Below are positions 1-34,084 of a stretch of DNA of 34,084 nt, piece after piece (the stretch's first letter is position 1; every line of letters begins with the position of its first letter). The notes beneath the pieces are model-generated. The model was not told the origin of the DNA and ran no database searches. It saw only the letters and a program-made list of their open reading frames with translations. Source of the DNA: a virus. Position numbers and translations under genes: made by a program. The DNA is taken from positions 1 through 34,084 of the IMG/VR virus record IMGVR_UViG_3300043331_002798; one strand, written 5' to 3'.

Positions 1-1200
1 ATGCCGGTCGCAAGGTTCACCAAGGACGTCGTCGAGAAGCTCCTTAAGGTGAAGGCCGATCGGCTCACCTTCGACGAGCAATACCCAGGGTTCGGGCTGC
101 GCACCTACAAGAGCGGCGCCGCACCGGTCTGGTTCGTGAAATACTCCGCCAAGGGAGTGCAGCGGCGGATGGTGCTTGGCTACGCCTCATGGGGCAACCT
201 GGAGGCCGCCCGCGACCAGGCGGGCACTGTGCGGGCCGAGGCCAAGTTGGGTAAGGACGTGGTCGCCGAGGAGCGCAAGGCGCGCGCCGAGCCACGGCCC
301 AAGACGTTGGGAGAGCTCGTCGAGCCCTACCTCGAGGACCGGGGCAAGGGCGATAAGAAGCTGCGCGCCCGCTCGCTCTACATCTATGACCTCTACCTGC
401 GCGATCACTGGAAGCCGCTGCACCGGAAGTCGATCCGCGACATCACCCGCCACGACATCCTCCCCATGCTCAGCGAGATGGCGCGCCAGCGCGGTGACGT
501 GACCTCCGACAGGGCCAAGTCCTGCCTGTCCAGGCTCATGCATTGGGCGATCATGGAAGGCTACCGCGACACGAACCCGCTTGCCGATATCGACAACCGC
601 GCATCGACCGAGGGCCGCGACCGTGTGCTGCGCGCAGACGAGTTGGTGGCGGTGTGGAACGCGGCGGGGGAGTGCGGGCTGTTCGGCAAGGCGGTCAGGT
701 TGCTGATGTTGACCGGCTGCCGCAAGACCGAGATCTGCGGGCTGATGTGGCCGGAGTTGAACCTGGAGCAGAGGCTACTGGAGCTGCCGGCGGAGCGCGT
801 CAAGATCAAGCGGCCGGTGATCGTCTGCCTGTCGGAGCCGGCGGTGGAGATCCTGGAGTCGGTGCCGGCCGTCGTCGGCCAGCCGCTGCTGTTCGGAAAG
901 TTCAGTGCCAGTCGACACATGGACGACCTGCGCGCCCTGGTGCCGGCGGTCGAGGGGTGGACCTTGCATGACATCAGACGCAGCTACAGCACGCATGCAA
1001 ACGAGAGGGGCCTAGCGCCGCCGCACGTGATCGAGTGCGCCCTTGGGCACCTCGTCGGGAACAAGGTGAGCCGGACCTACAACCGCGCCTTATACGAGGC
1101 CGAGCGCCGTCAGCTGGCCGACGTGTGGGCGCAGCACCTCGCCGACTTGGTGGCCGGCCGGCGTCCTAAGGTTGTCCCGCTGCGCAAGCCAGCCGCTTAA
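1..1200 (+). CDS. int: Tyrosine-family phage integrase
   Basis: This 399-residue protein would insert and excise the prophage by site-specific recombination. Residues 1-95 resemble the arm-type DNA-binding domain of P4/DUF4102-type integrases, with an FGLR motif near residue 31. Residues about 100-200 look like the SAM-like core-binding domain. The catalytic domain shows R241 in LTGCRKTEI, a probable K268, H323 and R326 in LHDIRR, H350 in ALGHL, and the nucleophile Y360 in SRTYNR, so all expected active-site residues are present. The ATG is the first base of the window, so an upstream start cannot be excluded. Its stop overlaps the stop of the convergent regulator gene by three bases. Length is normal for the family. 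The attachment site is not visible; it may lie just outside the window. Confidence 0.96.
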   Translation: MPVARFTKDVVEKLLKVKADRLTFDEQYPGFGLRTYKSGAAPVWFVKYSAKGVQRRMVLGYASWGNLEAARDQAGTVRAEAKLGKDVVAEERKARAEPRPKTLGELVEPYLEDRGKGDKKLRARSLYIYDLYLRDHWKPLHRKSIRDITRHDILPMLSEMARQRGDVTSDRAKSCLSRLMHWAIMEGYRDTNPLADIDNRASTEGRDRVLRADELVAVWNAAGECGLFGKAVRLLMLTGCRKTEICGLMWPELNLEQRLLELPAERVKIKRPVIVCLSEPAVEILESVPAVVGQPLLFGKFSASRHMDDLRALVPAVEGWTLHDIRRSYSTHANERGLAPPHVIECALGHLVGNKVSRTYNRALYEAERRQLADVWAQHLADLVAGRRPKVVPLRKPAA

Positions 1201-1943
1201 GCGGCCGCACCCCTAACAGCCCGGCCATCAGATGCGGCCTCGTCATGGGATGGAGAGGCGGTGAAGAGGTAGACTTTTGAAGGTGCGGCCGCGTATGTAC
1301 GACGAGTGAGGAGGCGCTCGCTCTCCATGATTTCGAGGGCCTTGCGCATGATCCCCGAGCTCACGCCGAACTCGCGCGCGAGGTCGCTCTCCTTCGGGAT
1401 GGGGGCATTAGGTTTCCATTGTCCACTGGCGATACGCGATACCAGCGCGTCGCGCACGTGCTGCGCAGACATCGCCTCAGGCTTTTCTCGCTGGCCTTGC
1501 CCTGATGGCGGGCGTACGTCGCCGTTCGCCTCGCTCTGCCTGATGGCCTCATTTATCGCTGCGATAGAAGTCTGGATCATCTCGATGTCGGGCTTGTACG
1601 GGCTATAGTGCTCCCCATAGGTCAGCCAGCCAAAGAGCTGGCGCATCATTGCGAGCCCGGCGTTGCTGGGACCAACCCCATAAAGCTCCTGCGCAATGGT
1701 CTGAAGGTAATCGAACAGTGCTCTGCGCCCCTTTGGTCCTTCCTCCCACGTCGACGAGTTCACGGCGTCCACGAACAGCGCCTCGGGGGAAAAACTGCGC
1801 TCCAGCGCTCGCTCAGTCTCTTGGGACAAATTGCGGTGGTTCGCTGCAGCCCGCTCCTCCAACCGTGCTTTCAATTCGGCCGGCACACGTAGGCTGATCG
1901 TCACCTGCGTTCCCGATTCGATCTCCTTCGTGGGTCGAGACAT
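1197..1943 (-). CDS. Putative phage regulator: RHH plus GntR-type winged helix
   Basis: This 248-residue protein is the likely lysogeny regulator, read leftwards opposite the early operon. Residues 12-50 have the look of an Arc/MetJ ribbon-helix-helix domain: a strand (TQVTISLRVP) followed by two helices with an NHRNLSQE turn. Residues 158-216 look like a GntR-family winged helix, with the recognition-helix pattern SDLAREFGVSSGIMRKALE and a following wing. Residues 52-135 between them are helical and unassigned. No C-terminal ligand domain of the usual GntR type is present. The gene faces an excisionase-like gene across a 129-base gap containing a palindrome that could be its operator. Seeing two separate DNA-binding domains in one chain is direct; the repressor role is inferred from position. 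Confidence 0.8.
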   Translation of the reverse strand: MSRPTKEIESGTQVTISLRVPAELKARLEERAAANHRNLSQETERALERSFSPEALFVDAVNSSTWEEGPKGRRALFDYLQTIAQELYGVGPSNAGLAMMRQLFGWLTYGEHYSPYKPDIEMIQTSIAAINEAIRQSEANGDVRPPSGQGQREKPEAMSAQHVRDALVSRIASGQWKPNAPIPKESDLAREFGVSSGIMRKALEIMESERLLTRRTYAAAPSKVYLFTASPSHDEAASDGRAVRGAAA

Positions 1944-1996
1944 GCATTTATCCCCAGCTTTTGAATCCCCGGCAGTGGTTCTAGCTCAATAGGGGC

Positions 1997-2031
1997 TTGC
2001 CACACAGAGCGGTGCAGTGGATATGCACTGC
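1997..2031 (+). promoter_or_regulatory. Rightward early promoter with overlapping palindromic operator
   Basis: A sigma70-like pair is visible: TTGCCA at 1997-2002 (five of six matches) and GATATG at 2020-2025 (three of six), separated by 17 bases. An 18-base palindrome at 2014-2031 has 6-base arms GCAGTG and CACTGC around GATATG, so it covers the -10 box completely. A protein bound here would block transcription toward the excisionase and replication genes. It sits in the only gap between the divergent regulator and early genes, as expected for an operator. Confidence 0.55.
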
Positions 2032-2036
2032 TACGA

Positions 2037-2056
2037 CTTATTACAACTTATGACAA
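2037..2056 (+). repeat. Tandem 10-base direct repeat in the early leader
   Basis: CTTATTACAA at 2037-2046 is followed immediately by CTTATGACAA at 2047-2056, nine of ten bases identical. The pair lies just downstream of the proposed early transcription start and 16 bases upstream of the excisionase-like ATG. One helical turn per unit suggests a two-site binding target, for example for the ribbon-helix-helix domain or the excisionase-like protein. On the minus strand the same stretch reads TTGTCA and TTGTAA, so it could instead supply a -35 element for the leftward regulator gene. Confidence 0.4.
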
Positions 2057-2072
2057 CGCAGGAAATCGCGGG

Positions 2073-2330
2073 ATGACCCAAGCTGAACTCGCAAGGAAGG
2101 CCCTAGCGATTAGGGCCGAGAGCCTGCTCTCCAATCCGTACTTTCGACCACGCAAGATCGCGGAGGTTACGGGTCGTCACTACAACACAATCACCGCCGC
2201 CATCCGTAGCGGCGAGCTAAAGGCCGATAAGCTCGGCAAGCGCGCCATCGGCGTGCGTGCCTCTGAGGTGCAGCGCTGGTTGGACGCCATGAACGATGGC
2301 GAAACCGGCAAGCCGGAGGCCGCCCGATGA
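2073..2330 (+). CDS. Excisionase-like small DNA-binding protein
   Basis: This 85-residue protein is the first rightward gene. Residues 25-72 fit the excisionase/AlpA-like helix-turn-helix fold: ITAAIRSGELKADKLGKR followed by a strand and then ASEVQRWLD, the usual end of the wing and last helix. Such proteins either direct excision with the integrase or act as early regulators. The start is supported by AGGAA about 11 bases upstream. The stop overlaps the next gene by four bases (ATGA), so the two are probably translated together. Excisionase and early activator cannot be told apart from sequence alone. Confidence 0.7.
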   Translation: MTQAELARKALAIRAESLLSNPYFRPRKIAEVTGRHYNTITAAIRSGELKADKLGKRAIGVRASEVQRWLDAMNDGETGKPEAAR

Positions 2331-2581
2331 CGAAGGTCCACACGGCAACGCTCGTCTTCCACTTCTCCGACGAGGTCTCACATGATGAAGCGTCGGGCAT
2401 CGTCGGCAATCTCGTAGAGCACATCTGGCAAGAGCGGACGGGCGGCATCTCCGGCTTCGCGAAGGTCACCTGCGTTGACGCTCAATTCGTTGGTGAGCTC
2501 GGGCTGCGCATGGCGAAGCGCGTGGAGAAGGATAGCGACACTACTGTTGTCGGTGGGGTAGCCGGGGTTTGGGACGAATGA
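2327..2581 (+). CDS. Small protein of unknown function
   Basis: This 84-residue protein starts in a four-base ATGA overlap with the excisionase-like gene. It begins with a beta-strand-like segment (TATLVFHFSD), then a helix with acidic residues, and a glycine-rich end. No family is recognised. Position suggests an early regulatory or host-takeover role, but nothing in the residues shows that. Confidence 0.65.
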   Translation: MTKVHTATLVFHFSDEVSHDEASGIVGNLVEHIWQERTGGISGFAKVTCVDAQFVGELGLRMAKRVEKDSDTTVVGGVAGVWDE

Positions 2582-2863
2582 TGATCGGGGACCCCGCCGA
2601 CCGAGGACAGGGGGTGCGCCACATATAGCAGAAAGGCCGCATCCGCGGCCCTTGAGCAGTCTACTGTTTTTCTTCTGTCGCCGTGTGCCCTGGCACGGGC
2701 TGGCGCGTCTGTTCGTGCGTAACCCGATCTTCCACTCGCTGTAAGCCTTGGTGCGGGAGGTCAGCGAGTAAGCGCTTTCCATCAACAGACCCACCAACGC
2801 ATGGGATCCATGACGTGCACACCAACTATCGAAATTGTGGCAGCACGTCAAGGGTCCTGACCA
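2582..2863. other. 282-base gap with a hairpin
   Basis: No convincing gene is seen between the small early gene and the replication initiator. The reading frames here encode cysteine- and arginine-rich nonsense. One clear hairpin lies at 2635-2650 (arms GGCCGC and GCGGCC, loop ATCC). A run of five T bases follows only about 15 bases later, so it is a weak terminator at best. A smaller GC hairpin lies near 2586-2597. The gap may be an attenuation or antitermination region between the immunity and replication genes. Confidence 0.4.
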
Positions 2864-3940
2864 ATGGGACACACAATGCTGCACGCACCCCAGATTGCCG
2901 ACGTTCTGCCCTTCCCCGAAGTCGCCCAGCGCATCACACGCGCTAGCGCCGCCCACATGCCCCCGCAAGAGGACGCCGGGCCGACGCTACCCAACGTGCC
3001 CACCTTTGACGACAACCTCAGGGCGGTCACCGCGGAGGGCGTTCTCGTCGTTCGATTCCAGCGCGCCTTGGACGCACTCCGGGACCGCCGCCTTGAGCAC
3101 GCTCACCGCGCCGTTCTTGCGGAGCTGCTGGAGGATATGGGCAGCAAGAACGGCAAGTGCTGGACGCTGCGGGAAACGCTGGCCGAGCGTCTCGGCATGA
3201 GCGTCAGGACCGTCAACAACGTGCTCTACGAGTTGCGAACATGGGGGTACGTCTGCTGGGAGAAACTCCCCAACCCACTCGACGACACCAAACTCACTTT
3301 CCACTACACGGTCGCCTTAGCGCTGAAGCCCCGGGCGGACCTGCAGGCAGACATCACCAGGGCCGTCGAAGCTCTTCGGAAAAGTACACCGCGGGCGGTG
3401 CATACACCGCGGGCGGTGTACACCGCGGGCGGTGTAGGAAAGTGCCCCGCGGGCGGTGTAAAAAAGCCGGCCACTCTTATTACTGAACCAAGGAAAGAAC
3501 CAGAAGAGACTCGGGCGCCTCAAAAAGGTGGTACAACTCAGAAATCAGACCCCAACGACTTCGAGCGCTTCTGGAGGGCATTCCCTCCTGGCCGCAAGAT
3601 CGACAAGGGCGACTGTCGCGACCTCTTCGACAAGATCGTCAGCGGTAAGCACAAGACGCGGCGTGTCTCGGCCGAGGAAATCATTGCCGCCGTCGAGCGC
3701 TACGCGGCTACCAAGCCCGACCCGAAATACACCCCGGCTGTCAAGACGTGGCTGAATGGTGGCCGCTGGGAGGACGACGTGTGCCAGCCGCAGCCCCGCA
3801 AGGCCGCCAACCCAGAGACACAGCTCGCCGAACTCGCCGCCAGCGATGCCGGCAAGGAGTGGATAGCCCGGCTCGGCCCTGAGGCGGGCATGCAGAAGCT
3901 CCGCGACATTGTCGCCAACGCGACGAAGGGCGGGCGTTGA
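2864..3940 (+). CDS. Replication initiator-like protein (lambda O type layout)
   Basis: This 358-residue protein probably opens the phage origin and recruits the helicase encoded next. Residues 65-135 form a winged-helix domain: WTLRETLAERLGMSVRTV supplies the helix-turn-helix, then YELRTWGYV the wing. Residues about 175-199 are translated from the palindromic iterons and so are low-complexity. Residues 230-303 hold the FERFWRAFPPGRK...W pattern seen near the C-terminus of many phage replication proteins, a likely helicase-loading part. The helicase ATG overlaps its stop by one base. The first ATG (2864) is used; a second at 2876 is possible. Family membership is by architecture, so the exact class is uncertain. 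Confidence 0.75.
   Translation: MGHTMLHAPQIADVLPFPEVAQRITRASAAHMPPQEDAGPTLPNVPTFDDNLRAVTAEGVLVVRFQRALDALRDRRLEHAHRAVLAELLEDMGSKNGKCWTLRETLAERLGMSVRTVNNVLYELRTWGYVCWEKLPNPLDDTKLTFHYTVALALKPRADLQADITRAVEALRKSTPRAVHTPRAVYTAGGVGKCPAGGVKKPATLITEPRKEPEETRAPQKGGTTQKSDPNDFERFWRAFPPGRKIDKGDCRDLFDKIVSGKHKTRRVSAEEIIAAVERYAATKPDPKYTPAVKTWLNGGRWEDDVCQPQPRKAANPETQLAELAASDAGKEWIARLGPEAGMQKLRDIVANATKGGR
3386..3459 (+). repeat. Four palindromic iterons inside the initiator gene (candidate origin)
   Basis: Four copies of the 16-base unit ACACCGCGGGCGGTGT lie at 3386-3401, 3404-3419, 3420-3435 and 3444-3459. Copies 2 and 3 are exact and abut; copy 1 has one change at its right end, and copy 4 starts GCCC instead of ACAC. 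Each full unit is itself palindromic, with 7-base arms around GG. Immediately downstream, 3460-3550 is much richer in A and T than its surroundings and strongly purine-biased. Iterons followed by an easily melted stretch inside the initiator gene is the layout of the lambda origin in gene O. Use as an origin is inferred. Confidence 0.65.
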
Positions 3941-5370
3941 TGTCCGATACACCATACAGACAGCCACCCCATAGCCTGGAGGCCGAGCAGGCGCTGCTCG
4001 GCGCCATCTTCGTCAACAACGATGCGCTGGACCGAGTCTCCGGTTTTCTGGAGGCGCAGCACTTCTTCGATCCGCTGCACGCCGCGATCTACAAGGCCGC
4101 GGGAAGTCTGGTTGCCTCGGGTAAGCGGGCCAACCCCGTCACCTTGAGGCCCTACTTTGAGACCACGGACCCAATCAGCGCCACCGAGACAGCGGTGCAG
4201 TATCTGGGTAGGCTGGCCGCGAACGCCACCAGCATCGTCAACGCAGGCGACTACGGCCGCACGATCCGTGATCTCTCGACCCGGCGCAGCCTGATCGACA
4301 TTGGCGAGACCATGGTCAATGCGGCCTTTGACTCGCCCGTCGACTTCCCACCGAAGGAGCAGGTCGAGGAGGCAGAGCGGCGGCTGTATGCGCTGGCCGA
4401 GAACCGCACCGAAGGCCATGTCGTTCGTGAGGCCGACGCCGTCGCAGCTGAGGTTCTCCGGGCCCTGGACGCCTATCGCAACGGGGGCGCCGGCAAGGCC
4501 GGCGTCGTGCCCACAGGCCTGATAGACCTCGATCGCAGGCTCGGCGGCGGCCTGCAGCCCTCCGACCTCGTCGTCGTGGCTGGCCGCCCTGGCATGGGCA
4601 AGACGGGCCTCGCGGGGACCGTGCTGCACAACGCCAAAGTGCCTGCGGTGTTTTTCAGCCTGGAGATGACGGCCGCGCAGATCGCCTGCCGCATGATCTC
4701 CGCCGAGACCGGGATCCCGGCGGAGCTGCTCCGCAGTGGCCGCTTTCGCGAAGAGCACGCGCGGCACCTCGCCAGGATTGTTGCCGGTGAGGTGCCGATG
4801 GTCCAGCGGCTCAGTGACCGCGGTGTCATTTTGGACGAGACGGGCGGGATCAGCATCGCCAACCTTGCCACCCGCGCGCGCCGCCTCAAACGCCAGCACG
4901 GCATAGGGTTGGTGATTGTCGACTACATCCAACTGATGCAGGCCACGACCAAGAGCGGCAACCGCGTCGGCGAGATCACCGAGATCACCACCGGCCTGAA
5001 GGCGCTGGCAAAGGAGCTGAACGTGCCGGTGCTCGCGCTGTCGCAGCTGTCGCGCAAGGTCGAGGAGCGGCAGGACAAGCGCCCGTATCTGGCGGACCTG
5101 CGCGAGTCCGGCTCGATCGAGCAGGACGCCGACGTGGTGCTGTTCGTTTTTCGCGGCGAGTACTACGAGGCGCGCGAGCGGCCGGATCCCAAAGACATCG
5201 CAGCGTTCGCCACCTGGGAACTGAAAATGGCCGATCTGGCCGGGAAGGCCGAGATCATCATCGGCAAGTACCGGCACGGCCCGGTTGGCACGATCGATGT
5301 CCACTTCGACGCCAGCACTACTCTGTTCACCAACCTTGCGCGCAGCGGCCAGGCCAGCCAGGCAGCTTGA
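3940..5370 (+). CDS. dnaB: DnaB-family replicative helicase
   Basis: This 476-residue protein is a hexameric helicase that unwinds DNA at the phage fork. Residues 8-110 match the DnaB N-terminal domain (PHSLEAEQALLGAIF). The RecA-like core follows with Walker A GRPGMGKT at about 215-222, Walker B LVIVDYIQLM at about 324-333, the LALSQLSRKVEER motif, the ADLRESGSIEQDAD motif, and a C-terminal IIIGKYRHGPVGTI strand with the arginine finger. Length matches bacterial DnaB. The ATG at 3940 is preferred to a TTG one codon upstream; it shares one base with the initiator stop. Having its own helicase means the phage need not load that of the host. Confidence 0.96.
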   Translation: MSDTPYRQPPHSLEAEQALLGAIFVNNDALDRVSGFLEAQHFFDPLHAAIYKAAGSLVASGKRANPVTLRPYFETTDPISATETAVQYLGRLAANATSIVNAGDYGRTIRDLSTRRSLIDIGETMVNAAFDSPVDFPPKEQVEEAERRLYALAENRTEGHVVREADAVAAEVLRALDAYRNGGAGKAGVVPTGLIDLDRRLGGGLQPSDLVVVAGRPGMGKTGLAGTVLHNAKVPAVFFSLEMTAAQIACRMISAETGIPAELLRSGRFREEHARHLARIVAGEVPMVQRLSDRGVILDETGGISIANLATRARRLKRQHGIGLVIVDYIQLMQATTKSGNRVGEITEITTGLKALAKELNVPVLALSQLSRKVEERQDKRPYLADLRESGSIEQDADVVLFVFRGEYYEARERPDPKDIAAFATWELKMADLAGKAEIIIGKYRHGPVGTIDVHFDASTTLFTNLARSGQASQAA

Positions 5371-5382
5371 AAGGAAAATCCG

Positions 5383-5889
5383 ATGACTAACCAGTTCCAC
5401 TACACCCTACTCGATGAGATCCGCGCCAAGGTTCCCCTGAGCCAGGTCGTGGCCCGCAAGGTCGATCTCCGCGCGTGCGGACGCGAGCTCAAGGGGCACT
5501 CGCCGTTCAGGACCGAGCGGACGCCGTCCTTCGTGGTCAACGACCACAACGGCTTCTACCGGTGTTTCGCCTCTGGCGAGCACGGTGACATTTTCACCTT
5601 CGTCATGAAGACCGAGGGCGTAACCTTTGCAGAGGCAGTGCAGCGGTTGGCCCAGGAGGCGGGCGTCGATGTCAAGGCGCATATGGGGAACGTCATCGAC
5701 CTGAAGCAGGCCGAGGATGCCGCCCGAAACGCTTACTACGATTTCGTCATTGATTTGAGCCAGCGCGGGTTCTGCGAGTGCAACGATGGCTGCGAGCGCA
5801 GCGCAACCGGCGAGGACCGCATTAGGTTGGATCGGCTGCGGCAGCAGTGGGAGCGCTTCCAGCGCAGGCCCGACGACTTGCCGTTCTGA
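5383..5889 (+). CDS. Solitary DnaG-type zinc-domain protein lacking zinc ligands
   Basis: This 168-residue protein corresponds to the N-terminal (CHC2) domain of bacterial primase: residues 10-95 include SPFRTERTPSF, the GFYRCF strand, HGDIFTFVMKTEGVTF and EAVQRLAQEAG. The catalytic TOPRIM domain is absent, so it cannot make primers alone. Three of the four expected zinc ligands are replaced: S40 and R43 stand where C and H are usual, and C61 is kept but S64 replaces the second C. The remaining 70 residues are unassigned, with CECNDGC offering other cysteines. It follows the helicase gene with a good AAGGAAAA ribosome site. It may bind template or bring host primase to the phage helicase. The domain is clear; the role is inferred. 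Confidence 0.85.
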   Translation: MTNQFHYTLLDEIRAKVPLSQVVARKVDLRACGRELKGHSPFRTERTPSFVVNDHNGFYRCFASGEHGDIFTFVMKTEGVTFAEAVQRLAQEAGVDVKAHMGNVIDLKQAEDAARNAYYDFVIDLSQRGFCECNDGCERSATGEDRIRLDRLRQQWERFQRRPDDLPF

Positions 5890-5899
5890 GGGCACGCCC

Positions 5900-6355
5900 A
5901 TGAAGCAGCGCCCACCTAAGCTGTTTGTCCGCGAAACAGGCTCGCTCAAGCCCAGCGGGCGCAGGCCTGAGAGCCGCATCAAGGCGGTGCGCCACGACGC
6001 GCCATCTCCGCAACCGGCGCCCAAGCAGCTCACTTGGGCGGAGTACATCGAGCGGCAGATCGAGATTACCTGTTACAGGCTCAGGGGCACGAATGATGAG
6101 GAGGTGAGGAAGGACGCGGACGAGGCCAAGGTGTTCCGCGACGAGCTCATGCGCTCGTCCGCCAGCGCCATGGTCGGCCGCACCAATTACGGCGAGGAGA
6201 CCCTCACGTTCACGGCCCGGGAAAAGGGGGGCAACCCGCTTAGCCGGCTCTCCCTGAGGTTCCTGTCCAAGCTGCCACTCATCCGGCCGAAGCCCGGCGA
6301 CTACAAGGCGCCGCGCAGCGTCCCGGAAGCTCTGAAAAAGTTGAAAGGAGGCTGA
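5900..6355 (+). CDS. Hypothetical early protein
   Basis: This protein has 151 residues from the ATG at 5900, ten bases after the previous stop; the frame is open upstream but that part overlaps the primase-domain gene. The first 45 residues are basic and proline-rich. Residues 45-95 are helical (LTWAEYIERQIEI onward), and the end is again basic (KAPRSVPEALKKLKGG). No family is recognised. The last codons contain the strong AAAGGAGG ribosome site of the next gene. Confidence 0.7.
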   Translation: MKQRPPKLFVRETGSLKPSGRRPESRIKAVRHDAPSPQPAPKQLTWAEYIERQIEITCYRLRGTNDEEVRKDADEAKVFRDELMRSSASAMVGRTNYGEETLTFTAREKGGNPLSRLSLRFLSKLPLIRPKPGDYKAPRSVPEALKKLKGG

Positions 6356-6359
6356 CACC

Positions 6360-6689
6360 ATGTCCGCCTTGACATGGCCCGAGCTGCTGGAACGCCAGCA
6401 GCCGATGAGCCCGGAGCGCATGCGCGCTGAGCTCCAATGGCAGCAGATCACCAACAAGGCCCCGGCGGGCCTGGAGCCGCTGCCTGCGAAGTGGTGGACA
6501 CCGCTCCCACCAGCGCCTCCGGCGCGCGCGCCGCGTGGTAACGGTAAGCGGAAGGCCCAGACGACGCATGTTGTGGCTGTCGAGCGGAAGGCCGGCCCAC
6601 GCTTGCTGAAACTGCCGGACGGCAGCCGGGTTGCAGGGTCGCGGCGTATCGCGCGTAGCGTCATCACCGTAACAAGGCCGGCAAGGTAA
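6360..6689 (+). CDS. Hypothetical early protein
   Basis: This 109-residue protein starts eleven bases after an AAAGGAGG ribosome site, one of the best in the window. The N-terminal half is helical (LTWPELLERQQPMSPERM); the middle is proline- and alanine-rich; the C-terminal half is basic with strands (HVVAVERKAGPRLLKL). No family is recognised. The high charge suggests nucleic-acid contact, which is only a guess. Confidence 0.7.
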   Translation: MSALTWPELLERQQPMSPERMRAELQWQQITNKAPAGLEPLPAKWWTPLPPAPPARAPRGNGKRKAQTTHVVAVERKAGPRLLKLPDGSRVAGSRRIARSVITVTRPAR

Positions 6690-6693
6690 CCAC

Positions 6694-6984
6694 ATGCGGC
6701 GACGCATCAACCACATCCTCAACGCCATCACCGCTCGGCTATCGCGCAGGTCCGGCCAATTGGCCGGACCTCGTGAGGGCGGCAAGACGGGAGGCAACGC
6801 GAATGTCGAGGTTCACCCAGCAGAACGCGCGCTGCTGGTTTTAGTCGTGCCGGCCGAGGTCTCGACCTTGGCAGAGCACGTCGTCGAGGTGCGGTTCCAC
6901 GATGAGAACGACGCCCGCGAGTTCGCCGCCTGGGTCGCGGTGAAGGCGGAGTGCCCGCATCACATTTACGAGGCGCAGCCATGA
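6694..6984 (+). CDS. Hypothetical early protein containing a long palindrome in its gene
   Basis: This protein has 96 residues if the ATG at 6694 is used; AAGGT lies about eight bases upstream. Residues 1-35 are basic and glycine-rich and include the stretch translated from a perfect 24-base palindrome (6748-6771). Residues 38-95 read like a compact alpha/beta domain (ERALLVLVVPAEVSTLAEHV, then ENDAREFAAWVAVKAE). The N-terminal third may therefore be untranslated or recently acquired. No family is recognised. The stop overlaps the next gene by four bases. Confidence 0.6.
   Translation: MRRRINHILNAITARLSRRSGQLAGPREGGKTGGNANVEVHPAERALLVLVVPAEVSTLAEHVVEVRFHDENDAREFAAWVAVKAECPHHIYEAQP
6748..6771. 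repeat. Perfect 24-base palindrome, first copy
   Basis: The half-site AGGTCCGGCCAA is followed by its exact reverse complement TTGGCCGGACCT with no spacer. The same 24 bases, extended to 26, recur at 33113-33138. The first copy lies within the early reading frame 6694-6984, the second in a gap between convergent genes. No T-run follows, so it is not a standard intrinsic terminator. Confidence 0.9.
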
Positions 6985-7688
6985 GCACCGACATCATCCA
7001 AGCCAGGCGCGAAAGCGCGATCGAGCGAGAGCGCAAGGAGAGGGCCCGCGAGGAGGCGACGAAGAAGGCCCGTAAGCTGAAGCGGGTAGAGCAGGAGATC
7101 GTCCGCACCATCGGCGCAACGCGCGAATTCTGGCGCAGGGTTCAGCCCACACCCATCGGTCTCCCAACCCCAGAGCGCGCTCGGAAGGCGACCGCACTAG
7201 GCCAGGATGTCATCGACGGGCGCATGGTGCGCCGCGTTCGCACGAACGTCGACCTGATGCAGGAGCACGGGCACCTTCCACGCTACCTGCGTGCTGCAAT
7301 AGATCGGTTCGCGCAGGCCCTCGCCGTGTCGATGAATGTAGCTATCGCCGAGGGCCAAGGGTCCACGGCTCGATTGATTAGCGGGGTCTATGACGGCATG
7401 CCGCCCGACCCCAACTACGGGCCGAAGGACCTGCCGTCGCATGTGCTCTACGCCCAATACCTGTGGCGCACCATCGAGGCCCAGATGCCTGAGGAGATGA
7501 TGCAGGCGCTGGAGCAGGTCCTGAACGAGGAGCTCGGCCTATCCACGGGGCGGCCTTTGAGCCTGTCCAGGTTCGGCAACATGCACGGTTGGGCGCAAGA
7601 GCAGCAGGCACGCGCGGCGGGTCAGATGATGATCTTTTGCGCCGCCGCAGTGCTCCACCACCACATCAAAAAGGCCGAAATATCGTGA
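6981..7688 (+). CDS. Unknown protein at the end of the early operon (possible late regulator)
   Basis: This 235-residue protein starts at the ATG at 6981 in a four-base ATGA overlap; a GTG 30 bases upstream is less likely. Residues 5-45 form a very basic, probably coiled helix (ERERKERAREEATKKARKLK). Residues 70-150 and 160-230 are helical, with RMVRRVRTNVDLM and YAQYLWRTIEAQMPEEMMQ. No family is recognised. It is the last early gene and is followed by a control region and terminator, the place held by antiterminator Q in lambdoid phages. That position and its basic N-terminus are the only hints of a late-regulator role. Confidence 0.7.
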   Translation: MSTDIIQARRESAIERERKERAREEATKKARKLKRVEQEIVRTIGATREFWRRVQPTPIGLPTPERARKATALGQDVIDGRMVRRVRTNVDLMQEHGHLPRYLRAAIDRFAQALAVSMNVAIAEGQGSTARLISGVYDGMPPDPNYGPKDLPSHVLYAQYLWRTIEAQMPEEMMQALEQVLNEELGLSTGRPLSLSRFGNMHGWAQEQQARAAGQMMIFCAAAVLHHHIKKAEIS

Positions 7689-7992
7689 ATGTACGCGTTT
7701 TGGTGTGCACGCGAAACGCACGCCATGCAAAGAAATGCCGATGGATAGCGGGTTTCTTGCATTATTCAGGGTGCGACATCTGACCGCTTTGTATACGGAA
7801 AGCGGCTAAAGTACATTCTTTCGTGTAGGGTTCGAGTTGTGTCCAGAAGCCGCCTCCGGGCGGCTTTTTTGTTGCCTGCAGTCCAGGAACCTCCGGAAAA
7901 GCGTAGCAATGCCGCGAAACCTCGATGGTGACCAAAGAGGCGGATCACGCTCGTCTGCTCTGGATGTTGAACCAACGATGACGCAACGATGA
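7689..7992. promoter_or_regulatory. 304-base late control region with inverted and direct repeats
   Basis: No gene is convincing here; the longest frame is a 32-codon GTG frame from 7685. Three ordered elements are visible: an inverted repeat at 7695-7719 (arms GCGTTT and AAACGC, GTGCAC near its centre), a second at 7784-7805 (arms CCGCTTT and AAAGCGG around GTATACGG), and a strong terminator at 7847-7870. A 9-base direct repeat CAACGATGA at 7973-7981 and 7984-7992 abuts the next ATG. No clean -35/-10 pair was found. The arrangement suggests a regulated late promoter followed by a terminator. Confidence 0.5.
7847..7870 (+). terminator. Intrinsic terminator after the early operon
   Basis: The stem has 8-base arms AAGCCGCC (7847-7854) and GGCGGCTT (7859-7866), loop TCCG, and a run of six T bases at 7865-7870. 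This is a textbook intrinsic terminator on the plus strand. It lies 159 bases after the last early gene and 122 bases before the first small membrane-protein gene. Confidence 0.9.
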
Positions 7993-8265
7993 ATGCTCAC
8001 CCGCGACCCAGCCACTTTGCAAGATCTGCTGGCCATGGCTACCAGCATCCTGCGCATACAGCTGGAGGTCGATCGCCTGAAGGCGGAGGTCGCGGAAATG
8101 CGCGCCACCAAGCCGGCCAAGACCATGACCGACCGGCTGACGGTGGTGGTGGAACTGGCGAAGCTTATTGGTCAGTTCCTGAATACCCCCGTTGGGGCGA
8201 CGATCATGGGCTTCGTCATCGCCGCAGCCGGAGTCGTCGTGAGATGGCTGCGGGGCGGTGGTTGA
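7993..8265 (+). CDS. Small membrane protein, holin/XhlA-like
   Basis: This 90-residue protein has a heptad-like helix at residues 8-40 (ILRIQLEVDRLKAEVAEMRA), an amphipathic stretch at 44-62, and one membrane segment at about 65-86 (TIMGFVIAAAGVVVRWL) ending in RGGG. A coiled coil followed by a C-terminal membrane segment is the shape of XhlA-type holin-associated proteins. It heads a cluster of three small genes after the late control region. The endolysin and spanins are 24 kb away, so a lysis role is uncertain; a membrane role in virion entry or exclusion is possible. Confidence 0.65.
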   Translation: MLTRDPATLQDLLAMATSILRIQLEVDRLKAEVAEMRATKPAKTMTDRLTVVVELAKLIGQFLNTPVGATIMGFVIAAAGVVVRWLRGGG

Positions 8266-8336
8266 TGCGCTGGAGCAAAACCCACTGGCCGATCATGGCC
8301 GGCATCGTCGTCGCCGTCTTCGTGAACGCGATCTGA
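8265..8336 (+). CDS. 23-residue membrane peptide
   Basis: The ATG at 8265 shares one base with the previous stop (TGATG), so translation would be coupled. The peptide is MRWSKTHW, then a membrane segment of about 15 residues (PIMAGIVVAVFVNAI), then stop. A basic N-terminus with a hydrophobic tail is typical of tiny phage membrane peptides. The ribosome site is weak. The AAAGGAG site of the next gene begins at its stop codon. It is too short for homology to be informative; support comes from coupling and composition. Confidence 0.5.
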   Translation: MRWSKTHWPIMAGIVVAVFVNAI

Positions 8337-8347
8337 AAGGAGCACAC

Positions 8348-8515
8348 ATGTCCAACGATCCCAAGCACGACAGCGCCAACAGCAGCACGCAGAAGAGCGT
8401 GCCGCCCAAGGGTAGCCCCGGCAAGCCGTATCAGTGCGGCAGCAACGTCCATCGCGGCGGCGGCCCGAAGCCCTCCAAGCCCGTGCCGCTGGCCGAGAAG
8501 GACGGCACGCGCTGA
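8348..8515 (+). CDS. 55-residue hydrophilic protein
   Basis: The ATG at 8348 follows a strong AAAGGAG site. The protein is rich in lysine, serine, proline and glycine (KSVPPKGSPGKPYQCGSN), with one cysteine and no hydrophobic core, so it is probably disordered. No family is recognised. It is third in the small-gene cluster and faces the opposite-strand gene 8586-8888. Confidence 0.6.
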   Translation: MSNDPKHDSANSSTQKSVPPKGSPGKPYQCGSNVHRGGGPKPSKPVPLAEKDGTR

Positions 8516-8547
8516 TGACGCGCCTATCCGTCTCGGAGCTGGAAACA

Positions 8548-8564
8548 GTCCGCGAAGCGCGGAC
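8548..8564. terminator. Hairpin between convergent genes
   Basis: Arms GTCCGCG (8548-8554) and CGCGGAC (8558-8564) are exact complements around AAG. The hairpin lies in the 70-base gap between the 55-residue gene and the leftward gene 8586-8888. There is no T-run on either side, so termination would be weak. Confidence 0.4.
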
Positions 8565-8585
8565 AGAAGAAGGGGCTTGATCTGG

Positions 8586-8888
8586 CTATGGTGCCTGTCG
8601 ATTGGCTATCGACCTCAATGCGCCTGCCGCTATCTCTTCGACATCGGCTAGAATCCGATCTACTTCACCTTGAAGCTCGGCCGCGACGTGGTCTGAGAGC
8701 GCTGGGCTTAAGCCTGAAAATGTCTGCTGCTCAAGTTGGTGGCGCGCTGCTTCGCGCATTTTGCGGGCGCCTACTAGAACAAGGTCGGGGCCGACGCCAG
8801 CTGCTATTGCTACCTTGGCGACTTGGGCCAGGACGTACTCAAGGGCGGCCAAGCGCACCTCAAGATTGACCACTTGTTCGTTGGCCAT
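8586..8888 (-). CDS. Leftward helical protein of unknown function
   Basis: This 100-residue protein is on the minus strand. The inner ATG at 8888 is chosen because GGAGAAG lies about ten bases upstream; an in-frame ATG 33 bases further out lacks such a site. Residues 5-30 are a regular helix (VVNLEVRLAALEYVLAQVAK), residues 40-55 another, and residues 65-95 an acidic helix (DHVAAELQGEVDRILADVEE), suggesting a helical bundle or coiled coil. No family is recognised. A leftward gene between rightward modules suggests a separately expressed accessory gene. Confidence 0.65.
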   Translation of the reverse strand: MANEQVVNLEVRLAALEYVLAQVAKVAIAAGVGPDLVLVGARKMREAARHQLEQQTFSGLSPALSDHVAAELQGEVDRILADVEEIAAGALRSIANRQAP

Positions 8889-8940
8889 AACGTCTTCTCC
8901 GTGTTGGTTTCGATTCGACACCGCAACCTTACACGGGATG

Positions 8941-8969
8941 GGGCCGCCAGGAGACTGGCGGCCCTTTTT
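8941..8969 (+). terminator. Intrinsic terminator before the packaging genes
   Basis: The stem has 9-base arms GGGCCGCCA (8941-8949) and TGGCGGCCC (8956-8964), loop GGAGAC, then five T bases at 8965-8969. It points rightward, so it ends any transcript entering from 7993-8515 and insulates the terminase genes, or is a second antitermination target. The rest of 8889-9065 holds no gene; an eight-A run lies at about 9045-9052. Confidence 0.85.
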
Positions 8970-9065
8970 CTTGGGTTTGCCAGAGGACCGTCGAGCTGGA
9001 GGAGGCGGGAAGTCGTCAGAGTTCCCAAGCCTATTGAAGGCTGAAAAAAAATAACGTGAGATCTC

Positions 9066-9440
9066 ATGCCATTTCAGAAGGGGCAGCCGCGGCCCTCAAA
9101 GGCTGGCCGAAAGAAGGGCGTGCCCAACAAAGCGACCGCCGACATAAAGGCGCTCGCTGTGAAGCATGCGCCGGCTGCGATCAAGGAACTGGTGCGGCTG
9201 ATGACGAAAGCCGAGTCCGAGGCAACGCGCGTCGCGGCAGCGAAAGAGCTGCTCGACCGCGGCCTCGGCAAGGCGGCGCAGCCGATCGAAGGCGACCTGA
9301 CGGTCAACGTCGTCAGTAAGCAGCTCGCCGAGGTCTTCAGCAGAACAGACGGGAAGCGTCTTGGACAAGCTGTCCGCAGCACAAATGGAGTCGCTCGCGA
9401 ACCGGGAGTGGCGACTCGACCACTTGTACAAGGTCATTGA
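9066..9440 (+). CDS. terS: Small terminase subunit candidate (DUF5681-like)
   Basis: This 124-residue protein would bind the packaging site and deliver DNA to the large terminase. The start has the basic KAGRKKGVPNKATADIKAL pattern and residues 35-75 the KELVRLMTKAESEATRVAAA-KELLDRGLGKA pattern of small phage proteins commonly found just before large terminase genes. The C-terminal 45 residues look less ordered and overlap the terminase gene by up to 80 bases, an unusually long overlap, so the end may have changed by a frameshift. The role is inferred mostly from position and the family pattern. Confidence 0.7.
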   Translation: MPFQKGQPRPSKAGRKKGVPNKATADIKALAVKHAPAAIKELVRLMTKAESEATRVAAAKELLDRGLGKAAQPIEGDLTVNVVSKQLAEVFSRTDGKRLGQAVRSTNGVAREPGVATRPLVQGH

Positions 9441-10890
9441 TGAGCACGGCGAGGCCGTCCCGTTCCGCCGCAACGAGGCGCAGCGTCAGCTCTGGGATAA
9501 CCTCTGGAACTGGAACATCGTCCTGAAGGCTCGCCAGCGTGGGATCTCGACCTTCGTCGCGATCCTAATGCTGGATGAGTGTCTTTGGTGCTCCAACACC
9601 CATTGCGGCATTGTTGATGCCTCTCTGGCGGACGGAACCCGGAAGCTCGACAAGATCCGCTTCGCCTATCAGCAGCTGCCGCAGGAGATCAAGGCGCACC
9701 AGCCGCTGAAGTCCGACAATGCCACCAGCCTGGAGTGGGTGAACGGCTCGTCCATCAGCGTCGGCACCTCGCACCGTGGCGGCACACTGCAGATCCTGCA
9801 CGTGAGCGAGTTGGGAAAGATCGCCGCGGAGAGTCCCAAGCGTGCAAGGGAGATCAGGACGGGCGCATTCGGCGCGGTCCACGCGGGAAGCATGGTGTTC
9901 GTCGAGAGCACCGCCCGGGGCGCTGCCGGCGACTTCTTCGACTTGGTGACAAAGGCCAAGGCAGCCCAGGACCAGGGCCGTGAGCTCACTCCGAAGGAGT
10001 TCAGGCTAACGTTCCTGCCGTGGTGGTCGCATGAGACCTACCGCACGGATCCAACCAACGTCGTCATCCCAAAGGAGTTGGGTGACTACTTCGACGACCT
10101 GGAGCATCGGCACGGCATCATCCTCGATGCTGCGCAAAAGGCTTGGTACGCCGTGGAGCGCTCCAACCTGAGCAGCGACCCGGCCGATATGTGGGCGGAG
10201 CATCCAAGCTATGCGGACGAGGCTTTCAAGGTCTCGCTGGAGGGGGCTTACTTCCGCACGCAAATGACGAAGATGCGCCAGCAGGGCCGCATCGGGCGCG
10301 TTCCCTTCGATCCGTCACGGCCGGTGCACAGTTGCTGGGATGTTGGCAAGAACGACTCCACAGCGATTTGGCTGTTCCAAGAGTTCGGCAACCAGGTGCA
10401 CCTGATCGACTACTACGAGAACGCCAACGAGGGCACCACACACTACGTCAACTGGCTGCGGCGCGTGGCCGACGAAAAGGGCTACACCTACGGCACGCAC
10501 TACGGCCCGCACGATCTCGATCACACGCACTGGGTCCTTCCGGGGCGTGAAAAGATCAAGGACGTGGCGGCCACGCTGGGGATTCACTTCACCGTCGTCC
10601 CGCGCATTCCCAACAAGATGGACGCGATCGAGGCGGGTCGGAACTGGCTGTCGATGTGCTGGATCGACGAAGAGAATTGCGCCCGGGGGATCGCCTGCCT
10701 CGATGCGTACCGCAAACTCTGGAATGAGAAGCTCGGCACCTGGCACGACGAGCCCCACCACAACTGGGCCTCGCACGGCGCCGACGCAATGATGACGGGC
10801 GCCTGCGGGCATACGCCCCAGTACGTCCCGCCACCAACGGACAAGTATGCGCGCGGGCGGCAGGTGAGGAGATCAGCATGGGCAGCGTGA
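9361..10890 (+). CDS. terL: Terminase large subunit
   Basis: This 509-residue motor would pump DNA into the prohead and cut it. The ATPase part shows a deviant Walker A LKARQRGIST (about 55-64) and a Walker B-like ILHVSE (about 145-150) whose final E is the likely catalytic residue. The nuclease part shows CWDVGKNDSTAIW (D327), the YGPHDLDH region and a final HGADAM acidic site, the expected RNase H-like metal residues. The TTG at 9361 gives the normal N-terminal length and has GGGAAG only four bases upstream; the ATG at 9385 is the alternative. The stop is followed by a 255-base gap. Confidence 0.93.
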   Translation: MDKLSAAQMESLANREWRLDHLYKVIDEHGEAVPFRRNEAQRQLWDNLWNWNIVLKARQRGISTFVAILMLDECLWCSNTHCGIVDASLADGTRKLDKIRFAYQQLPQEIKAHQPLKSDNATSLEWVNGSSISVGTSHRGGTLQILHVSELGKIAAESPKRAREIRTGAFGAVHAGSMVFVESTARGAAGDFFDLVTKAKAAQDQGRELTPKEFRLTFLPWWSHETYRTDPTNVVIPKELGDYFDDLEHRHGIILDAAQKAWYAVERSNLSSDPADMWAEHPSYADEAFKVSLEGAYFRTQMTKMRQQGRIGRVPFDPSRPVHSCWDVGKNDSTAIWLFQEFGNQVHLIDYYENANEGTTHYVNWLRRVADEKGYTYGTHYGPHDLDHTHWVLPGREKIKDVAATLGIHFTVVPRIPNKMDAIEAGRNWLSMCWIDEENCARGIACLDAYRKLWNEKLGTWHDEPHHNWASHGADAMMTGACGHTPQYVPPPTDKYARGRQVRRSAWAA

Positions 10891-11145
10891 GTGTTCCCAT
10901 CATGAGACCGCGGCCTGAAGCGCTTAGCGGTCCTTCGTGGCGGATGGTGGCGCCAGGCGGCGTGCTTGACACGGACTTCCTGCGCACGCGCGTTGTCGAG
11001 CTATTTCGACCAGGAGGCGGCGGGAGGACGAGCCCGCCCAGAAGGGAACAATGCGGCTGGTCGAGCAGCTTCCGTAAATTTACGGAAACAGGAAACCGCC
11101 GCGTCCGGCACCTAAGCCGACCGGCTACTAAGAAGGGAAACACAA
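10891..11145. other. 255-base gap with palindrome and a fragment matching the portal gene
   Basis: No gene is accepted here. A frame opened by the ATG at 10878 is open through the gap but continues out of frame across the next gene. Its first 45 codons look protein-like (VLDTDFLRTRVVELFRPG). Bases 11020-11045 are identical to 12317-12342 in the portal gene. In a shifted frame this piece reads EDEPAQKGTMRLVEQLP and stops inside a perfect 18-base palindrome at 11070-11087 (half-site TTCCGTAAA). The stretch may be a decayed small gene or a recombination scar. Confidence 0.45.
11070..11087. repeat. Perfect 18-base palindrome
   Basis: TTCCGTAAA is followed directly by its reverse complement TTTACGGAA. 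The palindrome is AT-rich at its centre in an otherwise GC-rich region and lies about 60 bases before the gene at 11146. It may be a protein-binding site; there is no T-run for termination. Confidence 0.7.
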
Positions 11146-11451
11146 ATGAGCTACACGTTTGGCAATCCGCCGCAGGGCAAGGTTCTGACGCGGATGCGCG
11201 AAAAGCTGGTCGAGTTCGGGGTCTCGCATCCCGGCATCTCGATCGTCGGCAACGGCGTAGGCCTGCGCATCTCGACGAGTCCGTCCGAGAGGGAGCGCCG
11301 CAGCGGCCGGGTCGAGATCAGCCTGGCGAAGGGTGGCATCGTGACCGTCGCTGAGCTGGAGGCGGCAGCGCAGAAGCTTGCCCCTAAGCCGGAGCCGAAA
11401 GCGGCAACCCGGTCCAAGTCAGCCGAGGCAAAGGCCGAGGTCAAGGGCTGA
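11146..11451 (+). CDS. Hypothetical protein between terminase and portal
   Basis: This 101-residue protein is preceded by AAGGGA. Residues 1-65 are compact (GKVLTRMREKLVEFGVSHPG, then strands around GVGLRIS and GRVEISLAKGGIVTV); residues 66-101 are a lysine/alanine/glutamate tail (KPEPKAATRSKSAEAKAE), probably a charged helix. No family is recognised. Position between terminase and portal suggests a small packaging or head-assembly factor. Confidence 0.65.
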   Translation: MSYTFGNPPQGKVLTRMREKLVEFGVSHPGISIVGNGVGLRISTSPSERERRSGRVEISLAKGGIVTVAELEAAAQKLAPKPEPKAATRSKSAEAKAEVKG

Positions 11452-11455
11452 GCCC

Positions 11456-11635
11456 GTGCTTGACGACATCCGCGGCTATGCCCGCGAGCAACTCGACGTT
11501 CTCGGCAGAACGCGCGCGGAATACATCCGCATCGTGGTGGCCTACGCGCGCGAGAAGCACGGGGACGGCGAGGACGTGAAGCGGAACGCCGAGCGTACAG
11601 CGCGGTACATCTGGGACTCGCGGCCGAATGGCTAG
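11456..11635 (+). CDS. Small helical protein (GTG start) upstream of portal
   Basis: This protein has 59 residues from a GTG at 11456, four bases after the preceding stop, with AAGGGCTGAG upstream. It is almost wholly helical and charged (GYAREQLDVLGRTRAEYIRI, then EDVKRNAERTARYIWDS). The stop falls within the portal start, an eight-base overlap. The frame is open further upstream, but that would overlap the previous gene by more than 70 bases and reads as basic nonsense. Function unknown. Confidence 0.6.
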   Translation: MLDDIRGYAREQLDVLGRTRAEYIRIVVAYAREKHGDGEDVKRNAERTARYIWDSRPNG

Positions 11636-13760
11636 CTACGACAACGACGACGCCGAGACCGGCGAGGCTGGTCCGGGCGAGGACACAGAGTCGCTCCTGC
11701 AGCAGTTGAGAAGGTGGGAGCGCCAGGCGCGCGACCACTGGAGCAGTTGGCGTGAGGAGGCGCGGCTCTGCTACGACTTCGTCGCCGGCCATCAATGGTC
11801 GTCCGACGACAAGGCCGCCTTGCTCGACCAGATGCGCCAGCCGGTGACCTTCAACCGCGTGTCGCCGATGGTTGACGCGGTGACCGGCGCCGAGATCCTG
11901 AACCGCCAGGAGGTCCGGTACATCCCCCGCGAGCAGGGCGATGTGCAGGTGAACGAAATAATCAGCGCTGCCGACGAGTGGGCGCGCGAGCAGGGCGACA
12001 CGGAGGACGAGGAGTCGGACGCGTTCGCTGACGTGGTCACCTGCGGTCTCGGCTGGACCGAGACACTCATGGATTACAGCTCCGACCCGGAAGGCCGCAT
12101 TCTCGACGAGCGCATCGACCCGCTGGAGATGTGGACGACGCCGCCTGGAGCGTTCAAGCGCAACCTGAGCAACGCCCGCTGCATCATCCGCGCGCGATAC
12201 CGCGACCGCGACAGTCTGCCGAAGAAGTGGCGCGACAGGCTGCCTTCGGCAACGGCGGGTGGCGATGTCAATGATGACCCATCCTGGGGCTGGTCCGGTC
12301 CGAAGGACGACTATGAGCGGGAGGACGAGCCCGCCCAGAAGGAGCGCGGCGCCGACAAGCGGCAAGTGTGGATCCGGCATTTCCAGTGGTGGGAGATGGT
12401 GCCGGCTTGGCGGATAGCGGACCCGATCACGGGTCAGGCCGCAACGCTGACGCGCGAGCAGGTGAATCAGGTCAATGCCATGTTCCTCCGGAATGGCATG
12501 AGGCCGCCGGAAGCCGTCAAGATCGACATCAAGAAGTTCTACCAGGCCGTTGTTTGCGGCAGCGTCTTCCTGGAGCCAAAGGAAGAGATCGAGTCTGGCG
12601 CCTTCACGTTCAAGGCGATCACCGGCAAGCGCGACCGCAACGCGAACACCTTCTTCGGCGTGGTCCGCGCGATGATCGATCCCCAGCAGTGGGGAAACAA
12701 GTTCTTCGTGCAGATCATGCACATATTGAACAGCAGCGCCAAGGGCGGGATGCTCTATGAGGAAGGTGCGTTCGTCAACCCGCGTAAGGCGATGGACGAC
12801 TGGTCGAGGCCGGACGCCGCCATCGAGCTGAAGAGGGGGGCACTGTCGGGCGCGGCAAACCCGCCAGTGCAGGAGCGCACGCCGAAGGTTATGCCTGTCG
12901 GCACCGAGCGTATGCTTGAGTTCGTCCACTCGATGCTGCCGCAGACCAGCGGCATCAGCCCGGAGATGCTGGGCCTTGTCGAGCGCGACCAGCCCGGCGT
13001 GCTGGAGATGCAGCGCAAGAAGGCGGGTTACGCCATCCTCGCCGTGTTCTTCGACTCGCTGAGGCGGTACCGCAAGGAGAAGGGCCGCACGCGGCTCTAT
13101 TTCATTCAAAATTATATCAGCGACGGCCGTCTGATCCGCATCAAGGGCAAGGACAGCACGCTGCAGTATGTGCCGCTGGTCAAGGACCCCGGCACCGCCA
13201 CGTACGATGTAATCGTCGACGAAGCCCCGATGTCGCCCAACCAGAAGGAGGCGACATGGTCGATGCTGCAGGCGATGATGCCGCTGCTGGCGAAGCTCAA
13301 TGTGCCGCCGGAGATCTGGTCCATCATCATCGAGTACAGCCCACTACCATCCTCGGTGTCTGGCAAAATCAATCAGGTCATCTCGCAGCAGGCGGAGCAG
13401 CCGCCGCCGCCTGATCCGGAGATGATGAAGATTCAGGCCCAGATCGAGGGCGACAAGGCCAGGCTCGCCGGTGAGCAACAGTCGCGTCAGCTGGAGCTGG
13501 AGTTCAGGCGCGAGGAGCACCAGCTGGAGACCGAGAAGACGGTGCTGGAGCTTCAGGCGCAGCGTGAGAGGAACCGCCTGGAGGTCGAGGCCGCCCTCGC
13601 CAAGATGGCGGCGAACACCCAGGCCTCACGCCAGAAGCTGGCGGTGCAGGCTGTCAGCGATCAACAGAAGCTCGCGACGCAGCGGGCGACGAATGAACAG
13701 GCAGTGGCAGCCGCACGCGCCAAGGCGGCTGCGGCGCCCCGGAAAAAGGTAGCAGCATGA
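11628..13760 (+). CDS. P22-type portal protein
   Basis: This 710-residue protein would form the twelve-fold DNA entry ring of the head. Typical P22-portal features are present: an N-terminal helix with YDFVAGHQW, the RQPVTFNRVSPMVDAVTGAE motif near residue 80, a central LGWTETLMDY segment, PLEMWTTPPGAF, and the QTSGISPEMLGL region in the second half. From about residue 590 onward there is a long glutamine- and charge-rich helical tail (EHQLETEKTVLELQAQRERN), comparable with the helical barrel of the P22 portal. Length is close to that of P22 (725). Its stop overlaps the scaffold-like gene by four bases. Confidence 0.93.
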   Translation: MASYDNDDAETGEAGPGEDTESLLQQLRRWERQARDHWSSWREEARLCYDFVAGHQWSSDDKAALLDQMRQPVTFNRVSPMVDAVTGAEILNRQEVRYIPREQGDVQVNEIISAADEWAREQGDTEDEESDAFADVVTCGLGWTETLMDYSSDPEGRILDERIDPLEMWTTPPGAFKRNLSNARCIIRARYRDRDSLPKKWRDRLPSATAGGDVNDDPSWGWSGPKDDYEREDEPAQKERGADKRQVWIRHFQWWEMVPAWRIADPITGQAATLTREQVNQVNAMFLRNGMRPPEAVKIDIKKFYQAVVCGSVFLEPKEEIESGAFTFKAITGKRDRNANTFFGVVRAMIDPQQWGNKFFVQIMHILNSSAKGGMLYEEGAFVNPRKAMDDWSRPDAAIELKRGALSGAANPPVQERTPKVMPVGTERMLEFVHSMLPQTSGISPEMLGLVERDQPGVLEMQRKKAGYAILAVFFDSLRRYRKEKGRTRLYFIQNYISDGRLIRIKGKDSTLQYVPLVKDPGTATYDVIVDEAPMSPNQKEATWSMLQAMMPLLAKLNVPPEIWSIIIEYSPLPSSVSGKINQVISQQAEQPPPPDPEMMKIQAQIEGDKARLAGEQQSRQLELEFRREEHQLETEKTVLELQAQRERNRLEVEAALAKMAANTQASRQKLAVQAVSDQQKLATQRATNEQAVAAARAKAAAAPRKKVAA

Positions 13761-14803
13761 CGACTGCGACGCAGACCCCAGCAGCAGCAACGCCCAGCGC
13801 ACCGCCGGCAGACCCCGATGCGGCTCGTTACGACGAGCTGCGCAAGGAGCTCGGCATCCAGGAGGAGGCGGCCCCGGAGCCGTCAGAGCCTACAGCCGAG
13901 GCGGCGCCAGAGCCAGGGGCGGAGCCGACAGAGCCGGCCGGCAAGGCCAAGCCGGAGCATGTGCCGTACGCCGATTACGAGAACCTGCAACGGGCGCTGA
14001 AAGAGTCGCGCGACGCGGCGAAGCATGAGGGCGCGCGCACCGATGCCATTATCGCGGCCTTGCGCGAGGCTCAGTCCCGGCGCGGCCAAGAGGCGGCACC
14101 CGAGAAGCAGTCCGCGGCACCGAAGATGCCGGACCTGCGTGAGGATCCGCTCGGCCACGTCGAGGCTCGTTTCGCCCAGATCGAGGAGGCGATGCGGCAG
14201 GGCCACTTAGGCGGCCAGCAGCAGACCCAGCAGATTCAGGCTCACCTGCAGGAGCAGGCGCTGTGGCACACCGTGAGCCAGAGCGAGGCTGCCATCCGTG
14301 ATCCCAGGAGCGGCGAGGCCCACAAGGCCGATTATGATGACGCCTGCACGTTCCTGGAGAGCTCGCGCGTTCGCCAGCTCGACAGGATGTACCCGAGCAG
14401 CTCGCCGCAGCTACAGACATGGTGCCGGCAGCAGGGCTACAAGGACGCGAACGAGTACAAGCTCTCCCTCCTGAACCAGGACCGGCGCAACGTGGCCATG
14501 CATGCCCTACAGGCCGGCATGTCGCCCGCGCAGCTCTACTACGACCTGGCGCTCGACAGCGGCTACCAGCCCAAGGCCAACGGCAAGGCGCCTGCGCCGG
14601 CCCCACTGGCCGAGCGAGCTCAGCAGCAGATCGACGCCGCCAAGAAGGGGGCCAAGGCCTCCGTGACACTGTCGGGCGGCGGCAGCAGCCGCAAGGCGTC
14701 CGACGAGATGTCAATCGACGACCTCGCCAGGCTCTACACCGAGAACCCTGACGAGGCCGATCGCGTGTGGGAGATCATGCGCAAAGCCGGCAAGCTCGGC
14801 TAA
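13757..14803 (+). CDS. Scaffold-like head assembly protein
   Basis: This 348-residue protein starts in an ATGA overlap with the portal. It is acidic and proline/alanine-rich at the start (residues 1-65), helical and charged in the middle (YENLQRALKESRDAAKHEGA, then VEARFAQIEEAMRQ), glutamine-rich around residue 160, and ends in a short basic helix (DRVWEIMRKAGKLG). Position between portal and capsid, lack of a globular signature and a basic C-terminal helix are the marks of phage scaffolding proteins. The call rests on position and composition more than on motifs. Confidence 0.75.
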   Translation: MTTATQTPAAATPSAPPADPDAARYDELRKELGIQEEAAPEPSEPTAEAAPEPGAEPTEPAGKAKPEHVPYADYENLQRALKESRDAAKHEGARTDAIIAALREAQSRRGQEAAPEKQSAAPKMPDLREDPLGHVEARFAQIEEAMRQGHLGGQQQTQQIQAHLQEQALWHTVSQSEAAIRDPRSGEAHKADYDDACTFLESSRVRQLDRMYPSSSPQLQTWCRQQGYKDANEYKLSLLNQDRRNVAMHALQAGMSPAQLYYDLALDSGYQPKANGKAPAPAPLAERAQQQIDAAKKGAKASVTLSGGGSSRKASDEMSIDDLARLYTENPDEADRVWEIMRKAGKLG

Positions 14804-15043
14804 GCGCGACTGAAGTTTCCGCCGCGCCACGGGGCGTAATCCGTGGCCGCTCTCTCCGGCTCTCGGGCGATACCGAGAAGACCATCGACTAGGCACGGCG
14901 TCAAAGGCCTCGGTTCTCCGGCTCGCACCGCAAGCGAAGACCATCGCCCGCTCTGAAGCGTCATTCCGAGCACACCGCAACCGATCCGATCAATCCGCCC
15001 GGACGCTCATGGAGCAGCGCCGGGCTACACTCATGGTGTGCCA
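14804..15043. other. 240-base capsid leader with a diverged direct repeat
   Basis: No gene is seen. Two related segments, 14853-14887 and 14915-14946, both begin TCTCCGGCTC and both end GAAGACCATCG, with different middles. The first middle forms a hairpin (arms TCTCGG and CCGAGA, loop GCGATA). A GC-rich imperfect hairpin precedes them near 14821-14850. The region may set capsid mRNA level or stability. There is no good ribosome site before the capsid ATG and no clear promoter. Confidence 0.45.
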
Positions 15044-16108
15044 ATGGCAACTACCGCATACGGCGTAAACGCCGCTGAAGCGGTCAAGCTGTGGACTCCG
15101 AAGCTCGCTCACGAAGCGCTGAAAAAGACTTATTTCAAGCGGTTCCTGGGCGCCAGCTCGGACAGCATGATCCAGCTCAAGAACGACACCTCCACGAAGA
15201 AGGGCGACCGCGTTCGCATCCTCCTTCGCATGCAGCTCACCGGAGACGGTAAGCAGGGTGACGATGCCCTGGAGGGCAGCGAAGAGGCGCTGACCACCTA
15301 CACCGACGACGTGGTTATCAACCAGCTGCGTCACGCGGTGAGGTCAGGCGGAGAGATGACCGAGCAGCGGATTCCCTACTCGATCCGCGAAGAGGCCATG
15401 CAGGGCCTCAGCGATTGGTTCGCCGATCGTTGGGATACCTGGATGTTTCGTCAGCTCGCCGGCCATACGGTGACGACGGACACCCGCTATTCCGGCCACA
15501 ACGCCATCACGGCTCCGACCCGGCATATCTGGACCGAGGCCGGCGCCAACAGCGACGACGACCTGGACAACAGCGGTGACACCTTCACCCTGACCATGAT
15601 CGACCGCGCTGTCGAGATGGCCAAGACCGGCACGCCGCCGATCCGGCCCGTGATGGTCGATGGGAAGCCGTATTACATCGTCTTCCTTCACCCCTACCAG
15701 GTCACTGATCTCCGTACTTCGACCAGCACGTCCACCATTACCTGGCACGACATCCAGCGCGCTGCGCTGTCTGGCGGCCAGGTCCGGGACAACCCGATCT
15801 TCACGGGTGCGCTGGGCGTTTATAACGGCTGCATTTTGCACGAGAGCACGCGCGTTCCGACGGGCGTTGCTGCGGCCGGCACTGAGCAGACTGACGTTCG
15901 CCGGGCGCTGCTCTGCGGCGCGCAGTCGGCGGCCGTGGCGTTCGGCATCGGGCACAATCAGACCTCGTATGATTGGTTCGAGCAGCTTTTTGATTACGGC
16001 AATCAACTCGGCGTGAAGTCTGGGTGCATCAGCGGGCTGAAGAAGCTCGTTTGGAACTCCCAGGACTTCGGCGTCGTCGTGATGTCGTCCTACGCCGTGG
16101 CGCACTGA
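15044..16108 (+). CDS. Major capsid protein, N4 gp56 family
   Basis: This 354-residue protein would form the icosahedral shell. The start TTAYGVNAAEAVKLWTPKLA, then ALKKTYFKRFLG, KKGDRVRILLRMQLTG and ITAPTRHIWTEAG, match the pattern of the N4-gp56 family of capsid proteins, as does the order of these blocks. The ATG at 15044 is preferred to a GTG two codons upstream because the family usually begins MATT. It follows the scaffold-like gene after a 240-base leader and precedes a small capsid-associated candidate with a strong ribosome site. Confidence 0.93.
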   Translation: MATTAYGVNAAEAVKLWTPKLAHEALKKTYFKRFLGASSDSMIQLKNDTSTKKGDRVRILLRMQLTGDGKQGDDALEGSEEALTTYTDDVVINQLRHAVRSGGEMTEQRIPYSIREEAMQGLSDWFADRWDTWMFRQLAGHTVTTDTRYSGHNAITAPTRHIWTEAGANSDDDLDNSGDTFTLTMIDRAVEMAKTGTPPIRPVMVDGKPYYIVFLHPYQVTDLRTSTSTSTITWHDIQRAALSGGQVRDNPIFTGALGVYNGCILHESTRVPTGVAAAGTEQTDVRRALLCGAQSAAVAFGIGHNQTSYDWFEQLFDYGNQLGVKSGCISGLKKLVWNSQDFGVVVMSSYAVAH

Positions 16109-16122
16109 GGGAGGGGAGAACA

Positions 16123-16518
16123 ATGACGACTCCAGCCCAGTTCTACCACACTAAGCAGACGCACTTCCTGCGCAGGCAGGTGGCGTTCAACAGTGTGGCC
16201 ACCCACTCGGTCTCGCGCCACTCGATGGGAGTCATCCCGGCGGGTTCGCAGATCGTGTACTGCCTTGGCACCGTCAAGACTGGCTTCTCTGCCGCCGGCA
16301 CTCGCGTGCTGACGGTTGGGAGCAATGGCACGACTGCCAACAACATCCTGACGACCATCACGGAGGAGACTGCTACCGCCGTGATGCCGCTGATCGGCGC
16401 CAAGCTGACGTTCTCCAGCGACACGGAAGTGTTCGTGAAGCTCACCACGGCCGGCACTGCGGCTGCGGCAGGCTTGGCGGAGATCGTGCTCGGCTACGCG
16501 CCGGCAGCCGCAACCTAA
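16123..16518 (+). CDS. Small capsid-associated candidate (decoration-like)
   Basis: This protein has 131 residues from the ATG at 16123, with GGGAGGGGAGAA just upstream, the best ribosome site in the structural block, which fits a product made in high copy. It is threonine-, alanine- and valine-rich with alternating strands (AGSQIVYCLGTVKTGFSAAG, then EVFVKLTTAGTAAAAGLAEI). A beta-rich small protein directly after the capsid gene suggests a head decoration or stabilising protein. No specific family is recognised. The frame is open upstream, but that part overlaps the capsid gene and is not used. Confidence 0.7.
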   Translation: MTTPAQFYHTKQTHFLRRQVAFNSVATHSVSRHSMGVIPAGSQIVYCLGTVKTGFSAAGTRVLTVGSNGTTANNILTTITEETATAVMPLIGAKLTFSSDTEVFVKLTTAGTAAAAGLAEIVLGYAPAAAT

Positions 16519-16532
16519 AGCAAGGACGACGG

Positions 16533-17906
16533 ATGTCCCTGACTTACGATTGTCTTGGAGCCGCCCTACCCGGGGCGGCTCACTTTGTGATGCTGGCCAC
16601 GCCGGTCGTCGAGAAGCCGTGCTGTGCCTACACGAACAGCATCGCCGGCACGATCGAGGCGCTGGTGCGGGACAATGTGCGATACCACCTTCGGCAGCTG
16701 CAGGGTTGCTGTCACGTGGACGACGCCCGCAACTACCTGATCCGTGACTTTCTGCAGAGCGAATGCACGGACCTCTTCTTCATCGACGCTGACATGGGCT
16801 GGATCCCGAACAACGTGCTGCGCGCGTTGAAGGCGCCCGGCGATATCGTGGCTGGCATCTACTGCCACAAGGGCGACAAGGAGACGTACCCCTTCCACCC
16901 GTTCTCTGGCGAGACGCGGCAGAACGACTTCGGGCTATTCGAGATGCCCAAGGCCGCGACCGGCTTCATGCGCATCCGCCGGAACGTGGTGGAGGCGCTC
17001 TACGAGCGGGAGAAAGCCAAGGGGCGGCTGATCTGGCTCGACGGCGACAACGAGCAGCAGAACAGGCTACCCGTGGCGCGCATCTGTGAGCGCGGCTTCG
17101 TGCGCGAGCTCGGCCTGGAGGGTCTGTCGGCCAACGAAGCCTCGCAGTCCGGCGACTATGTGCTGTGCCTCAAGGCGCGGCAGCTCGGGTTCAAGGTCTT
17201 CACGGATCCTGAGATGTGGTTCTCTCACTCGGGCGAGAAAGTCTGGTCCGGGCATTTCGCCAATCACCTGCGCCATCAGCAGGAGAAATGGCGGCCGAGC
17301 TTCATAGAGGCAGTTGGCGAGCTGCGGTCCGGCAAGACCACCTCCGACGTGTTCCAGAAACTGGCTGGCGGCTACGGCCAGCCCGGTTGGCCACTGTTCT
17401 CTGAGGCCCTGGAGGAGCTCTACGCTCAGGCCCTCAACACCAGTGGCGACGTGATCGAGACCGGCTCCGGCTTGTCTACGCTGGTGCTCGGCTTGGCGTT
17501 GGCCGGCACGGACCGACACGTCCATGCCCTGGAGCACGACGCACATTACTGGCGTTTCACTAAGCGCATGCTCGAAGAGCACGGCGTCACCAATGTCGTT
17601 CTGCACTATGTGCCGCTGGAGCCGCTGGAGGATGGAACGTCGGTCTATGCGCTGGATGGTGTGAACCTTCCGAGCGCGTTCGGCCTGGCGATGCTTGATG
17701 GTCCACCCGCTCGCTACAATGGGCGGCTGAAGGCGACAGAGATCCTAAGCCCACGGCTGCGCGATGCCGTGGTGATAGTCGACGACATCGAAGGCTTGCC
17801 GGACCTGCCGGGTTGTCTGCCTGAGCATGGCTTCGAGATGCGTCGCGGGCCGCGTCAGTGGGCGGTCGCAAGGCCGCGGCAGGTCATGGCGGAGGCCGCA
17901 GAATGA
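16533..17906 (+). CDS. Glycosyltransferase-like/methyltransferase-like fusion protein
   Basis: This 457-residue protein appears to hold two enzymes. Residues 15-235 look like a GT-A fold glycosyltransferase: HVDDARNYLIRDF, a hydrophobic strand ending in FFIDADMGW (metal-binding D85-A-D87), GDIVAGIYCHKG, AATGFMRIRR, and GDYVLCLKARQLGFKVFTDP as the acceptor-side end. Residues 280-450 look like a class I SAM-dependent methyltransferase: motif I VIETGSGLSTLVLGLAL (about 307-323), the acidic E334 in VHALEHD, LAMLDGPPARYNG near 386-396, and VIVDDIE near 414-420. It starts with AAGGA upstream and overlaps the adaptor gene by four bases, so it is co-expressed with virion genes. It may modify a virion protein or a surface sugar; the substrate is unknown. 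Confidence 0.8.
   Translation: MSLTYDCLGAALPGAAHFVMLATPVVEKPCCAYTNSIAGTIEALVRDNVRYHLRQLQGCCHVDDARNYLIRDFLQSECTDLFFIDADMGWIPNNVLRALKAPGDIVAGIYCHKGDKETYPFHPFSGETRQNDFGLFEMPKAATGFMRIRRNVVEALYEREKAKGRLIWLDGDNEQQNRLPVARICERGFVRELGLEGLSANEASQSGDYVLCLKARQLGFKVFTDPEMWFSHSGEKVWSGHFANHLRHQQEKWRPSFIEAVGELRSGKTTSDVFQKLAGGYGQPGWPLFSEALEELYAQALNTSGDVIETGSGLSTLVLGLALAGTDRHVHALEHDAHYWRFTKRMLEEHGVTNVVLHYVPLEPLEDGTSVYALDGVNLPSAFGLAMLDGPPARYNGRLKATEILSPRLRDAVVIVDDIEGLPDLPGCLPEHGFEMRRGPRQWAVARPRQVMAEAAE
16558..16581 (+). terminator. Hairpin inside the 5' end of the fusion gene (possible attenuator)
   Basis: Arms GAGCCGCC (16558-16565) and GGCGGCTC (16574-16581) are exact complements around an 8-base loop. The hairpin sits 26 bases after the ATG of the glycosyltransferase-like gene. 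What follows (ACTTTGTG) is a poor T-run. It resembles a terminator after the capsid genes that has been read into the next gene; it could reduce expression of the enzyme relative to the capsid. Confidence 0.45.
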
Positions 17907-18577
17907 CCGACTTCGCCATCATGCAAGCCCGCATTGCCGACGACATCGTCCGTGACGATCTGGGCAGCCAGATCCAAAACGCGATCAACGATGCGATCGA
18001 GTTGCAGGAGGGCGAGCGCTTTAAGTTCAACGAGAAGCGCTACACCATCCTCACCGTCACCAGCCAAGAGTATTACGACCTGACGGGGCCAACGCTGCTC
18101 ACCAGTGCCGGCGGCGTGGTCGCGACGGGCGAGACGCTGCTGGAGATCGACGACATCCTGACGACGATCAGCAGCCAGCCGCGGCGGCTGACCGCGCGCA
18201 CCCAGCAGTGGATGAACGACCAGCAGTCAGCGACCTACCAAGGCCAGCCGGCGAGCTATACCGTCTATGGTCAGCAGCTGCGCATCTTCCCTATCCCGAA
18301 CGGGGTCTACACGCTGACCTTGATGGGCCTGGCGCGGCTCGGGCCCAACCCGCTGTCTGAGGCATCCCACACGAACGCCTGGATGACCGACGGCGCCGCA
18401 ATCATCCGCGGCCAGGCCAAGCTGCTCCTCTATCGCGACCTCTTGCGGGATCCTGAGGGCGTGGGGCTTGCGACGCAGCAGCTGGTGGAGGCCGGCGGCA
18501 ACCCCAGCCCAGAGTCAGGCAAGCGCAAGATGGCGGCCCAGGCCTACACGGGCACGCAGAAGGCGTGGGATCTCTGA
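17903..18577 (+). CDS. Head-to-tail adaptor candidate
   Basis: This 224-residue protein starts at the ATG at 17903, in a four-base overlap with the enzyme fusion. The pattern IQNAINDAIELQEGERFKFN near the start, YTILTVTSQEYYDL, the central YTVYGQQLRIFPIPNGVYTL strands and a helical C-terminal AIIRGQAKLLLYRDLL resemble head-tail adaptor proteins of podoviruses (P22 gp4 or SU10-adaptor position). These form the ring below the portal. The family is assigned by pattern and position. Confidence 0.7.
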   Translation: MTDFAIMQARIADDIVRDDLGSQIQNAINDAIELQEGERFKFNEKRYTILTVTSQEYYDLTGPTLLTSAGGVVATGETLLEIDDILTTISSQPRRLTARTQQWMNDQQSATYQGQPASYTVYGQQLRIFPIPNGVYTLTLMGLARLGPNPLSEASHTNAWMTDGAAIIRGQAKLLLYRDLLRDPEGVGLATQQLVEAGGNPSPESGKRKMAAQAYTGTQKAWDL

Positions 18578-20718
18578 TGGCTGATCCAACCCCTATCCCG
18601 TTCGCCGAATGGATGCCCGACAGATCGGACCGCCAGAACCCGGCGGCCGAGGCCAAGGGCTGCATCAGCCAGGGCGGGCAGTACGCCCCGCTGCCGGACA
18701 TTCAGGACTATGGTCCGGCTTCGCAGGTTGACGCCTTCACCAAGATCCTCTTGCATTTCGATGGTGCCGACGGCACGACGGCATTCCGCGACGACAGTCC
18801 AAGCCCCAAGACGTTCACGGCTGCCGGCAATGCGCAAATCGACACTGCGCAGAGCAAGTTCGGCGGCGCCTCTGGCCTGTTCGATGGGACGGGCGATTGG
18901 GCGACGACGCCGGATAGTTCGGATTTCACGCTCGGGACCGGCGATTTCACGATCGACGTATGGTTCAATTGCAATGTGGCCGGCGGCACGCCGCGCGGGA
19001 TTGCAGGGCAGACCGACGCCGGCGCGACGGGTGCCTCGTCCTGGTACATTCGGCGCAATGCGAGCAACCAGATCGAGTTCGGCGCCATCGGCATCATAAC
19101 GCTGACGGGCACGACGCAGTTCACCAACGCCGTCAATACCGGTTGGCATCATGTCGCGGTCGTCCGCAACGGAAGCACTTGGATCCTCTTCGTCGACGGC
19201 GTTGCCGAGGACACCGACACGTCGGCATCGGCTGTCACGGACAGCGCGTTGGACCTCTACATCGGTTCGCGCGGCGCCGGCTCAGACCCGTGGATTGGCT
19301 GGATCGACGAGTTCCGCCTCTCTGTGGGCGTGGCACGGTGGACTTCCGCATTCACGCCTCCGACCAGCGCCTACCACTTCGGTGCCGGCGCCGAGGATGT
19401 GGTGCTGGGTGGTGACACGTTCTATGACGAGACGACCGCCCCGCACATCTTTTTCGGGGATGACGATCGGCTCTATACGCTCGAGAGCCGCATGGCGGTC
19501 GATGTATCCAAGGCCGGCGGCTATGCCCTGCTGAGCACGGACACGTGGCAACTAGCCCAGTTCGGCAACAACGTGGTGGCGGTGGCCCGATCAGAGGCGC
19601 CCCAGCACTACACCATGGGCACAAGCGTCGATTTCGCGAACCTCGCGGGATCCCCGCCGTCAGGGGCAACGAGCGTCGCGCGTGTGGGTGACTTTTTGTG
19701 GATGGGCAAGGGCTTCACTGTCCACTGGTCGGCCTTCAACGATGTGACCGACTGGACGCCAGACCCTTCGACACAAGCTGGGAACCAGGAGCTCGACCAG
19801 GAACGCGGCGAGATCATCTCGCTCATCGGCCTCGACTATGCGGCTATCTTCCAAGAGCGGGGGATCCGCCGTGCCATCTACGTCGGTCCGCCCGTGATCT
19901 GGGACTTTGGGCAGGACTACGTGGAGAAGGCGCGCGGCTGCATTGCACGCAATGCTGCGACACCTTTCGGCGGGATCATCTTCTACGCCGCAGATGACGG
20001 GTTCTACGCCTTCAACGGGCAGTCGAGCGCGCCGATCGGCGCAGGCAAAGTCGATACCTATTTCACGAAGAACCTGAACTACGCCTATCGCCACAAGATA
20101 TCGGTTGGCATCGACTACACCCGCAAGCTGGTGGTGTGGGCATGTCCGATGGGGTCCAGCCAGCTGCCCAACGAAGTGCTGATCTACAGCGTGCAGGACG
20201 GCCGCTGGACGCATGACGAGATCAGCCTCGAATTCCTGTTCGATAGTCCGGCCGAGCCCTTCACGCTCGACAACATATCGACGGTCTGGGGCGACAGCAT
20301 CGATGGCGACATCCAGCCGGCGGACATCGACTCGACGGTCTGGGACGACCGGCGCATCCGCCTTGCCGCTTTCCAGGCCGGAGATCACCAGCTCGGGTTC
20401 TTCTCCGGCGGCGCGCGGGCGGCAACCATCGAGACGGCAGAGGCCGAGTTGCAGCCGGGGCGGCGCGGCCTCGTCACCGAGGTTTGGCCTATGGGCGACA
20501 TGCAGTCCGGCGCTGTGGCGGCGTCCGTAGGCGTCCGCAAGGCGTTGCCTGGCGCGATGAAGACTTACACGAACGCCACGCAGATGAACCGCGCAGGCTT
20601 CTGTCCGCAGCGCATTGACGCGCGCTTTGGCTCGGTACGGCTGCAGATCGCCGCTGGTGCCGCTTGGCGGCGCATGGAGGGTGTGCACGTGACGGCAGCG
20701 CCGACAGGGAGCAGGTAA
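18577..20718 (+). CDS. Tail hub/stopper-like protein with inserted LamG-type domain
   Basis: This protein has 713 residues from the ATG at 18577, sharing one base with the adaptor stop. Residues 1-48 (IPFAEWMPDRSDRQNP, then YAPLPDIQDY) and about 275-713 (WQLAQFGNNVVAVARSEAPQ, VHWSAFNDVTDWTPD, IFQERGIRRAIYVG, FYAADDGFYAFNGQ, GRWTHDE) follow the pattern of a common podovirus tail hub protein, probably beta-propeller-like. Between them, residues 52-268 are a concanavalin/LamG-like domain: ILLHFDGADGTTAFRDDS, FGGASGLFDGTGDW, TGDFTIDVWF, GWHHVAVVRNGSTWILFVDG and GWIDEFRLSVGVARW. LamG domains usually bind sugars or proteins. The tail assignment fits neighbours; receptor binding by the insert is inferred. 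Confidence 0.8.
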   Translation: MADPTPIPFAEWMPDRSDRQNPAAEAKGCISQGGQYAPLPDIQDYGPASQVDAFTKILLHFDGADGTTAFRDDSPSPKTFTAAGNAQIDTAQSKFGGASGLFDGTGDWATTPDSSDFTLGTGDFTIDVWFNCNVAGGTPRGIAGQTDAGATGASSWYIRRNASNQIEFGAIGIITLTGTTQFTNAVNTGWHHVAVVRNGSTWILFVDGVAEDTDTSASAVTDSALDLYIGSRGAGSDPWIGWIDEFRLSVGVARWTSAFTPPTSAYHFGAGAEDVVLGGDTFYDETTAPHIFFGDDDRLYTLESRMAVDVSKAGGYALLSTDTWQLAQFGNNVVAVARSEAPQHYTMGTSVDFANLAGSPPSGATSVARVGDFLWMGKGFTVHWSAFNDVTDWTPDPSTQAGNQELDQERGEIISLIGLDYAAIFQERGIRRAIYVGPPVIWDFGQDYVEKARGCIARNAATPFGGIIFYAADDGFYAFNGQSSAPIGAGKVDTYFTKNLNYAYRHKISVGIDYTRKLVVWACPMGSSQLPNEVLIYSVQDGRWTHDEISLEFLFDSPAEPFTLDNISTVWGDSIDGDIQPADIDSTVWDDRRIRLAAFQAGDHQLGFFSGGARAATIETAEAELQPGRRGLVTEVWPMGDMQSGAVAASVGVRKALPGAMKTYTNATQMNRAGFCPQRIDARFGSVRLQIAAGAAWRRMEGVHVTAAPTGSR

Positions 20719-21649
20719 TGGCCGAAATCAGCGATCTCAATGTCGCCGATGCCAGCAACACGGCACGGTTTCCAGAGGGCATGTCGCCGGGTGCGGTCAA
20801 TGACGGCGCCCGGGCGCTGGAGGGCATTCTGGCGCGGTGGTTCAAGGACACGAACGGCTCGCTCACCTCTTCGGGTTCGAGCAACGCCTTCGCGGTCACG
20901 TCCAACCGGACCATCTCGTCTATGGTCGATGGGACGCGCCTTTCGTTCAAGGCAAACCACAGCATCACGGGTGCGGCGACGCTGAACCTCAATGGTCTCG
21001 GCGCGAAAGACATTCGCCGGTTCAACGCTCACCGCTAGCACAGGGAGATATCATCTCGGGGCAGCCCGTCGATGTGATCTATTCCGCGTCGCTCGACGAC
21101 TGGATCATGATTTCAGCTCTGGCCGCGTTGGTGGGGTCCATGTTCGTGGACCTTGGCGAGAATGCCTCGCCAGGCAACCCGGCAGCCAATACAGGGCGAC
21201 TGTATGCGCTTGACGAAGCCGGCGTAACAAATCTGGCCTACCGGCGATCCGACGGCGATGTGACGCTGCTGCGGGGGCCGACTCAGGCGGAGATGGAGAA
21301 CGCCGCAAACTCCTTCGACATGTTCGTTACCCCGGGGTTCCAGCACTTCCACCCGGCGCATCCGAAGGCAGTGGGCCGCGGCGGGTCATCGGGCGGCATA
21401 GTAGGCACGGCCTTCAACGTTGCCAGCATCGTGCGGGGCTCCGCAGGCAACTACACAGTTACGATGACCAACGCGATGGCCGATACCAACTACGCGATTG
21501 TCCCCGGCCTTATGTCGAGCGCGGGCGAAAAGTGGATCAGGGCTCTCCCTGCATCAGCATCAGCATTCGCGGTGGAGATCGGAAACACCTTCAACAACGG
21601 CCGCGACGATCAGGATTTTAGCTTCGCTGTGTTTGGCGACATGGCTTGA
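20718..21649 (+). pseudogene. Tail fibre gene broken by a one-base frameshift
   Basis: The first part (ATG 20718, sharing one base with the hub stop) reads MAEISDLNVADASNTARFPEG, a typical fibre start. It runs 106 residues to GAKDIRRFN, then hits TAG at 21036. The next frame continues without gap from SPLAQGDIISGQPVDVIYSA to a stop at 21647-21649. Adding one G at about 21027 turns AACGCTC into AACGGCTC and joins the two as ...RFNGSPLAQGD, the sequence expected of intact relatives. The restored protein would have 310 residues, ending in a beta-rich tip (VTMTNAMADTNYAIVPG). It is either a real mutation or a sequencing error; no slippery site is seen. Confidence 0.8.
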
Positions 21650-22263
21650 TCGTGGATTGGCCACTCGGCGGTCTTGATGGCAATGAGCTGGTAGCCTCTA
21701 TGGACCTCACGCATACAGTCACCGAAGGATTGGAAGAAGGCATCGATTGCATGCTGGGGACGCATGTCCGAGGGGGCATCAGTCTCCCAAAGGTAGTCGT
21801 CCCAGATCAGCACCCCGCCGACTCTGAGCAGCTGCCAAGCCAGCACGGTATCGGCAAGCACGGCACCCCGGCTGTGATCGCCGTCGATGTAGACCACGTC
21901 ATATCGCCGTTTCTCAGTGACGAGCTGATCAAGGACAGCCGCGCTGCGGCCGCGCCGCTTCGTGAGCCGATGACGATAGCGGCGAATGTTGTGATCGAAT
22001 TTCGCGCTTCGCTTTGGTGGGAACGGGTCCACGCAGGTCACGCGCGACTTGAGAAATGTCTCAAGGAAGAACAGCGCGGAGCGACCCTCGAAGCTGCCGA
22101 TTTCGAGGACATCGAAACTCCGATCGGCCAAATGCCCAACGGCAGCAATCCAGTGCTCGCAATGGGGACTTGTCCAGTCGTGACTAAAAATGGGCGTGCC
22201 GCCATGTTGAAGCCGGTGCAGGGCAACCTGGATGCGGGTCGCGATATGCTGGTGCAGGCGCAT
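21610..22263 (-). CDS. Class I SAM-dependent methyltransferase on the opposite strand
   Basis: This 217-residue protein is antisense to the fibre region. Motif I is DVLEIGSFEGRSALFF (residues 51-66), the acidic loop follows in RVTCVDPFP (74-82), then YDVVYIDGDHSRGAVLAD (121-138) and LRVGGVLIWDDYLW (146-159), matching the Methyltransf_24 pattern often linked to sugar modification. Its 3' end overlaps the fibre stop by 40 bases, and its start is ten bases from the next fibre ATG, so its promoter must lie within that fibre gene. Sampled 60-base lines have 55-63% G+C, against about 65-70% nearby. This fits an acquired accessory gene expressed separately from the virion genes. Confidence 0.85.
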   Translation of the reverse strand: MRLHQHIATRIQVALHRLQHGGTPIFSHDWTSPHCEHWIAAVGHLADRSFDVLEIGSFEGRSALFFLETFLKSRVTCVDPFPPKRSAKFDHNIRRYRHRLTKRRGRSAAVLDQLVTEKRRYDVVYIDGDHSRGAVLADTVLAWQLLRVGGVLIWDDYLWETDAPSDMRPQHAIDAFFQSFGDCMREVHRGYQLIAIKTAEWPIHDQAMSPNTAKLKS

Positions 22264-22273
22264 CGGATGGCAA

Positions 22274-23140
22274 ATGTCCCTTGATACCCGTTGGAAGCTT
22301 CCTCAGGGCAAGACGCCTGACCAGCTCTATGACTGTCTTTTCTCACTCATCCGGGAGCTGCGCAAGGGAGACTACCTCGACGGGGTTTCGTCGCCGGACC
22401 TGACCGGGCAGCCGGCGAGCAACATTGCTTTCACTGCAACGCAGCGCGTGCTCGGCCGCAATACGGCCGGCGCGGGCGATGGTGAGGAGGTCACGCTTAG
22501 TCAGCTGCTCGACTGGATCGGCTCGGCAGCGCAGGGGGACGTGCTCTATCGCGGCTCGTCGGCCTGGGCCCGGCTTGGTGCCGGAACATCCGGGCAGTTC
22601 CTCCAAACGCAGGGGGCGGGCGCCAATCCTCAATGGGCGACGCCGTCGAGCACGGGTGGCACCACGACAATCGCGTCGGGGTCGCTGTCTGGGTCGGCGG
22701 TCACCATCACAAGTATTCCCGCCACCTTCGCCTATATCGTGCTGCACGTTGCGGGCGCGTCGTTTAGCAACAACAACAACACGCCAGTGGTGCGCGTCTC
22801 GACCAACAACGGGTCGAGCTACGATGCGACCCTCGGCAACTATCCCGGAGACTACTGGGATCCCGTTGGCACAACCTATCAGGACACGACGGCGGCGGGC
22901 CTGATCCAGGCGGCGAACATGCTTTCGGGCGACAGCTTCACCTGCACGGTCACGATTTCCAACTACCACAACGGTCCGCACAAGCTGAGCCAGTTCCGCT
23001 ATTTGCAGGGTGGCACGAACAACCGAGGCCGCGTCTGGTATGTCGGTGCGACTGCTGCAATCGACGCGCTGCAGATCACCCGCAGCGCCGGCACGGGCAA
23101 CTTCGATGCCGGGACCTATGCCCTGTACGGCATATCGTGA
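22274..23140 (+). CDS. Tail fibre/appendage protein
   Basis: This protein has 288 residues from the ATG at 22274. Residues 1-35 are charged (DTRWKLPQGKTPDQLYDCLF), likely the attachment part. A repeat-like stretch follows with NTAGAGDGEEVTLSQLLDWI, GDVLYRGSSAWARLGAGTSG and QFLQTQGAGANPQWATPS, a pattern common in fibre proteins. The C-terminal 150 residues are rich in serine, threonine, asparagine and glycine with strands (RVSTNNGSSYDATLGNYPGD, then DALQITRSAGTGNFDAGTY), likely the receptor-binding tip. The stop shares one base with the next gene. Confidence 0.8.
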   Translation: MSLDTRWKLPQGKTPDQLYDCLFSLIRELRKGDYLDGVSSPDLTGQPASNIAFTATQRVLGRNTAGAGDGEEVTLSQLLDWIGSAAQGDVLYRGSSAWARLGAGTSGQFLQTQGAGANPQWATPSSTGGTTTIASGSLSGSAVTITSIPATFAYIVLHVAGASFSNNNNTPVVRVSTNNGSSYDATLGNYPGDYWDPVGTTYQDTTAAGLIQAANMLSGDSFTCTVTISNYHNGPHKLSQFRYLQGGTNNRGRVWYVGATAAIDALQITRSAGTGNFDAGTYALYGIS

Positions 23141-23556
23141 TGCGCCTCGTCGCCGTGCCGCCGGCCAAGGTCGGCGTCGCCTGGCCGTTCGTCGAGCGCT
23201 GGGTCAAAGCGGCGCTGGCCCGGGGCTCGGATCATGGGCCCGATGACATTCGCGGCATGCTTGATCGCCGCACTATGCAGCTGTGGCTGATCTGGGACGG
23301 ACGGCCGCGCGGCTGCTGCATCACCGAGCTGATCGAAACAGTGCATGGCCGGACCTGCAACATCGTGATCGTTGCCGGCGAGGCCTTTGGGTCGTGGCGT
23401 CACCTTGAGGCTGAAATCGTGCGGTGGGCGAAACAGGACTTCGGATGCACGCGGCTGACTCTGATCGGCCGCAAGGGATGGGTGCGGCGTCTCGCCGGCA
23501 GCGGCTGGCGGCCGACGCTGGTGCACATGGAGCGGCAGATCAATGACAACGAGTAA
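23140..23556 (+). CDS. GNAT-like phage protein
   Basis: This protein has 138 residues from the ATG at 23140; a GTG one codon earlier lies in the overlap. The order MQLWLIWDGRPRGCCITELI, ACNIVIVAG-like strand (CNIVIVAGEA), LEAEIVRWAKQDFGCTRLTL and GRKGWVRRLAGSGWRP follows a GNAT-like fold common as a small gene after phage fibre genes. A complete acetyl-CoA loop (Q/RxxGxG/A) is not obvious, so activity is unproven. It overlaps the next gene by 14 bases. Confidence 0.6.
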   Translation: MRLVAVPPAKVGVAWPFVERWVKAALARGSDHGPDDIRGMLDRRTMQLWLIWDGRPRGCCITELIETVHGRTCNIVIVAGEAFGSWRHLEAEIVRWAKQDFGCTRLTLIGRKGWVRRLAGSGWRPTLVHMERQINDNE

Positions 23557-24328
23557 GCAGCGGACGAGCACGATAGCGTCCGGGCCGGGCATGGGGGCCC
23601 TGTCCGAGACGGGTCCGGGCCGCATCGAGCAGCAGTATCAGGCCGACATGGCCAACCCCAACCGCTTGGCGCCGCAGGCGTCGGGCTATCTCTCTCGCGT
23701 GCTCGGCGGTCAGTATCTCGACCCCAACACCAATCCGCATCTGGGGGCGCTGACGAGCTCCATCTGGGAAAGCGTGGCGCCCAACGTCACGGCGATGTTC
23801 TCGCGTGCTGGTCGAGGCACCAGCGCGAGCGATAGCGGCCTGGCGGGTGCGCTCACGCGCGGGTTCACATCGGCGATGGCTGCGCCGCTGTTCTCGCAAT
23901 ACAACACCGAACGCGGCCTCCAGCAGCAGGCGGCCGGTATGGCGGGCTCGGTCGACGCGACCGCCTCGCTGCCGCTGGAGCAGTATTTGGAACGCATGCG
24001 CTCCCTTGCGACGCTGGGACAGCAGGGCACGTCATCGCAGACGGCGAGCCCGTTGCAGACGATCGCGGGGCTGGGTCTGACGGCAGCCGGCATGTTCGGC
24101 GGCGGCGGCCCAATGGCCATGCTCTCCGACATCCACATCAAGACCGACATCGAGCGTATCGGCGAGGATCCCCGCGGCTGGGGCGTCTACTCCTGGCGCT
24201 ACGTCTGGGATCCGCCCGAGACGCGTCACGAGGGCTTCATGGCGCACGAGGTCGCGCTGATCGAGCCGGCGGCCGTCGGGCTGAGCCCCGATGGTTGGCT
24301 CACCGTTGATTACGGAGCGCTGCAATGA
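23543..24328 (+). CDS. Virion protein with C-terminal S74-type chaperone-like domain
   Basis: This 261-residue protein has a glycine/serine-rich N-terminal half with helices (LTSSIWESVAPNVTAMFSRA, then LEQYLERMRSLATLGQ) and a hydrophobic stretch at 172-187 (TIAGLGLTAAGMFGGG). Residues 193-261 match the short intramolecular-chaperone/peptidase S74 pattern: MLSDIHIKTDIERIG with S195-D196 at the expected self-cleavage dyad, VYSWRYVWDP, EGFMAHEV and WLTVDYGALQ. Such domains help fibres or appendages fold and may cut themselves off. The ribosome site GGAG lies within the previous gene. Cleavage is inferred from the dyad only. Confidence 0.75.
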   Translation: MTTSKQRTSTIASGPGMGALSETGPGRIEQQYQADMANPNRLAPQASGYLSRVLGGQYLDPNTNPHLGALTSSIWESVAPNVTAMFSRAGRGTSASDSGLAGALTRGFTSAMAAPLFSQYNTERGLQQQAAGMAGSVDATASLPLEQYLERMRSLATLGQQGTSSQTASPLQTIAGLGLTAAGMFGGGGPMAMLSDIHIKTDIERIGEDPRGWGVYSWRYVWDPPETRHEGFMAHEVALIEPAAVGLSPDGWLTVDYGALQ

Positions 24329-27063
24329 GCGGCCTGATGGATGCCTTCTCCAGCATTGAGTCGGGCGGCAACCCGCTCGCCTGGAATACGCTGCCGGGCG
24401 GTCGCCGCAGCCGGTACAGGGGGCTGTTTCAGTTCGGTCCGGACATGGAGCGCCGGTATGGCATCACGGACTGGACGGACGTCGGCCAGCAGCAGCGCGC
24501 GTTCGGCCAGCACATCGGCTCGCTGCGCACCGATCTTTCGCGGCGGCTCGGTCGTGCGCCTGCTGACTGGGAGCTCTACTTCGGCCATCAGCAAGGGCCT
24601 TCCGGCTCGGCCGCACTGCTCAGCGCAGCACCAGGCACGCCAGCTTGGCAGGCCATAAGACGGTTCTACGGCAGCGACGCGCTGGCACAGCAGGCCATCA
24701 CGGGCAATATTCCGCGTGGACATCGCCTGGCGGGGCTTCCGGTAGGCAGCATCTCGGCGCAGGACTTTGCCCAGCTGTGGCAGGATAGGTTCGGCCGGGC
24801 GATGGGGCCTGGGACAGGCGGACCACCCACAACGGCCCCAGCGCCGCTTGCAATGCCTGTGGCGAGCAGCGACAGCGCGCCGTCACCGCTGACGGGCGGC
24901 CCGCCGTCTGACACCGGGCAGAGCTGGCTGCAGCGCATTGGCGCAGGACTGACAGGGGCGCTGGGCGCCATGAACCCGGTCGGCTCGGCGCAGGCTCAGA
25001 CACCGCCTATCGGCGGACAGGACAATGGTGACGGGTCGCGTGAGCGGCCGTTCTCGCGGTCCGCGATACAGCAGCTCGGCCCCTCGGGAGTTCGGGCGGG
25101 CATGTACTACCACAGACCTGACGGCGCACTGATGGTCGTGGAGCGCGGCCCGACTGGTAGCTGGGTCGGCCGTGAGGTGTCGTCTATGTCCGGTCCGCCG
25201 GGCTTCCGCCAGGGCGGCCCTGACGGCGTGACTGACACACCCTCGGCTCCGGTGGCGCCGCCTGTGGGCGGGCCACGGTCGCTGCAATCCGGGTTCGGGA
25301 TCCGCCCGGTGGGCGACGCGTTTGCCGGTGACTGGGGCGCCGTGCTGGGGCCTCAGACGCCGCCCACGCCGCCGCCGCAGCCGATGTACGGCTCGTGGGT
25401 CAATGCGCCGGAGTCCATGACGGCGCCGCCTGTGAGGCCGCCCGGCGTGTCTGAGGCGGAATTCTTGCAGCTGCTGCGGGGCGGCAATGTGGAGCCTTCC
25501 ACACTGCTCGGGCCACTGCGCCCCGTTTCGCCGCTGGCACCCAAGCGGACGCTGCCCGGCAATGCGCATCTGCAGGTCTACGACACGCCGCCGATGACGC
25601 CACCGACGACGCCTCCGACCACGCCGCCGGTCGTGCCACCCTTTGGTGCGCCTGTCGTGACGCCGGAGGGCGGCAGCTACGGCCATCCGATGGGGCAGAG
25701 CGAACTGCAGCCGATGGGGCGCGACCTAGTACGCGAAAGCGGGTTGCCGCCAACGCCGCCGCCGGATGCTGACGCCATCGTGCGCGGCGCACAGGCGGCT
25801 GCCGACGAGCGCACGCCGACAGGAGGGCCGCCCCAGCGTGGCTGGGTCGAGGGCCTCATGCAGAACCCAGCGTTCATGGCGGGTCTGGCGATCCTGGGCA
25901 CGCAGCCGGGCGGCAACTGGGGCCCAGCCGGGGCCCAGGCTGCAACCCAGGCCGTCCGTGCGGGCCGCGAGCAGACCGAGTGGGAGCGGCTGCAGTCGCG
26001 GCGCTCGACCATGGACCGCATCTGGCGCGACGCTTTCGGCGCCAACGGCAGCCCCAATGCGAGCCACCCCTTGCTGCAGGGCGTACCGCCGGAGATGGCG
26101 CAGACGATCTTCGCAATGGGGGCCGAGGAAGGCTTGCCCGCGCTACAGCGGTGGCAAATGTTCCGGGGCCAGCAGGCCGAGCAGTTGCGGATCCAGCAGG
26201 CGCAGGAAGATGCGACCATGCGGATGTTCGGCATCGGTGGGCAGACGCCGCCCGGCGGTGGCGGGGATGGGTTGGAGGTGGCAACCGGCGATCGGCTGCG
26301 TGCTGGAGCCGGCTTGCCGGGCATCACCGATCAATCGGGCATCACGCCGCCAACGCCGCCCGTGGGCGGGCTGCAGGCGCCGCCGCCTACCGGAGGCCCG
26401 CCGCCATCAACCGGGCCTGGAGGGCCGCCTCCGGGCGCTCCTGGAGGCGAAGCCGTTGTGCGCATCGGCAACGTGTCCATGACCGTCAGCCAGGCGCGTG
26501 CGTTCGCGGCGGCATCGCGGCTGCCCGGCGTGCGCCAGGTGGTCGAGCAGGCCATCACCGCGGCCGAGAGACAGCAGCAGGTACCGGAGGCCGTCCGGAC
26601 CCGGGCGCTGCAGACCGACAGCGCCTATCGGATCCTCGCCGGGGCGCTGCAGGACTACACGCGCCTCATCGAGCAGACCGGCGTCACCATGTTGCCGGGC
26701 CAGGAGAGCGATGCTGTCCGGTTGGCCCGCACCAACATCCTCCTGCAGCTGAAGGAGCTCTATAACCTGGGCGTGCTCAATGGGCCGGATCTCTCGCTCA
26801 TGGAAAGCATGGTCTACGATCCGTCGGTGGGCCTGACGGGCATGGGCCCGGGCGGGCTGGTGCCGGGGATATCTGGCTTCTCCAATCTGTTCACGAACCC
26901 AGCCGAACGGGCCCGCGCGATGTCGACGCGGTTGCTGGGCGAGCTGCTGCGCGTCCGCAACAACACGGCAACGCTCGCCGGCCTGCCGCCAATCAGCGCG
27001 CCGAGCAGCGGCTCCAGCCAGTCGTCGCCTGAGGGCGGCTTCACCATCAGGCGGATGGACTAA
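24325..27063 (+). CDS. Large ejection-type protein with lytic-transglycosylase-like N-terminus
   Basis: This 912-residue protein starts in a four-base overlap. Residues 5-60 fit the start of a lysozyme-like transglycosylase domain: AFSSIESGGNPLAW with likely catalytic E12, then YRGLFQFGPDMERRYG and the QQRAFGQHIG helix. Such domains open the cell wall as DNA enters. Residues 160-510 are proline- and glycine-rich, including PPTTPPTTPP near 430, probably flexible. Residues 510-640 are helical with WERLQSRRSTMDRIWRDAFG and ALQRWQMFRGQQAEQL. Residues 690-885 are helical again (ARAFAAASRLPGVRQVVEQA). First of three large consecutive proteins, as in podovirus ejection sets. Confidence 0.75.
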   Translation: MSGLMDAFSSIESGGNPLAWNTLPGGRRSRYRGLFQFGPDMERRYGITDWTDVGQQQRAFGQHIGSLRTDLSRRLGRAPADWELYFGHQQGPSGSAALLSAAPGTPAWQAIRRFYGSDALAQQAITGNIPRGHRLAGLPVGSISAQDFAQLWQDRFGRAMGPGTGGPPTTAPAPLAMPVASSDSAPSPLTGGPPSDTGQSWLQRIGAGLTGALGAMNPVGSAQAQTPPIGGQDNGDGSRERPFSRSAIQQLGPSGVRAGMYYHRPDGALMVVERGPTGSWVGREVSSMSGPPGFRQGGPDGVTDTPSAPVAPPVGGPRSLQSGFGIRPVGDAFAGDWGAVLGPQTPPTPPPQPMYGSWVNAPESMTAPPVRPPGVSEAEFLQLLRGGNVEPSTLLGPLRPVSPLAPKRTLPGNAHLQVYDTPPMTPPTTPPTTPPVVPPFGAPVVTPEGGSYGHPMGQSELQPMGRDLVRESGLPPTPPPDADAIVRGAQAAADERTPTGGPPQRGWVEGLMQNPAFMAGLAILGTQPGGNWGPAGAQAATQAVRAGREQTEWERLQSRRSTMDRIWRDAFGANGSPNASHPLLQGVPPEMAQTIFAMGAEEGLPALQRWQMFRGQQAEQLRIQQAQEDATMRMFGIGGQTPPGGGGDGLEVATGDRLRAGAGLPGITDQSGITPPTPPVGGLQAPPPTGGPPPSTGPGGPPPGAPGGEAVVRIGNVSMTVSQARAFAAASRLPGVRQVVEQAITAAERQQQVPEAVRTRALQTDSAYRILAGALQDYTRLIEQTGVTMLPGQESDAVRLARTNILLQLKELYNLGVLNGPDLSLMESMVYDPSVGLTGMGPGGLVPGISGFSNLFTNPAERARAMSTRLLGELLRVRNNTATLAGLPPISAPSSGSSQSSPEGGFTIRRMD

Positions 27064-29444
27064 TGGCTCGTTACGAGATCACCGGACCCGACGGCGGCCG
27101 TTACGAGGTCACCGCACCGGACAGCATGTCGCAAGCCGATGTGTTGGCCCGGTTCCGGCTGCAGACCGGCGACGGCCGCGCGCGGGGCTGGGGCGAGTAT
27201 GCTGGCGGCCTTACGCGGCAGGCATTGCAAGGCCTGTCCTTCGGCTTCGCGGACGAGGCCGAGGCCATGTTGCCGTTCCTGCGGGAGCAGGGCGAGGGCT
27301 ATGACGAAGCCGTCACCCGCATCCGGCGCAGCAACGAGGAATTTGCCCGGGACAACCCGGGCGCGTCCCTGACGGCGCATGTCGTGGGCGGCCTGCCGCA
27401 ATTCGTGGGGCCGCTCGCGGCAGTGACGGGCCTGGCGCGCGCCGGACGCTGGGCAACCGAGGGCTCGTCCCTGCTGCGGACCATGGGCCGCTCCGCGGTG
27501 CTCGGCGGCGCGACGGGTGCCGTGTCCGGGTTCGGCTCGGGCGAGGGCACGCCAATGGAGCGGCTGGGCTCGGCCGTAGAAGGTACGGGCGTGGGCGCTG
27601 GGATCGGCCTCGCCGCTCCGCCGGTTGTTGGCGGGGCGATCCGGGCACTCTCCGCCACGGGCCGCGCGATCGGCGCCACCGGGCGCGCCTTGCGCTCGGG
27701 CGGTGCGCGTCCGAGCGCCGACTATGAGGCCCCTGTTCTGCCTGTCGGACGTCCGGTCGAGGGCGCGTCGTTCCTGTCCGCGAGTGGGCCGCCAGCGCCG
27801 GAGGCCTTCGGCGCGCAGGAAGGTGCGCTGCGTATGATCGCCGACTGGATCATGAGCGCTGGCGGCACCATCGACGATGTCGAGCGGGCCTGGGCGGCCG
27901 TCCAGCAGTCGCGTGTGTTCCACGGGAGCGGCGAGGCGCTCAACGCGCAGACGCTGGCCGAGATCTATCCGCCGCTGCAGCGCCTGCTGCGGGCCGGCGC
28001 CAGCAGCTATCGCGAGGTGGGCGAGGACGTGACCCGCTTCCTGCAGGCACGCCATACGGGGATCCTGCCGCGCGGCGCCAGCGAGGGAGACCTGGCACAG
28101 CGGGGCCTGCCGACACGCGAGCGGTTCCTGGCGGGGCGCACGGTTGGGGAGAACCGTGAGCAGTTCGGTGTGCAGCTCGGCACGGGCGAGAACAACGTGT
28201 CGCCGACCGGAGCTCTGGGGCGCATTGTCGACGCCACGAAGCGGCTATTCCGGATCAAGGATGCCGAGTTTCACGGGCACGCTTCCACGGGTGGCAAGAC
28301 CTCTGAAGAAATCCTGGCGGCCATGCAGGAGGCCAGCGCCCCAGCGTACCGCAAGGCATATGCGGTCGGCGACGTGGTGTCGGTACGGCCGGCGCTCAGC
28401 CCCATCATTCAGAGGTGGCAGAACGAGGCGGCGCAGTACGGGAGCGGTTATCGCAGCATGATTGGCAAGGCGGCCAACCGCTTCGTTGACGACAGCGGCA
28501 AGCCCGTGCGCAGCCTGCGCGCCTTCGACAAGGCCAAGCAGGAGATGGACGACGAGATCGGCGTTTTCCTGGCCAAGGGCCGCAACTTCGAGGCCGGCGA
28601 GCTCACCAGGCTCAAGAACGAGATGATCGACGCCGTCGACAAGATCCAGCCGGGCAAGCTCGGCGACCTCTATTCGGAGGCGCGCGGCATCTACGCCAGG
28701 GGCGCGCGCGACCGGGATATTCTGGAGGACTTCAAGCGCGCGTGGAAGGACGATCCCGACGAGGTGCTGAAGCGCTACGACGGCCTTGCGTCGGACGGTG
28801 AGAAGAAGCTGGCCCGGCTCGGCATCGTCTGGGGGATGGAAGCGGAGAACGCCAGCAAGCGCGCAACGCAGGATGTCACGCTTGGGTTTGACGTAAACAG
28901 GGCCGAGCGGATGTTGACGTTGATCGGCCAGCGTATGCGCGCCGGAGAGGCCGACGCCGCAGACGTCATGCGCCGGTTCGGCACCTACATTGCCGGCGAG
29001 CAGGAGATGGTGCGCGGGACGGCGCGGACGGCGATCGGCGGCTCGATGACGGATCGCAACCTGCAGGACGCCTTGTCGCTGGGCGGCATGGAGATCGTCC
29101 AGAACGTCCAGAGCTTTGCCAACATCTGGCGCGGCTCGACCTCGCTCTTTGAGCTCGGCCGCGCTGTGCTGGAGAAGATCGTGGATCGTGCGTTCGGGCT
29201 GTCTGCCGATAGGGCCCGGGAGATGTCGCGACTGCTGCTCACCGCCAACCCGGACGAGATCACGGCCATCATCGCACGTCTCAGGCTGACGATGTCGACG
29301 AGCCGCATGGCGCGCTTCAACGAGCTGATGCAGCAGGCGCAGCTCGCCATCGGGGCGCCGTCGATCGGCGCTGGCGGCAACCTTGGCGGCGCGATAGCCG
29401 GCGCGCCGTCGGCCACCCTGTCAGGCGGACCAGTGAGCCTGTAA
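27063..29444 (+). CDS. Large ejection/internal virion protein
   Basis: This 793-residue protein shares one base with the previous stop. It starts with a twice-repeated motif, RYEITGPDGG then RYEVTAPDS, encoded by two 24-base direct repeats (27069-27092 and 27099-27122, three mismatches). This motif is common at the start of phage ejection-type proteins. A helix region with LTRQALQGLSFGFADEAEAM follows, then glycine/alanine-rich hydrophobic stretches between residues 100 and 220 that could enter membranes. Residues 380-640 are long charged helices (FDKAKQEMDDEIGVFLAKGR). A membrane-active entry role is inferred from architecture and neighbours. Confidence 0.7.
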   Translation: MARYEITGPDGGRYEVTAPDSMSQADVLARFRLQTGDGRARGWGEYAGGLTRQALQGLSFGFADEAEAMLPFLREQGEGYDEAVTRIRRSNEEFARDNPGASLTAHVVGGLPQFVGPLAAVTGLARAGRWATEGSSLLRTMGRSAVLGGATGAVSGFGSGEGTPMERLGSAVEGTGVGAGIGLAAPPVVGGAIRALSATGRAIGATGRALRSGGARPSADYEAPVLPVGRPVEGASFLSASGPPAPEAFGAQEGALRMIADWIMSAGGTIDDVERAWAAVQQSRVFHGSGEALNAQTLAEIYPPLQRLLRAGASSYREVGEDVTRFLQARHTGILPRGASEGDLAQRGLPTRERFLAGRTVGENREQFGVQLGTGENNVSPTGALGRIVDATKRLFRIKDAEFHGHASTGGKTSEEILAAMQEASAPAYRKAYAVGDVVSVRPALSPIIQRWQNEAAQYGSGYRSMIGKAANRFVDDSGKPVRSLRAFDKAKQEMDDEIGVFLAKGRNFEAGELTRLKNEMIDAVDKIQPGKLGDLYSEARGIYARGARDRDILEDFKRAWKDDPDEVLKRYDGLASDGEKKLARLGIVWGMEAENASKRATQDVTLGFDVNRAERMLTLIGQRMRAGEADAADVMRRFGTYIAGEQEMVRGTARTAIGGSMTDRNLQDALSLGGMEIVQNVQSFANIWRGSTSLFELGRAVLEKIVDRAFGLSADRAREMSRLLLTANPDEITAIIARLRLTMSTSRMARFNELMQQAQLAIGAPSIGAGGNLGGAIAGAPSATLSGGPVSL

Positions 29445-29461
29445 GGTAAGCATACGGATAA

Positions 29462-29488
29462 GAAAGAGTCCCAATTTGGGACTCTTTC
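29462..29488. terminator. Strong two-way terminator
   Basis: Arms GAAAGAGTCCCA (29462-29473) and TGGGACTCTTTC (29477-29488) are perfect 12-base complements around ATT. The hairpin lies 17 bases after the ejection-protein stop and 8 bases beyond the stop of the leftward 41-residue gene. The CTTTC end on both strands gives a partial T-run each way, so it can serve both. Confidence 0.8.
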
Positions 29489-29496
29489 AGGCCGCC

Positions 29497-29622
29497 TCAC
29501 GATTTCCAGGACGGCTTCCAAACCGCGACCAGCAAGACCAGCAGCGCCAACCCCAGAAACGGGTTGGCGGCGAAGGCCGCGAGCACGGCCAGGACCAGAA
29601 GAATCCAACCCCCAATAACCAT
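29497..29622 (-). CDS. 41-residue two-segment membrane protein, antisense
   Basis: On the minus strand an ATG at 29622 follows GGAGG at eight bases. The product starts MVIGGW, then a hydrophobic segment (ILLVLAVLAAFAA), a turn NPFLG, a second segment (LALLVLLVAVW) and a basic end KPSWKS. Two short membrane helices with a turn and a basic tail form a helical hairpin. The opposite strand encodes no gene here. It is closed by the two-way terminator at 29462-29488. Function is unknown; superinfection exclusion or holin-like roles are typical of such proteins. The ribosome site, terminator and clean hydrophobic pattern make it credible. Confidence 0.75.
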   Translation of the reverse strand: MVIGGWILLVLAVLAAFAANPFLGLALLVLLVAVWKPSWKS

Positions 29623-29650
29623 AATCGCCTCCGCAAGCGGGAAAATAGCG

Positions 29651-31402
29651 ATGCCGTACCCTTACAGCCCATTCGCCATGGCGCCAACGCCGCCACCGTT
29701 CCCGACTGTCGATGACTTCCTGGCCGGCTATGTGCCGATGTCGACCGCGCCAGCGCCGACGCCCGGGAGCGCGATGGGGCCTGGCATTGGAGCCGAGGTG
29801 GCGCCGGTCCGGTCTCTGCCGGGCTGGAGCCAATTGCGAGCCCTTGGCGCCGGGCTTGCTACGCCTCTCGGCGCGCCGCCTCCGATGGAGGCTCTCGCGC
29901 CTGTGCCGACGCTCTCCGGCACACAGGTGACGCCGTCCCTGGTGCAGGGCGTCTATCTGAACGCTGCCGCTGCCGAGGACCCTGAGTATGCCGAGATCGG
30001 CCGCATGGTTGGGCTTGGGCCGGCGTTCCGGGTAGCGGGCGCGGCCGGGCGGGGCCTCATGTCGATCCCGGGCGTGCGGCCCGCAGTGGAGGGCCTGGGA
30101 CAGACCCTGGCGCGGCCGGCGGTGGGCGTGCCCCTTGCGCTGGGTGGGTCGCTGATGGCCACGTCGGGCGAGGCGCAGGCGCCGACGGCATTGGGGGCGC
30201 GTGCCACGGAGGCGCAGACAGCACTGGATGACGCGCGGCGCCGGCTGCGCGACCTCGAAACGCGGCGGACTGGGTTGCAGGCAAGGTTCGATCGCTACGA
30301 CCCGGAGAACGTCACCAGGCTCACGGCAGATCAGATCAAAGAGGCCCAGGAAGCGCTTGGCGCCACCGTTGACGGCAAGATGGGCCCGCAGACGCGCGGC
30401 CTCATTGCGCAATACCGGCGGCTGCTGCAGACGCAGATCGACGCACTGGGGCCCACAGAGACCACGATCCGAGCTGATATCAGAACGGCAGAGGAGCGCC
30501 GCGCCGAATCCGAGCGCCTCGACCTGGCGGACGCAGGCAGGCGGGCGATGGATGAGAGCCAGCCGGGGTGGCTGGAGGCGTGGGGACCGACCGTCGGGGC
30601 GTGGGCCGGCGGCGGCATCGGGGGGCATCTCTTTCGCGACTGGCTCGCACGCGGCACGCGCCGACGCGCCGAGACCCTGAGACGGGAGGTTGATGCGACC
30701 TCGGCCCAGCTTGGTCAGGGCGACCTGACGACACGCATTGGGCGGCTCAATGAACTATGGACCCAGGGCAGCCCACGCACTGCACCGCCCTTCGCGTTCA
30801 CGCCCAGCGGCTCGCCCAGCCTGCACATGCCCAGCCCGGTCGCGCCGATGGCGTCCGTCACCCACGAGATTGCCCCCGGCATGATGGGAGGCAACATGAC
30901 ACGTCCTGTGCTGCCGGCGGATCAGCTCTATCGTCCCAGCGCCGGGGCATTGTACGGGCCGACAGCCGCGACGGTGGGCGTTGGTGGCGCGGAATCTGGA
31001 ATGTCGCAGTTCCTGATGCTTCCGGCGGCTCAGCGTGAGTTGCAGGCGGCGGAAGCGGCGCTGAGAGAGCAGGGACCAACGCCGGAGGGCGTCGCACGCC
31101 TGCGTAGGGCACAGCAGCAAGTGGCGATATGGACGGCGATGCAGAACCTCGGGCGCGGTTTTGCCGGGGGTGCGTTGACCGCAGAGATGATGCACCCGCT
31201 CCGGTCGCTCCCGCGGCCGAGCATGGCAGCGGCCGAGGCAGAGCGCGGGGCGCTCGATCTGGCGCTGCATCCAAGGGCGCCGCTTCCGCCCGCAGGCCCG
31301 CCGCCACCGGCCCCAGTGTTCGACGCTAGAGTAGGGCGCTGGAGGCTGAATGGCGGCTTCGTAGCCGCGCCGCCTGGCGCGCCGCGGCCCGGCGGGTCGT
31401 GA
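29651..31402 (+). CDS. Ejection-type protein with peptidoglycan-binding-like repeat
   Basis: This protein has 583 residues from the ATG at 29651; the frame is open upstream but that overlaps the antisense gene and the ribosome site there is poor. The start is proline-rich. Hydrophobic/alanine-rich stretches lie at about 70-175. A long charged helix follows (ATEAQTALDDARRRLRDLET). Then DQIKEAQEALGATVDGKMGP and QTRGLIAQYRR resemble half of a PG_binding_1 repeat. Residues 305-330 are glycine-rich and hydrophobic (TVGAWAGGGIGGHLF). It is third in the ejection set, reopened after a terminator. The PG-binding match is suggestive, not certain. Confidence 0.65.
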   Translation: MPYPYSPFAMAPTPPPFPTVDDFLAGYVPMSTAPAPTPGSAMGPGIGAEVAPVRSLPGWSQLRALGAGLATPLGAPPPMEALAPVPTLSGTQVTPSLVQGVYLNAAAAEDPEYAEIGRMVGLGPAFRVAGAAGRGLMSIPGVRPAVEGLGQTLARPAVGVPLALGGSLMATSGEAQAPTALGARATEAQTALDDARRRLRDLETRRTGLQARFDRYDPENVTRLTADQIKEAQEALGATVDGKMGPQTRGLIAQYRRLLQTQIDALGPTETTIRADIRTAEERRAESERLDLADAGRRAMDESQPGWLEAWGPTVGAWAGGGIGGHLFRDWLARGTRRRAETLRREVDATSAQLGQGDLTTRIGRLNELWTQGSPRTAPPFAFTPSGSPSLHMPSPVAPMASVTHEIAPGMMGGNMTRPVLPADQLYRPSAGALYGPTAATVGVGGAESGMSQFLMLPAAQRELQAAEAALREQGPTPEGVARLRRAQQQVAIWTAMQNLGRGFAGGALTAEMMHPLRSLPRPSMAAAEAERGALDLALHPRAPLPPAGPPPPAPVFDARVGRWRLNGGFVAAPPGAPRPGGS

Positions 31403-31598
31403 TGGCGGCAATTGCCGCCGCAGCGATAAGCCGGACCAGGAAGTACAGCGGGACGACGATGGCGGCGGTGATGAAAAAGAGCACCGCCTCTTCGGGCTTT
31501 ATCGGCTTTCCCACGGTCAGATTATCGAACGCCATCCAGAGCGGCCACGTCACGGCACCCATCACGGTGCTCGCGACAATGACGTCCGGCACCCGCAT
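31326..31598 (-). CDS. Antisense two-segment membrane protein, holin-like
   Basis: This 90-residue minus-strand protein starts at the ATG at 31598. Membrane segments lie at about 6-26 (VIVASTVMGAVTWPLWMAF) and 39-67 (AVLFFITAAIVVPLYFLVRL followed by an alanine/isoleucine run), joined by a polar loop NLTVGKPIKPEE. The C-terminus is very basic (TTRRAAARQAARLRSRH). It overlaps the 3' end of the previous rightward gene by 77 bases and faces the endolysin start. Two segments with a basic tail is the shape of class II holins, but opposite orientation to the endolysin is unusual. The ribosome site is weak. Confidence 0.55.
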   Translation of the reverse strand: MRVPDVIVASTVMGAVTWPLWMAFDNLTVGKPIKPEEAVLFFITAAIVVPLYFLVRLIAAAAIAAITTRRAAARQAARLRSRHSASSALL

Positions 31599-31700
31599 GA
31601 CCCGGGCAAATCTATCGCGGGCAATTTGTCGATGATCCTGCAGCATACCCCACACACAACCACACCGTGCCACCGTCCGCAACCTGAAAAGGCTGGGATC

Positions 31701-32540
31701 ATGCCAACCTTGATTGAAGTCTGGGAGAGCCGCCTCGGCATCCAGGAGATCCCTGGGCCACGGCACAACGCCGTGATTGTCGGCTGGGCGGCCGATGCCG
31801 GGCATCCCGAGATTCTCGACGACGAAACCAGCTGGTGTTCGCTGTCGATGTGCTCTGCCGCAAAGGAGGCCGGCCTGCCGATGCCTCCCGTCAACGTGAA
31901 TCCGATGGCCCGTTCCTGGCTGACGTGGGGCGTCAAAGTTGAGCTCAGCGCCGTGGCGCCGGGGGACGTGGCTATCTGGCCGCGTGGCAACCCCAAAGGC
32001 CCGTATGGGCACGTCAACTGCGTCAAGGAAGTCCGCACCAAGGGCGGCAAGGTCGAGGTGCGCTGCATTGGTGGCAATCAAGGCGGCTTGGCGGGCGGAG
32101 ACGCGGTGACGCTGACGAACTGGCTCAACGCGGCCGGCGCCCTCGGCTTCCGCCGGCCTGTGCCGGCCACCGTCAAGGATCTGCGCAAGGCGGGCTCCAC
32201 GACGATCAAGGACGCCGACAACGAGGAGAAGCTCGGCATCGTCGGGGTGTTCTTCGTGCCGATCTTCGAGGGGCTCAAGTCCGTGGTCGAGGGCATGTTC
32301 GGCTTGGTGTCGCCTCCGCAGTTCGCCAGCCTGCCTGATGGTCTCTCCTGGTGGAGCACGCTCCTCGAGGTCTCCGGACGGGTGGTGACGTACGCCAAGG
32401 ATCACCCAGTCATGGCGGCCGTGCTGCTGGTTGGGATCGGCATGGTGGTGAGGTCGCAGCTTCGCAAGCGCTCACGCGTGGCTGAGCACGCCTCTGGCAT
32501 TCCGATTGCGGCCGAAGTCGCCAAGCTACAGGAGTCCTGA
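31701..32540 (+). CDS. Endolysin, NlpC/P60-like (TIGR02594 type), with membrane C-terminus
   Basis: This protein has 279 residues from the ATG at 31701, with AAAAGG upstream. Residues 4-152 fit the TIGR02594/CHAP-like peptidase pattern: LGIQEIPGPRHN, DDETSWCSLSMC with nucleophile C46, NPMARSWLTWG, VAPGDVAIWPRG, YGHVNCVKEV with H104, and CIGGNQG. It would cut peptidoglycan peptide bonds at lysis. Residues 178-202 (LGIVGVFFVPIFEGLKSVVE) and 236-252 (VMAAVLLVGIGMVV) are hydrophobic, the second followed by basic RSQLRKRSR. A C-terminal membrane anchor is unusual for this family. The spanin pair follows directly. Confidence 0.87.
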   Translation: MPTLIEVWESRLGIQEIPGPRHNAVIVGWAADAGHPEILDDETSWCSLSMCSAAKEAGLPMPPVNVNPMARSWLTWGVKVELSAVAPGDVAIWPRGNPKGPYGHVNCVKEVRTKGGKVEVRCIGGNQGGLAGGDAVTLTNWLNAAGALGFRRPVPATVKDLRKAGSTTIKDADNEEKLGIVGVFFVPIFEGLKSVVEGMFGLVSPPQFASLPDGLSWWSTLLEVSGRVVTYAKDHPVMAAVLLVGIGMVVRSQLRKRSRVAEHASGIPIAAEVAKLQES

Positions 32541-32542
32541 TC

Positions 32543-32827
32543 ATGTTCGGGCTACCGGTGACATGGTTGGCGGGAGCCGCGGCGGTCTGCGTCGGTCTCT
32601 TCTTCGGCGCCGTGCAGCTCCGGCATAACGCCAAGCTGGCAGCTGCGCACAGCACGGGGGTGGCGGTTGGTAAAGCGGAGTCGGCAGCAACAGCGCTGGC
32701 GTCAGCATCCAAAACGGCTCAGGCCGAACGCGAAGCGACTGAGGCCACGCCTCTTCCGGCTGATAAACAAGCCATTATAGAGCTTTGCCGCAAGTCGGCC
32801 AGCTGCAGGGACAGGGGGAAGAGATGA
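32543..32827 (+). CDS. Inner-membrane spanin (Rz-like)
   Basis: This 94-residue protein has one N-terminal membrane segment (residues 6-26, VTWLAGAAAVCVGLFFGAVQ) and then a periplasmic helix (KAESAATALASASKTAQAER). The end DKQAIIELCRKSASCRDR is a pattern seen in other phage Rz-like proteins. GGAG precedes the ATG. The stop overlaps the lipoprotein gene by four bases. With its partner it would fuse inner and outer membranes at lysis. The periplasmic part is short compared with lambda Rz. Confidence 0.8.
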   Translation: MFGLPVTWLAGAAAVCVGLFFGAVQLRHNAKLAAAHSTGVAVGKAESAATALASASKTAQAEREATEATPLPADKQAIIELCRKSASCRDRGKR

Positions 32828-33045
32828 CATTCAGGATGACGGCCGTCGTGATGATTGTCATGACAAGCGCCACAGGCTGCGCCACGACGCAGGGCACGGA
32901 AACGGTCGTCGACACCTTCTGCCTGACGGCGAAGAAGATCAGGTGGAGCACGGAGGACACGCCCGAAACGATCCGGCAAGCAGAGATCCACAATAAGACG
33001 ATCGACGCGCGCTGCCGCGGGGCTGGTAAGATCGCAGGCCGGTGA
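32824..33045 (+). CDS. Outer-membrane spanin lipoprotein (Rz1-like)
   Basis: This 73-residue protein begins in an ATGA overlap with the Rz-like gene. The signal MTFRMTAVVMIVMTSATGC ends in a lipobox with C19 as the lipid-bearing residue. The mature part is about 55 residues with two more cysteines (TFCLTAKK and DARCRG). Size, lipobox and overlap with a membrane-anchored partner identify the outer-membrane spanin. It implies a Gram-negative host. It is the last rightward gene before the palindrome cluster. Confidence 0.85.
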   Translation: MTFRMTAVVMIVMTSATGCATTQGTETVVDTFCLTAKKIRWSTEDTPETIRQAEIHNKTIDARCRGAGKIAGR

Positions 33046-33075
33046 TTTCGGAAATGGCACCCGAGCTATTGCAAA

Positions 33076-33138
33076 TGACGTGTCTGCACGTGTCTTGACA
33101 CGTCACGCATGCGAGGTCCGGCCAATTGGCCGGACCTC
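33076..33138. repeat. Palindrome cluster with second copy of the long palindrome
   Basis: Three palindromic elements lie end to end between convergent genes. At 33076-33105 arms TGACGTGTC and GACACGTCA enclose 12 bases with a further ACGTGTC copy (33088-33094) that also pairs with the right arm. CGCATGCG follows at 33106-33113. Then a perfect 26-base palindrome (half-site GAGGTCCGGCCAA) spans 33113-33138, its inner 24 bases identical to 6748-6771. It may serve as a two-way terminator, a binding array or a recombination site. Confidence 0.85.
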
Positions 33139-33156
33139 TTCCGTTACGGTTTTGGT

Positions 33157-33345
33157 CTACTCGGAACGCCCGCCGCTCCCGAGATCGCCCAGGATGCCCG
33201 ATTTGGGCGGCGGAGGCTTCTGCGGGTCGGCGATCTCTGCCCAGTAGCGGGCATACTGAGCGAAGCGCTTGCGCAGGGCTGGCGGCTCGGCATCGACCTC
33301 AGCGATGGTGAGCGCCTCAAAGAGGGCGGCGATGCGCTGCATCAT
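33157..33345 (-). CDS. Small leftward protein of unknown function
   Basis: This 62-residue minus-strand protein starts at the first of two adjacent ATG codons (33345), overlapping the upstream stop by four bases, with GGAGG about ten bases upstream. It is helical for residues 1-40 (MQRIAALFEALTIAEVDAEP, ALRKRFAQYARYWAEIAD) and ends in a proline/glycine tail (KPPPPKSGILGDLGSGG). No family is recognised. It is the last gene of the leftward operon and points into the palindrome cluster. Confidence 0.65.
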   Translation of the reverse strand: MMQRIAALFEALTIAEVDAEPPALRKRFAQYARYWAEIADPQKPPPPKSGILGDLGSGGRSE

Positions 33346-33917
33346 TCGCTCGCCTCCTCGGCTGCCTTGGGCGTCTTTGGCGCCTTGGTCGGGTAGCGCG
33401 CGGCTGCCTCCTCCGCCTTCCGGCGCATCTCGTCCCACGGGACCAACTCCTCGGTCTCGCAGGCGTAACTCGTGAGCAACGGGCTTTTCGCGCCAGCACC
33501 GTAGACGAGGCCGCGTATGATAGCCTCCCTCGTGTGGTCCAAGACCCGCTCCCGCTCGACCATCTCGTCGTCTTTGACGCTCTCCGGGTTCTCGGTCACG
33601 TCGTTGAGGTAGCGGGACATTGCCTCGCGGTAGACCAGGGCCAGCGACAACGTCTCGTCCAGCGTTCTGGGCTCGGTGAGCAGGATGACATCGGCGAGGC
33701 TGTCTGTGCGATTGAGGGTCCTTTTGTTGACCTCGCACAGTAGGTGAGCATCGTTCGATGCTGCGATCTCGCGAGGGGTGTAGACGCCGGCCAGGCTCTT
33801 GCCCTGCTGCTGCGCCTCCATCTTGGCGTCGTGGGTGAGGCGCCACAGGGCCTCAAGGTCGGCAAGCTGGGCCGCCAGATCGGCGAGACCCTTGCCCTGG
33901 GTGAAGGAGATGGTCAT
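33342..33917 (-). CDS. Leftward helical protein of unknown function
   Basis: This 191-residue protein starts in a four-base overlap with the gene upstream. Helical segments are visible: DLAAQLADLEALWRLTHDAK, then SLADVILLTEPRTLDETLSL with LVYREAMSRYLND, then EMVERERVLDHTREAIIRG. The end is lysine/alanine-rich (AARYPTKAPKTPKAAEEASE). No family is recognised. The tight ATGA coupling on both sides shows a three-gene operon read opposite to the virion genes, so it is probably expressed at another time, possibly in lysogeny. Confidence 0.7.
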   Translation of the reverse strand: MTISFTQGKGLADLAAQLADLEALWRLTHDAKMEAQQQGKSLAGVYTPREIAASNDAHLLCEVNKRTLNRTDSLADVILLTEPRTLDETLSLALVYREAMSRYLNDVTENPESVKDDEMVERERVLDHTREAIIRGLVYGAGAKSPLLTSYACETEELVPWDEMRRKAEEAAARYPTKAPKTPKAAEEASE

Positions 33918-34084
33918 AGGGCCACCGCCTTTCCGGCGGTGGGCTGCTCGATGCCGACCAGCACCTTGATCCTGTCGACTGCGTCCTCGATCTCCACAGC
34001 CAGTGTGGTGAAGACCTCGGTCAGGTTCTCGCTATGGACGTTGTCCACGGCAGAGCGGCCGATGAGCTCGACCTTCTGCGCCGC
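33914..34084 (-). CDS. C-terminal part of a leftward protein of unknown function
   Basis: The last 56 codons and the stop of a gene whose start lies beyond the window. The readable part is helical and acidic (LTEVFTTLAVEIEDAVDRIK), ending PTAGKAVAL. The frame is open to the window edge, and the stop overlaps the next gene by four bases. It is the most upstream visible member of the leftward operon. No family is recognised. Confidence 0.65.
   Translation of the reverse strand, partial: AAQKVELIGRSAVDNVHSENLTEVFTTLAVEIEDAVDRIKVLVGIEQPTAGKAVAL

Follow-up and report, generated by a model that had tools for sequence, protein, structure and literature searches.

Identical perfect palindromes at two distant sites of a temperate phage genome: a candidate symmetric 3′-end hairpin

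Results

Why would a temperate phage carry the same long palindrome in its early region and again at its right end? The window, i.e., the whole stretch of 34,084 bases analyzed here (an IMG/VR virus record), contains one perfect palindrome of 22 to 26 bases twice. Inspection of the sequence confirmed both copies of the original prediction: site 1 is a 24-bp perfect palindrome at positions 6748 to 6771 (AGGTCCGGCCAATTGGCCGGACCT), and site 2 is a 26-bp one at 33113 to 33138 (GAGGTCCGGCCAATTGGCCGGACCTC, GAGGTCC...GGACCTC). The core common to both comprises 24 bp, or 25 to 26 bp depending on orientation, whereas the flanks are not shared by the two sites, which lie 26 kb apart. This core has perfect dyad symmetry around an AT-rich center, and all six reading frames are open across it. 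A chance origin had been judged very unlikely, and the statistics agree: with up to 3 mismatches allowed, the core matches only sites 1 and 2 in the window and nothing in 100 dinucleotide shuffles. Both sites also rank among the window's three longest perfect hairpins, with arms of 12 (site 1) and 13 (site 2) nucleotides, compared to longest arms of 8 to 12 in 30 Markov shuffles. Arms of 12 also arise in the shuffles; one such palindrome alone is thus not extreme, but the identical pair is. The palindrome pair is a real, nonrandom element.

As anticipated, site 2 occupies the gap where the virion operon meets the leftward operon, with a stop codon on either side. The rightward virion/lysis operon ends with a gene for an Rz-like spanin (32785 to 33045, plus strand; PHROG 1275, E 2.6e-13), whose stop codon is 67 nt away from the palindrome. 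On the other side, 18 nt separate it from the stop codon of a small leftward gene of 62 amino acids (33157 to 33345, minus strand; ...YARYWAEIADPQKPPPPKSGILGDLG...; coding score, +32.3), next to which the leftward operon continues with a 191-amino-acid gene of no known family (33342 to 33917, minus strand; coding score, +108.6); these scores are codon statistics trained on the large genes. Site 2 is thereby placed between two opposed 3′ ends. Immediately to its left lies a second dyad at 33077 to 33106 (GACGTGTCTGCACGTGTCTTGACACGTCACGC), made up of the inverted repeat ACGTGTC-TT-GACACGT and one direct copy, GACGTGTC, which could be a regulator site.

Exact scans of IMG/VR and of the 84,980 bacterial and archaeal species genomes in GTDB yielded four occurrences of the core in three records, i.e., two carriers besides the window; the scans may have left out records very near the window's own. 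The IMG/VR carrier is a contig of 30,423 bases (G001) from an otherwise unrelated phage, with a single copy of the palindrome. There, the same 22-bp core is located 4 nt past the stop codon of a homolog of the small leftward gene (72% at the amino acid level) and has an opposite-strand frame on its far side; this rightward frame facing the palindrome is a fragment without known family. When frames of more than 40 amino acids in the window were compared with G001, the only convincing shared proteins were the product of the small gene and a 26%-identical integrase, the rest being marginal short matches, and no terminase related to that of the window was found on G001. DNA homology between the two is confined to 33115 to 33333 and begins at the palindrome. 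Such a boundary would suit a recombination or module-exchange joint, with the palindrome as a short anchor at which right-end modules are swapped, a reading we consider very improbable: the same boundary would result from transfer of a gene whose 3′ end is the palindrome, and no recombinase lies near either site, the integrase at 1 to 1200 being 5.5 kb from site 1. A core site of that integrase was likewise rejected as a candidate, with both sites far from its gene and no tRNA in the window.

Over the small gene, the window and G001 share 69% DNA identity, and the bases that separate its stop codon from the palindrome do not align; in spite of this divergence, 22 of 22 core bases are kept and, center included, are identical in the three copies (both window sites and G001). 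The corresponding chance estimates are 0.65^22 (∼8e-5) if sites are independent and 0.65^11 (∼0.009) if paired arms change together. Because identity, and not mere pairing, is conserved, a protein-binding site is the main rival explanation. The palindrome would then be bound sequence-specifically, as DNA, by a symmetric protein (a phage or host regulator, a roadblock, or a nucleoid or partition protein) and would link the right end with the early region; the dyad with its AT-rich center is well suited to this. We regard this as somewhat unlikely. No promoter is recognized near site 1 or site 2, the latter lies between 3′ ends, and a sigma-70-like scan, weak for unidentified hosts, found no such site anywhere in the window. 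The obvious candidate binder, proposed originally, is the RHH-GntR protein (1197 to 1943, minus strand). It has no homolog at E 1e-3 on the 30.4-kb G001 contig, possibly incomplete, which does carry the palindrome, and the sharing of little beyond the small gene and a distant integrase speaks against a common phage-encoded binder as well. With neither a G001 homolog nor a promoter-like site in the window, the RHH-GntR version is not supported; another host or phage protein may be the binder. A specific form of this alternative, in which the 22-bp dyad is read by a protein that both unrelated phages find in their hosts and works as a roadblock or anchor separating the late and leftward small-gene operons, with reuse in the early operon, appears unlikely. 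If a protein does read the palindrome, control of the early region and of the right end would be linked, in a phage group of which no member has been studied. The RHH-GntR protein itself is an unusual fusion of an N-terminal ribbon-helix-helix-like part (PF01402/PF03869, below cutoff) and a GntR winged helix (PF00392, E 5.6e-13).

The GTDB carrier, a planctomycete metagenome-assembled genome, holds the one exact match in the 84,980 species genomes, as a single copy inside an open frame (L004, 5089 to 5361), which reads KGPANWPDL in this perfect version. A paralog (L100) has an imperfect version, GGTCCGGCGAATTTGCCGGACC, at the same place, so the planctomycete copy looks independent and probably arose in place, and it was set aside on that account. 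Also set aside was a 9.6-kb virus contig (L007), where the core sits within a field of TTGGCCGGAT repeats and has a different outer stem. In that contig, TTGGCCGGAT units are clustered at 1780 to 1930, near its end, in direct and inverted orientation. No complete palindrome turned up in phages from GenBank or plasmids from PLSDB, the plasmids giving only weak, partial matches (E about 9), and neither set contained a relative of the small gene; single-protein searches with the small gene and with the endolysin gave no matches. Two relatives in virion genes (G002 and G003; terminase ∼60% identical) are contigs that end before site 2 or begin after site 1. A literature search for the palindrome sequence showed no relevant use among the matches listed. 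The suggested host repeat, which as a REP-like element would occur in many copies, thus met with a single exact match in a single genome, a provisional result that covers sequenced genomes; on these scans, the palindrome as a repeat of known host genomes is not supported. A small mobile or copied palindrome, similar to RPE or REP elements and entering new places without function for the phage, would account for two copies 26 kb apart without shared flanks, and its six open frames would allow it to sit in genes, in line with its presence in phages and one planctomycete frame. Nevertheless, it is distinctly unlikely, given the mere four exact occurrences in three records, the single copies in G001 and the planctomycete genome, the probable in-place origin of the latter, and the absence of any visible target-site duplication or longer element.

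Site 1 differs in setting. It begins 58 nt past the stop codon of ORF 6360-6689 and 54 nt into ORF 6694-6984 (plus strand), i.e., in an open frame of a codirectional operon and not at a clear operon end or convergent junction. Its assignment to an early reading frame needs correction: the first ∼30 codons, which include the palindrome, score −2.2 and carry no coding signal, whereas the rest, from about 6787 on, is coding-like (+27.3 bits). The start is provisional, and no convincing alternative start was found. A frame lengthened by an insertion would be expected to look like this, which is a point in favor of the mobile palindrome. An IMG/VR scan with the early proteins returned 80 DnaB-helicase loci, but the proteins encoded around site 1 had no relatives there. 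Elsewhere in the left part of the window, four near-tandem copies of a partly palindromic unit of 16 to 24 nt (GTACACCGCGGGCGGTGT...) occur at 3384 to 3465, inside ORF 2864-3940; given the HTH_36 domain of this ORF, the repeats might be iterons of a replication origin. Further to the right, a possible methyltransferase gene (21610 to 22263, minus strand) stands on the opposite strand among tail-region genes, with weak matches to rhamnosyl O-methyltransferase and FkbM models only.

As RNA, the palindromes are predicted to form hairpins of −21.1 (site 1), −24.0 (site 2), and −19.5 kcal/mol (G001), and the folded regions around them have z scores of −4.0 to −5.2 against shuffles. Stable GC-rich hairpins in this range (−19.5 to −24.0 kcal/mol, predicted) are one hallmark of canonical intrinsic (rho-independent) terminators; the other, a U-rich tract directly following, is absent on five of the six hairpin sides (each strand of site 1, site 2, and the G001 copy) and partial on the plus strand of site 2. 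The earlier statement that there is no T-run is accurate for those five sides, including both strands of site 1 and the minus strand of site 2, but not for the site 2 plus-strand tail, TTCCGTTACGGTTTT / UUCCGUUACGGUUUU, with 8 T in 15. A scan of the window for terminators listed neither palindrome, and no Rfam family matched the window at gathering score. The conclusion that simple termination does not explain the palindrome is nonetheless too strong, since a symmetric hairpin 4 to 18 nt past a stop codon and between opposed 3′ ends fits a bidirectional terminator, and U-less terminators have been described, though contested. The 3′ ends are opposed at site 2 but not at site 1, and in G001 the frames are opposed, the rightward one being the family-less fragment.

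An IMG/VR scan for the arms with any four-base center recovered three more contigs (L013, L014, and L015) with the same 9-bp arms and another loop. Their hairpins are at or beside predicted gene 3′ ends, and the L014 one, located between opposed frames, is followed by a classical T-run; as these frames are mostly without known families, the evidence is supportive, not strong. The window also has a T-tailed terminator-like hairpin at 8941 to 8964. Another long symmetric hairpin, with an AATTT center (GAAAGAGTCCCAATTTGGGACTCTTTC), is found at 29462 to 29488, directly past a gene ending at 29444; no hairpin with arms of at least 9 is present in the relatives G002 and G003.

Discussion

The sequence, symmetry, position, and predicted hairpin-forming ability of the palindrome, as well as its sharing with G001, are established directly. 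Its position in two phages, a few nucleotides past a stop codon and between opposed 3′ ends at site 2 or opposed frames in G001, together with its symmetry and predicted stability, leads us to favor a hairpin acting on the transcripts of both strands. Specifically, the palindrome may be a symmetric 3′-end hairpin (a bidirectional terminator or 3′ stabilizer, mostly without U-tract) that travels with the small gene, a tentative proposal to which we give slightly less than an even chance. As a 3′-end element, it would function as an RNA hairpin from either strand, and its perfect symmetry would therefore let one DNA element serve both. At site 2, between the ends of the rightward late/lysis operon and the leftward small-gene operon, it could stop RNA polymerase, or cap and protect transcript 3′ ends, from both sides, so that antisense read-through would be limited. 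Its movement as the 3′ terminus of the small leftward gene would explain why an otherwise unrelated phage has both. Site 1 may be the element used again downstream of ORF 6360-6689 in the early operon, where it would partially terminate transcription or serve as an mRNA processing or stability hairpin. Termination or 3′ protection, and everything regarding site 1, we infer.

Several observations weigh against the 3′-end hairpin. Five of the six sides have no U-tract, and U-less termination is disputed: such terminators were described in high-GC mycobacteria, and contrary results exist (PMC12288462). The 22 core bases are identical in three copies, while a pure hairpin could drift by paired changes. 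The same phage has a T-tailed hairpin at its disposal, and site 1 lies inside an open frame without a clear operon end. Should the palindrome be a U-less bidirectional terminator, nature would offer in it a compact case of full symmetry, passed along with a gene among unrelated phages, with which one could test whether U-tract-free hairpins end transcription in GC-rich hosts.

Among known systems, phage operator and stoperator sites are dyad-symmetric DNA sequences repeated at separate places in one phage genome. The palindrome resembles them as a repeated dyad and differs in that no promoter was recognized nearby and no shared regulator was found in G001. REP and Rickettsia palindromic elements are palindromic and may sit in open frames; here, the repeat is only 22 to 26 bp long, is present twice in the window and once in G001, and forms no family in known genomes. 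The U-less "I-shaped" terminators, proposed for mycobacteria and contested (PMC12288462), have in common with the palindrome a GC-rich hairpin without poly-U, and site 2 and the G001 copy are less than 50 bp from a stop codon. Convergent genes are known to share symmetric terminators, which are under stronger constraint than one-way ones (PMC5381666). Unlike these bidirectional intrinsic terminators, the palindrome is without U-tract on five of six sides, has fully identical distant copies, and is not convergent at site 1, but it shares with them the symmetric GC-rich stem and, at site 2, the location between opposed 3′ ends, shortly past the stop codons.
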